A DNA stretch of 64,000 nucleotides, taken from the NCBI GenBank assembly GCA_958296245.1, contig OY282458.1, positions 1,912,197-1,976,196 on the forward strand, written 5' to 3'. The notes under the pieces are model-generated. The model was not told where the DNA came from. It searched no databases and saw only the letters and a program-made list of their open reading frames with translations. Below, one piece after another: positions 1-64,000 of the stretch (positions are counted from its first letter, which is position 1; the number at the start of each line of letters is the position of its first letter). The DNA is from an uncultured Dehalococcoidia bacterium. GTDB lineage: Bacteria; Chloroflexota; Dehalococcoidia; Lucifugimonadales; G958296245. A program made the translations under genes and the position numbers.

Positions 1-673
1 CCGTAGGCTTGAACTCTCGCTCGAATCCGGACACGACGCCCGCGCTCATCGAGCCTACCAGCCCCAGCGGGTTGCCGACCGCAAACACCTCGTCGCCGAC
101 CCGCATCGCGGAGGGGTTGCCGATGGTCGCAGGCAGGACCAAGTTGGGCGCCGCCGCCGGCGCCAGGACCGCAATATCGCTCTCGGGGTCTGCGTCGACG
201 AGCGTGGCGGACGTAGTGGTCCCGTCCGCGAAAGCGACCTGTATCTCCGACGCCCCTTCGACGACGTGTAGCGCGGTAAGCACCTCGGCGCCGCTGTTGA
301 TGACCACGCCGCTGCCCATGCCCAAGCCATCCCCTCCTCCCATAACCTGGACGACGACCAGCGAGGGCAGGATAGCTTGATAGACCTGCGCCGAGACGAC
401 GGGGGCCGGCGTTGCAGAGGCCATAGCCTCAGCGACCGCCTCCTCAACGTCCATTGCAGTGAGCTGCAGGGCATCGGTTTGGAATGCCCTCCAGAGTAAC
501 ACGGCAAGCAGCAACGCCGCCGCACCGAATACGATGAGCATGAGAGCGGCGTAGCGCTTGCGCATGTCCTGCCACCGTTCCCTCCAAGTCGATGACTTCG
601 GGGCATCGGTCGCCGCCTGTGCTATCCGCCGCTCCGGGCCGAGCCTATCCGGCCGAATGGTTCCGCGGAGCAA
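1..673 (-). CDS. HtrA/DegP-like trypsin-fold serine protease, N-terminal part
   Basis: Open frame running off the left edge of the window, about 224 residues visible. The start is a TTG at 673 with AGGAGG five bases upstream and an in-frame TGA just before it. A basic N-terminal segment leads into one hydrophobic helix (ALMLIVFGAAALLLAVLLW, roughly residues 43-61), so the protein is membrane-anchored. The protease domain follows, with the glycine-rich GMGSGVVI strand, the catalytic His in LTALHVVEG and the catalytic Asp in DPESDIAVL. The Ser and any PDZ domain lie outside the window. HtrA proteins degrade or refold damaged envelope proteins. The family call is firm; substrate and PDZ content cannot be judged. 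Confidence 0.85.
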   Translation of the reverse strand, partial: MLRGTIRPDRLGPERRIAQAATDAPKSSTWRERWQDMRKRYAALMLIVFGAAALLLAVLLWRAFQTDALQLTAMDVEEAVAEAMASATPAPVVSAQVYQAILPSLVVVQVMGGGDGLGMGSGVVINSGAEVLTALHVVEGASEIQVAFADGTTTSATLVDADPESDIAVLAPAAAPNLVLPATIGNPSAMRVGDEVFAVGNPLGLVGSMSAGVVSGFEREFKPT

Positions 674-935
674 TGCCGCCTCCTTGCTTCAGCGCGCGCC
701 CCAAGGTACGCGGCGGAAGTCTCACACTGACGCGTCGATATGCACCCCTGCCGCCTGAGGGCGGTGTTGGAGGCCGGGCCCTGCACAGTTCGAAATTCTG
801 CGAACCCCGCCCTCGAGCCCAACGATCGGAGCGCCTCCGGCTGCTCACCCTACCGGCGGAGGCATTCCGCCTCTGTGGCCGCCGGAGGAGTCATATAATA
901 TCTACGTCGTAACTGAAAACGGGGATTCCTCCGGG

Positions 936-1664
936 TCATAGCGGGAGCGTCCGCTCGACCTCCCTCAACCTGTGGCGGCGTTGCAGCATGTCCGGCATTA
1001 CCTCGGACACCAGATCCCAGAAGGCTTTCGAGTGGTTCATAAACGTCAGGTGCGCCAGCTCATGTACGGCGACGTACTCGATCAGGGCGGGCTCCAACAT
1101 CATCAACCGCCAGCTGAAGCGCAGCGTACCGTCTGTGCCGCAACTGCCCCATCGGCGCCTCTGATAGCCGATGAGTATCAGGGGCATGACGGAGACGCCA
1201 AGCAGGCGCCGCCACTGCTCGACGCTGGCGCACAGGCGCTCGGCAGCTCGGGTACGGTACCACTCCACCACGGCGGCGCGGAGCCGCTCGCTGCGCGCGC
1301 CGCGGGGAATGCCCTTCGGAGCCGATATGCAGAGCCGCCAATGGTCGAAGCGGACCTCAGGTGAGAGCACGTCTGCGCGCTTCACCACCACGCGCAGGTT
1401 GCGGCCCAGGTACGGCAGCGTTTCACCGCTGACGAAGCGCTTCGGTGCGGGCGCGCGCGCCGACTCCTCAACACGGCTCAGTATCCAAGATGCCCGCTTG
1501 CGCACGATGTCGCGCAGGTCGCCGGCCGGTGTCGCCGAAGGAGAGTAGACCTGGACGGCGCCGCCATCCAAGGTTATCTGTACCGTCTTCTTGCGGCGCG
1601 TGCTGCGCCGGACCTCATACTCTATGGTGGAACCGCCGACCCGGACGCTGTCACGCTCGGCCAC
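936..1664 (-). CDS. YgjP-type (WLM/DUF45) zinc metallopeptidase
   Basis: 242 residues, the usual size for the YgjP family. The N-terminal half carries basic strands (EYEVRRSTRRKKTVQITL), then the family signature RRWGSC. The zinc site near the C-terminus is HELAH (about residues 201-205) with a third His in MNHSKAFW (about 211), giving the HExxH-x5-H pattern of WLM/SprT-like peptidases. YgjP-like proteins are cytoplasmic; relatives act in DNA-protein crosslink or protein turnover, but the substrate here is unknown. It lies alone on the minus strand between the protease fragment and a family A repeat. The open frame is clean and all metal ligands are present. Confidence 0.85.
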   Translation of the reverse strand: MAERDSVRVGGSTIEYEVRRSTRRKKTVQITLDGGAVQVYSPSATPAGDLRDIVRKRASWILSRVEESARAPAPKRFVSGETLPYLGRNLRVVVKRADVLSPEVRFDHWRLCISAPKGIPRGARSERLRAAVVEWYRTRAAERLCASVEQWRRLLGVSVMPLILIGYQRRRWGSCGTDGTLRFSWRLMMLEPALIEYVAVHELAHLTFMNHSKAFWDLVSEVMPDMLQRRHRLREVERTLPL

Positions 1665-1775
1665 AACCCATTCCTCCGTCGGGTCGGTGCTGGTGAAGCC
1701 TCTGAGCAGTCGAATCCACCGCCCTGACAGACCTATTCTACCCTGCGGCGCCCAGCCCGATGGTGAAACCCCAAA

Positions 1776-1850
1776 GAAACTGTTCAGACTCTGTGAGACT
1801 AAAGGGGGGAACTGGGGGGCACAGCCCCCAGACCCCCTGCCAAGAGGGGA
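1776..1850. repeat. Family A dispersed repeat, partial copy
   Basis: This segment starts with the family A end GAAACTGTTCAG, continues with CTGTGAGAC and then the GC hairpin core ACTGGGGGG...GCCCCCAG and CCCCCTGCC. No matching right-hand inverted end is visible before the reductase gene, so the copy looks truncated. It lies between the YgjP-like gene and the 3' end of the reductase gene. Confidence 0.75.
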
Positions 1851-2024
1851 GAGCCTCCCTGGACTTCAAGGGGTTGCGGCAAGTACGAGGCGTGCTGCCT
1901 CCTTACGCTTCCTGTTCAGGAAGCACCCGAAGGACGGCGGCGCAGAAATGGGAGTGCGGAGAGACGATGCCCCCGTCGGGAAGGCCGAGGGTGTCCCCCG
2001 GACTCAACCCCAAGGACAGGGCGG

Positions 2025-3782
2025 CTAGATGGCGCACTCCCCCTCGCCGCGCTCCAGCTTGTACTTGACCGTCTTGTCCCAGTCGATGTAGGTGTCGAGG
2101 GTGTCCCGGTTCAACTCCCCTACTTCCTTCAACTCCTGCATCAGGGGATCGAAGGATGCAGCGCCGACTCGAACAGCGAAGTCCTTGAACTGCTCTCCAT
2201 CGTTGCGGCTCTCTTGGTAATAGCCAACGATCTTCTTGAGGGCCTCGGGTACGCGCTTGGAGGGCACCTTGGTCTTGACCCGTAGGCCCATTCGGGCGTC
2301 CCCTTCGTCGTAGCTCCCTCCGACGAACAGCTCGTAGGCGGGCACCTGCCCCCCGGGGGCCTTGGCCGCCGCGCCGTGGAAGCCGATGTCGGCAATGTGA
2401 TGCTGCCCACAACCGTTGGGGCAGCCGCTCATCTTCACGTGCATCTGCCGCAGCAGCGGATCCGACAAGTCGAACTGCTCCACCGTCTGCTCAACGGCCC
2501 TACCGAGTCCCATTGACGCCGTGATGCCCAGCTTGCAGCTATCCGTACCGGGGCAGGAGACCACGTCCGTTATCTCATGGGCGCCGGCGCCGCCGAAGCC
2601 GATGCGCCCCAGCTCTTCCCAGACCTCGTACAACGCCGTCTCAGGCACCCACCGGAACGCTAGGTTCTGCTGATGCGTTATGCGCGCCCGTCCGCCCGCA
2701 TACTTGCGCGAGACGTCCGCGAGCTCATGCCACTGCTCGGCGCCTATGTCGCCCAGGGGCAGCTTCGCGGTAACGACCTTGTATCCCTTCTGCTTCTGCG
2801 AGTGGACGTTGGTCTCCGCCCACCGCTCGAAGTCGTGGTGATGACCGTTGGAGCGGTATCCACTCGCCGTGGGTTCCGGCGCGTCTAAAGATTCGTCCTC
2901 CAAGAAGAGTAGCGGCGTGGGATCGAAGGACCTCTGGGCCCATTCCTCCTTCAACTCTTCGTCGATCTGCTCGCGGAACGCATCGATGCCTATCCTCGCG
3001 ATATAGAACTTGATGCGGGCCTTCATCCTATTCTTGCGCAACTCGTTGGTCCGGTGGAAGACGCGGATCACCGCCTCGGTGACCTTCAGGTACTCGTCCA
3101 CGGGCACGAAGTCGTACAAAGTCGGCGCTATCTTGGGCATGATGGATGTGCCGCCGCCGGTCAGCACCTGGAATCCACGCCGCCCGCCCTCGACCTTGGG
3201 AATGAACCCCATGTCGTGGATCGCCGTGATGGCGCAGTCGCGCTCACAGCCTGAAAAGGCAGTCTTGAATTTTCGGGGAAGCGCCTGCGTATACGGGTGT
3301 CTGACGAAATAGCGGGCGTAGGCCGCCGCGTACGGGGTGACGTCGAACGGCTCGTCGGCGCAGACCCCCGCCATTGGGCAGCCGGTCACGTTGCGGACCG
3401 TGTTGCCGCAGGCCTCCCTCGTCGTCAGCCCCACTGCGCCGAGCAGCCGCAGCAGGCCCGGCGTGTCCTGAAGCTTGACGTGGTGGAACTGGACGTTCTC
3501 GCGTGTCGTCACGTGGCCCTTGTTGAGCGGGGCGAACCGGGCGGACACCTCGCCGAGCGCGTCCATCTGCTCGGCGGTGAGGCCGCCGAACGGCACCTTC
3601 ACCCGGACCATTTGGGCGTCGGGCTGGCGCTGGCCGTAGATACCCTGCTTGAGCCTGAACGCCTGGAACTCCGTCTCGTCCCACTCTCCGGCTTGGAACC
3701 GCTTCACCTGGAGATCGAAGTCCTCAATCTCCTCCGGACGAATTTCGATAACACCTTTAGCTCGTTGAGCTGCATGCACCAT
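2025..3782 (-). CDS. Ferredoxin-type nitrite/sulfite reductase (siroheme, 4Fe-4S)
   Basis: 585 residues from the ATG at 3782, which has AGGAG ten bases upstream; an in-frame ATG at 3872 would add 30 basic residues encoded within a leader hairpin and is less likely. The protein has the duplicated ferredoxin-like/siroheme fold. The first half shows NVTGCPMAGV and SGCERDCAI. The second half carries the cluster ligands CPGTDSC (near residue 407) and SGCPNGCGQHH (near 450), the C-x5-C and C-x3-C pattern that bridges the 4Fe-4S cluster to siroheme. It catalyses six-electron reduction of sulfite to sulfide or nitrite to ammonia with ferredoxin. Sequence alone does not settle which substrate. No sulfate-activation or nitrate genes are nearby. 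Confidence 0.9.
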   Translation of the reverse strand: MVHAAQRAKGVIEIRPEEIEDFDLQVKRFQAGEWDETEFQAFRLKQGIYGQRQPDAQMVRVKVPFGGLTAEQMDALGEVSARFAPLNKGHVTTRENVQFHHVKLQDTPGLLRLLGAVGLTTREACGNTVRNVTGCPMAGVCADEPFDVTPYAAAYARYFVRHPYTQALPRKFKTAFSGCERDCAITAIHDMGFIPKVEGGRRGFQVLTGGGTSIMPKIAPTLYDFVPVDEYLKVTEAVIRVFHRTNELRKNRMKARIKFYIARIGIDAFREQIDEELKEEWAQRSFDPTPLLFLEDESLDAPEPTASGYRSNGHHHDFERWAETNVHSQKQKGYKVVTAKLPLGDIGAEQWHELADVSRKYAGGRARITHQQNLAFRWVPETALYEVWEELGRIGFGGAGAHEITDVVSCPGTDSCKLGITASMGLGRAVEQTVEQFDLSDPLLRQMHVKMSGCPNGCGQHHIADIGFHGAAAKAPGGQVPAYELFVGGSYDEGDARMGLRVKTKVPSKRVPEALKKIVGYYQESRNDGEQFKDFAVRVGAASFDPLMQELKEVGELNRDTLDTYIDWDKTVKYKLERGEGECAI

Positions 3783-3920
3783 GTGGGTTTGTCTCCTAGG
3801 CTTCAAGAAAAGACGACGCCCCGCTCGTGTATATACCGGGCGGGGCGGTTTTAACCTGGCAGGCGACGCCATCCGACCCTATGGGTCGGGTATACAGATG
3901 CAGGAGGGCATCGCCTCAGT
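3783..3920 (-). promoter_or_regulatory. Structured 5' leader of the nitrite/sulfite reductase gene (riboswitch-like)
   Basis: Read on the minus strand, the leader has a long stem formed by 3907-3916 and 3861-3870 (AGGCGATGCC against GGCGTCGCCT, one mismatch). It encloses a 16-nt single-stranded stretch and a perfect hairpin CCGACCCATAGGGTCGG (3873-3889). A second GC-rich hairpin (about 3816-3845, CGCCCCG arms around a GTATATAC loop) follows, then a T-rich run, then the ribosome site. An aptamer-like fold followed by a terminator-like hairpin suggests cis-regulation. I could not match it to a known riboswitch class. Confidence 0.4.
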
Positions 3921-4204
3921 GAACATGCCGCCAAGTCTAGCAACACGCCCCCAGCGTGTCAATCTACTTGGCAACACCGAGCCTGTCCCAGATTAGTAGG
4001 CTGTGTAACTTCATTTTAGGACGGCGCTGCACTCATCCGTCTTTCCGGCGCAGGCCGGAATCCTAAGGGTGGCCGCGGGCGAGACGCCCGCGCTCCCAGT
4101 GGGACAGACTCCCTACGCATAGGCCCTTGAATGCCCGCCCGGATACAAGTACCCTGCCTTATCATCCGCGCCGGGCGCGGCTTCTACCGGAGTAGCTTAC
4201 GGTC
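3921..4204. other. Intergenic spacer between divergent reductase and addB genes
   Basis: About 280 bases with no convincing open frame. It contains short GC-rich inverted segments (for example GGGCGAGACGCCCGCGCTCCC near 4078) and must hold promoters for both divergent units, but no clear -35/-10 pair stands out. Confidence 0.4.
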
Positions 4205-4261
4205 ATATCCAACCCAATAGTCATCAGCGGAGGCCCCAGTAGCGGCAAGACCGAGGAGGTC

Positions 4262-7132
4262 GTGTCGCGGCTGGCCGCCCTCTACGAGATCAACCCGTTC
4301 TACGACGCTGCTGTCCTCGTCCCGACGAGCCGGCACGGCGACCAGTTACGCAGACGCCTCGTCTCCCGGTGCGGGGTTGCTCTCCGGCTCCGAGTGGAGA
4401 CTATAGCCCAATTCAGCCGGACACTGGCTCACGACGCCGGGGGGCCGTCCCAAACGGTGGCCCTGGAACTCTTGACCCGAACGGCTCGCCGCGAGATCGA
4501 ACAAGGGGCAGCCTCATACTTTGGTCCCATCGCCGGCTCCGAAGGGTTAGGCAACCTGCTGAGCGCTGCCGTCGGCGACCTGCTGGCGGAGGCCATCGAG
4601 CCGCAGGCGCTCAGTGAGGCGGCTGAGAAGTCGGGGTCCCCCGGCCTAATAGCTCTCAGCGCCATCTTTGCGGCGTACCGCTCCGCCCTCGACCTCCGGC
4701 GCTGGCTGCACCCCGCGCAAGCGGCCTTGGCTGCAACCACGGCCGTGAGAGCAGGCGCCGCACTGCCGGACTTGGTGATGGTAGACGGCTTTCAGATCCT
4801 CCGGGGCGCTGAGGTCACGCTCCTCGAAGCGGTCGCCGAGCGCTCGGAAGTCGTCATTACGCTCGACCCCTGTTCGGGGAAGAGGGCCCGGTATGACTAC
4901 GAACAACTCCTGGCCCGGCTTCCGGGCGTCGAGGTCCGAGAGTTGAAGAAGCGGACGCCAACTCGGCCTACGGAGGCGACCGCTTTCTCCGCCGCAGACC
5001 GAGAAGACCAACTGCGCGCCATCGCAAGGCAGATCAAGCAGCGCCTAACCGAAATCCCGACGCTACGCCCCTCCGATTGCGCCGTCGCATTCAGGCGGGT
5101 GCAACCCCACCTTGGCCTCGCCAGGCAGGTGTTCGCCGAGTACGACCTCCCCCTCGATCCCGCAGCGGGAGAGCGTCTCAACACCCGGCCTCTGGGGGTC
5201 TGGCTGCGCCGCCTGCTGCGCCTTGCCCAGGACGGCTGGCGCCTGATCGACCTTGCCGCAGTGCTATCGAGCGGGTTCGTCGATCTGGACCGATGGCGGC
5301 TATCACAAGGCGACGTGGCCCGTATCACCCGGCGAGGACGGCAGACCAGACTATGGGCCGGGCAGGACGCGCTGGCGCAGATCGCGGAAGGTCTGCGAGC
5401 GTGCGCCGACGAATCCCCTTCTGAACCGGCTCGCGAGATGTGGCGCCGTATCGCGGACGGCATGGCCGCCGCACTCGAAGACCTGCGCAGCCTGCTGGAA
5501 CAGCCGCCGAGCACCGCCGCCGACCATGCGCGGCGCCTCGACGAAGCCCTGTTTGGCGCTCACGCCCTCATCCGGCCTGCCTCGTTGACCCTGCCCGGCG
5601 TCGACCTGGAGATCGACGCCCTCCGCGTCTACCTACGCGACATTGCGTCATCTCATGAGACGCTTGGAGGCAGCCCCGAACCGTTCGAAAGGTTCGTAGA
5701 CCGCCTCGAAAGGAAGCTCGACGCAGCCGCGGTATTGCTTCGCGATGCCGGCGGCGTCCTCCTTGCGCCGATGCACACGCTCCACGGCCTGCGTTTCGAC
5801 TACGTCGCCCTTGGGGGGCTCATCGAAGGGGAGTTCCCCGCGCAGCGCACCGGGACGGCCTTGCTCGACAACGGCGCGAGGGACGCGCTGAACGAGGCGG
5901 GCCTTGCCCTGCCGCCGGAGCCGCAACTGGCCGAGGACGAGCTTTGGGAGTCCGCGAGGACACGCTCGGACGGCGCTCTCTCGGTCTGGAAGACTCGTCT
6001 CGACGACCGAGGCCGGCACGCCGCGCCCTCGTACTACTTCGACTTACTGACTCGCCGCGACCCCATCGAAACGAGACCGATCGCGCCCGAACACGCCGCC
6101 TCCCCACGCGAGCTTGCCATTGCCTGCAGCCGCCTGTGGTCTGCGCGAGGGCGGTTGAGGCCTCAGGGGTCAGAGGCGTGGCCGGTGGTGCGGGCGGCAG
6201 TCGCCGTCGAGCAACGCCGCCGCTCGTTCGGTCACGGAGGCAGGTACGAAGGCCGCCTCGATGCCCAGCTCGTCCCGCTCCTCACCGACGAGGACGCGGA
6301 GTGGAGCGCCTCACGGCTCGAATCCTACAGGACGTGCGCGTTCCAATTCTTCAGCCGCTACGCCCTGCGGCTGAAGAAGCTGGACGAGGAGATGGACAGC
6401 GCCGACGCCCTGACACGCGGAATCGTCATCCACGAGATCATGCAGGACGTGTTGGAGCCGCTGGTAGCACAGGACCTCCCCCTGACGCCGGACACCCTCG
6501 GCCAGGCGGTCGCCCGCCTGAAGGTCAACGGCCGGCGCAAGTGGAACATGGCGCCCAGCGAGAAGGGCTTTGGCCGCGCCGCCCTGTGGCGGCTCGAGGC
6601 GGAAGCCGCCTTCCAACAGATCGAGATGCTGCTGAAGCGTGAGGCCGAGGAGAGTAAGCGCGCCGGCGTCACACGCATCTTGGGAATCGAGAAGAAGATC
6701 GAGGCGTCCCTACCCCTGGCCCCCCCAATACGGGTCACCGCAACAGTCGACCGGCTCGACGAAGGCGACGGCCTCGTCGTGATCGTCGACTACAAGTCGG
6801 GGAAAGAGATACGCAAGAGCCACGTGAGGGACGGCCGCCGCCTTCAACTCCAACTCTACGCCTACCTGGCCCGCGAAGAAGCCGCCGCCGAGAGGGTCAC
6901 GGCACGCTATGCGTGGCTCGACCCCGGTCTCAAGACCTGGGACCTCGACTCATCGAGACCTGAGGACCAGGAGGTCTTGGAAGAAGTCTCCCAGATCGCC
7001 CAGGAGGTGAGAACCGCCGTCGCGGCGGGCGACTTCAGGGTAAATCCGCAGGTGAAGCCCTGTCCCTCCTACTGCTCATTCAGGCACGTCTGCCGGGTGA
7101 ACGAGTACAGCAGATGGAAACGCTGGGACTGA
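4262..7132 (+). CDS. addB: AddB-like helicase/nuclease subunit with 4Fe-4S PD-(D/E)xK domain
   Basis: 956 residues from the first standard start (GTG 4262). The same frame stays open back to a TAG at 4193, and this upstream part encodes the P-loop GGPSSGKTEE, which AddB proteins have at their extreme N-terminus, so the real start is probably non-standard (ATA 4205 or nearby, with GGAG at 4189). The C-terminal nuclease has VDYKSGK (about residue 842) and QLQLYAYLA. Cluster cysteines are CAFQFF (about 692) and CPSYCSFRHVC (about 932). With AddA it processes double-strand breaks for recombination and destroys foreign linear DNA. It overlaps addA by 19 bases, which implies coupled translation. 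Confidence 0.88.
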   Translation: MSRLAALYEINPFYDAAVLVPTSRHGDQLRRRLVSRCGVALRLRVETIAQFSRTLAHDAGGPSQTVALELLTRTARREIEQGAASYFGPIAGSEGLGNLLSAAVGDLLAEAIEPQALSEAAEKSGSPGLIALSAIFAAYRSALDLRRWLHPAQAALAATTAVRAGAALPDLVMVDGFQILRGAEVTLLEAVAERSEVVITLDPCSGKRARYDYEQLLARLPGVEVRELKKRTPTRPTEATAFSAADREDQLRAIARQIKQRLTEIPTLRPSDCAVAFRRVQPHLGLARQVFAEYDLPLDPAAGERLNTRPLGVWLRRLLRLAQDGWRLIDLAAVLSSGFVDLDRWRLSQGDVARITRRGRQTRLWAGQDALAQIAEGLRACADESPSEPAREMWRRIADGMAAALEDLRSLLEQPPSTAADHARRLDEALFGAHALIRPASLTLPGVDLEIDALRVYLRDIASSHETLGGSPEPFERFVDRLERKLDAAAVLLRDAGGVLLAPMHTLHGLRFDYVALGGLIEGEFPAQRTGTALLDNGARDALNEAGLALPPEPQLAEDELWESARTRSDGALSVWKTRLDDRGRHAAPSYYFDLLTRRDPIETRPIAPEHAASPRELAIACSRLWSARGRLRPQGSEAWPVVRAAVAVEQRRRSFGHGGRYEGRLDAQLVPLLTDEDAEWSASRLESYRTCAFQFFSRYALRLKKLDEEMDSADALTRGIVIHEIMQDVLEPLVAQDLPLTPDTLGQAVARLKVNGRRKWNMAPSEKGFGRAALWRLEAEAAFQQIEMLLKREAEESKRAGVTRILGIEKKIEASLPLAPPIRVTATVDRLDEGDGLVVIVDYKSGKEIRKSHVRDGRRLQLQLYAYLAREEAAAERVTARYAWLDPGLKTWDLDSSRPEDQEVLEEVSQIAQEVRTAVAAGDFRVNPQVKPCPSYCSFRHVCRVNEYSRWKRWD

Positions 7133-10100
7133 CGAGCGAGCAGGCGGGGGTCGTCAGCGCGCGCGGACGCGACGTGCTGGTAATGGCGGGCGCGGGGAGC
7201 GGCAAGACGCGCGTGCTCGTGGAGCGCTACGTCTCCCTCCTCGGCGAGTACGCCATCCCCCAGATAGCGGCGGTTACCTTCACCGACGCGGCCGCGGCGG
7301 AGATGCGCGAGCGGGTACGCAAGGAGGTGCTCGATCAGCCGGCGCTGGCTCGCCATCGGGCGCACCTGGATGAAGCCGTAATCGGCACGATCCATTCGCT
7401 GTGCCTCCGCATACTCAGAGAGCACCCCGTGGAGGCGGCCATAGACCCATCCGCCCGAGTCCTCTCCGAGGACGAGGCGGAACTCGAAACCATCACGGCC
7501 TGCGCGGACGCGATTGAGGAAGCTGCCGCCGCTGACGACCGCCGGGCCCTGGTACTGAGGGAGGTCGGCGCTTACACGTTGACCAATCACCTCCCCTATC
7601 TGGTGGCGCGGCGGAACGAGGTCGAGTCCGCCTACAGGGCCCTGAGAGGAGACGCTCCGGCGGCATGGGCCAAGGAGATAAAACCGCGGCTGGACGCCGA
7701 CGCGCGCGCTGCCGTGGAGCAGGCGCGCCCACAGCTCACCGAGTGGGCGGCACGGCTCCAAGACGCCCACGCCAACGCGGGAGAGGACGTGTTCTCCCTC
7801 ATGCTGGGGGACTTCCTGGAAGCCTTGGGCGATCCGGGGCAAGGCGACTGGCGCGGCCTGCTGGAGCGGGTCGTCGATGCAGGCCGGCGCATCAACCTGA
7901 AAGGCGGCAGCGCCATGAACTGGGGCCGCGGCGATCTCGAGGCCGCCAAAGAAACGCTGCGCGCCTTCCGGGATGCCGCGCGCCAACTGGAAAGCCTACC
8001 CAGGTGGAATGAGCACGACGACGTTGCCCTCGACGCCCTTGCTTCGCTCCGGGACCTCTTCGACGACGCGTGCGGACGGTACGCGGCTCGCAAGCAAGAG
8101 CTTGCGGCCCTGGACTACCTGGACTTGGAGTTGAAGACGGAAGCGTTGCTCAAGTCCCATCCGGGCGTCGCCGAGGCATACCGGTCGCGTTTCCGCCACC
8201 TCATGATCGACGAGCTACAGGACACTAACCCGGCCCAGGTTGCGATCCTCCGTCTGCTATCGCAAGGCGGGGACGCCGCGTCGCCGAGGCCGCACCGATT
8301 CCTCGTCGGCGACGTCAAGCAGGCCATCTACCGCTTCCGGGGCAGCGACGTGCGGCACTTCAACCGGCTCCAACGCGAGATGCAGGCGGAGGGAGACACC
8401 CTTTCGCTCAGCCAGTCATTCCGCACCCACAACCCACTGGTGGAGATACTCAACGTCATCTTCGAGTCGGTGTTTGGCGACTCGCGGGAAGAGTTCGACG
8501 CGCCTATGCAGGCTATGACCGGGCGCGGCCCCAGTGCGCCGGACGCCCCCCACCTCGTGCTCCTGCCGGTCTCCAACACGACGCCCCGGGGCGACAAGAC
8601 AACAGACGTCGAGCGCCGGCGAGTGGAGTCGGACGCCGTCGCCAAGGAGGTCGCTTCCCTTCTGGAGCGCGGCGCAGACGTATGGGACCGGGAGAAGAAG
8701 TTATATCGGCCGTCGCGGCCGTCGGACGTGGCGATCCTCCTGCGGCGGTTGACCAACGTCCACCTCTTCGAACAGGCCTTGGAGAGCAAGCAGGTCCCCT
8801 ACCGGACCCCGGCCGGTGGTGGGTTCTTCACGAGGCAAGAAGTCCTCGACCTGACGAATCTGCTCGGATGGTTGGCGGAGCCGGACGACGCCATCGCGCT
8901 GGTGGGCGCCCTGCGGTCGCCCCTCTTCATGATCGACGACCAGACCCTGCTGGCCCTCCGCTCCGGGAATCGCAAACCCTTGGATGCGCTGCACGACCCG
9001 CCGGAGAGCGTCTCCGGGGAATCCCGCTCCTTCTGCGCCCGCGCAGCCGCAGTGCTCGAGGAACTGCGGCGCAAGGTCCCGTTCGAGGCCCCGGACACGC
9101 TCATCGAGACGGCGCTTTCCCTAACGGGGTTCGAGGCGGCCTTGGCTCCTCTGCAAGGCGGAGACCAAGCCCTTGCCAACATGCGAAAGTTCGTCGGCCT
9201 AGCAAGGACCCTGGCAAGCTACTCGCTGGACGAATTCGTCACGTACCTGAGGCGGCGCCGGGACGAGCTGGAGGCCCGCGAGGGCCAGGCCGTCCTGGAC
9301 GCCTCGGACGCGGTGCGCCTGCTGACGGTTCACGGAGCCAAGGGCTTGGAGTTCCCGATAGTCTTCGTCCCGGAGGCCCACGTACCGTCGCGGGTAAATT
9401 ACGACCCCGTCCGATGGCGCGCCGAAGAGGGTATCTCCCTCACCCTCGATAAGGAGATAGGCGCAGACGGCCCCCGCCCGCGCCCCGGTTTCTACTCGCA
9501 CCTGATGGAACGGGACAAGCGGGAGGAGGCCTCGGAGCACAAACGTCTGCTCTACGTGGCCGCAACAAGAGCCGCCGACGCGCTCTACGTCAGCGGCAAC
9601 GACTCGCGCTCCGGCGACGGCTGGCTCTCCTCTATCCTGAAACCCCTCGAAACGGCCTCTCTGGAAGGTGTCGAGATCCGCTGCCCGATGCCCGTAGACC
9701 TCGACGCCATCGCCCGACGACCCGCGCCGTCGAGCGTCGCCGCACCCTCACCGGACGAAGAACAGGATTTCATACCTCCGCTTGTCGCCCGGCCGCCGGT
9801 CATCCCGCTGCGTTCGAGCACACCGGCTACGGCCCTGCATACGACGCAGCCGCTCCATACGCTCAGTCGGCACGGAGACGGTCTCGCCCTGGTCCGCGGG
9901 AGCCTCGCCCACAGGGCCATCGAACTCTGGTTCACCACCGGGGCGCGCCCTGCGCTCGTCGAACTCGCCCCCTCGCTCGGCCCCGAGCACGGCGAGCGGG
10001 CGATCGGACAGGTCGCCGCCCAAGTAGACGCCATGCTCGACCTGCTCGACGCCAACCCCCTCGCCAAAACCTTGAGAGACCCAAGCACGCGCGCCTACTT

Positions 10101-10467
10101 TGAGCTGCCGTTCTCCTGGGATTGGGACGGCGTGCCCGTGCATGGAATGATAGACCTCGCCTACGAAAGCGGCGGAGCCTGGAGCGTCATCGACTTCAAG
10201 ACGGCCGAGATCCGCAAGGACGACTTGGCCGAAGCGGCCGCACCCTACCTTCCCCAACTCGCCCTCTACTCGTCGGCGCTGGAACGCGCGGTCGGACAGC
10301 GCCCACAGGCGAGCCTTCTGTTCCTAAGGAAGTGCCAACTCTACACACCGCCCCCCGCCGACCTGAACAAGGCCCTCGAAGAGACCCGCGCCCGGATAGA
10401 CCAAGGCCAACTCCTCCAAACGCCCGCCCTCCAAGAAGACGACCCGGCGAGCGCCGCCAACGCCTAA
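7114..10467 (+). CDS. addA: AddA-like UvrD-family helicase with C-terminal nuclease
   Basis: 1117 residues, close to the usual AddA length. Superfamily 1 helicase motifs occur in order: MAGAGSGKTRVLVERY (about 25-40), FTDAAAAEMRERV, MIDELQDTNPAQ (about 364), GDVKQAIYRFRG, HGAKGLEFPIVFVPE (about 739) and YVAATRAADALYV. The C-terminus holds the RecB-type nuclease: GMIDLAYE, VIDFKTAEI (about 1026) and YLPQLALYSSALE. It is the ATP-dependent motor and second nuclease of AddAB, which unwinds DNA from breaks and loads RecA at recombination hotspots. The ATG lies inside the end of addB. Nothing in the frame looks damaged. Confidence 0.95.
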   Translation: METLGLTSEQAGVVSARGRDVLVMAGAGSGKTRVLVERYVSLLGEYAIPQIAAVTFTDAAAAEMRERVRKEVLDQPALARHRAHLDEAVIGTIHSLCLRILREHPVEAAIDPSARVLSEDEAELETITACADAIEEAAAADDRRALVLREVGAYTLTNHLPYLVARRNEVESAYRALRGDAPAAWAKEIKPRLDADARAAVEQARPQLTEWAARLQDAHANAGEDVFSLMLGDFLEALGDPGQGDWRGLLERVVDAGRRINLKGGSAMNWGRGDLEAAKETLRAFRDAARQLESLPRWNEHDDVALDALASLRDLFDDACGRYAARKQELAALDYLDLELKTEALLKSHPGVAEAYRSRFRHLMIDELQDTNPAQVAILRLLSQGGDAASPRPHRFLVGDVKQAIYRFRGSDVRHFNRLQREMQAEGDTLSLSQSFRTHNPLVEILNVIFESVFGDSREEFDAPMQAMTGRGPSAPDAPHLVLLPVSNTTPRGDKTTDVERRRVESDAVAKEVASLLERGADVWDREKKLYRPSRPSDVAILLRRLTNVHLFEQALESKQVPYRTPAGGGFFTRQEVLDLTNLLGWLAEPDDAIALVGALRSPLFMIDDQTLLALRSGNRKPLDALHDPPESVSGESRSFCARAAAVLEELRRKVPFEAPDTLIETALSLTGFEAALAPLQGGDQALANMRKFVGLARTLASYSLDEFVTYLRRRRDELEAREGQAVLDASDAVRLLTVHGAKGLEFPIVFVPEAHVPSRVNYDPVRWRAEEGISLTLDKEIGADGPRPRPGFYSHLMERDKREEASEHKRLLYVAATRAADALYVSGNDSRSGDGWLSSILKPLETASLEGVEIRCPMPVDLDAIARRPAPSSVAAPSPDEEQDFIPPLVARPPVIPLRSSTPATALHTTQPLHTLSRHGDGLALVRGSLAHRAIELWFTTGARPALVELAPSLGPEHGERAIGQVAAQVDAMLDLLDANPLAKTLRDPSTRAYFELPFSWDWDGVPVHGMIDLAYESGGAWSVIDFKTAEIRKDDLAEAAAPYLPQLALYSSALERAVGQRPQASLLFLRKCQLYTPPPADLNKALEETRARIDQGQLLQTPALQEDDPASAANA

Positions 10468-10545
10468 GCGGCCAACCCAACCCTGAGATGACGCCACCCG
10501 CTCCGGCGGTCCACTCCTAAACGGCCCGGCGCGTGTGCAAGGACG

Positions 10546-11277
10546 TCAGCCTCGGCCCAAGTACGCCTGACCCACCGGCAGCACGATCGACTCCCAGACG
10601 TTCACGTGAGGCGGCATCGCTGCCATCGCCAGCACCGCCGCCGCCAGCTCGTCCGGCGTCATCATCGGCTCCTGGTTCATTGCGGTGCTGCTCGCCTCCC
10701 GCCACTCGACGCTTACGTTGCCCGGATGCAGGCAGCCGGCCGACACGCCGTACTCGCGGCCCTCCAACGCCGTGCTCTTGGTCAGCCCAACCAGCCCGAA
10801 CTTGGTCGCGGTGTAAGGCGCCGACCCCATACGCGGCATCTGTGCCGATATGCTGCCAATGTTGATGATCCGTCCGCCGCGTTGGCGCTTCATGACCTTC
10901 ATCGCCTCGCGGGAGCAGAGGAAGACAGCCGTCAAGTTGATGTCAACGACGTCCTGCCAATCTTCCAAGGCGATCTCATCTATGGGGCCTCCCTTGAAGG
11001 CCCCGGAGTTGTTGACGAGCAGGTCGAGACGGCCAAACCTGTCCATGGCCTGCCTGAACAGCTCCAAGACCTGAGCCTCATCGGTCAAGTCCGCCTGCAC
11101 CACGAGCACCTGCGACCCGAGGCCCCGGAACTCGGCAGCGGACCTCTCCAGATTGTCCCTGTTTCTCGACGCGATGGTCAGATCGGCGCCCTCACGGGCG
11201 AAAGTGCGAGCGATGCCCTTCCCTACCCCGGTACCGGCCCCTGTAACGATAGCGGTCTTCCCTTCAAGTTGTCCCAA
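10546..11277 (-). CDS. SDR-family NAD(P)-dependent oxidoreductase
   Basis: 243 residues, the classical SDR size. It starts with TTG at 11277, four bases after a strong AAGGAGGGG. The cofactor motif is TGAGTGVGKG near the N-terminus, followed by NNSGA, and the active site has Ser in INIGSISA and YTATK (about residue 154). This matches FabG-like short-chain dehydrogenases that interconvert alcohols and ketones, but the substrate cannot be read from the sequence. It converges on addA and is divergent from the HEPN-like gene. It is probably transcribed alone. Confidence 0.9.
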   Translation of the reverse strand: MGQLEGKTAIVTGAGTGVGKGIARTFAREGADLTIASRNRDNLERSAAEFRGLGSQVLVVQADLTDEAQVLELFRQAMDRFGRLDLLVNNSGAFKGGPIDEIALEDWQDVVDINLTAVFLCSREAMKVMKRQRGGRIINIGSISAQMPRMGSAPYTATKFGLVGLTKSTALEGREYGVSAGCLHPGNVSVEWREASSTAMNQEPMMTPDELAAAVLAMAAMPPHVNVWESIVLPVGQAYLGRG

Positions 11278-11439
11278 GTCCCCTCCTTAAAGCAGGGCGG
11301 CTGCCTGCCCGTATCCGCGACTCGCCGCAAGTAAACAGGCCGCAATTCCCAAAGTCAACCCTGGCGCGCGTCCAGTTACTCTCCCATGAGTCGAATCGAG
11401 AGAGCCTCCCAAATCCCCGCAGCGCCTGCCTGCCTTAAG

Positions 11440-11462
11440 GGGTGTCTCTCAGTTATAATCTA
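11440..11462. repeat. Family B repeat remnant
   Basis: GGGGTGTCTCTCAGTTATAA resembles the family B segment GGGGTGGCCCTCAGATATAA at 58770-58790. It sits about 50 bases upstream of the HEPN-like gene, so its TATAAT could double as a -10 element. No good -35 lies at the right distance. Confidence 0.4.
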
Positions 11463-11512
11463 TCCCCACTCCCTGGCTGAGGAAGGGAATCTGCAAGGAG
11501 GCCGAAAGCGCA

Positions 11513-12160
11513 TTGACCCACGAGGCCCTTCAGAATAGGCGTTGCCAGGTCTGGAGCAGCCTACCAGCCGACCTCCAGCTTCGAATGCGGCGCGCCCTGA
11601 GCTGGCTCGACCGCGCCGAGAAAGAAGACGCCGATGACGACGCCGCCTTCATCTTCTACTGGATAGCCTTCAACGCAGCCTATGGCAGCTTCAAGCCTGA
11701 CACGCTGGGATTCAGCGAGCGAGGCGTCTTCAGAGAATACTTCAGCAGAATCATCGACCTCGATACCGAGCACGTAATCTACGGCGCGATCTGGGAGCGA
11801 TTCTCCGACGCCATCCGGATATTCCTCGGCAACAAGTACGTCTTTCAACCCTTCTGGGACCACCATCACGGAGGGGCAAACGAGGACTGGGAGGATAAGT
11901 TCAAAGCAAGCAGCGCAAGGGTGAACAGAGCGCTCGGGAAGCGGGACACTGCGGCCATACTGAGCACGCTGTTCGACCGGCTCTACGTCCTACGCAACCA
12001 GTTGCTCCACGGGGGCGCGACCTGGGGAGGTTCGGTGAACCGCCCTCAGGTCCGCGACGGGGTGCGGATCATGGCCTTCTTGGTCCCGCTCTTCATCGGC
12101 CTGATGATGGACAACCCGCAGATCCCCTGGGGTCCCCCACGCTACCCCGTGGTGAACTGA
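11513..12160 (+). CDS. HEPN-like (Apea-type) protein, possible RNase
   Basis: 215 residues from a TTG with AAGGAGG eleven bases upstream; the next in-frame ATG (11585) would cut the conserved N-terminus. Helix-rich, with no signal or membrane segment. It contains FIFYWIAFNAAYGS and, near the C-terminus, LRNQLLHGG. The latter is the R-x4-H motif that forms the RNA-cleaving site of HEPN proteins, and the WIAFNAAY helix is typical of Apea/HEPN families. HEPN RNases are common in defence and stress systems, but no partner such as a nucleotidyltransferase is adjacent. Role unknown. It is followed by a double family A repeat. Confidence 0.65.
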   Translation: MTHEALQNRRCQVWSSLPADLQLRMRRALSWLDRAEKEDADDDAAFIFYWIAFNAAYGSFKPDTLGFSERGVFREYFSRIIDLDTEHVIYGAIWERFSDAIRIFLGNKYVFQPFWDHHHGGANEDWEDKFKASSARVNRALGKRDTAAILSTLFDRLYVLRNQLLHGGATWGGSVNRPQVRDGVRIMAFLVPLFIGLMMDNPQIPWGPPRYPVVN

Positions 12161-12240
12161 CAGATCCGGCGGCGTCCCGGAAACGCTCCTCGGAATCACC
12201 GACAAGAGAGAGCGGTTCCCTGCATCGCATCACCAAGGGG

Positions 12241-12509
12241 GAAGTCCAGAGGGGTTGATCCCCCTCTGGCAGAGGGGTCTGGGGGCTGTGCCCCCAGTTA
12301 CCAAAGGGCGGGCGGGTGGGAATCAAAAACGCCTGATTCATCGGGGCTGCGCCAGAAGGGGGAGTCCAGAGGGGATGCTCCCCTCTGGCAGAGGGGTCTG
12401 GGGGCTGTGCCCCCAGTTACCAAGGGGCGGGCGGGTGGGAATCAAGAACGCCTGATTCATCGGGGCTGCGCCAGTCGAAAAAGAACCTCACCCAAGTCTG
12501 AAGGGTTAG
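12241..12509. repeat. Family A dispersed repeat, duplicated core
   Basis: Two direct copies of about 113 bases in reverse orientation, each with the hairpins CCCCTCTGGCAGAGGGG and CTGGGGGCTGTGCCCCCAG followed by ATCGGGGCTGCGCCAG. The right-hand end decays to AAGTCTGAAGGGTTAG, a worn form of CTGAACAGTTAC. It fills most of the gap between the HEPN-like and ferredoxin genes. Short frames across it are not genes. Confidence 0.8.
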
Positions 12510-12617
12510 GTGCCATTGAAGGGCGTTGGCCCCGGAGATATAATAATCTGTGGGGGTTCGTAGCGTGCCGTTCGGACTGCCCATGATTAAGGTATACAAG
12601 CTGGAGGTTGGCAACAT

Positions 12618-12869
12618 ATGACCTATATAATCGCTGAGCCGTGCATCGACGTTAAGGACGCGGCCTGCGTGGACGTCTGCCCAGTCGACTGCATCTACAC
12701 GGAGGACGAAGACCCGATGTACTACATCAGCCCCGAAGAGTGCATCGACTGCGCTGCCTGCGAGCCGGTCTGCCCCGTGGTGGCCATCTTCGCCGAGGAG
12801 GACACACCCCCTGAGTGGGACTCCTACATCGACGTGAACTACGAGTACTTCGGAGAGTCCCGTTCCTGA
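12618..12869 (+). CDS. 7Fe ferredoxin (3Fe-4S/4Fe-4S)
   Basis: 83 residues. Cysteine spacing is C9-x7-C17-x3-C21 with C25-Pro-type context (ACVDVCPVDC) and C42-x2-C45-x2-C48-x3-C52-Pro (ECIDCAACEPVCP). This is the pattern of FdxA-type 7Fe ferredoxins, in which the first site holds a 3Fe-4S or 4Fe-4S cluster and the second a 4Fe-4S cluster. It is a soluble acidic electron carrier, with the usual C-terminal acidic tail. The reductase at 2025-3782 is a conceivable partner, but they are not linked in an operon. The start is set by GGAGG about nine bases before the ATG. Confidence 0.93.
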   Translation: MTYIIAEPCIDVKDAACVDVCPVDCIYTEDEDPMYYISPEECIDCAACEPVCPVVAIFAEEDTPPEWDSYIDVNYEYFGESRS

Positions 12870-13001
12870 GCTGCCGCCCCCAGCCCATACGGCCCCAGAA
12901 CCGACGCCCACACGGGGTGGCCGGGAGCCGAGCAAGACGACGCCTCGCCCTTACCCTCCCACCCTAGGGGGAAGTAGGGCTCTCGCGGGAGTACAGCACA
13001 T

Positions 13002-15284
13002 ATGCCTGTCATAGAATCCACACCCGAAATGGCCGCCGCCGTATACGCGGCCATGAGCCGCAATCTCGATACCGTCCGCCACAGGCTCGGCAAGCCCCTG
13101 TCGCTCGCGGACAAGCTGCTCCTGTCGCACCTCGAAGACCCCGACACCCAGGAAATGGAGCCTGGCCGGAGCCACCTGCTGCTCAAACCCGATAGGGTGG
13201 CTCTCCAAGACGTCTTGGGGCAAACGGTAATGCTCCAGTTCATGCAGACCCGGCGCTCGAGGACCGCAACGCCAACCACCGTACATTGCGACCACCTGAT
13301 TCAGGCCAGAACGGAGGGCGGACTCGACCTGCTCCAGTCAAAGGAAGAGAACAGAGAGGTCTACGACTTCCTGAGGACGGCGGCAGCCAAGTTCGGGGTC
13401 GGCTTCTGGGGTCCGGGCGCCGGGATCATCCACCAAGTCGTCCTCGAGCAGTACGCCTTCCCCGGGGCCATGATCATCGGGACCGACTCCCACACCCCCA
13501 ACGCCGGAGGCCTCGGCGCCTGCGCGGTGGGAGTGGGTGGAGCCGACGCGGTGGAAGTCATGGCCGGGCTGCCCTGGGAGTTGCTTTATCCCAGGCGGAT
13601 CGGCGTACGTCTGACCGGCAGGATGAGCGGCTGGACCGCCCCGAAGGACGTGATACTGCGCCTTGCCGCCGAACTTACCGTCTCCGGGGGCACCAACGCC
13701 ATCATCGAATACTTCGGGCCGGGCGCCGAGTCCATCAGCTGCACCGGCAAAGCGACCATAACGAACATGGGCGCCGAACTGGGCGCCACCACCTCCGTCT
13801 TTGCCTACGACGCCACCATGGACAGGTACCTCAGGGCGACGGAACGCTCCGCCTTGGCGGACGCCGCCAACCGTCACCGCGGCATGCTGGCTCCCGACGA
13901 GGAGGTTGCCGCCCAGCCCGATAGGTTCTTCGATCGGGTGGTCGAGATTGACCTGTCCAAGCTCGAGCCCTACGTTGCGGGCCCCCACTCCCCCGACAGG
14001 GCACGCCCTATATCCCAACTCGCCGCCGAGGTGCGAGACGCCGAAAACGGCTTCATCGACGAGATAGACACATCCTTGATCGGAAGCTGCACGAACTCGT
14101 CTTACGAGGACATGAGCCGCGCCGGGGACGTCGCCGGGCAGGCCAGGGCCCGCGGGCTGAAGGCCGCCTCTCCGCTGATGGTCACCCCCGGCTCGGAGCA
14201 GATACGCGCCACCATAGAGCGCGACGGCCAAATGTCATCCCTCAAGTCCATAGACGCCGTGGTGCTGGCTAACGCGTGCGGCCCCTGCATCGGCCAATGG
14301 AAACGGGAAAAGCTGCTGGACGGCGTCCCCAACACCATCGTCACGTCATACAACCGCAACTTCCCGAGGCGTAACGACGGACGCTCCGAGACCATGAACT
14401 TCATAGGCAGCCCGGAGATCGTCGTCGCCCTGGCCCTGGGCGGCAGGCTGTCATTCAACCCGCTCACCGATACGCTGACCGACCCCGAGGGCAACCCCTT
14501 CAGGCTCGCCCCTCCCGGACAAGCGCCGGAGACGCCCGCCGAAGGCTTTCAGCCGGGCGACTCCTCCTACGCCGCCCCGCCCGACGACGGAAGCGGCATC
14601 GAAATCGCCGTAGACCCCAACAGCGAACGGCTCCAGCTCCTGCAACCGTTCCAAGAGTGGGACGGCAACGACTATCTCGAAATCCCGGTGCTGATGAAGG
14701 TCAAAGGCAAGTGTACGACCGACCATATCTCACCGGCAGGCCCCTGGCTGCGCTACCGTGGTCACCTCGACAAGTTCAGCGACAATCTGCTGATGGGCGC
14801 GACCAACGCCTACACCGGCGAGGCCGGCAAGGGAAAGAACATCCTCACCGGCGAGACCGGCAAGGCCATATCCAAGACCGCCAGACACTACAAGGGCAAG
14901 GGCCTGCGGTGGGTCGTCATCGGAGATTCCAACTACGGCGAGGGGAGCAGCCGCGAGCACGCCGCCATGTCCCCCAGGCTCCTGGGAGGGGCAGCCGTGA
15001 TTGCCCGCAGCTTCGCGCGCATCCACGAATCCAATCTGAAGAAGCAAGGCCTTTTGCCCCTGACGTTCAGAGACCCAGCCGACTACGACCGCATCCACGA
15101 AGACGACCGGATCAGCCTGCTCGGCCTCGCCGACCTCGCCCCGGGAGAACCGGTCGCGTGTGTCATCCACCACCCCGACGGCGCCCCCCAAGAGATCCTG
15201 CTGGACCACTCCTTCGGCGCCAAGCAGATCGAATGGTTCAAGGCCGGATCCGCCCTGAACCTGTTCCATAAGACGACGGCATAA
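13002..15284 (+). CDS. Aconitate hydratase
   Basis: 760 residues, matching the mitochondrial-type aconitases. Cluster ligands are visible in IGSCTNSSYEDM (about residue 365) and NACGPCIGQW (about 425). The swivel domain near the C-terminus has GDSNYGEGSSREHAA. The enzyme isomerises citrate to isocitrate in the TCA cycle using a labile 4Fe-4S cluster. GGGAG lies before the ATG at 13002. The sialidase-like gene begins eight bases after its stop, so the two are probably co-transcribed. The length and both halves look intact. Confidence 0.95.
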   Translation: MPVIESTPEMAAAVYAAMSRNLDTVRHRLGKPLSLADKLLLSHLEDPDTQEMEPGRSHLLLKPDRVALQDVLGQTVMLQFMQTRRSRTATPTTVHCDHLIQARTEGGLDLLQSKEENREVYDFLRTAAAKFGVGFWGPGAGIIHQVVLEQYAFPGAMIIGTDSHTPNAGGLGACAVGVGGADAVEVMAGLPWELLYPRRIGVRLTGRMSGWTAPKDVILRLAAELTVSGGTNAIIEYFGPGAESISCTGKATITNMGAELGATTSVFAYDATMDRYLRATERSALADAANRHRGMLAPDEEVAAQPDRFFDRVVEIDLSKLEPYVAGPHSPDRARPISQLAAEVRDAENGFIDEIDTSLIGSCTNSSYEDMSRAGDVAGQARARGLKAASPLMVTPGSEQIRATIERDGQMSSLKSIDAVVLANACGPCIGQWKREKLLDGVPNTIVTSYNRNFPRRNDGRSETMNFIGSPEIVVALALGGRLSFNPLTDTLTDPEGNPFRLAPPGQAPETPAEGFQPGDSSYAAPPDDGSGIEIAVDPNSERLQLLQPFQEWDGNDYLEIPVLMKVKGKCTTDHISPAGPWLRYRGHLDKFSDNLLMGATNAYTGEAGKGKNILTGETGKAISKTARHYKGKGLRWVVIGDSNYGEGSSREHAAMSPRLLGGAAVIARSFARIHESNLKKQGLLPLTFRDPADYDRIHEDDRISLLGLADLAPGEPVACVIHHPDGAPQEILLDHSFGAKQIEWFKAGSALNLFHKTTA

Positions 15285-15292
15285 GACGCGCG

Positions 15293-16378
15293 TTGGCCGG
15301 ATCCGGGAACATCTACAAGACCGTCGTATGTCCGGCGTCGGAGCATTACCGGCGCTACAACAACGGCTCCATCGCGGCGCTCGACGGCCGGACTCTGCTG
15401 CTCGTGTACCAGTGCTGGTATACCACGGGACGCGCCGACGCCTCCCCCGGACGGGTGGAGGGCAAACTCTCCGAGGATGGCGGCCGGACCTGGGGAACCG
15501 AGTTCATCATCAAGGAGTCCTACGAGCCCGGCCTCTACCCAGGCGGCGGGCGGCGGATGGGCAGCCCCAGCCTACTGAAGCTGGGGCCGCGGCATCTCCT
15601 CCTTCTCCACGACGTCATGAACTCCCAGGACGACCACCGCAACTACGCGAGCCGGTCCTACGATGGCGGGCTTACCTGGAGCGAGAGCGTCCCCATAATT
15701 GGGAAGCTGGGCTACTACGTCATCAACAATGACCGGGCAATTCGGCTCTCGTCGGGGAGGATACTGGTCCCCGTGGCCGACCACCGACGGCCGTTCGACC
15801 GACGCGGCGTCTCCTTCGGCCTATTCTCCGACGACGACGGGCGCACCTGGACCAGAGGCTCCTCGAACGTGGTGGTCGACGGCGCCGCCGGGGCGCAGGA
15901 ACCCGGCGTGGTCGAGCTGCGGGATGGCCGCGTCATGATGAACGTCAGGACGTCCTTGGGGCAGCCGTACAAGTGCCACTCCGAGGACGGCGGCAATACC
16001 TGGTCGACGCCCGCGCCGATGGGCGTACAGTCTCCGGCGTCGCCCCAGACGATCCGGCGCATCCCCTCCACGGGCGACCTCCTAATGGTCTGGAACGACT
16101 CGCCCGGACCGGAGCGCTCCCCCCTCACCCTGGCGGTGTCTTCCGACGAAGGGGAGACCTGGGAGCGGCGTCAGGACGTCGAGGCCGAGGAAGGCCATAC
16201 CCACGCCTACCCCAGCATCCTATTCCAGAACGAAGAAGTGGTGCTCACCTACTACGACCACGACCCCGCGCCCCAGTTCGAGGACCCGGAATCGGACTCC
16301 CCTCAGACGGGTTCGTGGCGAGGACTCATCTCGCTGAAGCTGGCGATCATGCCCGTGCCCCAGATCTACGCCGGATAG
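15293..16378 (+). CDS. Sialidase-like (BNR/Asp-box) six-bladed propeller protein
   Basis: 361 residues from a TTG eight bases after the aconitase stop; no good ribosome site, so translational coupling is likely. Five Asp-box repeats appear in order: SEDGGRTWG, SYDGGLTWS, SDDDGRTWT, SEDGGNTWS, SSDEGETWE. This is the S/T-x-D-x-G-x-x-W/F pattern of sialidase propellers. No signal peptide is seen, so the protein is probably cytoplasmic. Family members include exo-sialidases and many enzymes or binding proteins of unknown substrate; true sialidase activity should not be assumed. Confidence 0.8.
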   Translation: MAGSGNIYKTVVCPASEHYRRYNNGSIAALDGRTLLLVYQCWYTTGRADASPGRVEGKLSEDGGRTWGTEFIIKESYEPGLYPGGGRRMGSPSLLKLGPRHLLLLHDVMNSQDDHRNYASRSYDGGLTWSESVPIIGKLGYYVINNDRAIRLSSGRILVPVADHRRPFDRRGVSFGLFSDDDGRTWTRGSSNVVVDGAAGAQEPGVVELRDGRVMMNVRTSLGQPYKCHSEDGGNTWSTPAPMGVQSPASPQTIRRIPSTGDLLMVWNDSPGPERSPLTLAVSSDEGETWERRQDVEAEEGHTHAYPSILFQNEEVVLTYYDHDPAPQFEDPESDSPQTGSWRGLISLKLAIMPVPQIYAG

Positions 16379-16417
16379 CCCACGGCCAACCCGCCGCGCG
16401 CCCTTCAGGAGCAGAGC

Positions 16418-16846
16418 TTAGTCGCCGCCTGTCCCCACCCAGCCCCCGACCGAGACGTCCAGCATGACGCCGTCGGGGCCGCTGTACTTGTACTCCACGT
16501 TCTTGCCGCCATGACCCTGCCCCATGCCGCCGTGGAGCGTCTTGTTCACGGCGTCGAGGCGGCTGGAGCCGGCCGACGTGAGCCTAGCGTCGGCGCTGGC
16601 GGCGTCATCCACCTGGAACCCGACGTGGTGGATGCCGCTGTACTCCATGCCCTGATCTCCGGCAACCACCTCGTTCTTGAACCGGAGAATGGCGAGGTTT
16701 ACCGTGCCGTCGCTGAGGTAGTATCCCTCGGCATTCTCCCCGTCCACCCTTCCGACCATCTCCAGATCGAAGACGTCCTTGTAGAAGTTGGCGGTCTTAT
16801 CCGGCTCCTGAGTGGCGATAGCGATATGCTTGATTTTGGCCATCAT
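16418..16846 (-). CDS. VOC-family (glyoxalase/bleomycin-resistance fold) protein
   Basis: 142 residues, one VOC module pair. It opens with KIKHIAIATQEPDKTANFYKD, where the first His is the typical metal ligand, and later shows GIHHVGFQVDD and GVMLDVS, giving the second His and the Glu/Asp-side strand. VOC proteins are metal-dependent lyases, epimerases, dioxygenases or binding proteins; the layout resembles methylmalonyl-CoA epimerase or glyoxalase I, without enough detail to choose. It faces the sialidase-like gene tail to tail. Ends at a clean stop. Confidence 0.85.
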   Translation of the reverse strand: MMAKIKHIAIATQEPDKTANFYKDVFDLEMVGRVDGENAEGYYLSDGTVNLAILRFKNEVVAGDQGMEYSGIHHVGFQVDDAASADARLTSAGSSRLDAVNKTLHGGMGQGHGGKNVEYKYSGPDGVMLDVSVGGWVGTGGD

Positions 16847-16943
16847 GTCCCCTCGTAACGTCTGGTGCTGACCCTACCGGCCCGGACCCTTCACCATGCA
16901 ATGCCAATATATGTAACCTTCACGCGAGGTGTCAAACGCATTC

Positions 16944-17135
16944 GTAACTGTTCAGACTTAGCGAGGTCCTCTTCGACTGGCGCAGTCCCGATAAGGCGGA
17001 CGTCTCTGACCCCCACCCGCCCGCCCCTTGGTAACTGGGGGCACAGCCCCAGACCCCCTGCCAGAGGGGAAGGGGAGCAGGCGAGACGCCTGCGCTCCAA
17101 ACCTCCTTCAGGTCTTCACAAAGTCTGAACGGCAG
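16944..17135. repeat. Family A dispersed repeat (about 190 bp)
   Basis: The left end GTAACTGTTCAGACTTAGCG is followed by CGACTGGCGCAGTCCCGATA, the core CTGGGGGCACAGCCCC and CCCCCTGCCAGAGGGG, and the right end AAAGTCTGAACGGCAG, a slightly decayed inverted copy of the left end. The rest of this 500-base gap (17136-17349) shows no convincing gene or signal. Confidence 0.8.
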
Positions 17136-17349
17136 ATGCATGGCAAAAGCGTCCCCTCCCGGAGTACCACGTCGCCAGCATCGGGACAGTACGTATACGC
17201 AGAGGAGAAGGGGTATAAGAACAATCTGGAGCGAGCAGTTCCAGATGAGCCGGTGAGGCGATGGCCTTCAGGGTGTACGTAGGGGCAAAGCCTTCATGCC
17301 GGGACTCTGAGGGCGTCTCCGGCCGCCCACCCCTCCCGAAAGCCCCGGT

Positions 17350-18921
17350 TCAGACAACTCGACCGCGGCGGAGCGCGCGGCCCGGCAGTTCCCCGGTGTT
17401 CACCCCATCGTCTATCACCACCCGCCCATTGACGATCACGTAGTCGATGCCGACGGGGTACTGCTTCGGGTCCTCCCTCGTCGCGTGCGTCTTGACGGTA
17501 TCAGGGTCGAAGATGACGACGTCGGCCTTGAAGCCGTCTCGCAGGATCCCCCGGTCCGGCAGGCCGAGGCGCTGCGCCGGGAACGACGTCATCTTCCTTA
17601 TCGCCTCGGGTAGCCTGAGGTGCTTCTCGGCCCGGACGTACTCGGCCAAGACGATGGGGAAGCAACCGTAGCTCCTCGGATTCGGGTACTCGCCGATCAG
17701 GATGGCGTCGCTGGCGATGATGCCGTAAGGGTGGGAGACGAAAGCGTGGAGGGTGTGAGCGTTGGTCCCCAGGGCGACGATGGAGATACCCAGGTTCTCC
17801 TCTAGGAGCAGGTCGAACAGAGCGTACGCCGGCTCTTGGCCCCGCATCTCCGCAACAGCGGCCAACTGTCTACCCTCGTACTTCTTGTTCTGGGGCTGGG
17901 TGAAGTTGGTCAACCAGCTCTGGTCCGCCCACTCCGGCGACAGCTCCGACTTCATCCTGCGCCGGGCGTCCGGATCGCGAAGGGCGGCCATGATGGCCTC
18001 GGGGCCGCCGTCCTTCGCCCAGTTCGGAAGCGCGATGACAATCGACGTGCCCGAGTAGGGATAGGTATAGCAGTCGAAGGTGACGTCCATCCCCTCGTCG
18101 CGGGCGTCCTCCACTAGGCCGATGTAGTCCAGGTGGCTGAGCACGCCCTGCGCGGTCTGGCGGTAGTGGGTCAGGTGTACGGGGATACCGCTGCGGCGCC
18201 CGATCTCCAGGGCCTCCTCCCACGGAGCCAGCAGACCCTTGGCCTTGAGCAGGGCGCGGGTGTGGGTGTGGTAGAAGCCGCCCAACCGGGCCGCCTCTTC
18301 GGAGAGCGCAACGAGCTCGTCGGTATCCGCGAAGGCTCCGGGCGGATAGTCCAAGCCCGTGGACAGACCCCATGCGCCCTCCTCCATCGCCTCCCGCACC
18401 ACGGACCGCATGTCGGCTATCTCCGCGCCGGTGGCCGGCCTGTCGTTCCAGCCGACCGACCATATCCGCACGGGCGAGTTGCCGAGAATGTAGGCGACGT
18501 TGATGGCGACGGAGCGGTCGTACTTGCCCAGCAGCTCCGCCACCGTGAGCCAATCGGCCGGCATGGGAGGATAGCCGTTGAGCCCCGAGTCTAGCCAGAT
18601 GTAGCGGTGCAACTCGTCCTGGGACTTGAACGGCGCGTGGGAGATGCCGTCTATGCCCACGAGCTCCGTCGTAACACCCTGGCGCACCTTGGGGTCGTGG
18701 TGAGGCTCGCCCATGATCGTGAGACCGGCGTGGGAGTGGATGTCGACGAAACCGGGGCATACGACCCGCCCCGAGGCGTCGATCTCCCTGGCCGCCTCGA
18801 GCCCGGAGGCGTCTCCGCGCTGGACGGTCACCGTGTCGCCGTCCACGAGGACGGCGGCGTAGAAGCCGGGGCTACCCGTGCCGTCGATGACGAGACCGTT
18901 CTTGATCAGCAGGTCGATCAT
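17350..18921 (-). CDS. N-acyl-D-amino-acid deacylase-like amidohydrolase
   Basis: 523 residues from the ATG at 18921, preceded by GAGGTG; the longer open frame to 19047 begins inside the neighbouring gene and is rejected. The metal motif is VDIHSHAG after the small N-terminal beta domain (LLIKNGLVIDGTGSP). Further in, it has THYRQT, FDCYTYPY and a C-terminal strand KADVVIFDPDTV. This is the D-aminoacylase/dihydroorotase-like branch of amidohydrolases, which cleaves N-acyl groups from D-amino acids or related amides. Many of these enzymes have other substrates, so the precise reaction is open. The aldo/keto reductase lies 56 bases upstream on the same strand, so a shared transcript is likely. 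Confidence 0.85.
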   Translation of the reverse strand: MIDLLIKNGLVIDGTGSPGFYAAVLVDGDTVTVQRGDASGLEAAREIDASGRVVCPGFVDIHSHAGLTIMGEPHHDPKVRQGVTTELVGIDGISHAPFKSQDELHRYIWLDSGLNGYPPMPADWLTVAELLGKYDRSVAINVAYILGNSPVRIWSVGWNDRPATGAEIADMRSVVREAMEEGAWGLSTGLDYPPGAFADTDELVALSEEAARLGGFYHTHTRALLKAKGLLAPWEEALEIGRRSGIPVHLTHYRQTAQGVLSHLDYIGLVEDARDEGMDVTFDCYTYPYSGTSIVIALPNWAKDGGPEAIMAALRDPDARRRMKSELSPEWADQSWLTNFTQPQNKKYEGRQLAAVAEMRGQEPAYALFDLLLEENLGISIVALGTNAHTLHAFVSHPYGIIASDAILIGEYPNPRSYGCFPIVLAEYVRAEKHLRLPEAIRKMTSFPAQRLGLPDRGILRDGFKADVVIFDPDTVKTHATREDPKQYPVGIDYVIVNGRVVIDDGVNTGELPGRALRRGRVV

Positions 18922-18977
18922 GTATTCACCTCGCTGCCCGCCCGGATGGGGAGGACGGGGGGACCGAGAGGGGCGCC

Positions 18978-19970
18978 CTACACGGCATTGTCCATCCCCT
19001 CCGATGCTTCGTTCAGCCGGGCAATCTCGGACTCGCTCAGCGTCCATCCCAGAGCGCCGAGGTTGTCGTCGACCTGCTCCACCGTGTCGCTGCCCGATAT
19101 GGCGACCGAGACCTCCGGGTGCGACAGCACCCAGTTGACGGAGACTTGGGCCATCGTCTTGCCCCGGTCGCGCGCGATGCCGCGGACCACGTCCAGCAGA
19201 GCCAGGGCCGCTCCGCCCTCGGCCATTATGGACGCGAGCTCCTCTTGCCTCCCGGCCCAGGGCGTGCCGCCGCCGGCCGCAACCCCCGGCCCGTAGGCGC
19301 CGGTCAGGAGTCCAACGGCCAAGGGGCTGTAGACCATGACGCCAAGCCCCCTATCCCTGACGAGGCCGAACATCTCCCGTTCCAGCGACCGGTTCAACAG
19401 ATTGTAGGGGTTCTGGACGCAGACGAATGGGTCGGCCCCCAACCGGTCCTGGGTCCACAGGGCCTTGCACGCCTGCCAAGCGGCGAAGTTGCAGCACCCG
19501 GCGTAGCGTATCTTGCCCTGGGTGATGAGGTCGTCCAGTGCGCGGAGCGTCTCGTCCAAGGGGGTCGAGTCGTCGAAATCGTGGAGCAGGTAGACGTCGA
19601 GATGGTCGGTGCCGATCCTGGCAAGGGAACGCTCGACCTCCCTCATGACGTGGTATCTGGAAAGGCCCCCGTAGTTCGGCCCGCCGCCAACGGATCCGTA
19701 CACCTTGGTGGTGATGACCACGTCGTCACGCTTGCCCTTCAACGCCCTTCCAAGCACCCGCTCCGCGCTCCCCCGGTCTCGAATCCTGTCCCTGCCATAG
19801 TAGAGGTTCATGCCATAGGTGTTGGCGCAGTCGAGGAAGTTGATGCCCGAGTCGATCGCGTGCTCGACGACCTGCTGGGCCTCGGTATCGGTGGGCCGGC
19901 CGCGGAAGCCTAGGCCCAGGGCGATGCGAGACACCTTCACCCCTGCTTTGCCCAGATTCACGTATTCCAT
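18978..19970 (-). CDS. Aldo/keto reductase
   Basis: 330 residues, normal for the family. It begins MEYVNLGKAGVKVSRIALGL, and the catalytic Asp and Tyr are in FLDCANTYG (about 48-56). A lysine follows in VVITTKVYG, and the fourth residue is in VYLLHDFDD. The NADPH-binding C-terminus includes VAISGSDTVEQVDDNL. It reduces aldehydes or ketones with NAD(P)H in the cytoplasm; its closest general relatives are YajO/YhdN-type enzymes of unknown physiological substrate. GAGGATG precedes the ATG. It is probably transcribed with the downstream amidohydrolase. Confidence 0.92.
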   Translation of the reverse strand: MEYVNLGKAGVKVSRIALGLGFRGRPTDTEAQQVVEHAIDSGINFLDCANTYGMNLYYGRDRIRDRGSAERVLGRALKGKRDDVVITTKVYGSVGGGPNYGGLSRYHVMREVERSLARIGTDHLDVYLLHDFDDSTPLDETLRALDDLITQGKIRYAGCCNFAAWQACKALWTQDRLGADPFVCVQNPYNLLNRSLEREMFGLVRDRGLGVMVYSPLAVGLLTGAYGPGVAAGGGTPWAGRQEELASIMAEGGAALALLDVVRGIARDRGKTMAQVSVNWVLSHPEVSVAISGSDTVEQVDDNLGALGWTLSESEIARLNEASEGMDNAV

Positions 19971-20024
19971 CGCGGCATCCTCATATAGCGCCGGCTGAAT
20001 ATGACGCTGACAGGTCGGACCCGG

Positions 20025-20360
20025 TCAACCGCCGAGGGCGAAGGTTGTTCCGATGAGTATTGCGACGATCAGAGTGGTGATGACGCCTATGCGCCGGAGC
20101 TCGGCCCCAAGGTATCCGTAAGCCGGGGCCGAGACCCGGTCGGCGGCGCGCGGTATCCGCGCGGGCCGGGCTATGGCCGCCCCGGCGGTGCTGCCCGCGG
20201 CCGGCCGAGGCTGTACGGAAGACTCGTCCTCGGCTATCCTAGCTGCCCGCTGCGACTCCGTTGGCCCCGTATCGAAGGACTCCGGCGCACCTTTGCCCCT
20301 CTTGCGCCTCCGGCGCACCTCCGCTTGGCGGGAAGCAGCCCGACGTGATTTGCTGGGCAT
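20025..20360 (-). CDS. Small tail-anchored membrane protein, unknown function
   Basis: 111 residues, supported by an excellent ribosome site (GAGGAGG, seven bases before ATG). The N-terminal third is highly basic (KSRRAASRQAEVRRRRKRGK), the middle is Ala/Pro-rich and disordered, and the C-terminus is a single hydrophobic helix, IGVITTLIVAILIGTTFALG. The topology is therefore a cytoplasmic basic tail with a C-terminal anchor. It sits 29 bases after the Xer recombinase gene on the same strand. I recognise no family. The basic tail could bind nucleic acid or ribosomes, but this is only a guess. Confidence 0.7.
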   Translation of the reverse strand: MPSKSRRAASRQAEVRRRRKRGKGAPESFDTGPTESQRAARIAEDESSVQPRPAAGSTAGAAIARPARIPRAADRVSAPAYGYLGAELRRIGVITTLIVAILIGTTFALGG

Positions 20361-20389
20361 TCGATTTCCTCCTCGAGAGCGCTCGGCAG

Positions 20390-21322
20390 CTAGGCCGCAG
20401 GCTTTGCCTGCCTCGCCCTCGGATGTGATTTGGCGTACTCGGCCCGGACGTGCTCGCTGGTAAGATGAGTATACACCTGCGTCGTCGTAATGCTGGAGTG
20501 GCCCAGCAATTCCTGCACGTACCGCAGCGGCGCGCCGCCCCTCAGCAAGTGCGTCGCGAAGCTGTGCCGCAGCGTGTGGGGCGTCACTTTCCCTTCTATG
20601 CCCGCCTGGACCGCCAGCTTCCTGAGGCCCAGCCAGAACGCCTGCCTCGTCATGCCCCGGCCCCGGCGGCTCAGGAACAGCGACCGATCCGACCCCTTGC
20701 CGGCGAGCAGCGGCCTCGTGTCCCTGAGGTACCTCACCAGGAGCGCAACCGCTTGGGGATGGACCGGGATTACCCGCTCCTTGGAGCCTTTGCCGAATGC
20801 GCGAACGAACCCCTGCTCCAAGTCGACGTCGTCGACCTGGAGGGAGACCAACTCGCTAACCCTCATCCCCGTGGCGTACATGAGCTCCAACATGGTCAGG
20901 CCGCGCCGGCCCTCCGGCTTTTCCAGGTCGTTGGCCGCCAGGAGCGCGTCGACCTCCTCGACGGTCAGCGTCCCCGGAAGCGACCGCCCCAGTCTGGGCG
21001 AGACCATGTCCTCGGTGGGGTCGCTGTCTATAATGCCCTCCTCCATCAGGAAGCCGAACATCGACCTCGTCGAGGCGACCTTCCTCGAACGCGTGGTGTC
21101 CGAGTAGCCGAGCTGGTGGAGGTGTACCAGGAAGTCGGTCAGCAGCCGGGGAGTCACCTTCTCCCAGTCCCGGTCGCTCTCATAGCCATTGTCGTGCAGG
21201 AAGTCTACGAGCAGGGCAAGGTCGTTCTTGTAGGCGGCCAACGTGTTGGGAGAGTTTCCCCGCTCGACCGCCATGAAGTCGAGAAAGCGGTCTACGCTCT
21301 GTTGCATCGGTAGCTGCGGCAT
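20390..21322 (-). CDS. XerC/XerD-type tyrosine recombinase
   Basis: 310 residues, the size of chromosomal Xer proteins. An N-terminal SAM-like DNA-binding domain (FLDFMAVERGNSPNTLAAY) is followed by the catalytic domain with Arg in ATGMRVSELVSL (about 150), Lys in FGKGSKERVIPV, HTLRHSFATHLL (about 250), LGHSSITTTQVYTHL (about 275) and the Tyr nucleophile in the last motif. These enzymes resolve chromosome dimers at dif. Single-copy chromosomal context with no phage genes favours housekeeping over an integrase. The start is not decisive: ATG 21322 lacks a clear ribosome site, and ATG 21307 is possible. Confidence 0.9.
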   Translation of the reverse strand: MPQLPMQQSVDRFLDFMAVERGNSPNTLAAYKNDLALLVDFLHDNGYESDRDWEKVTPRLLTDFLVHLHQLGYSDTTRSRKVASTRSMFGFLMEEGIIDSDPTEDMVSPRLGRSLPGTLTVEEVDALLAANDLEKPEGRRGLTMLELMYATGMRVSELVSLQVDDVDLEQGFVRAFGKGSKERVIPVHPQAVALLVRYLRDTRPLLAGKGSDRSLFLSRRGRGMTRQAFWLGLRKLAVQAGIEGKVTPHTLRHSFATHLLRGGAPLRYVQELLGHSSITTTQVYTHLTSEHVRAEYAKSHPRARQAKPAA

Positions 21323-21472
21323 AAAAACCGGCCCGGCTGGTCCGTACTAGCAGGCTACGGGAAACGCTTCCTCGCAGTCCCCCCCGGCGATGGGCCCTGC
21401 CTTTCTGCACAACCCGCAAATCCGGCAGCCTACCGGGATATTGTATCACGCCCGTTACGGCGGACCGGCCCG

Positions 21473-22828
21473 TTACAGCGGCTCCGCCAGCACCATCTCC
21501 CCCTCCAGCCGCCCGAGCCGAGCTTGCGTTATCTCATTTGCGAGATGCATCGAGCTGCGGCAGGCCACCCTGACGTAGTCGTCCGTCAGCCCGACCCAGC
21601 GCCCACGGCCGCCTTCCCGGAACTCCCATAGCACCGGGCGTACCGCGCCCTCCAGGGAGCGCCTGAAGGCTGCCGCGCAGCGGTCCGACAGGTCGAGGAG
21701 GGAGCCGGCGCGCGTGCGCTTGACGTCCTCCGCAACATGGTCTCGGAAGTGGGCAGCACTCGTACCGGGGCGCACGGAATACGGGAATACGTGCATCGCC
21801 GCGAATCCCACCCGCTCGCACAGGGCGTAGGTCTGCTCGAAGTCAGAATCCGTCTCCCCCGGAAAGCCTGCTATTACGTCAGTGGTGATGGACGCGCCCG
21901 GCGCGGCCTCCCGAATACGACCCACCGCGTCCAGATATTCCCGGGCCGTGTAGCGGCGCCTCATCCTAGCCAACACGGCGTCGCTGCCGCTCTGCAACGC
22001 GAGATGGAAGTGAGGGCAGAGCCGTGGGTCCGACCACAGCCCCAATAACCGCGCGTCCACCTCTTGGGGCTGCAGCGACGAGACGCGAAGCCTGGCTACC
22101 TCCGTATCGGCGAGGATGCGCTCGATCAGGCCGGCAAGGTCGGCGCCCTCCAACTCGTACCCGTAGGACCCCAACTGCGTCCCGGTAAGCACGACCTCCT
22201 TCGCCCCGGCCCTCACGCGCTCGGCGACCTGGCGCACCAGGTCTCCGAGGGGCACGGTGCGCTCCCGCCCCCGAACGCGGGGGACTATGCAGTATGCGCA
22301 AACTTGGTTGCAGCCCTCCTGTATCTTCACCATCGCGCGGTTGCGGCCAGGATGCGGGCCAATGCCCGGCGCGTCGTCGAGGCCGGGCGCAGACGCCGCG
22401 CGGGCGGGGCTGACGCTCTTGCCGGGCCGCAGACCATCCACGAGGCTGACGAGATCGGGCTTGGCCGTGTTGCCTGCGGCCAAGTCGACCTCCGGCATAC
22501 TGTGGAGGCTACCGCCGTCCCGCTGTGCGTAACAGCCGGCGGCGACGACCGTCGCACCGGGGTTCCTCCGCCTCGCCGACCTCAGCGCCTGGCGCGCCTT
22601 GCGATCAGCGACGTGCGTGACGGTGCAGGTATTGACGATATAGACGTCCGCCGTTTCGCGCTGGTCGACGAGCCGGTATCCGGCCCTAACGAAGTCTGCC
22701 GCCATGACCGACGAATCGGCCTGGTTCAGCTTGCACCCGTGGGTGATTATCGCAACAGTCAACTCGGACCCGGCAGTGGAAGTTGCCAACGACAAGACCA
22801 TTGTTCGCGTGATAGCGCCGACGCCCAT
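21473..22828 (-). CDS. mtaB: MtaB-like tRNA (t6A37) methylthiotransferase
   Basis: 451 residues from ATG 22828. The open frame reaches back to 23254, but that part runs through a family A repeat and is not coding. The N-terminal UPF0004 domain has THGCKLNQ, NTCTV and AAGCY, supplying three cysteines of the auxiliary cluster. The radical SAM motif is GCNQVCAYC (about 172-180), and a TRAM domain closes the protein. MtaB adds a methylthio group to t6A at position 37 of tRNAs reading ANN codons. The exact start is uncertain: ATG 22801 or a TTG at about 22768 just before TVAIITHGC are alternatives, and none has a strong ribosome site. Confidence 0.88.
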   Translation of the reverse strand: MGVGAITRTMVLSLATSTAGSELTVAIITHGCKLNQADSSVMAADFVRAGYRLVDQRETADVYIVNTCTVTHVADRKARQALRSARRRNPGATVVAAGCYAQRDGGSLHSMPEVDLAAGNTAKPDLVSLVDGLRPGKSVSPARAASAPGLDDAPGIGPHPGRNRAMVKIQEGCNQVCAYCIVPRVRGRERTVPLGDLVRQVAERVRAGAKEVVLTGTQLGSYGYELEGADLAGLIERILADTEVARLRVSSLQPQEVDARLLGLWSDPRLCPHFHLALQSGSDAVLARMRRRYTAREYLDAVGRIREAAPGASITTDVIAGFPGETDSDFEQTYALCERVGFAAMHVFPYSVRPGTSAAHFRDHVAEDVKRTRAGSLLDLSDRCAAAFRRSLEGAVRPVLWEFREGGRGRWVGLTDDYVRVACRSSMHLANEITQARLGRLEGEMVLAEPL

Positions 22829-22874
22829 TATAGGAAGCAGAGCAGAGACCGCGCAACCGGATCGTACCCGTCGG

Positions 22875-23100
22875 TAGCTGTTCAGAGTTGCTGAGACCAA
22901 TGCGTGCAAGAGCGCAGGGATACGCCTGCATTGGAACGGCTCAGTCCCAACGTGCCGACGCCTGCATGGAACAGTAACCTCTGGCAGGGAAGTCTGGGGG
23001 CTATGCCCCCGGTTACCAAAGGGGCGGACGGGGATGAAAGATGTCTGCTTCATCGGGGCTGCGCCAGTCGAAAAGGACCTCACGAAGTCCGAACAGTTAC
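22875..23100. repeat. Family A dispersed repeat (226 bp)
   Basis: Left end GTAGCTGTTCAGAGTTGCTG, right end CGAAGTCCGAACAGTTAC. The inner part is in reverse orientation: TCTGGGGGCTATGCCCCC, then GGGGCTGCGCCAGTCG and AAAGGACCTCACGAAGTC. Both ends are present, making it a full-length copy. The remaining gap to 23273 has no gene; AGTATAGT near 23240 is a weak -10 candidate for the downstream operon. Confidence 0.85.
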
Positions 23101-23273
23101 GACGAGTACACTTCATTGATAATGCCGGGCCGGGGCGATGGCCGGCGGGCCGCATGACCACTCGTGAGTAAGGGCGTGCGGTTGGCGATAAGGTGTGCTG
23201 AATATAGGAGGTGATGTGTACGGGGTGTACTGAACGAGTATAGTCTCTTGACACCCAAAGGAGACCGGCTACA

Positions 23274-24434
23274 ATGCCCCGGGAGGGCCGCCACGCGGGC
23301 CGAGGGGGGTCATTGCGAATCGATAGGCTCGACGTATATCACGTCGCGATGCCGCTCATCTACCCTTGGCGTACCGCGTACGGCGTCGATTACGACGTGC
23401 ATTCCGTATTGGTCAAAGCCGCCAGCGGCGGCCACGTCGGTTGGGCGGAAGCCACCCCATTCTTCGCGCCCCACTACTGCCCCGAGAGCGCCCTATCCGT
23501 ATTCTTCCACGTAACCGAGGTCTTCGGACCTCACGTCGTGGGCCGCGAGTACGATACCGCCCGTGAACTGACCAACCGCCTCGAAGCCTTCAAGGGCAAC
23601 AGCTTCGCCAAGGCCTCCGTCGAAATGTGCTGGTGGACACTCCAGAGCGCCATCACAGGCACGCCCCTGCACCGTCTGTTGGGAGGAGAGACCCGCGAGG
23701 TCGCCGCGGGCGCCGACTTCGGCATCCAGGACTCTATAGACATGCTCTTGGGCAACATCCAAGGGGCAGTGGACGCCGGCTTCCCGCGCATCAAGTTGAA
23801 GGTCGCAAGAGGCTGGGATCTGGACGTGCTGCGCGCCGCCACCGGCGCCTTCCCGAACGCCACCTTCCACATAGACTGCAACTGCGGCTACACACTGGAC
23901 GACCTGCCCTTCTTCAAAGCCATCGACGGCCTGGGCTTGGCGTTCATCGAGCAGCCCCTCTCCTTCGGAGACGTCCTGGACCACGCGGAGCTTGCCAAAC
24001 AGCTCGAAACGCCCATCTGCCTCGACGAGACCATATACAGCGTAAGGGCCGCCGAGCAGGCCCTCAGGATAGGCGCCTGCAAGTACATCAATATCAAGCC
24101 GGGACGCTCCGGCGGCTTCACCAACTGCATAGACATACACGACCTGGCCCGCGATGCAGGCGTGCCCGTCTGGGTCGGGGGGATGCTCGAGAGCGCCGTC
24201 GGCGCGTCCCTCTGCATCGAGCTCGCCACACTGTCAAACTTCACCTACCCCGGCGACCTGTTCCCCTCCTCGCGGTTCTACGAACAGGACCTGAGCAGGC
24301 CCGAAATCGAGATTACGCCCCGAAACACCTTCGAGCCGCGCACCGGACGGCTGCCGGAGCCCGACCCCGAGAGGCTGGCCGCGCAGACCGTCCGATCGGC
24401 AGCCGTCACGAACCCCTCAGGAGATAATGGATGA
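23274..24434 (+). CDS. Enolase-superfamily enzyme (mandelate racemase/muconate lactonizing branch, OSBS/NAAAR-like)
   Basis: 386 residues, with AAGGAG ten bases before the ATG. A capping domain precedes the barrel. Catalytic and metal residues appear in order: K-x-K in RIKLKVARG (about 173), Asp in FHIDCNCGY (about 200), Glu in FIEQPL (about 226), Asp in CLDETI (about 250) and Lys in NIKPGRSGG (about 274). The KPGR-x-GG loop is typical of o-succinylbenzoate synthase and N-acylamino acid racemases. No menaquinone genes are nearby, and the adjacent M20 peptidase (four-base overlap) points to racemisation or epimerisation of an N-acyl amino acid or peptide. Substrate not determined. Confidence 0.88.
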   Translation: MPREGRHAGRGGSLRIDRLDVYHVAMPLIYPWRTAYGVDYDVHSVLVKAASGGHVGWAEATPFFAPHYCPESALSVFFHVTEVFGPHVVGREYDTARELTNRLEAFKGNSFAKASVEMCWWTLQSAITGTPLHRLLGGETREVAAGADFGIQDSIDMLLGNIQGAVDAGFPRIKLKVARGWDLDVLRAATGAFPNATFHIDCNCGYTLDDLPFFKAIDGLGLAFIEQPLSFGDVLDHAELAKQLETPICLDETIYSVRAAEQALRIGACKYINIKPGRSGGFTNCIDIHDLARDAGVPVWVGGMLESAVGASLCIELATLSNFTYPGDLFPSSRFYEQDLSRPEIEITPRNTFEPRTGRLPEPDPERLAAQTVRSAAVTNPSGDNG

Positions 24435-25510
24435 TCGACAGGGACCGACTCGTCAATACCTTCCTTGAGCTCGTAAGGATCGACAGCCCCTCCGGCGAGG
24501 AGGAACAGGTCGCCGAGTACCTCGCCGGCAAGCTCCAAGCCGTCGGCCTGGACGTGGCCCGCGACAGCTACGGCAACGTCATCGCCACGGATGGGCGCGA
24601 CGACCCCGTCATGCTGTCCGCCCACATGGACACCGTGGAGCCGGGGCGCGGGATCAAGCCCAGCGTGCAGGGCGACCGCATCGTCTCCGACGGCTCGACC
24701 ATCCTCGGAGGGGACTGCAAGGCCGGGGTCGCCGCCATCCTGGAGGCCCTGGAGTCGGTCCACGAGGACGGCGGGCCCAGCAGACCCCTCGAAGCCATCT
24801 TCACGCGGGAGGAGGAGCCCGGCCTCATAGGTGCCTTTAAGCTCGACTACTCCATGGTACGCTCCAAGACCGCCGTCGTCTTCGACGGAGAGGGGCCGCC
24901 CAGCACCATCACGTCGGGCAGCCCGACCTACGTCGGCTTCGACATAGAGGTCACCGGGCGCGCGGCCCATGCCGGAGTCGAGCCTGAAAAGGGTCTGTCC
25001 GCCATCCGCGTGGCCGCCGAGCTCATAACCAGACTCCCGCAGGGACGATTGGACCCTGAGACTACCTTCAACGTCGCCACCATCGAGGCGGGCAGCACCA
25101 GGAACACCGTGCCCGAACTGGCTTCCCTCAGAGGAGAGTTCCGAAGCCTCAACATGGAGACGCTCGACGGAATCAAGCTCCAGCTTAGCCAGGCGCTGGA
25201 CGAGGTCCGAGGCATGTTCCCCGACGCCAATCTGGACGTCCACGCCCACACCCACTTCGAGACCTACAACATCCCGGACGACGACCCCGCCCTCAAGCTC
25301 GTCAAGGAAGCCCTCGACGTCCTTGGCTTGGAGCCGACCATGAAGACGTCGGGCGGAGGCACCGACGGCAACGTCTTCAGACAGAAGGGCATCAGCGCAG
25401 TCGTCGTCGGCATGGCCGACCACAATATGCACACGGTACGCGAGTTCGTCACCATTCCGGACCTCGTGGACGCTGCCCACCTCTGCGAGACCATCCTAAG
25501 AAACCGTTAG
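24431..25510 (+). CDS. M20-family metallopeptidase (PepT/YqjE-like)
   Basis: 359 residues. The ATGA at 24431 overlaps the stop of the enolase-superfamily gene. Motifs: SAHMDTV (metal His, catalytic Asp), ILGGDCKAG, where the bridging Asp is kept but the usual second Asp is Cys, FTREEEPGL (catalytic and metal Glu) and GGGTDGNVF near the C-terminus. The dimerisation domain lies between. The family removes N-terminal residues from di- and tripeptides or cleaves N-acyl amino acids. Its coupling with an NAAAR-like enzyme suggests the pair salvages modified or D-amino acid peptides, which is inference. Confidence 0.9.
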
Positions 25511-25515
25511 CCCAG

Positions 25516-27564
25516 ATGCCCAACCGGCTGATCGACGAGACCAGTCCCTACCTGCTCCAGCACGCCAACAACCCGGTCGACTGGTACCCCTGGGGCCCAG
25601 AGGCCCTGGAGCGCGCCGCCTCCGAGGACAAGCCGATCCTGCTCAGCGTCGGCTACTCCGCCTGCCACTGGTGCCACGTCATGGAGCGCGAGTCCTTCGA
25701 GAACCGCGACATCGCCCAGCAGATGAACGAGAGCTTCGTCAGCGTGAAGGTAGACCGCGAGGAGCGCCCCGACATAGACTCCATATACATGACCGCCGTG
25801 CAGGCCATGACCGGGCGGGGCGGATGGCCCATGACCGTCTTCCTCACGCCCGCCGGCAAGCCCTTCTACGGCGGGACCTACTTCCCCCCGCAGGACCGCG
25901 GCGGTATGCCGGGCTTCCCTCGCGTGCTGGACGCGATGGCCAACGCCTACCGCGAGAACCGCGACGCTATCGCCAGAGCTGCCGACGGCCTCCTGGAGCA
26001 GATGGAGAGGGTCTCAGCCTTCTCCCCCCACAGCGCAAGGCTGGCCGCGTCCACCGACCTGTCCCGCGCCTTCGCCGGCCTCGCGTCTCAGTTCGACGAC
26101 AAGCACGGCGGGCTCGGCATGGAGCCGAAGTTCCCCCAACCCATGGTCTACGAGTTCCTGCTGCGCTACCACGTCCGCACGGGCGACCTCCGAGCGCTGG
26201 GCATCGTGGAGCTCACCCTGGACCGCATGGCCATGGGCGGCATATACGACCAGCTTGGCGGCGGCTTCCACCGCTATTCCACGGACGCCTTCTGGTTAGC
26301 GCCCCACTTCGAAAAGATGCTCTACGACAACGCCCTGCTCGCAAAGCTCTACCTCCACGCCTACCAGGCGACGGGCAAGCCACTGTACAGGCGCGTCGTC
26401 GAAGAGACCTTGGACTACGTGACCCGCGAGATGACCGACCCGTCGGGCGGCTTCTACTCCGCCCAGGACGCCGACAGCGAGGGCGAGGAGGGCAAATACT
26501 TCATCTGGCGCCCGGAAGAGGTCGTCAAGGTACTCGGGCGGCGTGATGCCGAGGTGGTGAACCGGCACTACGGCGTTACCGAAGTCGGCAACTTCGAGGG
26601 TCGCAGCATCCTCCACCTCGTGGATAGCACCCCCGATCCGGCCGACCGGCTAGGCATGACCGAGGACGAGGTCGCCGAAGTGGTCTGCCGCTCCAGGCCG
26701 AAACTGTTGGAGGCGCGCGAACTTCGGGTCAAGCCCGGCCTGGACGACAAGGTGATCACGGCGTGGAACGGGCTAATGCTCGGCGCGTTCGCGGAGGCAG
26801 CCGCGGTACTCGACCGCCCAGACTACGCCGCCATTGCGGCCAGAAACGCCGCCTTCCTCCTCTCCGCGCTGCGGCGCGGCGGTCGGCTGCTGAGGTCGTA
26901 CAAGGGCGGCAGGGCCGGAGGTCAAGGCTACCTGGAGGACTACGCCTTCGTCATATCGGGTCTGCTGTCGCTCCACGAGGCGTCCTTCGAGGAGCGCTGG
27001 CTCAGAGAGGCGATCTCCCTGACACGGGACATGGCGGCCCTGTTCGGGGACCCGCGAGAAGAGGGCGTCTTCTACGACACCGCCCACGACCACGAGAAGC
27101 TGATCGTGCGCCCGCGGGACATATCCGACAACGCCATCCCCTGCGGCAGCTCGATGGCCGCCGACGTCCTCATCAGGGTGGCCGTGATAACCGGCGACGA
27201 CGACCTGAGGCGCATCGCGGCGGCGTCGATCCGCTCAGCCTCGCCACTGCTGGAGCGCGCCCCGATCGGCGCGGGTCAATGGTTGAGCGCCCTGGATCTC
27301 TACCTGTCCAGCCCCAAGGAGATCGTCATCGTGGGCGCCGTATCCGACGCGAGGACGCGCTCCCTGCTCGCGGAGGTGCACCGAGGCTACTCCCCAAACC
27401 GCGTCCTGCTCGGACACCCCGGGGACACAGACCCCCCCGCCGACCTGCCCCTCCTCGAAGGCCGAGGCATGATCGGCGGCTCCCCAACCGCCTACGTCTG
27501 CGAGCGCTACGTCTGCGATCTCCCGGTCACGACACCCTCCGAGCTCGCCGCCCAGCTCTCCTGA
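25516..27564 (+). CDS. DUF255 thioredoxin-domain protein (YyaL/SPATA20-like)
   Basis: 682 residues, the full family length. The N-terminal thioredoxin-like domain has the family signature [15 protein letters not shown] (C-x-x-C at about residues 52-55) after [24 protein letters not shown]. The remainder is an alpha/alpha six-barrel resembling glycosidases or epimerases ([27 protein letters not shown]). The biochemical role of YyaL proteins is unknown; a redox or sugar-related function is assumed from the folds. It starts five bases after the M20 peptidase stop, so it is the third gene of that operon. No defects seen. Confidence 0.93.
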
Positions 27565-27600
27565 CCATCCAACCCGCCGCAAACGTCGGCGGCCGCCCGC

Positions 27601-30453
27601 TCACGCCGACTCCAGCAGCCGCCGCAGGTCGTGCTTGGACTCGTAGACGTCCGCCCACAGGTCGCCCATCTCGGCCACCCGCTCCGGCGCCGTCTCTATA
27701 TTCAGATCCGTGGGATAGACGTCGCTCAGCTCATCCCACCCGATCGGCGTGGACACCGGCGCGCCCATCATGGGCCGCAGTGAGTATATGGACGCCATGT
27801 TCTTGCCGCGTACGTTCTGATTGTGGTCGAGGAACACCTTCCCCGTCCGTTTCTCCACGGCCCATTCCATAGTGACCTCGCGCGGGCGGCTCTGCATCAG
27901 GAACCGCCCAATGAGCTCACAGGCCTTCCGCACGACCCCGAAGTCGTACTGCCGCAGCACGGGTACGTAGACGTGCAACCCCGTCTTGCCCGAAGTCTTG
28001 ACGAACGACGACAGCGACAACTCGTCCAGTATCTCCTTCAAGGCCCGCGCCACCTCGCACGTCTTGACGAACGCCCTGCGGTTGAGCTCCGGCTCGCCGC
28101 CGGTCTTCTCGCCCCCGGAGTATATGTAGGGGTCCAGGTCGAACACGATGAAGTCGGGATAGTTCAGCACGCTGGCGCGCAGCGCCTCCTCGGATCCCGA
28201 GAAGGCAACGTCTAGGTGTGCGGCGTCGGGGTCGGGGGTAGTGCGCGACAGCCACGGATGCAACTCCAAGTCCGCAAGCTGGGCCAGCCACACCAGCGTT
28301 TGAGCATTGTTGACCATTATATATTCGACGTCGCCCTCGTTCGTGGACGAGAAGACCCTCAACGTCTCCACGAAGTCCGGCATGTCGTGGTCCCACCGCT
28401 TCTGATAGAAGCTCTGCCCGAGAACGCCGTCCGGGTAGCGTGTCAGGGTCAGCGGCCTGTCCCGCAGGTGCGGCACGATAACGTTCGCCATCCTGGCGTA
28501 GTACCGGATCATGCCCCGCTTGGTTATCGCAGGCCGCCCGTCCTGAGCCGGCCAGAACACCTTATCCAAGTTCGTAAGGCTGATTCGGCGCCCGCCAACC
28601 TCCAATACCATGCTCGCCCGCTTTTGGGCAAGCTGCGCCAGAACGTCGTCGACGTCCGGCAAGCTGCGGAAGAATCCTTCCCGACCATCCTTCGGCCTCT
28701 CACCCCGTTCAGGAAGGGAGGAGACGTATATCTGAGGGACACCCTCAGACCCCCGGCAAATAGACTCCGCCCCTCTGCGCGCGCCCGTATTTCCCTCTAG
28801 GGCCACTCCCTCCAGCGCCTCCTCGGCAGCCGGCGGCGCTGCCCCGTCCCGCGTCACCGAGCCAGGCTCGCGGTCCGGCCTCAGCCGGAGGAAGACCGGC
28901 GCGCGCAGGCGGCCGTCGTGCGTCCACTCCGTGAAGTTGACCTCGGCAACCAGCTCGGGCCGCGTCCAGGTCACCTCTCTGGGATCATCGACCGGCTCGG
29001 CGAACGGAGGCTCCGCAACCTCCAACCCGCTCAGAAGCCCCCGCACGGTCTTCAACGTCTTCTCGTCGAAGCCGCTGCCGACCCTACCTGAAAACGTCAG
29101 CCGGTCTCCGTCGTAGCAACCCACGACGAGCGACCCGAACGTGTCCGCGCGGGCGCCGGCGCCCGCCGTGTAGCCGCCTATGACGAACTCCCCGGACCGT
29201 GTCCGCTTGATCTTCAGCCAGCTCCGGCTGCGCGCCCCAGCCTCGTAGGCGCTGCCCCGGCGCTTGGCCACCATCCCTTCGAGACCCATCCGCAGCGCCC
29301 CGCCGTAGAACGTCTCCCCGTCGCCCTCCACGTACTCCATCAGCCGGACGGCGTCCCCGGGCACGACGGCCCGCTCCAGCATGGCCTTCCGCTGAAGGAG
29401 CGGGAGGCCCTTGAGGTCCCGCCCGCTCAGATGTACCAGGTCGAACGGGTAGTACAGCAGCGCCGCCGCCCTTCCGGCCCGTGCGCTCTTCGGCGGGTCT
29501 AGGCTCTGCTGAAGCACGCCGAAGCTGGGTATGCCGTTTTCGTCGAGCGCCACCAACTCGCCGTCGACCACCATCTCGTCCACCGGCTGCGCCGCAAGCT
29601 CGGCGGCGGCCTCGGGGAACTTCTCCGTCATGTCGAGCCCGGTCCGGCTGCGCAGGGTTACCGCTCCATGCCTGACGTGGGCCAGCACCCTGAAGCCGTC
29701 CAGTTTCGGCTCGAACAGCCAGTCCCGGTGCGAGAACGGCCCGCCGCCCGCGTGGGCCATCATCGGCGCCGCCAGCGCCGGAAACCCCGCAGGACGCCCC
29801 ACCCTCAGAAGCGCCTCGGGCGTGACGGCCCCACGCCAAGGGTCCGGGAGACGCCCCGCCTTCAGGTCCTCTATGCTGAGGCCCGACAGCACGGACCGGT
29901 CCATCTCGAGCAGGTCGAGGCCGGCGCTCGCGTGTTCGTCCCGGTGCTTGATGAAGAGCCACTCCTTCGGGCCGCCGCCGGTCTTGACCAACGTCCAAGA
30001 GCCCCTCAACTTCCGCCCGCGGAACGTGAAGGACAGCTTGCCCTTCTCCAAGTCCGCCCTCATGCGCCGGTTGGCCTCGGCCCGGTCATGCCAGGACAGC
30101 TTGCCGCCCTCGTCCGGCGAGTATACGCCGCTGTCCCAGACGATCATCTGCCCGGCGCCGTACTCTCCCCTGGGTATCACGCCCTCGAAGTTGGCGTAGC
30201 CGAGCGGGTGGTCCTCCACCGCGACGGCCATCCGCTTCTCCGCCGGATCGGGCGACGGCCCCTTGGGCACCGGCCAAGACTTCAGCACGCCGTCGATCTC
30301 CAGGCGCACGTCGTAATGGAGCCGGCTGGCCGCGTGCTTCTGCACTACGAATCGGAGCGCACCGTAGGTTAGCCCCGGGCGCGACGGCTCCGGCTCCGGG
30401 GTAACTCTGAAGTCCCGCTTCTCCCGGTAGCTATCCAGCGTCATTTCAGACAT
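27601..30453 (-). CDS. ligD: Multidomain DNA ligase D (phosphoesterase-ligase-polymerase)
   Basis: 950 residues from ATG 30453. Domain order: 3'-phosphoesterase (about 20-180, FVVQKHAASRLHYDVRLE), ATP-dependent ligase with nucleotidyl-lysine motif FEPKLDGFRV (about 250), a linker, then the primase-like polymerase (about 640-940, NLDKVFWPAQDG, FIVFDLDP, KTSGKTGLHVYVPV). This is the Pseudomonas-style order, not the mycobacterial one. LigD repairs double-strand breaks by end joining with Ku; no Ku gene is in the window. The linker at 28722-28800 is a family B repeat read in frame. TATAAT lies six bases before the ATG, suggesting a leaderless mRNA. Confidence 0.93.
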   Translation of the reverse strand: MSEMTLDSYREKRDFRVTPEPEPSRPGLTYGALRFVVQKHAASRLHYDVRLEIDGVLKSWPVPKGPSPDPAEKRMAVAVEDHPLGYANFEGVIPRGEYGAGQMIVWDSGVYSPDEGGKLSWHDRAEANRRMRADLEKGKLSFTFRGRKLRGSWTLVKTGGGPKEWLFIKHRDEHASAGLDLLEMDRSVLSGLSIEDLKAGRLPDPWRGAVTPEALLRVGRPAGFPALAAPMMAHAGGGPFSHRDWLFEPKLDGFRVLAHVRHGAVTLRSRTGLDMTEKFPEAAAELAAQPVDEMVVDGELVALDENGIPSFGVLQQSLDPPKSARAGRAAALLYYPFDLVHLSGRDLKGLPLLQRKAMLERAVVPGDAVRLMEYVEGDGETFYGGALRMGLEGMVAKRRGSAYEAGARSRSWLKIKRTRSGEFVIGGYTAGAGARADTFGSLVVGCYDGDRLTFSGRVGSGFDEKTLKTVRGLLSGLEVAEPPFAEPVDDPREVTWTRPELVAEVNFTEWTHDGRLRAPVFLRLRPDREPGSVTRDGAAPPAAEEALEGVALEGNTGARRGAESICRGSEGVPQIYVSSLPERGERPKDGREGFFRSLPDVDDVLAQLAQKRASMVLEVGGRRISLTNLDKVFWPAQDGRPAITKRGMIRYYARMANVIVPHLRDRPLTLTRYPDGVLGQSFYQKRWDHDMPDFVETLRVFSSTNEGDVEYIMVNNAQTLVWLAQLADLELHPWLSRTTPDPDAAHLDVAFSGSEEALRASVLNYPDFIVFDLDPYIYSGGEKTGGEPELNRRAFVKTCEVARALKEILDELSLSSFVKTSGKTGLHVYVPVLRQYDFGVVRKACELIGRFLMQSRPREVTMEWAVEKRTGKVFLDHNQNVRGKNMASIYSLRPMMGAPVSTPIGWDELSDVYPTDLNIETAPERVAEMGDLWADVYESKHDLRRLLESA
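28722..28800. repeat. Family B repeat inside ligD
   Basis: GTATATCTGAGGGACACCCT, then CTCAGACCCCCGGCA and CCCCTCTGCGCGCGCCC closely follow the element at 48455-48545 (TATATCTGAGGGACGCCCCC, CTCAGACTCCCGGTA, GCCCTCTGCACACACCC). Here it is translated as part of the linker between the ligase and polymerase domains without breaking the frame. Confidence 0.6.
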
Positions 30454-30459
30454 GCTAGC

Positions 30460-30465
30460 ATTATA
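30460..30465 (-). promoter_or_regulatory. Candidate -10 box of a leaderless ligD transcript
   Basis: TATAAT on the minus strand ends six bases before the ligD ATG, which would place transcription initiation at or next to the start codon. No Shine-Dalgarno sequence is present, in keeping with leaderless translation. The -35 is weak (TTCGAG, 19-base spacing). Confidence 0.4.
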
Positions 30466-30574
30466 AGCTGGGAGGCAGGCGGCCCTCGAACCTGACGGGG
30501 GGAACGGGAGGCGCACCCGCACGGCCGCCGCGGCCTACCCCCGGCCTCTTCAGCCGTTTGACCACCGGAAAAGC

Positions 30575-30808
30575 GAAACTGTTCAGACACTGTGAGACCC
30601 GGAGGGGGAAGTCCAGAGAGGCCCTCCCCTCCGGCAGAGGGGTCTGGCTTCCACGATGAGGCCTGGACGAGGGCAGTGTAGGTTCTCCCCTCCGGCAGGG
30701 GGTCTGGGGGCTGTGCCCCCAGTTACAAAGGGGTGGGTGGGGATCAAAGACGTCTGCTTTATCGGGGCTACGCCAGTCGAAAAGGACCTCACGAAGCCTG
30801 AACAGTTA
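30575..30808. repeat. Family A dispersed repeat (234 bp) with near-perfect flanking direct repeat
   Basis: Left end GAAACTGTTCAGACACTGTG, right end GAAGCCTGAACAGTTAC. The interior contains CTGGGGGCTGTGCCCCCAG and ATCGGGGCTACGCCAGTCG. The copy is flanked by CGGAAAAGC (30566-30574) and CGGAAAGC (30809-30816), which differ by one A and look like a target-site duplication. Confidence 0.85.
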
Positions 30809-30844
30809 CCGGAAAGCAGTTCTACATCCCGTAGGAAGAACGAG

Positions 30845-31540
30845 ATGATATCCGTCGGCACCTCCGGCTACAACTACCCCGAATGGAAGGGCAGCTTCTA
30901 CCCGGAGAGGATTTCCTCCAAGAAGATGCTGCCATACTATGCGGAGCGGTTTACGACCGTGGAGGTCAACTACACCTTCTACCGGCTGCCCAGCGAGAAG
31001 ACATTGGACGACTGGCAGGCGGTCACGCCCGACGGATTTACCTTTACCCTGAAATCGCCGCGCCGCATAACGCACGACTCGCGCCTGAAGGACTGCGAAG
31101 AACTGCTGGCGGTCTTCTGCAGGCGGGCCCAGCGCTTGGGGCCGAAGCTTGGCGTCATCTTGTTCCAGCTACCGCCGTGGCTGAGAAAGGACCTGCCCGT
31201 ACTGGAAGACTTCCTCAGTTGGCTGCCTGCAGGGCTGCGGGCGGCCTTCGAGTTCCGACACAAGTCATGGTTGTCGGACGACGTGTACCAGCGTCTCAGG
31301 GACAACAACGCCGCGCTGTGCGTCAAGGACGACGAGAAGTTCACCACTCCGTTGATTGCCACCGCCGACTATGGCTACTTCCGGCTCCGCGACGCGGGCT
31401 ACACGGACGATGACCTTCGACGCTGGGCCGAGACGATAGAGCAGTATGGGCGCGGGCTGGACGACGTCTTCGTCTACTTCAAGCACGAAGACGAGGGCCT
31501 TGGTCCCAAATTCGCCAGGACGTTGATCGACTCGTTCTGA
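30845..31540 (+). CDS. DUF72 family protein (YecE-like)
   Basis: 231 residues from the ATG at 30845, with AGGAAG before it; the open frame extends upstream only because a family A repeat is open in this phase. DUF72 features: SVGTSGYNYPEWKGSFYP at the N-terminus, FTTVEVNYTFYRLPS, FTLKSPRRITHD, FQLPPWLRKD and AFEFRHKSW. The fold is a TIM barrel with unknown biochemical activity, and links to nucleic acid or iron-sulfur metabolism have been suggested only by context. The protein is soluble and complete. It lies between divergent ligD and convergent trmI. Confidence 0.92.
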   Translation: MISVGTSGYNYPEWKGSFYPERISSKKMLPYYAERFTTVEVNYTFYRLPSEKTLDDWQAVTPDGFTFTLKSPRRITHDSRLKDCEELLAVFCRRAQRLGPKLGVILFQLPPWLRKDLPVLEDFLSWLPAGLRAAFEFRHKSWLSDDVYQRLRDNNAALCVKDDEKFTTPLIATADYGYFRLRDAGYTDDDLRRWAETIEQYGRGLDDVFVYFKHEDEGLGPKFARTLIDSF

Positions 31541-31695
31541 ATCAGGATTTTCAGGATGGGGGGAGGGTCTCCAGCGCGTGTTGGTGGGAGTCCCTCAGTT
31601 TTACGGCAGAGGGCTTCTGCCTCTATGCCGCCCCGTGTTCCTCAGCCTGATGGATGACGAACGCAACGGGGCGAGGGCGTCAATGAAGGTCGGTT

Positions 31696-32544
31696 TCAGC
31701 CTGGCGTACCCAGGGAGTTGAGCGCAGGGTCCTCATCCGATCCGGGACGGGGCAAACACTTCCTGGCGGTGGTAATGAAACCCGTATGCCCAACCATACG
31801 GTGGTCCGGCCTCACGCTTCGCCGACCCACGGACCACGTGCGCATCATGATCTCCGCCGTCTCGATGAGGTCGAAGGAGCCGTTCTCCTCCAGGGCCAAC
31901 GTGAGGTCGCGGACCTGCAGCACAGTCGGGATGAAGCTCAAAAAGATGCCGCCCGGCGTTAGGGCGTTGGCGGCGTGGGGCACGACGCGCCAAGGCTCGG
32001 GCAGGTCCAAGACGACACGGTCGATCTCGCGCTCCTCAAAGCCTTCGTATACGTCGCCTTGCTTCAGGACGAGATTCACAGGGTTGGGGATCATCGCGTT
32101 GACGTTGCTCCTGGTGCGTTCGATCATGTCGTCGCGCAGGTCGTAGGAGACCAGCGCTCCGCGCTCGCCGACGGCCCTAAGCAGAGCGATGGTAACGGCC
32201 CCGGAGCCTGCGCCCGCCTCCAGGACCCTGGCGCCGGGGAATATGTCCCCGTACACGAGGATGGGCCCCAAGTCCTTCGGGTAGACGACGGTCGCTATAC
32301 GCGGCATCGCCCTCGTGAAGTCCGCCATGGTGGGCTTAACCGCCAAGAGTGCGTGGCCTCTGGAGCTGACTACCCTGACGCCCTCGACCTCTCCGATCAG
32401 CTCGTCGTGGGAGATGTTGCCCAGGTGGGTATGGAATGCGGCTGAGCGCTCAAGCTCCACGAGGTACCGCCGCCCCTTCCGGTCCAGCACCAGTGCGTAT
32501 TCACCTTCCCGGAACACGTACCGCTTCCGATTGGGGTCAGTCAT
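31696..32544 (-). CDS. trmI: tRNA (adenine-N1)-methyltransferase, TrmI-like (m1A58)
   Basis: 282 residues. The N-terminal small domain (REGEYALVLDRKGRRYLVEL, FHTHLGNISHDELIG) is typical of TrmI/Trm61. The Rossmann domain carries motif I in VLEAGAGSGAVTIALL (about 108-123), YDLRDDMIERT, and DLPEPWRVVPHA, the NPPY-like catalytic loop position. TrmI methylates A58 in the T-loop of tRNAs, which stabilises them. It functions as a tetramer in the cytoplasm. It is 69 bases downstream of the selenocysteine peroxiredoxin on the same strand. Closely similar proteins occur across Actinobacteria, Archaea and Chloroflexota. Confidence 0.9.
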   Translation of the reverse strand: MTDPNRKRYVFREGEYALVLDRKGRRYLVELERSAAFHTHLGNISHDELIGEVEGVRVVSSRGHALLAVKPTMADFTRAMPRIATVVYPKDLGPILVYGDIFPGARVLEAGAGSGAVTIALLRAVGERGALVSYDLRDDMIERTRSNVNAMIPNPVNLVLKQGDVYEGFEEREIDRVVLDLPEPWRVVPHAANALTPGGIFLSFIPTVLQVRDLTLALEENGSFDLIETAEIMMRTWSVGRRSVRPDHRMVGHTGFITTARKCLPRPGSDEDPALNSLGTPG

Positions 32545-32613
32545 CTCTCTATTCTACTGGCTCGCGCCCGGTATGAGGGCGCGCAAGCCGGTGGGCGGCG
32601 GGCCGAATCGAGG

Positions 32614-33072
32614 CTATAGGCCCGAAACCTCGGCGAGGACGTCGCTCACGTCAAGGTCGGCGGCGCTGGCGTACACTCGGCTGAACCTGACCGCGCCCTG
32701 CTTGTCGACTATGACCACGGCGCGGCGGGCGGCGCCTGTCTCCTCGTTGAATACGCCGTACTTCTTGGACACCTCGCCGTGGGGGTAGAAGTCGCTGAGC
32801 AGCGGGTAGGGGATTTTGCCAAGCGAGACAGAGTAGGCGTTCTGCGCCGGCTGCGGGTCGGTGCTTATACCCAGTACCTGGGTATCCTTCTCCTCGAACT
32901 TCGAACCGGCGGCTCGAAAAGAGGAGACCTGGTCCGTTCACCCGCTGGTGAAGGAGTATATGTGGAACGATAGGACGACGTTCTTCTTGCCCCTGAAGTC
33001 GCTCAGGGAAACGTCGTCCTTGTTTTGGTCGGGAAGCGTGAAGTCCGGGGCCGTCTGGCCAACGTTCGCCAT
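32614..33072 (-). CDS. Selenocysteine peroxiredoxin (AhpC/TSA family), TGA = Sec45
   Basis: The frame starts at ATG 33072 (GGAGG five bases upstream) and ends at TAG 32614, 152 residues, with one in-frame TGA at 32938-32940. Translation through it gives VVLSFHIYSFTSG-U-TDQVSSFRA, so the TGA sits exactly at the peroxidatic Cys position of the T-x-x-C motif. The sequence on both sides is intact thioredoxin-fold peroxiredoxin (APDFTLPDQNKDDVSLSDF, VLGISTDP, YGVFNEETGAARRAVVIVD with the active-site Arg). There is no Cys anywhere, so it would be a 1-Sec enzyme using an outside thiol to reduce peroxides. A hairpin follows the TGA. A decayed gene is unlikely because nothing else is damaged. Confidence 0.85.
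32890..32926 (-). promoter_or_regulatory. Candidate bacterial SECIS hairpin of the peroxiredoxin gene
   Basis: Starting 11 bases after the TGA on the minus strand, CTCCTC (32926-32921) pairs with GAGGAG (32895-32890). Inside it, TTCGA pairs with TCGAA around a nine-base loop, GCCGCCGGT, that contains GGT. The distance and the G-U in the apical loop agree with SelB-binding bacterial SECIS elements, which lie inside the coding sequence. Confidence 0.6.
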
Positions 33073-33156
33073 GTCATCCTCCTCCGGTCGCGTCTTGACG
33101 TGTCACCTGTCCTCTATGTCTCTCAAGGGATGGCGTATGCCTGAAATAGGAACTTC

Positions 33157-33510
33157 TCAGCCTGCCAGGGCAAGCATCCGCTCGACGAAGCGTTCCACTA
33201 TGGGGCGGTCGGCGTCCCGCTCGTAGTCCTCCATGTCGTCGTGGTAGAAATTCCGGTGGAACTTCTCTGCGGCGAGGAAATCGGACGCTAGGAGAGGGTC
33301 ATCCTGCTCCTGAGAAAGTCTGATGACGGCGTTCTTGAGGGAGCGATGGGAGCGATGTTCCCATCCTCGTTGCTGCGCGACCGCCATCACCGCGTGCGCC
33401 GCGGCTCCCCACAGCTTCTCCGAACCCTGCACCAAGTCGCCGGCGGCAAACTCGCGGTCTGCCGCCTCCAGGAAGTCATGGGCTGTTTGTGTATGTTCCC
33501 GGGTTAGCAT
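33157..33510 (-). CDS. PaREP1-family-like helical protein, copy 2
   Basis: 117 residues from the ATG at 33510, with AGGAG eight bases upstream. All-helical and soluble: an N-terminal helix rich in Ala/Glu (DFLEAADREFAAGDLVQGSEKLWGA), then RGWEHRSHRSL, and FLAAEKFHRNFYHDDM. The E-K-x-W-G-A, R-G-W-x-H and N-F-Y segments match the PaREP1/HEPN-like family. It is over 90 percent identical to the next gene upstream; differences cluster in the loop after RLSQEQ (DDPLLASD here, EHPEILLAG there). Molecular role unknown. The leucine genes are on the same strand immediately upstream. Confidence 0.8.
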   Translation of the reverse strand: MLTREHTQTAHDFLEAADREFAAGDLVQGSEKLWGAAAHAVMAVAQQRGWEHRSHRSLKNAVIRLSQEQDDPLLASDFLAAEKFHRNFYHDDMEDYERDADRPIVERFVERMLALAG

Positions 33511-33565
33511 TGCCAATACTCCTCGTATCCCTCTTCTTCTGGGGTATGTTGGTGTAGTCGATTTG

Positions 33566-33922
33566 TCAGCCTGCCAGGGCAAGCATCCGCTCTACGAAGC
33601 GTTCCACTATGGGGCGGTCTGCGTCTCGCTCGTAGTCCTCCATGTCGTCGTGGTAGAAATTCCGGTGGAACTTCTCTGCCGCGAGGAATCCTGCAAGCAG
33701 TATTTCGGGATGCTCCTGCTCTTGGGAGAGTCTGATGACGGCGTTCTTGAGGGAGCGGTGGGAGCGATGCTCCCATCCTCGTTGCTGCGCGACCGCCATC
33801 ACCGCGCGAGTTGCGGCTCCCCACAGCTTCTCCGAACCCTGCACCAAGTCGCCGGCGGCAAACTCGCGGTCTGCCGCCTCCAGGAAGTCCTGGGCTGTTT
33901 GTGTATGTTCCCGGGTTAGCAT
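33566..33922 (-). CDS. PaREP1-family-like helical protein, copy 1
   Basis: 118 residues from ATG 33922, beginning 19 bases after the leuC stop on the same strand. Same architecture as the copy downstream: QDFLEAADREFAAGDL, SEKLWGAATRAVMAVAQQRGW, FLAAEKFHRNFYHDDM. The DNA of the two copies is almost identical outside one short central segment, indicating a recent tandem duplication. A distant third relative (47958-48338) follows the DUF262 gene. The family is best known in Archaea and is structurally HEPN-like, but this copy lacks an obvious R-x4-6-H RNase motif, so I do not assign activity. Confidence 0.8.
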   Translation of the reverse strand: MLTREHTQTAQDFLEAADREFAAGDLVQGSEKLWGAATRAVMAVAQQRGWEHRSHRSLKNAVIRLSQEQEHPEILLAGFLAAEKFHRNFYHDDMEDYERDADRPIVERFVERMLALAG

Positions 33923-33941
33923 TGCCAATACGCCTGTTCGC

Positions 33942-35339
33942 TCACCACTCCCGTATGTCCACAAAGTGGCCTGTGACGGCGGCGGCGGCGGCCATCTGGG
34001 GGCTGACCAAGTGGGTGCGCCCGCCCTTGCCCTGCCTGCCCTCGAAGTTCCGGTTGGACGTCGCGGCGCAGCGTTCGCCGGGCTTCAGTATGTCCGGGTT
34101 CATGCCGAGGCACATCGAGCAGCCTGCCTCGCGCCACTCGAAGCCAGCGTCTTTGAATATGGCGTCCAACCCCTCCTTCTCGGCCTGGACCTTGACCGGC
34201 GTCGACCCCGGCACCACCATGGCGTTGACGCCGCCGCTCACCCGGCGGCCCTCGACGACCTCGGCGGCGGCCCTCAGATCCTCTATGCGGGCGTTGGTGC
34301 AGGAGCCTATGAAGGCGCGGTCTATCTCGATGCGTTGAATCGGCGTGCCCGGCTCGAGGCCCATGTACTCGAGAGCGCGCTCAGCGGCCCTGCGGTCGGC
34401 CTCGTCCGGGAATGAGCTCGGGTCGGGTACCCCGGCCGTCACGGGGGCAACCATGCTGGGATTCGTGCCCCACGACACCATGGGGCTCAGGCGGGGAGCG
34501 TCTATCTCGACGACCTTGTCGTACTCCGCCCCGGGGTCGGACGGGAGACTCCGCCACTGCGAGACGGCGTCGTCGTATTCGCTCCCCCGCGGGACGTTGG
34601 CACGGCCCCGCACGTAGTCGAAGGTAACGTCGTCGGGGGCAACCATGCCCGCTCGGGCGCCGGCCTCGATCGACATGTTGCAGACTGTCATCCGGCCTTC
34701 CATCGAGAGCGACCGCACCGCCTCGCCCGTGTACTCGACCACGTGGCCCTGGCCGCCGGCTACGCCGATCTGGCCGATTATGCCCAAGATCAGGTCTTTC
34801 GCGGTGACGCCGAACGGCAGCGGGCCGTCGACGCGTATCTCCATGGTCTTGGGCTTCGACTGGACCATGCACTGGGTGGCCAGCACCTGCTCGACCTGGG
34901 TCGTGCCGATGCCGACGGCGAACGCCCCGAACGCGCCGTGCGTCGAGGTGTGGCTGTCTCCGCAGACTATGGTCTTGCCCGGATGCGTGAGGCCCTGCTC
35001 CGGCGCTATCATGTGCACGATGCCCTGCAGCGGGCTGTGCATGTCGTAGAGCGTAACGCCGAATTCCTCACAGTTCCGCGACAGCGTCTCCAACTGCTTG
35101 CGGGCGACGTCATCGGTGATGGGCAGCCTGCCTTTCCAGGTGGGTATGTTGTGGTCGGCCGTCGCAACCGTAAGGTCCGTGCGGCGCACGGCGCGCCCGT
35201 TCTGGCGAAGGCCGTCGAATGCCTGGGGCGACGTTACCTCGTGCACCAGATGCAGGTCGACGTAGAGGAGGGCCGGCTGGCCGGGCTCCTCGTGAACGAC
35301 GTGCGCGTCCCAAATTTTCTCGAACATCGTTCTTGCCAT
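33942..35339 (-). CDS. leuC: 3-Isopropylmalate dehydratase large subunit
   Basis: 465 residues, full length. It starts [15 protein letters not shown] and holds the aconitase-type cluster ligands in [12 protein letters not shown] (about 345) and SMCLGMNPD (about 405-413), with [11 protein letters not shown] following. With LeuD it isomerises 2- to 3-isopropylmalate in leucine synthesis. It begins four bases after leuA ends, so the two are coupled. leuD and leuB, which often follow, are absent here: the space directly downstream holds the two PaREP1-like genes. leuD must be elsewhere. Confidence 0.95.
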
Positions 35340-35343
35340 TGAC

Positions 35344-36894
35344 TTATCCTACGAACAACGCCTTGTTACAGGCGTCTAGATACGCTTTGCCGCTGGCCTC
35401 CATCACGTCCCCGGAGGCTCCGCGTCCCGTGAACTCGCGCCCTTGGTATGCGACGCGGACCGCGACGTTGGCCAAGGCGTAGGCGCTCTCCGTGATCGCC
35501 CCCACCTCGTAGTTGATGAACCTCACCTGTTCGCTCACGTCGCGTCCGGTCGCATTGTGCAGGGCGTCGTTGATGGCGTCCACCGTGACGGAAACAGGGC
35601 CGTTGCCCGAGTCGCCCACGCCATCGTGCTTGTCATCCTCCGCACCCGACCCCGTGAGGGTAACGTCGGCGCGCCTCTGTACGCCGTCGCTTCCGCAAAG
35701 TATCCTCAAGGAGGAGAGCACGTAGGCCGACCGGCCCTCTCTGGACTGCTGGCCCATCAGGGCTTCCAGGTCAGCGTCCGTGACCTCCCGCTTGCGGTCC
35801 GCAAGCTCTTTGAAGGCTTCGAATGCCTTGTCCATCTGCTCTCCGTCCAGGGTGTATCCGAGCTGTTCGAGCCTGGCGCGCAGGCCGGCCCGCCCGCTCA
35901 GCTTGCCGAGCACCAGAGAGCTGCTGGGCCATCCCACCGACTCCGGCCTCATTATCTCGAAGGTCGAGCGCTCCTTCAGCACGCCGTCTTGATGGATGCC
36001 CGACGCGTGGCGGAAGGCGTTGGCCCCGACGACGGCCTTGTTGGGCTGAACGGGGAAGCCGGTGATTTCGCTGACCATCCTGCTGGTCTTATATATCTGG
36101 GTGGTGTCGATGTTCGTGCCGACGCCAATGAGCTCCTTACGGGTCTCTATGGTCATTATGACCTCTTCCAAAGACGCGTTGCCCGCCCGTTCGCCGAGCC
36201 CGTTGATGCACCCCTCGACCTGCCTGGCGCCGTTGACGACCGCCGCGATGCTATTCGGCGCGGCGTTGCCCAGGTCGTTGTGACAATGGACGCTGATCAC
36301 GGCCTTGTCGATGTTGGGCACGTTCTCCCGCACGGACCTGATGAGGTCGCCGAACTCCGACGGTATGGAGTATCCCACCGTGTCCGGTATGTTGACTGTG
36401 GAGGCGCCGGCGCTGATGGCGGCCTCGAGGATCCTGTACAGGTACTCCCGGTCGGTGCGGGTGGCGTCCATCGGGGAAAACTCGACGTTGTCGCAGTACC
36501 GCCTGGCGCGCTCCACCGAAGAGACGGCCATGTCCAAAACCTCTTCCGGGTTGCGCCGGAGTTGGTGCCATATCTGCACGTCGGAGCTGGAGATGAAGAC
36601 GTGAATGCGCGGGCTTTCGGCGTGGCCGACGGCCTCCTTAGCCGCGTCGATGTCGTCGGGGTTACAGCGCGCCAGGGAGGCGATTACCGGTCTCCTGACC
36701 TCTTGGGCTATCTGCGTCACGGCCTTGAAATCGCCGGGCGAGCTCGCGGCAAAGCCCGCCTCGATGATATCGACTCCGAGCGCGTCCAGCTGCCGCGCGA
36801 TCTCCAGCTTCTCAGTCGTCGTCAGTCCGATGCCCGCGGACTGCTCGCCGTCGCGCAGGGTCGTATCGAATATCATTACCTTGTCGTCGAACAT
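35344..36894 (-). CDS. leuA: 2-Isopropylmalate synthase
   Basis: 516 residues from the ATG at 36894, which has GAGGAGG eight bases upstream; the frame extends to 36945, but that start lacks a site. The catalytic barrel begins [14 protein letters not shown], metal-binding HxH is in [11 protein letters not shown], and [15 protein letters not shown] follows. The C-terminal LeuA regulatory domain (about 400-516) includes [11 protein letters not shown] and [12 protein letters not shown] and mediates leucine feedback inhibition. It condenses acetyl-CoA with 2-oxoisovalerate. It heads the leuA-leuC pair downstream of the ilv genes on the same strand. Confidence 0.95.
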
Positions 36895-36956
36895 GTCTGT
36901 TGCCTCCTCTAGCCTTGGCTGCTCCTTCATGCCCCCGAGGGCCAAATACGCCCAGG

Positions 36957-37020
36957 CTATCGAAGGACAACGTAGTCCGCCGAGCAGGGCCCTGCCAGGA
37001 CCCAGCCCTCACGGCGAACT
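36957..37020 (-). promoter_or_regulatory. Long hairpin upstream of leuA
   Basis: On the minus strand CGTAGTTCGCCG pairs with CGGCGGACTACG (one G-T pair) across about 30 bases that themselves fold through GGGC/GCCC and CCTG/CAGG. The structure lies inside a possible 29-codon frame (36957-37046, ATG to TAG). That frame has many valine codons but no leucine run. It may be a leader, a processing site or chance. No U-run follows. Confidence 0.35.
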
Positions 37021-37149
37021 ACGTGATGTACCTCTCTGTCGTTCATATTTCTTTCTTCACTCCCCTATTCCGAAGCGCCGTATTCGGCTAACGCCGACAT
37101 CCCGTGCGCCTTCCGGTACGTCTGTTTGTGCTGCGACCACGTTGCGCTC

Positions 37150-38145
37150 CTACGTGCTTTGCGCGATCTGCTGGACCGCTTTGCGGAGCTCCTGCTTTAG
37201 CTCCGCGGCGTGCGTTAGCCAGATGGTGTGGGCCGCGTCGGGAATCTCGACGTACCGTCCCCTGGGCATTAGCGACGCCAACTGCCGGGTGGGCCAGTTG
37301 GGCCGGATGTCCCTGCCGCCGTTTATGAAGATTGCGGGGATGTCCAAGTCCGCTATCTCCCGGAACAGCGTAGGGCGTTTGACGTACTCGCGCCAACTGC
37401 GGTTGCCGTCAGGGTTGACTGCCGGATCGGCCTTGTCTTCGTGGTCCCCGTGGTCCTCTCCGACCTCTGCCAATCCCCTATGGTAGGCATCGCTCCACGT
37501 CCGATCGTTCAGCACGTTACCGCCGGCGATTCCGATCAGACCCATGACGCGGGACGGATGCCGCAGCGCATACGCAAGGGCTGCGCTTGGACCAAAGCTA
37601 TGGCCCGCGACGATGCACTTCTCGACGCCGTGCTCCCGGCGCACAGCCTCGGCGTCGGTCAGCAAGGTATCGACGTCGTAGTTGCCGTCCCAGTCTGAGC
37701 GTCCGCAGCCCCGGGGCTCGAAGCGGACCACCCGGCACAGATCGTTAATCATGTCGGCGACGGGGCCCAGGTAGTCGTCGCAGCCCGGCCCGCCGTTGAA
37801 CATGAGCAGCGGCGCACCCAGGCCGCTCACCGCCGACCACAGCCGCGCGGCGCCCGAAGTCACATAGCGCTCGTCCGTCCTTATGGTTATTCGGAACTCG
37901 ATCTCCAGGTTGGCGCCGCGTCCCGATGGAGGGCGGTAGACGTATCCCACAAACTCCACGCCTGCCTGTTCATGAAACTTGCGCCCTTCGAGTACTTGGC
38001 AGACGTTAGGGTGACTATGTTTGAGCCCCAGGGCGTCATGAACGTCCCCGGCGCGAAAGGTCACCTTGGCATTGCCAGCCCGCCGAGCTTCCTCGACCCG
38101 CTGACACAGGTAGTGACGAATTCGCTCCGCATCTCCGCGCGGCAT
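37150..38145 (-). CDS. Alpha/beta hydrolase with N-terminal extra domain
   Basis: 331 residues. The C-terminal 220 residues are a proline-iminopeptidase-like hydrolase: oxyanion region FNGGPGCDD, FEPRGCGRSDW, nucleophile elbow GHSFGPS, acid loop INGGRDIRPNW and catalytic His in DAAHTIW. The first 110 residues form a separate alpha/beta domain (RAGDVHDALGLKHSHPNVCQVL, VGYVYRPPSGRGANLEIEF) of a kind also seen fused to other proteins, possibly a winged-helix-like or ligand-binding module. It is inserted between ilvC (17 bases away) and leuA, and so is probably driven by the T-box. Its link with branched-chain synthesis is unclear. Confidence 0.8.
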   Translation of the reverse strand: MPRGDAERIRHYLCQRVEEARRAGNAKVTFRAGDVHDALGLKHSHPNVCQVLEGRKFHEQAGVEFVGYVYRPPSGRGANLEIEFRITIRTDERYVTSGAARLWSAVSGLGAPLLMFNGGPGCDDYLGPVADMINDLCRVVRFEPRGCGRSDWDGNYDVDTLLTDAEAVRREHGVEKCIVAGHSFGPSAALAYALRHPSRVMGLIGIAGGNVLNDRTWSDAYHRGLAEVGEDHGDHEDKADPAVNPDGNRSWREYVKRPTLFREIADLDIPAIFINGGRDIRPNWPTRQLASLMPRGRYVEIPDAAHTIWLTHAAELKQELRKAVQQIAQST

Positions 38146-38162
38146 TTGGCTATCCCCCTACC

Positions 38163-39161
38163 CTAGTCTGCGTCCTTCAGGAACGACATCATTCCCCGGA
38201 GCTCTTTGCCTACATGCTCTATGGGGTGCTCGGCGTTCTCCTTGCGCATCTGCATGAAGCGGTGCCTGCCCTCGTCGTTCTCGGCTATCCACTCCCGGGC
38301 GAAGGCGCCGTTCTGGACCTCTTCCAGTACCTTCTTCATGTTCTCCTTCACGCGCTCGTCGATCACCGCCGGCCCGCGCGAGTAGTCGCCGTACTCGGCG
38401 GTATCGCTGACGGAGTAGCGCATGTACTCCATGCCGCCTTGGTAAAGCAGGTCGACGATGAGCTTCAGTTCGTGCATGCACTCGAAGTAGGCGGACTCGG
38501 GCTGGTAGCCCGCCTCGACCAGCGTTTCGAACCCGGCCTTGATCAGCGCCGTGACCCCGCCGCAGAGGATGGTCTGCTCGCCGAACAGGTCGGTCTCGGT
38601 CTCCTCCTTGAAGGTCGTGTCCAACACGCCGGCGCGCGTACAGCCGACGCCTCTCGCGTAGGCCAGCCCCACCTGGTGGGCCATACCAGAGGCGTCTTGG
38701 TGGACCGCAAGGAGCCCAGGCACCCCGGAGCCCCGCGTGAACACCTCGCGCATACGGTGCCCGGGCGCCTTGGGAGCGACCATAGACACGTCCGTCGTGT
38801 CGGGCGGCACGATCGTCTGGTAGTGGATGTTGAAGCCGTGCGCGAACATCAGCGTCTTGCCGGCGTCCAAGTGAGGCTCAATGGACTCGCGGTACACCCC
38901 GGCCATCGTGTGGTCGGGCATCAGCATCATGACGATGTCCGAGTCCCGCGCCGCGTCGGCGACCGACTCCACCCGGAGGCCGCTGCCCTCCGCCTTCTCC
39001 CTGCTCTTGCTGCCTTCGTACAGGCCTACCACCACGTCTACCCCGCTCTCCTTCAGGTTGAGGGCGTGGGCGTGGCCCTGGCTGCCGTAGCCCATCACCC
39101 CTACGACCTTGCCCTCGAGAAGGGACATGTCGGCGTCGTTCTCGTAGTACATCTTTGCCAT
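38163..39161 (-). CDS. ilvC: Ketol-acid reductoisomerase (class I)
   Basis: 332 residues, the short class I form. N-terminal Rossmann motif [17 protein letters not shown] with the SKSREKAEG cofactor-specificity loop, then [14 protein letters not shown] and the metal-binding Asp/Glu in the C-terminal knotted domain ([27 protein letters not shown]). It converts acetolactate into dihydroxyisovalerate using NADPH and Mg2+. It is the third gene of the ilvB-ilvN-ilvC run. The 61-base gap from ilvN carries a piece of family B repeat. Confidence 0.96.
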
Positions 39162-39177
39162 TGTTGCGTCCTCTCTC

Positions 39178-39222
39178 AGCAGGGGTCCCGCCCCTCTGCA
39201 CTCCCAGTATTCCCGCAGCGTG
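39178..39222. repeat. Family B repeat fragment between ilvN and ilvC
   Basis: CAGCAGGGGTCCCGCCCCTC followed by TGCACTCCCAGTATTCCCGC resembles the distal half of the copy at 48500-48545 (GGGGCTGCGCCCTCTGCACA, then ACCCTAAATTCCGCAG). It fills most of the intercistronic gap. Confidence 0.4.
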
Positions 39223-39777
39223 CTATACCGACGAGGCCTCGCCCCAGTCCACCCGGGCCGCCGTTCGTCTCACTCTGCTGTCCGCTCCCCTGTTCATCGC
39301 TATCGTCCCCGTCCTCATCACCTCGAGGACCCCGAAGCTCTTGAGGAGGTTATGGAGCGAGTCGATCTTATCCTCGTCCCCGCTGACCTCCACGATCAAC
39401 GAGTCGACCGCCACGTCCACGATGTTGGCCCGGAAGATGTGGACGATCTGCATGATCTCGCTGCGGGTCTGCACGTTGGACCTGACCTTGATGAGGGCGA
39501 GTTCACGCGAGACGATGTTCTGGTTCGAGATGTCCGAGACGCGGATCACGTCGATCAGCTTGTGCAGGTGCTTGGTCATCTGTTCGACGACCTTGTCGTC
39601 GCCCTCGACCACGAAGGTCATGCGGGACAGATCGGGTTCCTCGCTGTGGCCGACCGCCAAGCTGGATATGTTGAAGCCGCGCCGCCTGAACATGCTCGAT
39701 ATGCGGTTCAGAACGCCCGGCTTGTCCTGCACGAGAGCGGTTATCGTGTGCTTGGGGACGCCTCCGTTGGTCGTCAT
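39223..39777 (-). CDS. ilvN: Acetolactate synthase small (regulatory) subunit
   Basis: 184 residues, the long IlvH/IlvN form. The N-terminal ACT domain starts [21 protein letters not shown] and includes [20 protein letters not shown]; the second half holds the C-terminal ALS small-subunit domain ([20 protein letters not shown]). It binds valine and activates the catalytic subunit. Its ATG overlaps the ilvB stop (39774-39777), giving strict coupling and likely equal expression. Confidence 0.95.
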
Positions 39778-41468
39778 CGGCGCACCCTCTCAGGCAGCGG
39801 CTCTTCGATGAGGTCGTGGACGGTCTGGCCGGCCGGGATCATCGGATAGACGTTCTCCTCCTCCTCGACAACGAAGTCGACGAGGGCCGGGCCGTCGTAA
39901 TCCATCGCCCTGGTAATCGCCGACCTGACCTGCGCCTTGTCGGTGACGCGGATACCCAGCATCCCAAAGGCCTCGGCAAGCTTGACGAAGTCGGGGTTGT
40001 GGGTGTAGCCGGTTGCGACGTAGCTCTTCTGATAGAAGAACTCCTGCCACTGCCGGACCATCCCAAGGAAGGAGTTGTTGATGATGGCGAACTTCACCGG
40101 GATGTTGTTCTCGACCAGGGTCGCCAACTCGGCCATCGTCATCTGGAAGCCGCCGTCGCCGGCAACGGACCAGACCACCTTGTCGGGCCTTCCGACCTGC
40201 GCCCCCATTGCGCCCGGCACCTCGTATCCCATGGCGCCCGAGCCCCCGGAGGTTATCAAGCTCCGGGGATGCCTATACGTGTAGTGTTGAGCCGCCCACA
40301 TCTGATGCTGACCGACCCCCGTCACCACGATGGCGTCCCCGTTGGTAGCCTCCGCCAGCTGCTGAACGATGTACTGCGGGATCAGTTTGTCCGTGTCGCG
40401 TATGAGCATCGACGGGTGCCCCTGCTTTAGCTCGTCAATACGCTGGATCCACTCGACGTGAGTCTTGGGTTTGACGCGCCTGTTCAACTCTCGGAGGACC
40501 AGCTTGAGGTCGCCCACGATCGGCACGTCCACGTGGACGTTCTTGCCTATCTCCGACGGGTCGATCTCAATGTGAATCTTCTTAGAGTTGACGGCGAACT
40601 CGGACGTCTTGCCCGTGATCCTGTCGTCGAACCGCATTCCGAGGGCTATCAGCAGGTCGGCCTCCTCGATGGCAAGGCTGGCGTAGGCCATGCCGTGCAT
40701 ACCGGGCATACCGACGCACAATAGATGGTCGTCGGGGAACGAGCCTATGCCCAACAGCGTCGTTATCACCGGGATCTGGACCTTTTCCGCCAACTCCCGC
40801 ACCTCATCGTAGGCTTGGGAGATGATGATCCCGTGGCCGGCGAGGATGACAGGCCTGCGGGCCTGCGCGATCAGACGGACGGCTCTCTTCACCTGGGCAG
40901 GGTGCCCTTCGAGCGTGGGGTTGTAGCCCGGCAGGTCGACTTCATCGGGGTACTCGAACTCGGCCTCCTCGGTGAACACGTCCTTAGGGATGTCCACGAG
41001 AACGGGGCCCGGCCTTCCGGTGCTCGCTATGTGGAAGGCCTCCTTAATTGCCCGTGGAATGTCAACGGTGTTCATGACTAGGTAGTTGTGCTTGGTGATC
41101 GGCAGGGTAATGCCGGTCGTGTCGGTCTCCTGGAAAGCGTCGCTGCCGATGGAGGCCCGCGACACCTGCCCGGTGATGATGACCATCGGCACCGAGTCCA
41201 TCTGCGCCGTGGCTATGCCGGTGACAAGGTTGGTGGCGCCGGGTCCCGACGTAGCCCACGCGACGCCCGGCTTGCCGGTGACGCGGCCATAGCCGTCGGC
41301 GGCGTGGGCGGCGCCCTGCTCGTGGCGCACCAAGATGTGCCTCAACTGCGGATACTCGGGCAAGGTCTGGTAGAGCGGCAGAATGGCGCCCCCGGGAAGC
41401 CCGAAGATCACCTCGACCCCCTCCCTCAGGAGACTCTCACACACCATTTGCGATCCGTTCAGCCTCAT
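39774..41468 (-). CDS. ilvB: Acetolactate synthase large (catalytic) subunit
   Basis: 564 residues from ATG 41468 (GGAG nine bases upstream). The frame runs on to 41522, but that part is the T-box terminator and is not coding. The catalytic Glu is in ILVRHEQGAAHAADGYGR, FAD-binding features lie in the middle, and the ThDP motif is GDGGFQMTMAELATLVENN with INNSFLGMVRQWQ. It joins two pyruvates, or pyruvate with 2-oxobutyrate, the first common step to valine, leucine and isoleucine. It is the first gene behind the T-box leader. Confidence 0.96.
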   Translation of the reverse strand: MRLNGSQMVCESLLREGVEVIFGLPGGAILPLYQTLPEYPQLRHILVRHEQGAAHAADGYGRVTGKPGVAWATSGPGATNLVTGIATAQMDSVPMVIITGQVSRASIGSDAFQETDTTGITLPITKHNYLVMNTVDIPRAIKEAFHIASTGRPGPVLVDIPKDVFTEEAEFEYPDEVDLPGYNPTLEGHPAQVKRAVRLIAQARRPVILAGHGIIISQAYDEVRELAEKVQIPVITTLLGIGSFPDDHLLCVGMPGMHGMAYASLAIEEADLLIALGMRFDDRITGKTSEFAVNSKKIHIEIDPSEIGKNVHVDVPIVGDLKLVLRELNRRVKPKTHVEWIQRIDELKQGHPSMLIRDTDKLIPQYIVQQLAEATNGDAIVVTGVGQHQMWAAQHYTYRHPRSLITSGGSGAMGYEVPGAMGAQVGRPDKVVWSVAGDGGFQMTMAELATLVENNIPVKFAIINNSFLGMVRQWQEFFYQKSYVATGYTHNPDFVKLAEAFGMLGIRVTDKAQVRSAITRAMDYDGPALVDFVVEEEENVYPMIPAGQTVHDLIEEPLPERVRR

Positions 41469-41499
41469 CGTTCGCATCTCCTCATGGCCGCCTGTTCGC

Positions 41500-41828
41500 G
41501 GCAACAAAAAATCCCGCCACACAATGGGACGGGATGTATCAGTCTCGTGGTACCACCCAGATTACCCCGGCTCGCGCTGGGGTCACTCGTAGGCTATAAC
41601 GGCGCCGACCGCCCGGCCCTAAAGCGATGGAGGCTGAATTACCAAGCGGGCATGACACATTGCCGCCATTGTGTCCTGCAACGCCTGCCTCCTGACAACG
41701 CCCTTCGGGCGGGGTGCTCCGGGACGAGTTCGCGAAAGGCGCCGGGTCCCACTCTACCGGCTCTCTGCCGCCTGCCCGCTACTACTCCCCTTCACAGCAT
41801 CAGTACTATTTCGTTCTTGGCAACGTGA
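41500..41828 (-). promoter_or_regulatory. T-box riboswitch leader, leucine specifier (CUC)
   Basis: Canonical T-box parts occur in order on the minus strand. Stem I has GGGAGTAGTAGC and CAGAGAGCCGG; the specifier loop is GCGAACTCGTCCCGGAGC, with CTC (Leu) at 41726-41728; the conserved antiterminator is GGGTGGTACCACG (41546-41558). A terminator hairpin follows, ATCCCG...CGGGAT (41511-41535), with a T-run at 41505-41510. Uncharged tRNA-Leu would pair with the CUC codon and the TGGTACC bulge, letting transcription enter ilvB-ilvN-ilvC and, probably, leuA-leuC. Confidence 0.93.
41505..41535 (-). terminator. Regulated terminator of the T-box
   Basis: Stem ATCCCG/CGGGAT enclosing the TCCCATTGTGTGG loop, followed by six T. 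It overlaps the strand that would form the antiterminator with the GGTACCAC region, so it is the OFF structure of the leader. Confidence 0.88.
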
Positions 41829-41834
41829 ATGTAG

Positions 41835-41864
41835 ATGGTAGCATGGACTCCGATTTTCTGTCAA
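41835..41864 (-). promoter_or_regulatory. Sigma-70-type promoter of the ilv/leu operon
   Basis: Perfect -35 TTGACA (41864-41859) and -10 TACCAT (41840-41835) with an 18-base spacer on the minus strand. The predicted start near 41828 fits the 5' edge of T-box stem I. The family A repeat A6 inserts just upstream, beginning at 41880. Confidence 0.7.
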
Positions 41865-41879
41865 ATTATCGTACCCAAG

Positions 41880-42247
41880 GTAACTGTTTCAGAGTTCGTG
41901 AGGTCTTTTCGACTGGCGTAGCCTCGATAAAGTAGACGTCTTTAATATCCCCGCCCGCCCGCCCCTTTTAGGTAACTGGGGGTACAGCCCCCAGACCCCC
42001 TGCCGGACGGGAGAGAACCTGGGCTGGCATCCGCCGGCCGCAATCGACACACCCCCACACACCCTGCCAGAGGGGAGACCGCGTCGAGGGCGTGAGCCTC
42101 TCCAGCCGCCTCGCCCCACACCCCCTGCCAGAGGGGAGACCCCAACTGAGCTGCGAGAATCTGGTATCATCCACCCCCACACACCCTGCCAGAGGGGAGA
42201 CCCCTCTGGCACTTCCCCTTCAGGTCTCACAGAGGCTGAACAGTTAC
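41880..42247. repeat. Family A dispersed repeat (368 bp) with perfect 8-bp direct repeat
   Basis: Left end GTAACTGTTTCAGAGTTCGT, right end CTCACAGAGGCTGAACAGTTAC: imperfect inverted ends. Flanked on both sides by TACCCAAG (41872-41879 and 42248-42255), the best target-site duplication in the window. The interior has one CTGGGGGTACAGCCCCCAG hairpin and several tandem CCTGCCAGAGGGGAGACC units. No transposase. Confidence 0.88.
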
Positions 42248-42257
42248 TACCCAAGTA

Positions 42258-42440
42258 CCAAACTGTTCAGAGTTCGTGAGGTCTTTCGACTGGCATAGCC
42301 CCGATAGAGCAGACGGCTCTATATCCCCACCCGCCCGCCCCTTAGGTAACTGGGGGCACAGCCCCCAGACCCCCTGCCGGAGGGGAAAGAACCTGGGCTG
42401 CCATCCGCCGGCCGCAATCGACACACCCCACACCCTCGGA
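42258..42440. repeat. Family A dispersed repeat, adjacent second copy lacking its right end
   Basis: It starts CCAAACTGTTCAGAGTTCGT eleven bases after the previous copy and repeats the same interior order (GACTGGCATAGCCCCGATAG, CTGGGGGCACAGCCCCCAG, CCATCCGCCGGCCGCAATCG). The right inverted end is not found before the glycosidase-like gene. Confidence 0.78.
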
Positions 42441-42561
42441 CGGGAGAACCTCTCCGGGGAAGTTGTCCGAATCAGAATACGATTCCCTTTGGGCCGGGTC
42501 GGTTGACAGTCCCCAAGCCCGTGGCTACACTCGGGCCGGACTCACTCTCGAGGTGCGCGCT

Positions 42562-44259
42562 ATGGACCACTCCAAGGCGGTATTCCTGTCGGACATGGGG
42601 AGATGCACGCCGGCCGCGGCGCTCTCTTCCGGGCACCAAAAGTACCACTGGCAGACCGTCCCATACGAGGCGGAAGGCGTATCGGGCACCTTGCTGTTCG
42701 CGGGTCCGGAGACGGAGGCGCCGGTGGTGAGGCTGCCGGTCGAGGCCTCCGGGTGGCACGCGGTATTCGTCGGGCTTTGGAGCAACTGGACCGACAGTCT
42801 GCTGAAGGTGAAGCTCACGGGCGACCCCGCCTACGTGCTGATGCGGCGCGAGGAGGAGACGGAGACATCGCACGACCCTGTGTACGCCGGCCCTTCGGCG
42901 GGTAGGGTCAACAACTTCGCGGTCGACGAACGGTTCTGGAAGTACGCCGACCTGACCGGACAGGACATAGAGTTCGCGCAGCACAACGCGGGCATGACGG
43001 CGCCCGCTTACGCGGCTTACGTGAAGCTGGTGCCTCTGTCGAAGGCAGAGGTGAAGCGGCTCCAAGCGGACCGCGAGGCTGTGGAGAACAAGCGGCTCTT
43101 CTTCATGCACGACGGTTTCGGCGTCCTCCAGTACAGGCCGACCAGCCGCGAAGAGCTGTGGGAGCACTTGGAGGCGATGCGGGACACCGACTTTGGGACC
43201 CTGCTGTGGTGCGTGGGCGCAGGGGGCGACGTGCTCAACTATCCCTCCAGGTTCGGGAAGATGATCGGCGATGGGGTTGCCGACTATCCAAGGGTGGGCG
43301 ACCGGGACATCTCGGAGGCGCTCCAGGTACTCTCCGGCAAGGGCATAGACACGCTGCGGGAGGTGGTGGAGTACTGCCACGGGATGGGCGTCAAGGTGCA
43401 CGCCAGCAACCGCATGGAGGCCTTCCAGTGCAGCGCCCCCTTCGAGCACTACTTCACCGGCGGTCTGTACGAGGGCCACCCGGAGTGGCGCTGCGCCGAC
43501 ATCGACGGGCGCGAGATCGCCCGCATGAGCTACGCGTATCAGGGCGTCCGCGATCTGGTAACCAACATCTTCAAAGAGGCGGCCTCCAACTACGACGTGG
43601 ACGGCATAAACCTCATCTTCAACAGGGGCGCGCCCTTCTTGCTGTACGAGCAGCCGTTGATCAATGGGTTCAAGGCGGAGACCGGGCTGGACGCCCGCGA
43701 TCTGGCCGAGGGCGACGAGCGTTATCTGAAGTACCGCGCCGGGGTGATGACGCGCTTCATGCTGAACCTCCGGCAGGAGATGGACGCCATAGGGCGCCGC
43801 CGAGGTCGGAAGGTCGAGATCTCGGCTCACGTCCTGAACGACGAGAAGACGAACATCTACTACGCGCTGGACGTGCCCGCCTGGGTCAAGGACGGCCTTG
43901 TTGACCAACTCATCGCCTACCCGTGGCGCGACGGGGAGATCGACACCGCGTACTTCGGACGCCTGACGGCGGGGACGCCGGTGGGCTTCTACCCGGAGGT
44001 GATGCCCCGGCGCATGTCGCCGGAGGAGTACCGACAGCGGGCCATCAGCAGCTACGCCGACGGCGCCGACGGGCTGTGCTTCTGGGATACGTACAACCGC
44101 AACCAGTACCGCAAGGAGTACAGCATGGTGCGCCGGTTGGGCCACAAGGACGAACTGGCCCGGTGGGACGACGGCGCAGGGGAATACTTCCTTTCCCGCA
44201 AACTGCTGAGCGTGGGCGGTTACGTGCTCGATAAGTACCCCCCGCACTGGGCCTACTGA
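42562..44259 (+). CDS. TIM-barrel glycosidase-like protein
   Basis: 565 residues from ATG 42562 (GAGGTG six bases upstream); an earlier in-frame start at 42463 lies in repeat DNA and is rejected. An N-terminal beta-rich segment (about 1-170, LPVEASGWHAVFVGLWSNW) precedes a barrel with GVKVHASNRMEAF, NYDVDGINLIFNRGAPF, KVEISAHVLND and DGADGLCFWDTYNR. The acidic residues at strand ends fit retaining glycosidases of the GHL10/GH-A type, though I cannot name catalytic residues with certainty. No signal peptide is seen. It pairs with the next gene, which has a related barrel. Confidence 0.65.
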   Translation: MDHSKAVFLSDMGRCTPAAALSSGHQKYHWQTVPYEAEGVSGTLLFAGPETEAPVVRLPVEASGWHAVFVGLWSNWTDSLLKVKLTGDPAYVLMRREEETETSHDPVYAGPSAGRVNNFAVDERFWKYADLTGQDIEFAQHNAGMTAPAYAAYVKLVPLSKAEVKRLQADREAVENKRLFFMHDGFGVLQYRPTSREELWEHLEAMRDTDFGTLLWCVGAGGDVLNYPSRFGKMIGDGVADYPRVGDRDISEALQVLSGKGIDTLREVVEYCHGMGVKVHASNRMEAFQCSAPFEHYFTGGLYEGHPEWRCADIDGREIARMSYAYQGVRDLVTNIFKEAASNYDVDGINLIFNRGAPFLLYEQPLINGFKAETGLDARDLAEGDERYLKYRAGVMTRFMLNLRQEMDAIGRRRGRKVEISAHVLNDEKTNIYYALDVPAWVKDGLVDQLIAYPWRDGEIDTAYFGRLTAGTPVGFYPEVMPRRMSPEEYRQRAISSYADGADGLCFWDTYNRNQYRKEYSMVRRLGHKDELARWDDGAGEYFLSRKLLSVGGYVLDKYPPHWAY

Positions 44260-44359
44260 TCCCGACGGGCCTACGACGCTCCACGGGACGCGGGCCCGTA
44301 CGACGCCCCGATCTCTAGAACGCGATCCCCTGCGGGCTCGCGATTGGTGGAGGTATTCC

Positions 44360-45997
44360 ATGAGAACGCGCCTGTCCGCCGAGCACGTAGCAGCCATCGA
44401 GCGGGAGCGCCGCGTCGTAGTGAACTTCGACGCCTTCCCCGCCGTGATGAACCTGCCCAGCATCGACGTCGAGCAGATGAAAGAGGCGCTCTTCGAGTTC
44501 GTAGACGACCCGGAGACACGCATAGACAGCCTATGGTGGTGCTTCACCGAGGGCAACGAGGCATATTGGCCCAGCAGGGTGCTGCCGTTCATAGAGGCGC
44601 CGCCATACGGCGAGTGGGCCGAGACGGGGTTCGACCCGGCCAAGACTCTTCTGGAGGAGACACGCCGCCGCGGGCTGGAGGCGTTCTTCTCCTACCGGAT
44701 CAACGGCTCGGACAATGACGTGCCGAGGCGGATACCGCGCTTGGCGATGAAGGACGAGCACCCCGACTGGCTGATCCACACCTGGAACAAGACCATCGGG
44801 GACGCGACAGGCGAGCGTCTGAACGGGTACTGGAACTTCGCGGTTCAGGGTGTCCGCGACTACAAGCTGAGGATACTCGAGGAGGTCGCCGAGCAGTACG
44901 ACTACGACGGGATGGAGATCGACTTCGCGCGGGTGTGTCCGGTGCTGCCGCCGGGGCGCCAATGGGAGAACCGCGGCGCTTTGACCGAATTCATGCGGTC
45001 GGTACGGTCGATGCTGCTCAGAGTAGAGGAGAGCCGGGGGCGGCCCTACCTACTGGCGGCCCGCGTGCCCGAGAACCTGGTCGGGTGTCACATGGACGGT
45101 CTCGACGTGGAGACGTGGGCGCGCGAGGAGTTGGTGGACATCTTCGCGGTCGGTTGCCGCTCCTACGACGTGGACATTGCGGCCTTCAGACAGGCCACGG
45201 CCGGCACACACGTCAAGCTGTATCCGGTCCTGGACGACCACCACTCCACGGACGGCTACCAGTGGCCGCCCATCGAGGTCTTCCGAGGCGTCATGTCGAA
45301 CTGGCTTCACCAAGGAGCGGACGGCCTGCAGACCTTCAACTTCGCCCATGCGCGCTCCGAGACGCTGGCCCGGTACGGAATGAAAGACCTGTGGCCGGTC
45401 TGGCCTACGCACCTTCAATTCTACCGCGAGCTCGCCGACACCGGCTCCATGATGGACAGGAGCCGGGCCTTCGTGGTCCAGAGGCGCGGCGGCGGCCACG
45501 GGCCTTTCGTCGTGCCCAACCCGGAGGACTGGAGCACGCCGAGATGGATGTACTTCAACACCAACATGTTCGCACCGCTGCCGGCAGTCCTGGACCCGGA
45601 CGGGCGCGCGGACACCCTTCTGAGCGTCTACGTGGGCGGCGGCGTGCCGGACGACGCGGAGGTCACGGTGCGCCTGCTGCTCTCGGACGAATCAGCAGCC
45701 CATCTACCCGACGGCGGCCGTCTGGAACGAGTCGTGGTGGCAACCATAGGCCACATGGAGGGCCCATTGGAGAACGCCCCGCCGGCCATCGGCATCGAGA
45801 AACAGGTCGAGTTGAGGCTGAACAACGCGCTCCTAGAGCCCGCGGTAGCGCAGGAAGGCTGGCTGGCATTCAGCGCCGCCCCGGCGCAGCTTGCCGCAGG
45901 CGAGAACCTCGTGGGCGTGCGGCTGGCAAACCGCGCGCCAGACGCGCGCAGGAAGGTCTCGGTGGAGAAGCTGGAGGTACACGTCACAGGCGCGTAG
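44360..45997 (+). CDS. Putative glycoside hydrolase-like TIM-barrel protein
   Basis: 545 residues with GGAGG seven bases before the ATG. The barrel part (about 1-390) shows VVNFDAFPAV, GLEAFFSYRINGSD, YDYDGMEIDFARVCPVLPPG, LLAARVPENLVGC, KLYPVLDDHHS and GADGLQTFNFAHA; the last 130 residues form a beta-sandwich (VTVRLLLSDE, VELRLNNALLEP). Organisation resembles family 10-like (GHL10) glycosidases. DGMEIDF places an acidic pair on the barrel rim. It is cytoplasmic by lack of a signal. It probably works with the preceding barrel protein on an unknown sugar. Confidence 0.65.
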   Translation: MRTRLSAEHVAAIERERRVVVNFDAFPAVMNLPSIDVEQMKEALFEFVDDPETRIDSLWWCFTEGNEAYWPSRVLPFIEAPPYGEWAETGFDPAKTLLEETRRRGLEAFFSYRINGSDNDVPRRIPRLAMKDEHPDWLIHTWNKTIGDATGERLNGYWNFAVQGVRDYKLRILEEVAEQYDYDGMEIDFARVCPVLPPGRQWENRGALTEFMRSVRSMLLRVEESRGRPYLLAARVPENLVGCHMDGLDVETWAREELVDIFAVGCRSYDVDIAAFRQATAGTHVKLYPVLDDHHSTDGYQWPPIEVFRGVMSNWLHQGADGLQTFNFAHARSETLARYGMKDLWPVWPTHLQFYRELADTGSMMDRSRAFVVQRRGGGHGPFVVPNPEDWSTPRWMYFNTNMFAPLPAVLDPDGRADTLLSVYVGGGVPDDAEVTVRLLLSDESAAHLPDGGRLERVVVATIGHMEGPLENAPPAIGIEKQVELRLNNALLEPAVAQEGWLAFSAAPAQLAAGENLVGVRLANRAPDARRKVSVEKLEVHVTGA

Positions 45998-46084
45998 CGG
46001 CAGTCTCTATGACCGCGAAGCGCTGCTCGCAACGGGATCCTTGCTACAATATCGGCCACTGCGCCCGATGGAGGAATGAAGTAA

Positions 46085-47938
46085 ATGTCTACGTTCACCG
46101 CCAACACCGTCTTGTTGGATACTCTGCTCGATAATGTTGAGAGCGGCAATATCCGGCTCCCCGATTTCCAGCGCGGCTGGGTATGGGACGATGAACGGAT
46201 CAAGAACTTGCTGGTGAGCATCTCACGCGGCTTTCCCGTCGGCGCCGTGATGACACTCGAGGCCGGCGGGGACGTACGGTTCCAAACCCGCCTCATCGAG
46301 GGCGTGGCTTCCAATGGCGCCGGTCAGGAGGCCCAACACTACCTGCTGGACGGCCAACAGCGGCTTACGTCCCTGTACCAGGCGTTGCGGTATAAGGGGC
46401 CTGTTGAGACTCATGCATCGCCCGGCGGAGGTTGGGTCGAAAAGAAGTGGTACTACATCGACATCCAAAGGTCGTTGAACCCGTCGGTTGACCGCGACGA
46501 CACGATCTTCAGCGTCCCCGAAGACCGAGTGGTCAAATCGAATTTCGGGCATGTCGTAGAGTTGGACCTGTCCTCCCAGGACCGCGAATTCAAGAATCAC
46601 ATGATGCCCACAGAGAAGGTTATGGACGGTATGGGGTGGGGATTCAAATACGCCCAGTATTGGCATACGCATGGTGGGCATCCCCACGGTGACCCGTTCG
46701 CTTTCTTCACCCGATTCAAGGACGACGTGCTGGACAATTTCACCTTGTACCAACTGCCGGTAATCAATCTGGGAAAGAGCACTCCCAAAGAGGCAGTATG
46801 CACGGTCTTCGAAAAGGTCAACACGGGCGGTGTAACCCTGAGCGTATTCGAGTTGGTCACTGCCAGCTTCGCCGCTGGCGATTTCCGACTGAGGGACGAC
46901 TGGGAATCACGCAAAGATCGCCTGCACTCTAAGTTCAGGGTCCTTCAGGGCATCGGAGGCGATCAGTTCCTGCAAGCGGTGACACTACTGGCAACACAGG
47001 CGCGTCAAAGGAAGGCTGTTTCCGAAGAGAAACCGCCGAATCACGTTCCCGGCATCGGCTGTAAGAGAACAGACATCCTCAACCTGGAGCTCAGCGAATA
47101 CAAGGAGTGGGCCGACCTAGTGGAAGAGGGATTCAAGGACGCCGCAAGGTTTCTGCACAGCCAGTTCGTCTTCACCGAGTGGGACGTGCCCTACAATACA
47201 CAGTTGGTGCCCCTGGCGGCGTTGTACGTGGAGCTTGGCAAAGAGCTCGCACCCTACAACGCACATCAGAGGCTGAATCGCTGGTTCTGGTGCGGCGTCT
47301 TCGACGAAGTCTATGGCAGATCCAACGTATACCAGGTCGCCCTCGACCTGCCGCAGGTGGCCTGCTACGTCCGAGGCGGCCCTGAGCCGACGTTGGTGAC
47401 CCAGGCAAGCTTCGTTCCTGAACGACTGTTGACCCTGACAACACGCAACAGCGCGGCCTACAAGGGCCTGTACGCACTGCAAATGAAGAGTGGCGCCTCC
47501 GATTGGATGACCGGCGCGAAGTTGCAGCACGCCATTTTGGAAGACAAGAACATCGACATCCACCATATCTTCCCCGTAGCGTGGTGCGTAGATAAAGATC
47601 GGAAGATACCGTCGAGTTTGTACGATTCGATAATCAACAAGACACCCATCGACGCAACAACGAACCGGCTGATCGGAGGGCGCGCCCCCTCGCGCTATCT
47701 GCCCAGGCTGAGGCAGGACATTACCCCGGAGAAGCTGAGACAGGTCCTAAAGACTCACTGGCTGGACCCGGATTCGTTGGAGGCCGACAAGTTCGGCGAG
47801 TGTTTCGAGAAGCGGGGCGAGGAGATGCTCAAGTTGATCGGCGAGGTGATGGGGAAGACAATCTCCGGAGGCAGCGAGGTATTCCGGACCGCGCTGAGAG
47901 ACGGCGGCTTGCCGGATTTGGAGGCCGATTCTCTATAA
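46085..47938 (+). CDS. DUF262/DUF1524 protein (GmrSD-like, type IV restriction type)
   Basis: 617 residues, GGAGG ten bases before ATG. The N-terminal DUF262 domain has IRLPDFQRGWVWDDERIKN, GFPVGAVMTLE and the NTP-binding signature LLDGQQRLTSLYQAL. The C-terminal DUF1524 HNH-like nuclease shows IDIHHIFPVAWC (about 492) and NKTPIDATTNRLIGG. This is the single-chain GmrSD layout, in which the first domain hydrolyses NTPs and the second cuts modified or foreign DNA. AT content is higher than in the neighbours (codons such as AAT, AAA and CCA are common), which hints at transfer. A PaREP1-like gene follows after 19 bases. Confidence 0.88.
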   Translation: MSTFTANTVLLDTLLDNVESGNIRLPDFQRGWVWDDERIKNLLVSISRGFPVGAVMTLEAGGDVRFQTRLIEGVASNGAGQEAQHYLLDGQQRLTSLYQALRYKGPVETHASPGGGWVEKKWYYIDIQRSLNPSVDRDDTIFSVPEDRVVKSNFGHVVELDLSSQDREFKNHMMPTEKVMDGMGWGFKYAQYWHTHGGHPHGDPFAFFTRFKDDVLDNFTLYQLPVINLGKSTPKEAVCTVFEKVNTGGVTLSVFELVTASFAAGDFRLRDDWESRKDRLHSKFRVLQGIGGDQFLQAVTLLATQARQRKAVSEEKPPNHVPGIGCKRTDILNLELSEYKEWADLVEEGFKDAARFLHSQFVFTEWDVPYNTQLVPLAALYVELGKELAPYNAHQRLNRWFWCGVFDEVYGRSNVYQVALDLPQVACYVRGGPEPTLVTQASFVPERLLTLTTRNSAAYKGLYALQMKSGASDWMTGAKLQHAILEDKNIDIHHIFPVAWCVDKDRKIPSSLYDSIINKTPIDATTNRLIGGRAPSRYLPRLRQDITPEKLRQVLKTHWLDPDSLEADKFGECFEKRGEEMLKLIGEVMGKTISGGSEVFRTALRDGGLPDLEADSL

Positions 47939-47957
47939 CCCTGGTCTAGGGGGAGTC

Positions 47958-48338
47958 ATGGCCGCGGTAGAACAACACCAAGACATCAGCGCCCGGTTCC
48001 TCGAACAGGCCGAAATCGAGCTTAGGTCCGGCGACCTGCTTCAAGCGTCGGAGAAAGCATGGGGCGCGGTTGCACACTACGTCAAGTCCGTTGCCGCGGA
48101 CAGGGGCTGGCCGAACGAAACACATCGAGACGTGAACAGGAATGCCCGCAAGTTGATTACGGTGACTGACGAGCCCGAACTCAACACCGTCCGCCTGAGT
48201 GCTGTCAACGGGCTGCATCAGAACTTCTACGAAGACTGGTTCGACAAAGATACGGTAGTGGACAACGTAGCGGCTGCACGTGCATTGTTGGCAGCCCTGC
48301 GTGAAGCCGCGGACAGACTGTCCGCGTCGAGGGGGTGA
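47958..48338 (+). CDS. PaREP1-family-like helical protein linked to DUF262 gene
   Basis: 126 residues, with GGGGGAG directly before the ATG. The pattern FLEQAEIELRSGDLLQASEKAWGAV, DRGWPNETHRDV and LHQNFYEDWFDKDTVVDNV aligns with the two copies at 33.1-33.9 kb (SEKLWGA, RGWEHRSH, FHRNFYHDD). It is small, soluble and all-helical. Its position in one transcript with the DUF262/DUF1524 protein and an immediate terminator downstream make it a candidate regulator, partner or immunity factor for that nuclease. Function not established. Confidence 0.8.
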   Translation: MAAVEQHQDISARFLEQAEIELRSGDLLQASEKAWGAVAHYVKSVAADRGWPNETHRDVNRNARKLITVTDEPELNTVRLSAVNGLHQNFYEDWFDKDTVVDNVAAARALLAALREAADRLSASRG

Positions 48339-48352
48339 ATGGAGCCTTCTGA

Positions 48353-48375
48353 GAAGGCCGGGTTGGCCTTCTTTT
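48353..48375 (+). terminator. Rho-independent terminator after the DUF262/PaREP1 pair
   Basis: GAAGGCC (48353-48359), loop GGGTT, GGCCTTC (48365-48371), then TTTT. It lies 15 bases past the stop of the helical protein and closes the two-gene unit. Confidence 0.85.
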
Positions 48376-48454
48376 AGGAGCATTCAGGAGGCCGCCCCCG
48401 GCCCGTGTCCCCGCGGCCTGGCGGGCAGCCTCCTTCCTGGCAATGACGAGGGGT

Positions 48455-48545
48455 AGGTTTATATCTGAGGGACGCCCCCTTCGGCAGGCTCTCAGACTCC
48501 CGGTATAGGGGCTGCGCCCTCTGCACACACCCTAAATTCCGCAGC
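48455..48545. repeat. Family B repeat, best-preserved copy
   Basis: TTTATATCTGAGGGACGCCC, CCTTCGGCAGGCTCTCAGAC, TCCCGGTATAGGGGCTGCGC and CCTCTGCACACACCCTAAAT in succession. It lies between the terminator and lspA and serves as the reference copy for family B. Confidence 0.6.
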
Positions 48546-48613
48546 CTTGCTATGGTAACATCCTTGTGGGAGCCGACCATTTTTCAATCCGCAGGAGCGG
48601 ACGCAGTTCAAAC

Positions 48614-49282
48614 ATGGAGAGCCCGCTTCGGGAGGACGCCTCCCCAACGGTGAATGAAGACCCCGCCGCCCGCGTCGATGCCGACGCTGGCAGCGGGGCG
48701 CCGCCGCAGCGCGGCGTGTCCAGAGTCACGTGGTACAAAGACTGGCTGCTCCCGGTCACCGTGCTGACTGTATTGGCCTTGGACCAGGCCAGTAAGCAGA
48801 TGGTCAAGTCCTTCCTGCCTCTGTACGACTCTTGGCCGGACGACGGCTTCATACGCATCACTCACGGAACGAACACCGGGACAGCCTTCAGCCTCTTTCA
48901 GGACCAGACAACTGCCCTGATAGTTGCCTCGCTGTTCGCCATCGGCTTCCTCTTCTACTTCTACCGTACGCAGGCTATGGCAAGCCGCCTGATGCGGTGC
49001 GCGATAGGCCTTCAGCTCGGCGGGGCGCTTGGCAACCTGGTAGACCGGCTGCGCGACGGCGCGGTGGTCGACTTCATCGACGTCGGCTGGTGGCCTATAT
49101 TCAACCTGGCCGACTCCTGCATAGTCACGGGCATAGCGGTGCTCTTGGGCGCGATGGTGTTTGGCGCCGACGGAACCAAGAAGCCCCCCGAAGAGGACGC
49201 CGCCGAGTTGGGCGCGGCAGGCCGCGCGGACCCCGGTTCTCAGCAGGGCGATGCCCTCGGTAAGCAAGACCCTCCTGTTTGA
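48614..49282 (+). CDS. lspA: Signal peptidase II (prolipoprotein)
   Basis: 222 residues from ATG 48614; a GTG at 48566 is an alternative, and neither has a strong ribosome site. An unusually long hydrophilic N-terminus (about 45 residues, acidic/Pro-rich) precedes four membrane helices (LLPVTVLTVLALDQASKQM, ALIVASLFAIGFLFYFY, LMRCAIGLQLGGALGNLVD, FNLADSCIVTGIAVLLGAM). Active-site motifs NTGTAF, LVDRLRDGAVVDFID and FNLADS supply the two catalytic Asp. It removes signal peptides from lipoproteins at the membrane. It overlaps rluD by 32 bases, a common pairing. Confidence 0.92.
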   Translation: MESPLREDASPTVNEDPAARVDADAGSGAPPQRGVSRVTWYKDWLLPVTVLTVLALDQASKQMVKSFLPLYDSWPDDGFIRITHGTNTGTAFSLFQDQTTALIVASLFAIGFLFYFYRTQAMASRLMRCAIGLQLGGALGNLVDRLRDGAVVDFIDVGWWPIFNLADSCIVTGIAVLLGAMVFGADGTKKPPEEDAAELGAAGRADPGSQQGDALGKQDPPV

Positions 49283-50171
49283 CGCGACGGCCAACGGAGG
49301 CCGCCTTGACGCTTTCCTTGCGGAGCGCTGCCCGGACATATCCCGCTCCCGGCTCAAACGGCTCATTACGAAAGGCCTCGTAACCGTCGACGGCGAACCG
49401 GCGCGTCCGGCGCATAAGATTCGCGCAGGACAACGCGTTCTGGTGACGGCGCCTGAGCCTGAGCCGTACCGCTTGGGGGGCGCCGGTCTCCCACTCGACT
49501 TGGAGTACGAGGACGACGACTTGCTGGTCGTCGACAAGCCCGGGGGCCTCGTCGTACATCCCGGCGCCGGCCACAGGGGCGACACACTTGCCGACGCCCT
49601 CGCAGCCCTGGACCCCGGACTCGAGGGCGTGGGAGGCCCGCTGCGCGCGGGCATAGTACACCGCCTCGACAAGGACACTTCGGGGCTCATGATCGTGGCG
49701 AAGAACGAAGCGGCGCACGCTCACCTGTCCGCCCAGTTTCAGAAGCGCATGGTAATCAAAGCCTACGCGGCGCTGGTCCACGGCAACCTGACTCCCGGCG
49801 AAGCCGTAGTCGAGGCGCCGATAGGGCGCGACCCCAGACACCGGCAGCGGATGGCGCTGGTGGACTCAGGCCGGGAGGCCGTGACCCGCTACCGCGTGAC
49901 CGCCCGGTATGCCGGCTATTCGCTTCTCGAGGCGCGCCCGACCACCGGGAGGACCCATCAGATACGTGTGCATATGGCCGCTTTGGGGCACCCTCTGGTA
50001 GGCGATTCGACGTACGGGGCCCCTGAGAAACGCCTGGCCCGGCACTTCCTGCACGCCCACGTGATCGGGTTTAGGCAGCCATCCACCAACGAATACTTAG
50101 AGCTCCACAGCGGCCTCCCGGAAGAGCTCCGGGACTTTCTGGAGACCCTGGGCCCGCCAGAGGCGGCTTGA
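49251..50171 (+). CDS. RluD-type 23S rRNA pseudouridine synthase
   Basis: 306 residues from ATG 49251, inside the end of lspA; the longer frame from 49161 fully overlaps lspA and is rejected. An N-terminal S4 domain (RLDAFLAERCPDISRSRLKRLI) is followed by the catalytic domain with the Asp motif VHRLDKDTSGLM (about 134-145), YAALVHG and GRTHQIRVHMAALGHPLVGD. The enzyme makes pseudouridines in 23S rRNA (helix 69 in E. coli RluD) and helps ribosome assembly. It is translationally coupled with lspA, as in many bacteria. Confidence 0.93.
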   Translation: MPSVSKTLLFDATANGGRLDAFLAERCPDISRSRLKRLITKGLVTVDGEPARPAHKIRAGQRVLVTAPEPEPYRLGGAGLPLDLEYEDDDLLVVDKPGGLVVHPGAGHRGDTLADALAALDPGLEGVGGPLRAGIVHRLDKDTSGLMIVAKNEAAHAHLSAQFQKRMVIKAYAALVHGNLTPGEAVVEAPIGRDPRHRQRMALVDSGREAVTRYRVTARYAGYSLLEARPTTGRTHQIRVHMAALGHPLVGDSTYGAPEKRLARHFLHAHVIGFRQPSTNEYLELHSGLPEELRDFLETLGPPEAA

Positions 50172-50183
50172 GGTTCGCCTTCC

Positions 50184-50201
50184 GAAACTGTTCAGGTAAC
50201 G
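50184..50201. repeat. Isolated family A end
   Basis: GAAACTGTTCAGGTAACG matches the terminal 12 bases of family A, with no interior or partner end nearby. It is either a remnant of a deleted copy or chance. Confidence 0.4.
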
Positions 50202-50249
50202 AGCTGTATTGCCTTTAGGATAGGGATTCGCCTCTGTCTCAACAGCCTG

Positions 50250-50678
50250 CTAAGCGCTGGGCCTGTCGCCGCTCGGCGCACGCGAGGGATCGGCCGGCTC
50301 GTCGTCGATTAGGCTGCGGAGCTCTTCCTTAGCCTTCCTGATCATCTCCGTCTTCTCGGCGATGCGCTCGAACAGATGGGACCGCGCAGCGACGCCCTCG
50401 CCGATCAGGAACGCCGCCGCCTCGGATCGGCTGTTGACGATCCCCGACTCGACCAGTTCGTCCAGCTTGGCTACGCTCTCCTTGTTGAGCCGCACCATCA
50501 CCACGTTGTTTCTGGAGGATAGAGCGCCCCGTAGAGTCTCCTTGATGCTCTCACTGAGGGTTTCCGCTCCCGATCTCTCATAGGCCTGTCTTGTTGCCGT
50601 CCGCGCTTCGTCGATGATTATGTCGATGCCTTCGGACATTCTGCTCCTGTCACCCGGACGCTTATCCTCGCTGGGCAT
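50250..50678 (-). CDS. Ribbon-helix-helix (CopG/Arc-like) DNA-binding protein
   Basis: 142 residues from ATG 50678, with a perfect AGGAGG six bases upstream. The core VVMVRLNKESVAKLDELVESGIVNSRSEAAAFLIGEGV (about 59-97; residues VMVRLN then NSRSEAAAFLI) has the beta strand followed by two helices of RHH regulators. It is flanked by an N-terminal helical segment and a charged C-terminal coiled-coil-like tail (ERIAEKTEMIRKAKEELRSL). RHH proteins bind DNA as dimers and often repress their own gene. A short palindrome lies in its promoter. No toxin gene is adjacent, so an antitoxin role is not supported. Confidence 0.78.
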   Translation of the reverse strand: MPSEDKRPGDRSRMSEGIDIIIDEARTATRQAYERSGAETLSESIKETLRGALSSRNNVVMVRLNKESVAKLDELVESGIVNSRSEAAAFLIGEGVAARSHLFERIAEKTEMIRKAKEELRSLIDDEPADPSRAPSGDRPSA

Positions 50679-50706
50679 TGCGATCCTCCTCTTCTTGAGT
50701 ATATGT

Positions 50707-50718
50707 ATTACACGTAAT
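50707..50718. promoter_or_regulatory. Candidate operator of the RHH regulator
   Basis: ATTACACGTAAT: two 5-base inverted arms (ATTAC/GTAAT) two bases apart, in an AT-rich stretch about 30 bases upstream of the RHH start codon. The size and place fit autoregulation, but a single short palindrome is weak evidence. Confidence 0.35.
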
Positions 50719-50794
50719 GATATATCGGAATAGCCTCTCTGTCAACTCGCGCGGTTGCCGTCAAGCAGGCCGGGGTGTTAACTTAGTGGTCATC

Positions 50795-50840
50795 TCAAGA
50801 GCCTGCCCTGAGCCTGCCGAAGGGGTGTCCCTCAGTACAG
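50795..50840. repeat. Family B repeat fragment
   Basis: AGAGCCTGCCCTGAGCCTGC and CGAAGGGGTGTCCCTCAG correspond to the central part of family B (compare 58735-58780). It is located upstream of the UGSC partner gene. Confidence 0.5.
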
Positions 50841-50916
50841 ATCCCGAATCGGGAAGAAATTAGCTTTTGAGACGGTTTCTTGATACCGCTTTCAGGGGAC
50901 GGTATAGGAGCGCTCG

Positions 50917-51891
50917 ATGATCGCACTTCCGCTTACGTCCGATAGGCTGGAGTTCGACAGCTACTCGGACGCCGTCGAGTCCTACACGTCGCGGGGCTGG
51001 ACGGACGGCCTGCCGATAATCCCTCCCACGCCCGACCGGGTGCGCGCATTCCTAGAGCGCGCCGGCCTCTCCCCGGCGGAAATCCTGGGCGCGGAGCCCA
51101 CCAAGGCCCGCGTGATCACCGCCGAGAAGGCGGCTGTCAACGCGGTCATGGCCGGCTGCCTGCCGGAGCACTTCATCGTGGTTGTCGAGGCCGTCAGGGC
51201 TATGGCCGAACCCAAGTTCAACCTGCACGCGGTCTCGGTCAGTACGATGGGCGCGGCTATTCTGGCGGTGGTCAATGGACCCATTGCGGTAGAGCTGGGG
51301 ATGAACTCCGGCGTCAGCGTCTTTGGTCCCGGCAACCGCGCCAACGCCACCATCGGCAGGGCGATCCGCCTCATACAGATAAACGCCACCGGGGCAGTTC
51401 CCGGCGAGCTGGACAAGGCGACGCTTGGCCACGCCGGCAAGTACACTTGGTGTATTGCCGAGGCCGAGGCCGTCAGCCCGTGGGAGCCTCTGCACGTCGA
51501 GCGCGGCTTCAGCGCCTCCGACAGCACCGTTTCTATCTTCGCCGGAATTTCTCCTATCCAGTCGGGGGCTTCCGGGGAGACCCCCGAGTCCGTGCTGGGC
51601 TCCCTCGGCGATGCGCTGAAGGTGACCGGGACGGGCCAGCAGGAGCTCGTGGTCATCCTCAGTCCCGAGACCTTAGGGCACATCAGCGCCGCCGGCTGGT
51701 CAAAGCATCAGGTCAAGAGCTACCTGTACGAGGTGTCGAAAGGCGGGACAGGCTCCGGGGTCGTGGATGGACCCGACGGCGTAACGGTCGTCGTCGCCGG
51801 GGGAGCCGCCGGGGGCGCCACTGCCATCGTTCCGCTCTGGGGCGGAGGCTCCAACTCGCAGTCAGTGACAAGGGCAATCGAGACGCCATAG
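50917..51891 (+). CDS. Conserved protein of unknown function, UGSC-selenoprotein partner
   Basis: 324 residues, AGGAG six bases before the ATG. It begins with an extended segment (YTSRGWTDGLPIIPPTPDRV), then an alpha/beta region with VITAEKAAVNAVMAGCLPEHF, AAILAVVNGPIAVELGMNSG, GPGNRANATIGRAIRL and KYTWCIAEAE, and a Gly-rich C-terminus (VVVAGGAAGGATAIVPLWGG). Two cysteines, in MAGCLP and YTWCIAE, could be redox-active. No signal or membrane helix. It precedes the UGSC selenoprotein on the same strand, and I take them as functional partners. Known enzymes were not recognised in it. Confidence 0.75.
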   Translation: MIALPLTSDRLEFDSYSDAVESYTSRGWTDGLPIIPPTPDRVRAFLERAGLSPAEILGAEPTKARVITAEKAAVNAVMAGCLPEHFIVVVEAVRAMAEPKFNLHAVSVSTMGAAILAVVNGPIAVELGMNSGVSVFGPGNRANATIGRAIRLIQINATGAVPGELDKATLGHAGKYTWCIAEAEAVSPWEPLHVERGFSASDSTVSIFAGISPIQSGASGETPESVLGSLGDALKVTGTGQQELVVILSPETLGHISAAGWSKHQVKSYLYEVSKGGTGSGVVDGPDGVTVVVAGGAAGGATAIVPLWGGGSNSQSVTRAIETP

Positions 51892-51946
51892 CAAGATACG
51901 GCATACGTGGGAGCGCAGAGAGGGGGTAACCCCTTATCGTACCCGG

Positions 51947-51970
51947 TATCTGAGGGATGTCCCTCAGATA
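51947..51970. repeat. Perfect inverted repeat between the partner gene and the UGSC gene (family B piece)
   Basis: TATCTGAGGG and CCCTCAGATA pair exactly around an ATGT loop. The half-sequence is the family B end. It may fold as an RNA hairpin in the 152-base gap between the two genes. No T-run follows, so it is not an evident terminator. Confidence 0.6.
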
Positions 51971-52043
51971 CGAAGCTCCTTCTTCCTTGGGGTTAAGAAG
52001 GGCCTCAGAGTTTACGGCAGCGGCTAGATGGGGAGGCAAAGCC

Positions 52044-52586
52044 ATGACAACAGCGACAAGGGTAGAAGTACTTGATCCGACGATAGCGCCGATTCCAGCG
52101 AGTGCGGTCAGAGCGTCCCGCCCCGATACGCTGGACGGGGCGACCGTCGGCTTGCTGGCCAACGGGAAGCCCAACGCGGACGAGCTCTTGGAGCTCGTGT
52201 ACGAGGTGCTGGCCGACAGGTACGAGTTCAAAGAAGTGGTCGCCCGCAACAAGGGCAACGCCTCGAGGCCGTGCCCCCGGGACCTTCTCGAAGAGATGGC
52301 CGCTCAGTGCGACTTGGTCATCACCTCTACCGGGGACTGAGGGTCCTGTTCGTCGTGCAGTGTGCACGACGCCATCGAGTTCGAGAAGCTGGAGGTGCCT
52401 GCTGCCGTCATATGCACCGAACCCTTCATGTCCAGCGCAAGGGCCATGTCCAAGATCGGCGGCATCCCCGACTATCCCTACGTGGTCCTACCGCACCCAG
52501 TCGGCAGCCTCTCGCAAAGCGACCTCCGGGACCGTGCCGTTCAGGCCGCCCCGGACGTCCTGAGCATCCTGCTCGCCAGAGGGTAG
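52044..52586 (+). CDS. UGSC-family selenoprotein, TGA = Sec99
   Basis: ATG 52044 (GGAGG eight bases upstream) to the stop ending 52586, 180 residues, with a single in-frame TGA at 52338-52340. Reading through gives DLVITSTGD-U-GSCSSCSVHDAIEFE, the U-G-S-C motif that names this family. Conserved flanks are GATVGLLANGKPNADELL upstream and PAAVICTEPF and VVLPHPVGSLS downstream, all intact. Three further cysteines near the Sec (C102, C105 and C77) suggest a selenenylsulfide redox site. The exact reaction of UGSC proteins is unknown. A 9-bp hairpin starts ten bases past the TGA. A gene caller would report two fragments. Confidence 0.92.
52351..52371 (+). promoter_or_regulatory. Candidate bacterial SECIS hairpin of the UGSC gene
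   Basis: CGTCGTGCA (52351-52359) and TGCACGACG (52363-52371) are perfect inverted arms around GTG, starting ten bases after the TGA and inside the coding frame. The position, and the G-U in the apical loop when the last pair is opened, match SelB recognition hairpins. Confidence 0.75.
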
Positions 52587-52639
52587 CGTTGCTCCGGTAG
52601 AGTCGGAGTCTGCCCAAGGCTCAATGCGGGATGGGGCTC

Positions 52640-54184
52640 TCACTTCTGCCCTTTGTCGGCCGCGCGTCGAATCGTTGGCTCCGGCCCGGCCTGGCCCAGC
52701 CAGGTCGCCGCAGGGGCGCGGAACGAGGCAGCCACGGCCAGCGCGGCGAATGCTGCTCCGGCGAGCACGGCGTCGCCAAAGGCGCTGGCAACCGCCTCGT
52801 TCGCCGGCGACGCTTCGTTCAGGTACAGGCGTTCCCTGGCGGTGAATATCGCCCCTGTAATAGCCACGCCGACCGAAAAGGCTATGTGTCTCCCCATGGC
52901 AACCGACGCCGACGCCGTCCCCAGCCTGCTCAATGGCGCTGAGCCCATGATGACGCTGGTCACGACGGGTTCGAAGAACGCCGACCCCACGCCTCCTAAT
53001 ACCATCGCTGAGAAGATCACCGGTTCATCTGCGCCGGCGCCCAGCCTGCTCAGCCACAGGAGCGCCGCCATCAGCGCCCCATTGCCGAATATGAGGAAGA
53101 GGCGCGGGCCGAACCGGTCGGACAGCCACCCCGCCGCCGGCGCCAGGAATGTGCGGCCCACGAAGAATCCCGCGACGAACAGGCCCATCTTGCTTGACGA
53201 AAAGCCCAACGCGTCGATGAAGAAGAACGGCGCGACCAAGAGAATAGGTCCGTGGGACAGGTAATGACCTACCAGGACCACCAGTCCGGCAGCGTAGCCC
53301 CGTATCCTGAACAGCGCCCCATCGAGAATCGGCCTAGCCGCCCTCCGCTGTGTCCATATCAAGACGGGGGTCAGCCCCAGTCCGGCTGCCCCTAGCGCCA
53401 GTATCGGTGGGGAGCCGTAGCCGAGCTGCCCCCCCTGGTTCACCACCAGCAGGAAGCAGGCCATAGTTGCAAACAGCACCACCGCGCCCAAGTAGTCCAT
53501 CTTGAACCGCCCTCCCGTTGGCGTGTCGGACGGCAGAAGCCACCAAGCCAACAGGGCGCCCAGCGCACCGACGGGCGCCTGCACGTAGAACAGGGCGCGC
53601 CAGTCCAAGACGTCCAACAGGATCCCGCCCATCACGGGCCCCGCCGTGAGCCCGGCGCCCACGACCGCCCCGGAGAATCCCATCGCCCGCCCCCGCTCCC
53701 TGGGTGGGAATTGGGCGGTGATCAGGGCGTTCAGGTTCGACAATATCATCGAAGAGCCGACTCCCTGAAGCACACGGAACGCGATAAGCTGCCATATGTT
53801 GGCGGAGGCGGATGAGAGGAGCAGGCCCGTGATGGAAACGAGATAGCCGATGATGAAGACCCGCCGGCGTCCCGCGACGTCGCCCAGCCAGCCCAGCGTC
53901 ATGAGCAGCCCGATGCTGGTTACCCAGTACGCCACGTTCACCCACAACACCGTAGAGGTGTCGGCGTCGAATGCCTCAGCTACTGCCGGGTAGACCACGC
54001 CCACGACTCCCCCATCGAGCGTGGTCGCGAGCGTGCCGATGTTCATGACGGAGAGGAGGACCCAGCGGTTGGCAGCCAGCCTTTCCCGGATCGTCGTCGG
54101 TGGCGGGGAGTCCTTCAGTGTGGTATTCGCCTCCTGCGAGCTCCAGTGTGAACCGCGCCCCTGCGAACCTCTGCATGGTAGCAT
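52640..54184 (-). CDS. MFS transporter, DHA2/EmrB-like (14-helix drug:H+ antiporter type)
   Basis: Integral membrane protein of about 490-515 residues. It starts around TIRERLAANRWVLLSVMNIG, then the D1-like LDGGVVGVVYPAVAEAF, motif A LGWLGDVAGRRRVF and motif C-like GVGSSMILSNLNALITAQFP, GAVVGAGLTAGPVMGGILL. The multiple hydrophobic helices are typical of EmrB/QacA exporters, which expel hydrophobic compounds. The start is uncertain: ATG 54184 touches the divergent methyltransferase gene, while a CTG at 54118 has GGAGG eleven bases upstream. An open frame also continues to 54277. Substrate unknown. Confidence 0.88.
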   Translation of the reverse strand: MLPCRGSQGRGSHWSSQEANTTLKDSPPPTTIRERLAANRWVLLSVMNIGTLATTLDGGVVGVVYPAVAEAFDADTSTVLWVNVAYWVTSIGLLMTLGWLGDVAGRRRVFIIGYLVSITGLLLSSASANIWQLIAFRVLQGVGSSMILSNLNALITAQFPPRERGRAMGFSGAVVGAGLTAGPVMGGILLDVLDWRALFYVQAPVGALGALLAWWLLPSDTPTGGRFKMDYLGAVVLFATMACFLLVVNQGGQLGYGSPPILALGAAGLGLTPVLIWTQRRAARPILDGALFRIRGYAAGLVVLVGHYLSHGPILLVAPFFFIDALGFSSSKMGLFVAGFFVGRTFLAPAAGWLSDRFGPRLFLIFGNGALMAALLWLSRLGAGADEPVIFSAMVLGGVGSAFFEPVVTSVIMGSAPLSRLGTASASVAMGRHIAFSVGVAITGAIFTARERLYLNEASPANEAVASAFGDAVLAGAAFAALAVAASFRAPAATWLGQAGPEPTIRRAADKGQK

Positions 54185-54863
54185 GAGCGCCATGCCCGAA
54201 CCTTGCACAGTGTGCGGCTCCGCGCGCACGTCCTTCTTCCACGAGAGCCAGGACAAGCTGGGCCGCAGGGAGTTCATCCACTGCGGAAGATGTGACGCCG
54301 TCTTCGTCCCCAGGCATATGCACCTGAGCTTCCCGGCCCAGCGCGAGAGGTACTTGATCCACGAGAACGACCCTTTCGACCAGGGGTACCGCGGCTTCTT
54401 GGACCGGCTGCTGACCGAACTAATCCCCCTGCTGACTCCTGGGTCGCGCGGGCTCGATTACGGCGCGGGCCCTGGCCCTGCGCTGGCGATGATGATGAGG
54501 GAGCGCGGCTTCCGTATGCGCGTCTACGACCCCATCTTCCATCCGGATGACCGCACCCTTGAAGGTCGTTACGACTTCGTCACCTGCACCGAGACGTTCG
54601 AGCACCTGTCCAGCCCGACGCAGGAACTCGACCGGATCGAAGCGCTGCTCAAGCCTGGGGGGTGGCTCGGCGTGATGACGAGTATGCCGGACGACTGGAG
54701 CGCCTTCCCGGAATGGGGATATCACCGCGACCCGACCCACATCGCCTTCTACACCGAGACGACGATGCGATGGATAGCCCGGCGGTACGGTTGGCGGCCC
54801 CGCTTCCCGCGCCCCAACGTTGCCCTGTTCCACAAGCCGCCTTCACCCAATGCGCCTTGTTGA
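54183..54863 (+). CDS. Class I SAM-dependent methyltransferase with N-terminal zinc motif
   Basis: 226 residues from ATG 54183; a second ATG at 54192 is equally possible. The N-terminus has two Cys pairs, CTVCG and HCGRCD, likely a zinc ribbon. The Rossmann core shows motif I as GLDYGAGPGPALAMMM (about 90-105), YDPIF, FVTCTETFEHL, LLKPGGWLGVMT and DPTHIAFYTETTM. The H-x-x-D-P-T-H-x-x-F-Y pattern is typical of the Methyltransf_23 group in secondary metabolite or cell-surface contexts. Substrate unknown. Transcribed away from the MFS exporter gene; the shared promoter region is very short. Confidence 0.85.
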   Translation: MSAMPEPCTVCGSARTSFFHESQDKLGRREFIHCGRCDAVFVPRHMHLSFPAQRERYLIHENDPFDQGYRGFLDRLLTELIPLLTPGSRGLDYGAGPGPALAMMMRERGFRMRVYDPIFHPDDRTLEGRYDFVTCTETFEHLSSPTQELDRIEALLKPGGWLGVMTSMPDDWSAFPEWGYHRDPTHIAFYTETTMRWIARRYGWRPRFPRPNVALFHKPPSPNAPC

Positions 54864-54912
54864 CGGGGCCGACGGTCGAAGGCCTACGTTTGGGTGGTGG
54901 GGCTGGGTCTCA

Positions 54913-55365
54913 GTAGCCGTTCAGACTTCGTGATGGCCTTTCGATTGGCGTAGCCCCGATAAAGCAGACGTCTTTGATTCCCACCCGCCCGCCCCTTGGT
55001 AACTGGGGGCGCAGCCCCCAGGCCCCCTGCTAGAGGGAGATAGTCGCACGGATTGAGCCGCACAAAGATGGTAACTGGGGGCACTGCCCCCAGACCCCCC
55101 TGCTAGAGGGAGATAGTCGCACGGATTGAGCCGCACAAAGATAGTAACTGGGGGCACTGCCCCCAGACCCCCTGCTAGAGGGAGATAGTCGCACGGATTG
55201 AGCCGCACAAAGATTAGTAACTGGGGGCACTGCCCCCAGACCCCCTGCCAGAGGGAGATAGTCGCACGGATTGAGCCGCACAAAGATGGTAACTGGGGGC
55301 ACTGCCCCCAGACCCCCCGGCTAGAGGGAGGATCTCTTTGGGTCTCACAGAGTCTGAACAGTTTC
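54913..55365. repeat. Family A dispersed repeat with internal five-fold tandem array
   Basis: Left end GTAGCCGTTCAGACTTCGTG, right end AGAGTCTGAACAGTTTC. Between them the hairpin core recurs at 54999, 55071, 55144, 55217 and 55289, a period of 72-73 bases. Each unit is GTAACTGGGGGCACTGCCCC plus CAGACCCCCTGCTAGAGGGA and a linker (TAGTCGCACGGATTGAGCCG). It fills most of the 590-base gap; nothing else is seen there. Units are near-identical, so expansion is recent. Confidence 0.9.
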
Positions 55366-55453
55366 CAAATCGCCCTCCACGTTGACACCGGGTATGAGCC
55401 GCCATACACTCCTCGAGACCTACAGCGTAGCCCCATAAGACGGAGACCGTGCG

Positions 55454-56326
55454 ATGGGATTGGACAACGGCATCTTCGATGCGCACGTTCATATTTGGAC
55501 CTCGGATACCGAGCGCTACCCGCTTGCGCCCGGCTTCACGGCGCGTGACACGTGGACGCCGTCGTTTACCGCCGATGAACTGCTCAGCCACACCAGCCCC
55601 TCGGGCGTCGACAAGATAAATTTGGTCCAGATGACCTGGTACGGACTCGACCACAGCTACATCCTGGACGTCATAGCGGGCGCACCGGAGCGGTTCTGCG
55701 GCACCGGAATGGTTCCCGCAGTCAACGACGTTACGTTGGCGGACCAGGGGGAGGCGATGGCCGCCCTCTCCAGAGGCGGCATCTACGCCTTCAGGGTGCG
55801 CGGCAAGTCGGCGCGTCCGGGGATCAACGACGGGCCGCAATGGATGGACCACCCGGGATACTCGAGAATGTTCGAGGCGGGCGCCCAGCACAACTTGGCT
55901 ATCAGTTTCCTGCTCAACGTGGAGGACCTGCAAGAGGTGGAGCGTATGTGCGCCCGCTACCCAGGAACGCCGGTGATCATCGACCATCTCGCTAGGTCTC
56001 ACGCCGCCGGGCCGGTTGACGACCGCGGCATCCAAGCCCTCTGCCGCATGGCGCGCCATCGGAATGTCATGGTCAAGGTTGGCGCGTTCTATGCCGGCGG
56101 ACGGACGCCTCCGTACACGGACCTGCTGCCCGCCTTAGAGCGCGTCATAGACGCCTTTGGGCCGGAGCGGTGCATGTGGGAGAGCGACAGCCCCCTGCAA
56201 CTCGACGGCCCTCACCGGTACGACGACAGCGTGGCGTTAATACGAGACCACGCCGACTTCCTCAGCGCGTCGGACAAGGAGCAGGTGCTGTCCAAGACCG
56301 CTCAGAGCTTCTTCTTCGACAGGTGA
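55454..56326 (+). CDS. Amidohydrolase 2 family metal-dependent hydrolase
   Basis: 290 residues. The metal motif FDAHVHIW opens the barrel at residues 8-15. Later features are PVIIDHLARSH (third His), NVMVKVGAFY and, near the end, CMWESDSPLQL, where the ESD-type Asp completes the site. This group includes decarboxylases and lactonases such as 2-pyrone-4,6-dicarboxylate lactonase and 4-sulfomuconolactonase-like enzymes acting on aromatic or sugar-acid products. The exact substrate is open. Located alone after the long repeat, with GGAG in GACGGAGACC before the ATG. Confidence 0.88.
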   Translation: MGLDNGIFDAHVHIWTSDTERYPLAPGFTARDTWTPSFTADELLSHTSPSGVDKINLVQMTWYGLDHSYILDVIAGAPERFCGTGMVPAVNDVTLADQGEAMAALSRGGIYAFRVRGKSARPGINDGPQWMDHPGYSRMFEAGAQHNLAISFLLNVEDLQEVERMCARYPGTPVIIDHLARSHAAGPVDDRGIQALCRMARHRNVMVKVGAFYAGGRTPPYTDLLPALERVIDAFGPERCMWESDSPLQLDGPHRYDDSVALIRDHADFLSASDKEQVLSKTAQSFFFDR

Positions 56327-56342
56327 ACCGCAACGGGGCCGG

Positions 56343-56900
56343 CTACCCCGCCTCGGCCAACTTCTTCCGTATCTCGCGCCACCGGCCGGGCATGTCGCCC
56401 CTGGTCATTTCGGGCTGAAAGCCAAGCGACAAGTATAGCCTGATGGCAGGCAACCTCCAATCGTCGGTCAGCAAGCGGATGCTCCGGTAACCGCGGCCGC
56501 CGAAGAACTTCATCACTCCGGTGCATACTGCCCGACCCAGGCCCTTGCCCCTGTGGTCGGGGTGTGTGACGACGTAGTCCAGGAATCCGATCTCCGCACA
56601 CTGCGCGTCAGGGGTCGCAAATGTGGCTGACACGAGATCATCCCCTGAGGCGACCACCCAAGAGCCGGCGCGCCTGACCGGGTCCCGCACGTACTCGGCC
56701 ACGGTTCTCGACGTCCAGTCCTCAGCGAACCCCCCCGCTCGCAGCAGCCCCTGCCAGCTATCCTCGTCGCCGAGACGGTACCGCCTAAGTTCATAGGCCC
56801 CGGGGACCCGAGCGGCGGGGATCCCTGCCGCGCTGCACGCCGGGACCGACATGCTCAGTTGTTTGGGCTCCGGTGCGCTCTCGCGAGCTTCTGCCGTCAA
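56343..56900 (-). CDS. GNAT-family N-acetyltransferase
   Basis: 185 residues from a TTG at 56900 with GGAGGTGA just upstream. The acetyl-CoA-binding motif is VTHPDHRGKGLGRAVCTGVM (R/Q-x-x-G-x-G/A pattern), followed by IRLLTDDWRLPAIRLYLSLGF and QPEMTRGDM, typical of RimI/mycothiol-like GNATs. A poorly conserved N-terminus (about 35 residues) precedes the YELRRYRLGDEDSW strand. It acetylates an amine on an unknown substrate. It converges on the amidohydrolase gene with a 16-base gap. Confidence 0.88.
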   Translation of the reverse strand: MTAEARESAPEPKQLSMSVPACSAAGIPAARVPGAYELRRYRLGDEDSWQGLLRAGGFAEDWTSRTVAEYVRDPVRRAGSWVVASGDDLVSATFATPDAQCAEIGFLDYVVTHPDHRGKGLGRAVCTGVMKFFGGRGYRSIRLLTDDWRLPAIRLYLSLGFQPEMTRGDMPGRWREIRKKLAEAG

Positions 56901-57128
56901 GGGTCACCTCCACTTGCCGGGCTGTGCGAAAGCTCTCCACGGCGCCATCCTCCATATTCCGGCTATAGCCGACTTGCGCCGCACTTCGCAAACGGCGCCC
57001 ATTATACATTAGCGCTCCGGCCCTACGCGGGCCGTGCTGTCCCGTGCGCGGTACGCCGCGCCGTTAGATGTTAGAATGGCAGTGCTCACGGCCCTGATGG
57101 AGAGCACCCCGTAGCGTGGGAGGTCATC

Positions 57129-58448
57129 ATGTCCAGCATCATGGAGCGGTTCACCGAGAAGTTCCGCAAGTCCGCCGAGCTCTACGAGCAGGCCGGGGAC
57201 GTCATACCGGGCGGCGGTCATCAGAGCCGGGTTGTGCATCCCTTCCCCGTCTTCGTCAATGAGGCCGAGGGGGCCGTCAAGGTCGACGCTGACGGCAACG
57301 AACTCATCGACTATTTGATGGGCTTCGGGGCGCTCCTGCTCGGGCACGCTCACCCCACCGTCACCGACGCCGTCGCGCAGCGGCTCCGCAAAGGGACCCA
57401 CATGGGCACCACCTCGACCCTGGAGATACGCTGGGCGGAGCTGGTACGGAGTCTCATACCGTCGGCGGAGAAGGTGAGGTTCACCGCCTCAGGCACCGAG
57501 TCAACGCTGCTGGCGCTGCGGCTGGCGCGCGGTCACACCGGCAAGAAGAAGCTCGTCAAGTTCCGCGAGCACTTCCACGGCTGGCACGACTACGTCTCCC
57601 CGCAGTCGGGCATCAACTCCCAGGTCGGCATCCCCGAGGAGTCTATGTCGACAGTCTGCGTCTTGGAGCCGGACGTCGCCGAGGTGGAACGATTCCTGTC
57701 CGAGGACACCGACGTGGCCGCGGTCATAGTGGAGCCTACAGGCGGGCACTGGGGGCAATTCCCCGTGCAGAACCCCAAGTTCCTCCAAGACCTGCGCGAG
57801 GTAACCGCAAGGCACGGAGTCGTCATGATCATGGACGAGGTGATCTGCGGGTTCCGTCTTTCGCGGGGAGGAGCACAGGCCCGCTACGGGGTGACGCCCG
57901 ACCTGACCACGATGGCCAAGATCGTGGCGGGGGGGCTGCCTGGAGGAGCCGTCGCCGGCCGGGAGGAGATAATGGACCAGATGGGGACCTCCGACCCCAA
58001 CCGGAGGCTCGCCCATCCGGGCACCTTCAACGCCAATCCCGTCTCCGCCACCGCAGCCATCGCCACCCTGGAGACGATCGCGGACCAGCCCATCAATGAT
58101 CAGGCCGACGCCGCCGCGGAGCGTCTCAAGCAGGGTCTCAGGGATGCCCTGAAGAAGATGGAGACGCCGGGGCACGTTCACGGCGTAGCGTCCATCGTGC
58201 ACGTCGCCCTTGGCGTGGAGTGTGATTGCCCCGGGGAGATGTGCACCCAACCGCACGACCGGCTCGCGCAGGGGACGGCCCAGGCCCTCTCTCAGCCGCT
58301 CAAGCTCGCCATGCTCAACGAGGGAGTTGATATGATGGGCGGCATCGGCTTCATGGTTTCGGCAGTCCACAGCAGCGAGGACGTCGACAGGACGGCCGAG
58401 GCCTTCGAGAGGTCCCTGGCAGCCCTGCGCGGCGAGCAGGTGATATAG
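57129..58448 (+). CDS. Class III aminotransferase, glutamate-1-semialdehyde aminomutase-like
   Basis: 439 residues, GGAGG five bases before ATG. PLP fold I landmarks: FGALLLGHAHP, RFTASGTESTLLALRLAR, FREHFHGWHDYVS, VIVEPTGGHWG, MIMDEVICGFRLSRGG (cofactor Asp) and LTTMAKIVAGGLPGGAVAG (Schiff-base Lys). The GTES phosphate loop and overall length agree with HemL-like enzymes, but no heme genes are nearby and it differs from true HemL in the C-terminal part, where a Cys-rich stretch (ECDCPGEMCTQPHD, about 360) appears. An aminomutase or transaminase of uncharted substrate is most likely. Confidence 0.88.
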   Translation: MSSIMERFTEKFRKSAELYEQAGDVIPGGGHQSRVVHPFPVFVNEAEGAVKVDADGNELIDYLMGFGALLLGHAHPTVTDAVAQRLRKGTHMGTTSTLEIRWAELVRSLIPSAEKVRFTASGTESTLLALRLARGHTGKKKLVKFREHFHGWHDYVSPQSGINSQVGIPEESMSTVCVLEPDVAEVERFLSEDTDVAAVIVEPTGGHWGQFPVQNPKFLQDLREVTARHGVVMIMDEVICGFRLSRGGAQARYGVTPDLTTMAKIVAGGLPGGAVAGREEIMDQMGTSDPNRRLAHPGTFNANPVSATAAIATLETIADQPINDQADAAAERLKQGLRDALKKMETPGHVHGVASIVHVALGVECDCPGEMCTQPHDRLAQGTAQALSQPLKLAMLNEGVDMMGGIGFMVSAVHSSEDVDRTAEAFERSLAALRGEQVI

Positions 58449-58457
58449 CACCCGAAA

Positions 58458-58685
58458 ATGACGCATACAGCAGGACCGATCACCGCCGCTTGGTTCCTCT
58501 TCTCTGAGGAGAACCGACCCCTGGGCCAGATTACCCGCAGGCACGGCGACGACCTCGCCCCCTCGGTTGGAGAGGAACTGCGGGACGGCCCAAGCTGGAA
58601 TACGGCCACCGTACTGGAATTTAGCGAGGTGCGAGCCACCTGCGGCGTCCGCCGGTTCAGGCTGGTGGTCCGCGTTACGGACTAA
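58458..58685 (+). CDS. Small hypothetical protein
   Basis: 75 residues, nine bases after the aminotransferase stop on the same strand, so it would be co-transcribed. It has a mixed alpha/beta composition (ITAAWFLFSEENRPLGQITR, RRFRLVVRVTD), one Cys, and no membrane segment. No family was recognised, and the ribosome site is poor. It could be a real small subunit or regulator, but support is only the open frame and context. Confidence 0.45.
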   Translation: MTHTAGPITAAWFLFSEENRPLGQITRRHGDDLAPSVGEELRDGPSWNTATVLEFSEVRATCGVRRFRLVVRVTD

Positions 58686-58694
58686 GTGATTATC

Positions 58695-58800
58695 TCAAGA
58701 GCCTGAATGAGGGGCGCGCCCCTTTGCCGGGAGTCTGAGAGCCTGCCCCCCTTGAGCCTGCCGAAGGGGTGGCCCTCAGATATAATCCCCTTCCCTGTTA
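58695..58800. repeat. Family B repeat, long copy
   Basis: GAGGGGCGCGCCCCTTTGCC, GGGAGTCTGAGAGCCTGCC and CCGAAGGGGTGGCCCTCAGA continuing to TATAATCCCC. It is the reverse orientation of 48455-48545. It lies immediately upstream of the M48 protease gene, and its TATAAT might serve as a -10 sequence. Confidence 0.55.
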
Positions 58801-58866
58801 GGGGAGGACCCTTCCGCAGCCTGATAGGCTTTGAGATGGTCCTAACGGCTGTCACAGGAGAGGCTC

Positions 58867-60126
58867 GTGGAACTTAACGTCTTCTTCGTGATTATCGTGG
58901 CCACGGTCGCGTTCGAGTACGTCCTCTCGATGAGCGCCAAGCTATTCAACCTCAGGGCGCTCGCGCCTGAGCAGCCGGAGGCCCTGAACGACGTCTACGA
59001 CCCCGACCAGTACCGCAGGTCGCAGGAATACACGCGCGCGACGACCCGTTTCGAGCTTACGGCAAAGACCTTCCGCCTTGCCCTCCTTCTGGCGTTCTGG
59101 TTCTCAGGGGGGTTCAACATTCTCGACTCGGCCATCCGCGATCTGGGATACCCCTTCATAGTCGACGGCCTGCTGTTCATCGGCATCCTGGGCATCGGCT
59201 TCATGATCCTCAATCTGCCCTTCGACCTGTACTCGACCTTCATCATCGAGGAGCGCTTCGGATTCAATCGCACCAGCCCCCGCACCTTCGTAGAGGACCG
59301 GGGCAAGGGCCTGCTCCTCTCCATCGCTCTGGGCGGCGCTCTGCTGGCCGCCGTGCTGGCTCTCTTCGAATACGCAGGCTCTCTCGCCTGGCTCTACTGC
59401 TGGGCGGCCGTCTCCGGGGTCACCATCCTACTGGAATTCGTCGCCCCAACCTGGATCATGCCTCTCTTCAGCAAGTTCACTCCCCTGGAGCCGGGGGAAC
59501 TGCGAGACAAGATATTCGCGTACGCGGGATCGGTGGGTTTCGGCGTCGGCGACATCTACGTCGTCGACGGATCGAAGCGCTCCACCAAGGCCAACGCTTT
59601 CTTTACCGGGTTCGGGAGCCGCAAGCGCATAGCCCTATTCGACACGCTGGTAGAAAAGCACACGACCCCGGAGTTGGTGTCGGTCTTGGCACACGAGATA
59701 GGCCACTACAAGAAGAAGCACGTCCTCCTTCGCATGGCGCTCGGAGTGGCGCACGTGGGCGTACTGTTCTTCTTCCTGAGCGTGTTCCTGGGCAGTCAGG
59801 GGCTATACGACGCCTTCGGAATGGAGGAGCGCTCGACATACGCCGGCCTGCTGTTCTTCGGGCTCCTATATACTCCCATCGAATTGGGCTTGTCCCTAAT
59901 CCTGTTCGCTGTATCGCGCCGCCACGAATACGACGCCGACAGATGGGCCGTCGAGACGTTCCATGAACCCGTAGCCTTGGTCGCCGCGTTGAAGAAGCTG
60001 TCGGCGGACAACCTCACCAACCTGTCGCCGCACCCGCTCCTCGTCGCGCTGGAGTTCACGCATCCGCCGCTGCTCCAGCGGGTAAATGCGATCGAAGATG
60101 CGATAGCGCGCAGGGGCGCAGGCTGA
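58867..60126 (+). CDS. M48-family Ste24-like membrane metalloprotease (CAAX prenyl protease type)
   Basis: 419 residues from a GTG with AGGAG eight bases upstream. The architecture is that of Ste24: an N-terminal helix (NVFFVIIVATVAFEYVLS), several membrane spans, then the zinc motif VLAHEIGHYKKKH (about 275-287) and the distal Glu ligand in RHEYDADRWAV (about 355-365). Two more helices lie between them. In eukaryotes it processes prenylated proteins; in bacteria the role is probably membrane-protein quality control. Length and motifs are complete. Confidence 0.93.
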   Translation: MELNVFFVIIVATVAFEYVLSMSAKLFNLRALAPEQPEALNDVYDPDQYRRSQEYTRATTRFELTAKTFRLALLLAFWFSGGFNILDSAIRDLGYPFIVDGLLFIGILGIGFMILNLPFDLYSTFIIEERFGFNRTSPRTFVEDRGKGLLLSIALGGALLAAVLALFEYAGSLAWLYCWAAVSGVTILLEFVAPTWIMPLFSKFTPLEPGELRDKIFAYAGSVGFGVGDIYVVDGSKRSTKANAFFTGFGSRKRIALFDTLVEKHTTPELVSVLAHEIGHYKKKHVLLRMALGVAHVGVLFFFLSVFLGSQGLYDAFGMEERSTYAGLLFFGLLYTPIELGLSLILFAVSRRHEYDADRWAVETFHEPVALVAALKKLSADNLTNLSPHPLLVALEFTHPPLLQRVNAIEDAIARRGAG

Positions 60127-60146
60127 CACGGGGAGCGATTGGGCGC

Positions 60147-61355
60147 CTATCTGCGGCCCAAGGCGACGAAGAGGCCTGAGATGCCGGCTATGGCAGCGAG
60201 AGCGGCCGCCAGGCCCGCCCAACCCCAGATGCTACCCCTGGTTACCGTGACGAACAGATCCACGTTGTCGGAGGTCCCCTCGGCGCTGGCCTGAAGCGTC
60301 ACCCGATAGTCGCCGGCCGCGGCGGCCGCGGCCGGCCTGATCTGCGCCGTCACCTCGCGCACCTCGCCGCGGTTCAGTACGAGCGGCCCCGACGGTTGGA
60401 AGGTTACCTCCCACCCCTCCGGGGCCGTGCTGTCCATGATGACGTTCCTGACGGGCAGGCTGCCGGCGCTGGTCACGATGATGGTAGCCGGGGCAGGCGT
60501 TCCCCCTGCGGCCTCGATGGGCAGTCCGCCGGACGGCAATCCGATCTGGAGCTGCGCGAACCCGGTAAGCTCGATCTTGATGCCGGTGGAGAGCTGGACA
60601 TCCTCACCGATGGCCGTGAACTGGATGCCGTAGAGGCCCGGGTCGGCGTTGGCCGTCGGCCTGATCTGAGCGGTGACGCTTTCGCTGGCGCCCGGCTCCA
60701 CAGTTACGGAGGCAACTAGCTGGTCCGGATTGAATGAGGGCACGAAGCCGACGGTCCATCCAGCCGGGGCCACGGCTCCCAGATCAAGGTCGACGGCTTC
60801 CTTCGTCCCGTTCCTGATCACCACGCCGAACTCGAAGTCGCTGTCCTGCGTACCCGTCAGGGACGTGTACTTGGGAGGTTGAAGCTCCACCTGACCGGTC
60901 GGCTCCAGCAACGCCAAGCGCCTACGGTCTACGAGCACGGTCACGCGCATATCCGCGGTCTTCACGAAATCACCCTCAACCGAGGTGGCAGTGATCACCA
61001 TGGCATAGTCCCCGGGGGGGGCGGTGCGCGGTATTCTGAACTCCAAGGGCAGCGACTTAAGGTCGCCGGGCGCCATTATCACACCTCGGACCTGGTAGTT
61101 GGTATTGGCCCCTCGGATCTCTATGTTCCAATCGCTGCCAGGGGCCTCGGTCAGCGCGATCATGAAGGAGACGGCCCGCTCGCCGCGGTTCTGGACATTG
61201 AGCGTATTCTCGACGAGGTCTCCCTGCCGGGAAACGACGTGCGTCCACTTCGGCTGAAAGTAGAAGCCATCCCCGGCGTCGGCCAACGCAGGGCTCGAAG
61301 CGGATAGCAGTAACAACGCTATCGCCGGCAATATGGCAGTTGCTGTAAGACGCAT
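60147..61355 (-). CDS. Secreted NEW3-domain surface protein with C-terminal anchor
   Basis: 402 residues from ATG 61355; an ATG at 61382 overlaps the upstream gene. Signal peptide (MRLTATAILPAIALLLLSAS, then SPALADAG with an Ala-x-Ala cleavage site). Three Ig-like NEW3 domains follow at about 30-130, 145-250 and 260-365, with repeated phrases such as GTKEAVDLDLGAVAPAGWTV and APEGWEVTFQPSGPLVL. The C-terminal helix WGWAGLAAALAAIAGISGLFV and a short basic tail anchor it outside the membrane. NEW3 proteins often support transporters or sugar-active complexes; the partner is unknown. Confidence 0.85.
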   Translation of the reverse strand: MRLTATAILPAIALLLLSASSPALADAGDGFYFQPKWTHVVSRQGDLVENTLNVQNRGERAVSFMIALTEAPGSDWNIEIRGANTNYQVRGVIMAPGDLKSLPLEFRIPRTAPPGDYAMVITATSVEGDFVKTADMRVTVLVDRRRLALLEPTGQVELQPPKYTSLTGTQDSDFEFGVVIRNGTKEAVDLDLGAVAPAGWTVGFVPSFNPDQLVASVTVEPGASESVTAQIRPTANADPGLYGIQFTAIGEDVQLSTGIKIELTGFAQLQIGLPSGGLPIEAAGGTPAPATIIVTSAGSLPVRNVIMDSTAPEGWEVTFQPSGPLVLNRGEVREVTAQIRPAAAAAAGDYRVTLQASAEGTSDNVDLFVTVTRGSIWGWAGLAAALAAIAGISGLFVALGRR

Positions 61356-61368
61356 GAGGACGTCGAGC

Positions 61369-62169
61369 CTACAAGCGCGCATCGAGTGCCGCAGGCAGCG
61401 CCTCCAGCCCAGGGTTGCTCAGGACCGCCTCGATGCACTCATTACTCCCGCCGACATAGGTGTCGCACAGGTCAATATCCGTTGCGACGCACCAGGCCCT
61501 GTCCTCGGGCCACCAGGCGTTCGGCGAGTCCCCCCAAAAAGGTCCATCCCCTACCAGGAAGGACATGACGGCATCTATAGGGCCTCGAAAGAGCAGATAG
61601 TCCCGCCCCGGGGCTCTCACGCGAGCGGCATCCGGGTAGAGACTAATGTCGATGTTTCCATAGCCTTCCCAAAGACAGAAGCAGCATCGGCCGGGTGTCG
61701 AGGTGAAGCTCCTGAGCACGTCGACCAAGGCCGCGCACTCCTCTTCCGGGATCGAGCCATGCTGCGGAAGATATCCCCAAGGCGGGTCTTTGTAGATGTC
61801 ACGCGGGGCCTCACTAAGGTTGGCGATACGTTCGAACTGCATCCGGGGATGGACGGCCTGCCCGGTCCATGAAGCCACCGTAGACCATCGGACCGGCTGC
61901 TTGCGGTCGCCGCGAAGATATGCGGGGTGAAACACGCGGGCGTAGGCCGAAAGCCCCGCAGGCAGCAACGAACGCAGTTTCCCGAATTCCCTCAGGCTAT
62001 CCTCTACCCACCGAGCCGCCGATACGTCCTCGGAGAACTCCAAGCCGTCCGGCGCCAGCTTCACCTGCTGGATAGTGATGCCCCCTCCCGTGGAGAGCAT
62101 CTCCACGCCGGACATACGGCCTCCCATCTCGCCCAGAGACCTCCTCAACTTCTCAATTTCCGAATCCAA
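61369..62169 (-). CDS. Conserved hypothetical protein
   Basis: 266 residues from TTG 62169 with GAGG in ACGAGGTTGTC just upstream. An N-terminal charged helix (EIEKLRRSLGEMGGRM) precedes a globular domain: LSAYARVFHPAYLRGD, VRWSTVASWTGQAVHPRMQF, FCLWEGYGNI and PNAWWPEDRAWCVATDIDLC. The last motif, a WWPED-R-x-W-x-V-A-T-x-I-D element, resembles proteins frequent in Actinobacteria and annotated only as hypothetical. No catalytic site is obvious. It is followed 13 bases later by the NEW3 protein gene, so the two may share a transcript. Confidence 0.75.
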   Translation of the reverse strand: MDSEIEKLRRSLGEMGGRMSGVEMLSTGGGITIQQVKLAPDGLEFSEDVSAARWVEDSLREFGKLRSLLPAGLSAYARVFHPAYLRGDRKQPVRWSTVASWTGQAVHPRMQFERIANLSEAPRDIYKDPPWGYLPQHGSIPEEECAALVDVLRSFTSTPGRCCFCLWEGYGNIDISLYPDAARVRAPGRDYLLFRGPIDAVMSFLVGDGPFWGDSPNAWWPEDRAWCVATDIDLCDTYVGGSNECIEAVLSNPGLEALPAALDARL

Positions 62170-62193
62170 GACAACCTCGTAGGCCGTATTCTC

Positions 62194-63090
62194 TCAGGCG
62201 CCGCTGATGGTCACGTTGGCCATGTCCTCGATGAAGTTGGCGATAGCCGAATGGTCCGAGTCGCCCTTGCCGTCGTTGATGAGAGAACCTAGCATCTGCT
62301 GCACCAAGCTGGTGACCGGCAGCGGTACGCCAAGCTCCTTTCCGGTCAGCAAGGCGTTGTGCAGGTCCTTCTGGTGCAGCCTAATGCGGAACCCGGGCTT
62401 GAAGTCGCCGGCGATCATCATCGGCGCCTTAGCGTCCATCACCGTGCTTCCGGCGAGGCCGCCCCTGATCGCCTCGTAGACGACCTGCGGGTCTAGCCCC
62501 GCCTTCCTCGCGAGCACCAGAGCCTCCCCTACCGCCTCGACGTTGGCCGCCACTACGATCTGATTCGCAAGCTTGGTCGTGTTGCCGGCCCCGTAGCCGC
62601 CGCACAGCACGACGCTGCCCCCCAGAACGTCGAGAAGGCCTCGGTTCGCCTCGAAGACGTCCTTTTTGCCTCCAACCATGATCGCGAGCGTGCCGTCAAT
62701 GGCCTTGGGTTCGCCCCCGCTTACCGGGGCGTCCAGAAACTCAACCCCGCTTTCTTCGCAGGCCGCGGCGATCTTCTGGGATACGCCGGGCGCAATCGAA
62801 CTCATGTCGATGACGGTCGAACCCTTCGACGCCCCCTCGAGCACGCCGCCCGGGCCCAGAATGGCGGCCTCTGAATCGGCGGAATCCGGCACCATGGTAA
62901 TTACCACCGGCGCGCTCTCCGCCACCTCTTTGGACGAGGACGCCGCCGACGCGCCATCGGTGGCCAACTCCTCGACGGCGGTGCCGACGACGTCATAGAC
63001 GGTCAGCGAATAGCCGGCCTTGAGAAGGTTCCTGGCCATCGGCCTGCCCATGATGCCCAGCCCGACGATCCCTATTTTTCCTTGGCCCAT
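62194..63090 (-). CDS. 3-Hydroxyisobutyrate dehydrogenase-family oxidoreductase
   Basis: 298 residues from ATG 63090, with AAGGAGGG four bases upstream; the frame continues upstream to 63330 only by chance. N-terminal Rossmann motif KIGIVGLGIMGRPMARNLLKAG, substrate-binding DAPVSGGEPKAIDGTL (family signature of beta-hydroxyacid dehydrogenases) and the catalytic Lys in GNTTKLANQIVVAANVEAV. It resembles tartronate semialdehyde reductase/GarR and 3-hydroxyisobutyrate dehydrogenase. The natural substrate is probably a small hydroxyacid from valine or sugar-acid breakdown. The upstream 100 bases contain a family B element. Confidence 0.93.
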   Translation of the reverse strand: MGQGKIGIVGLGIMGRPMARNLLKAGYSLTVYDVVGTAVEELATDGASAASSSKEVAESAPVVITMVPDSADSEAAILGPGGVLEGASKGSTVIDMSSIAPGVSQKIAAACEESGVEFLDAPVSGGEPKAIDGTLAIMVGGKKDVFEANRGLLDVLGGSVVLCGGYGAGNTTKLANQIVVAANVEAVGEALVLARKAGLDPQVVYEAIRGGLAGSTVMDAKAPMMIAGDFKPGFRIRLHQKDLHNALLTGKELGVPLPVTSLVQQMLGSLINDGKGDSDHSAIANFIEDMANVTISGA

Positions 63091-63194
63091 ACTTCCCTCC
63101 TTGGAGCCGGGGGCGCCCCCCGGAGTTACTGCTTCAGCGCGTCTGCGTGCAAATCGATTATGCGCGAGGCAGAATATGGCAGTCAAGGCCGTGC

Positions 63195-63270
63195 GGCCGC
63201 GGAATACGGGGGCGTGCAGAGGGGTGCAGCCCCTTTGCACGGAGTTTGTGAAGCCCTCAGACCCAAGACA
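63195..63270. repeat. Family B repeat copy
   Basis: GGAATACGGGGGCGTGCAGA, GGGGTGCAGCCCCTTTGCAC, GGAGTTTGTGAAGCCCTCAG. This is the reverse orientation of 48455-48545, with 70-80 percent resemblance by eye. It occupies the gap between two divergent genes. Confidence 0.5.
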
Positions 63271-63389
63271 CGCCTTCCTGACGGGAATGTTCCGGCGGAG
63301 TTGACTACCGTCGGGGGGCGCCCCTAACATGGCCGTGAGGAGGCATCTGCGGCGCCGCTATGGAGTTACAAGCACAGACGGGAGGGGTT

Positions 63390-64000
63390 ATGCCCGAGGA
63401 GATGTCCCGGGCAGGCCAGGCATCGCTGGAGGCGCAGTGGATCAGCAGAGCACAAGGCCCCGCCTGCGAGTTGCTTCACAGACCGGAGATACTCCGAGTC
63501 TTCACCGGCGCGCCGTCTCAGTCTCTCAACTGCGTCGTGCGGGCCAGATTCGAAGAGTCGGAGGCCGACGCGTGGATTCGGGAGACCCACGACTACTTCC
63601 GATCGAAGGGTGTCCCTATGATCTGGTGGGTCAGCCCCTTCTCCAAACCCCACGACCTGGGCGAGAGGCTGTCCGCATACGGCGCCGAACGGCTGAAGGA
63701 CGACCTCCCCGCGATGGCCGTGGAGCTGCGCCGACTGAACGACAGTGCGTCCCCGCCCCGCGAATTGGTCATCGAGCACGTGACCGACGCGGAGGGCCTG
63801 CGGAGATTCACGGACGCCTTCGCCGCCGGCGCCGGGGCGCCGGATGAGATGAGGGCGGCCTTCTTGCGCATGAACGCCGGCGCCGGCTATGGCCGGGACT
63901 GTGGATGGCGGCACTACGTGGGGATGCTGTCGGGGAATCCCGTCGCAACGGCTTCTCTACACCTCGCGGGGGGTGTCGCCGGCATTAACGCCGTCGGGAC
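63390..64000 (+). CDS. GNAT-like acetyltransferase, partial at the right edge
   Basis: The first 203 residues are visible from ATG 63390, which has GGAGGGG two bases upstream. An N-terminal GNAT-like region (LRVFTGAPSQSLNCVVRARF, IWWVSPFSKPHDLGERL, LPAMAVELRRL) is followed by VIEHVTDAEGLRRFTDAFAA and, at the edge, the substrate-side strand YVGMLSGNPVATASLHLAGG and GVAGINAV, the usual beta4 before the acetyl-CoA loop. The R/Q-x-x-G-x-G/A motif itself would lie past the window. Tandem N-terminal and C-terminal GNAT folds are likely. Confidence 0.78.
   Translation, partial: MPEEMSRAGQASLEAQWISRAQGPACELLHRPEILRVFTGAPSQSLNCVVRARFEESEADAWIRETHDYFRSKGVPMIWWVSPFSKPHDLGERLSAYGAERLKDDLPAMAVELRRLNDSASPPRELVIEHVTDAEGLRRFTDAFAAGAGAPDEMRAAFLRMNAGAGYGRDCGWRHYVGMLSGNPVATASLHLAGGVAGINAVG

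Follow-up and report, generated by a model that had tools for sequence, protein, structure and literature searches.

A UGSC-family selenoprotein from a Dehalococcoidia genome, its partner gene and its sequence kinship to GrdB and PrdB

We analyzed a window of 64,000 nucleotides from the genome of an uncultured Dehalococcoidia bacterium and found a gene of the UGSC selenoprotein family, interrupted by a single in-frame TGA and preceded by a gene for a partner protein (Table 1). As a whole, the observations are best explained by a functional UGSC selenoprotein that acts as a single enzyme together with the protein encoded upstream (probability about 0.6). Taken by itself, the UGSC gene adds one more ordinary member to a known selenoprotein family. 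The upstream partner gene, a second UGSC copy in the same genome and a kinship to GrdB and PrdB go beyond the preliminary description of this locus. What the analysis adds of value is the partner and the GrdB/PrdB link: with them, a selenoprotein that had stood alone becomes a two-subunit enzyme open to testing. Both can guide co-expression, the type of reaction to look for and the structure to expect, and a UGSC protein studied without its partner might show nothing.

Table 1. Features of the window around the UGSC gene
Feature	Coordinates	Strand	Evidence
Obligate partner gene, 324 aa, no Pfam/NCBIfam family	50917..51891	+	profile searches; co-occurrence
Perfect inverted repeat between partner and UGSC genes, 12-bp stem, 2-base loop, no T run	51946..51971	.	
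UGSC family (seleno)protein, 180 aa, Sec99 by TGA	52044..52586	+	PF24696 E 2.1e-57; NF041046 154.8 bits
In-frame TGA, predicted selenocysteine (Sec99)	52338..52340	+	TGA at this column in 116/119 distinct homologues
Cys102 codon, presumed resolving cysteine of UxxC, near-invariant	52347..52349	+	Cys in 118/119 homologues
SECIS-like hairpin, 9-bp stem, loop GTG; conserved core 52354-52368	52351..52371	+	covariation and synonymous control, 112 sites
DHA2/EmrB-like MFS transporter, convergent, directly after UGSC	52640..54277	-	MFS_1 E 5.6e-49; TIGR00711 202.9 bits, below 230.2 cut-off

The UGSC frame opens with an ATG, preceded by GGGGAGG about 10 bases upstream, and closes with a TAG. Its coordinates and the 180-residue protein, split once by TGA at U-G-S-C, are exactly those given in the preliminary description. 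The PF24696 (UGSC) model matches residues 8-177 over model positions 1-171/172 (194.4 bits against a cut-off of 25), so that homology to the family extends along the whole reading frame past the TGA, and NF041046 (UGSC family (seleno)protein) exceeds its cut-off of 125 bits. Because both models score over their curated cut-offs, the gene can be placed in an already named selenoprotein family, as had been proposed. Compared with that family as defined by PF24696, NF041046 and the GOS selenoproteome (PMC2398784), it agrees in full-length match, motif, TGA-encoded Sec and SECIS element, and nothing essential differs; the family descriptions consulted contain neither a near-strict partner nor a kinship to GrdB/PrdB. 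A 2026 review includes UGSC and reports that the functions of such families are mostly uncharacterised (PMC13188914).

The window protein carries the family's U/C-G-S-C motif with its second cysteine (DUGSC, in the context GDUGSCSSC). Across 119 distinct homologues, the column of residue 99 holds Sec in 116, Cys in two and Thr in one. A redox centre involving both Cys102 and Cys105 had been suggested earlier. Cys102 is nearly invariant and fits this role, whereas Cys105 is a cysteine in just 54 of the 119 homologues, with Trp, Ala, Gly and Ser frequent at that position. This poor conservation leaves Sec99-Cys102 as the only candidate for a general redox pair. A fused paralogue with the motif DTRSG (L071:10238-12043) has Thr in the Sec column, has lost Cys102 and adjoins a Sec-containing copy; it is perhaps a non-catalytic version.

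The arms CGTCGTGCA (52351-52359) and TGCACGACG (52363-52371) pair perfectly over 9 bp, and the stem begins 10 bases past the TGA, just as first described. We examined 112 distinct homologous stretches, each beginning at the TGA, for the six apical pairs (positions 17-22 with 26-31, the T of TGA being 1). As a control, codons were resampled synonymously in 300 runs, with each protein kept. Standard pairing at the six apical pairs was found in 93.75% of cells, compared with 64.2% after resampling (sd 1.5, maximum 68.0), and all six pairs were intact in 86 of the 112 sites, against a control mean of 4.8 and a maximum of 12. Several pairs covary: pair 19-29 occurs as T-A (71), G-T (20), C-G (6), A-T (5) and G-C (4), pair 21-27 as C-G (84) and G-C (25), and pair 20-28 as G-C (90) and C-G (11). 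The loop is conserved as well, with G at position 23 (52360) and T at position 24 (52361) in 100 of the 112 sites each. Fused proteins with the motif HUSTC form a minor clade, and their hairpin is placed differently. A scan of the window against Rfam at gathering thresholds gave zero matches. Taking sequence, position and covariation together, we conclude that the hairpin is very probably a real SECIS element. Two Cys forms of UGSC occur among the loci that we read; a SelA match is absent from the genome of one (L153) and present in that of the other (L101), and their hairpin positions keep 4/6 pairs, a sample too small for a conclusion.

The source genome is a single contig of 2.685 Mb and is 98.4% complete. 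The preliminary description had named the absence of Sec decoding genes as evidence against its reading; all of them are present, with SelA at 525.6 bits, SelB over its cut-off at 343 bits (neighbouring stretch included), SelD at 373 bits and tRNA-Sec at 65.9 bits. The SelD gene (C1:4795-5715) is itself interrupted by one in-frame TGA, so SelD is probably a selenoprotein. A second TGA-containing UGSC gene lies at C1:802288-803676 and is fused in frame to a C-terminal domain homologous to the window partner. Given the UGSC models, the full Sec machinery, the conservation of Sec and the covarying hairpin, we regard it as nearly certain that the window gene encodes a real selenoprotein, its Sec being predicted from sequence.

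The partner gene belongs to no Pfam or NCBIfam family. Thirty-six members of the partner compared with Pfam gave nothing notable, their alignment contains no set of conserved cysteines that could hold an Fe-S cluster, and the closest relatives come from Dehalococcoidia and other Chloroflexi assemblies. Among 301 genomes drawn from the phylum, UGSC occurs in 32 and the partner in 32; both occur in 31, and each occurs alone in one. In one of the two exceptions (G251), the assembly is fragmented and UGSC lies 323 bases from the end of a contig; the other (G073) has the partner without UGSC. Fisher's test gives p 6e-40 for this co-occurrence, a value that ignores the relatedness of the genomes, is inflated by it and serves as a guide only. 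Copy numbers of UGSC and partner run in parallel in many genomes (for instance, 8/8 in G122, 6/6 in G145, 5/5 in G161 and 2/2 in the window's genome). An independent scan of species genomes that started from the partner alone returned 80 loci from many phyla, most of them with UGSC within the fetched stretch. For partner loci without a nearby UGSC, all seven genomes examined had UGSC elsewhere.

Out of 101 pairs of the two genes, 76 have the partner followed by UGSC on the same strand, 65 of these with a gap of <600 bases; another 24 have UGSC followed by the partner, all within <600 bases and with fusions included, and one pair lies on opposite strands. The partner accompanies UGSC adjoining it, fused to it or elsewhere in the genome. 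A 2008 GOS study described UGSC fused to a domain named Unknown_1 (PMC2398784), which is probably the same as the window partner. We consider it highly likely that the UGSC and partner proteins work as one complex.

The genes around the pair are highly varied, and include MFS transporters, amidohydrolases, acyl-CoA dehydrogenases, other dehydrogenases and solute receptors. In related loci, MFS genes were nominally enriched, at 10 near against 3 far; the p of 0.005 carries no correction for the nine tests made, and some loci are closely related. Their association with the pair is only suggestive. Amidohydrolase, SDR, luciferase-like, acyl-CoA dehydrogenase, TctC, TPP enzyme, NHL and TrxR genes showed no enrichment near the pair. 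A thioredoxin-reductase-like gene immediately follows UGSC at a single locus (L056). The neighbouring genes gave no pointer to a substrate. The pair gives the impression of a self-sufficient enzyme that occurs in differing catabolic surroundings.

Sequence comparison links UGSC to another group of selenoproteins. Among 39 UGSC members, weak matches were obtained for 15 with the GrdB model, 10 with GrdF and six with PrdB, and in the window protein the matches to Grd/Prd-type models, at residues 83-160 and 91-166, both include the Sec. The UGSC scores are far under the curated cut-offs (20.5 versus 602.2 for TIGR01917 and 17.6 versus 65.45 for TIGR01918). Aligned with hhalign to the GRDB proteins of the phylum, the UGSC profile gave a probability of 95.5 and an E-value of 1.4e-8, with Sec placed over Sec, whereas the reversed GRDB alignment, used as a control with the same UGSC profile, gave an E-value of 0.13. 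The GIPT and PHPxG motifs downstream of Sec are common to both profiles. These profile comparisons show homology between the Sec-bearing half of UGSC and the Sec domain of GrdB/PrdB, a link that we did not find in the literature searched.

With GrdB, PrdB and GrdF of the glycine, D-proline and sarcosine reductases (PF07355, TIGR01917, TIGR01918 and TIGR04483), UGSC shares the Sec region, GIPxxxI, PHPxG and UxxC. It differs in its size, with 180 residues compared with ~435 in the Chloroflexota GRDB proteins, and in the sequence of its partner, which showed no relation to the profiles of GrdB or of GrdE/PrdA, the usual co-subunit of GrdB/PrdB. Since the scores lie far below the cut-offs and no GrdE/PrdA-like partner was detected, we class the window protein as UGSC, at most GrdB-like in its working. 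The window's genome has no PF07355 protein. One Chloroflexota genome (G065) has three clustered GrdB-like proteins (L156, L177 and L179) with adjoining GrdE-like genes; the two that were read have the Sec motifs UGSC or UGTC, and this genome also carries a UGSC fusion.

Predicted structures were obtained for the genome's own UGSC-partner fusion (pLDDT 85.7, pTM 0.86) and for the window partner (pLDDT 84.8, pTM 0.88). In the fusion model, the Sec domain (27-184) is predicted to be parallel alpha/beta and Rossmann/flavodoxin-like; its best structural match in a second look was 8s7v_H (Z 11.1, rmsd 2.7, 126 aligned). This model is at odds with the Trx-like fold suggested earlier for UGSC (PMC2398784), although a fold is not excluded by being missing from a list of matches. 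The partner model gave no clear fold match among solved structures. An assignment of the partner to the class-I fumarases (fumarate hydratases) was considered and not accepted (best Foldseek E 8.2e-4, probability 0.77, TM 0.26; VIA-align Z <6). When the UGSC and partner profiles were compared with PDB sequences, only marginal matches were returned.

The kinship to GrdB suggests what the pair might do. The partner would bind a small organic substrate and position it beside Sec. The Sec99 selenolate would then attack a carbon of the substrate and, in the way suggested for GrdB/PrdB, expel a leaving group; Cys102 would cleave the resulting selenoether, giving the reduced product and a Sec99-Cys102 selenenylsulfide, and a thioredoxin-type system would re-reduce the latter. 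The order of these steps follows schemes put forward for glycine and proline reductase, which are themselves debated (PMC10298544). Because the partner showed neither a sequence relation to GrdE/PrdA nor a clear fold match, the argument for shared chemistry comes from the Sec domain, and we put a reductive cleavage like that of GrdB at a little under even odds. More tentatively still, UGSC and its partner could represent a new class of two-subunit selenoenzyme that cleaves a small organic substrate reductively. Such an enzyme would have a GrdB-type Sec domain, with another kind of subunit binding the substrate where GrdB/PrdB have GrdE/PrdA, and would be widespread in Chloroflexota, Pseudomonadota, Poribacteria, Rokubacteria and others.

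Other readings of the locus have to be weighed against an enzyme formed by UGSC and its partner. That the TGA is a true stop or a sequencing error, and the gene broken, is suggested by the TGA itself and nothing more; with TGA at the same column in nearly all homologues, homology along the whole downstream frame, a covarying hairpin and complete Sec machinery, this is hardly credible. UGSC could instead be a thioredoxin-like thiol/selenol oxidoreductase or a peroxidase, in which the Sec99-Cys102 pair acts on protein or small disulfides or on peroxides and the partner is a docking or substrate protein. The UxxC motif, which thioredoxin-like selenoproteins have in common with UGSC, and the near-invariant Cys102 are in line with this. 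We nevertheless think it unlikely, because the Sec domain is modelled as Rossmann/flavodoxin-like and its best matches are of the same kind, because its sequence kinship is to GrdB/PrdB, and because a single specific partner would be unusual for a general redoxin.

The pair may also be a non-redox enzyme, such as a selenol-based hydrolase or lyase, with Sec as the nucleophile and Cys102 merely protective. Class-I fumarate hydratases and cyclic amide hydrolases are the best matches of the partner model, and the loci lie among varied catabolic genes, both of which would suit such an enzyme. Those matches are weak (E 8e-4, TM 0.26; VIA Z <6), the partner lacks a conserved set of cysteines for an Fe-S cluster, and the near-strict conservation of UxxC points to redox chemistry, which makes this reading improbable.

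Two repeated elements were seen in the window. The stretch around the inverted repeat that separates the partner and UGSC genes has two diverged relatives (76-78%) elsewhere in the genome, so the repeat is perhaps a small dispersed one. A 73-base unit is tandemly repeated at positions 54997-55330 (4.6 copies, 95% matches), and each unit contains an internal GGGGGCA/TGCCCCC palindrome.
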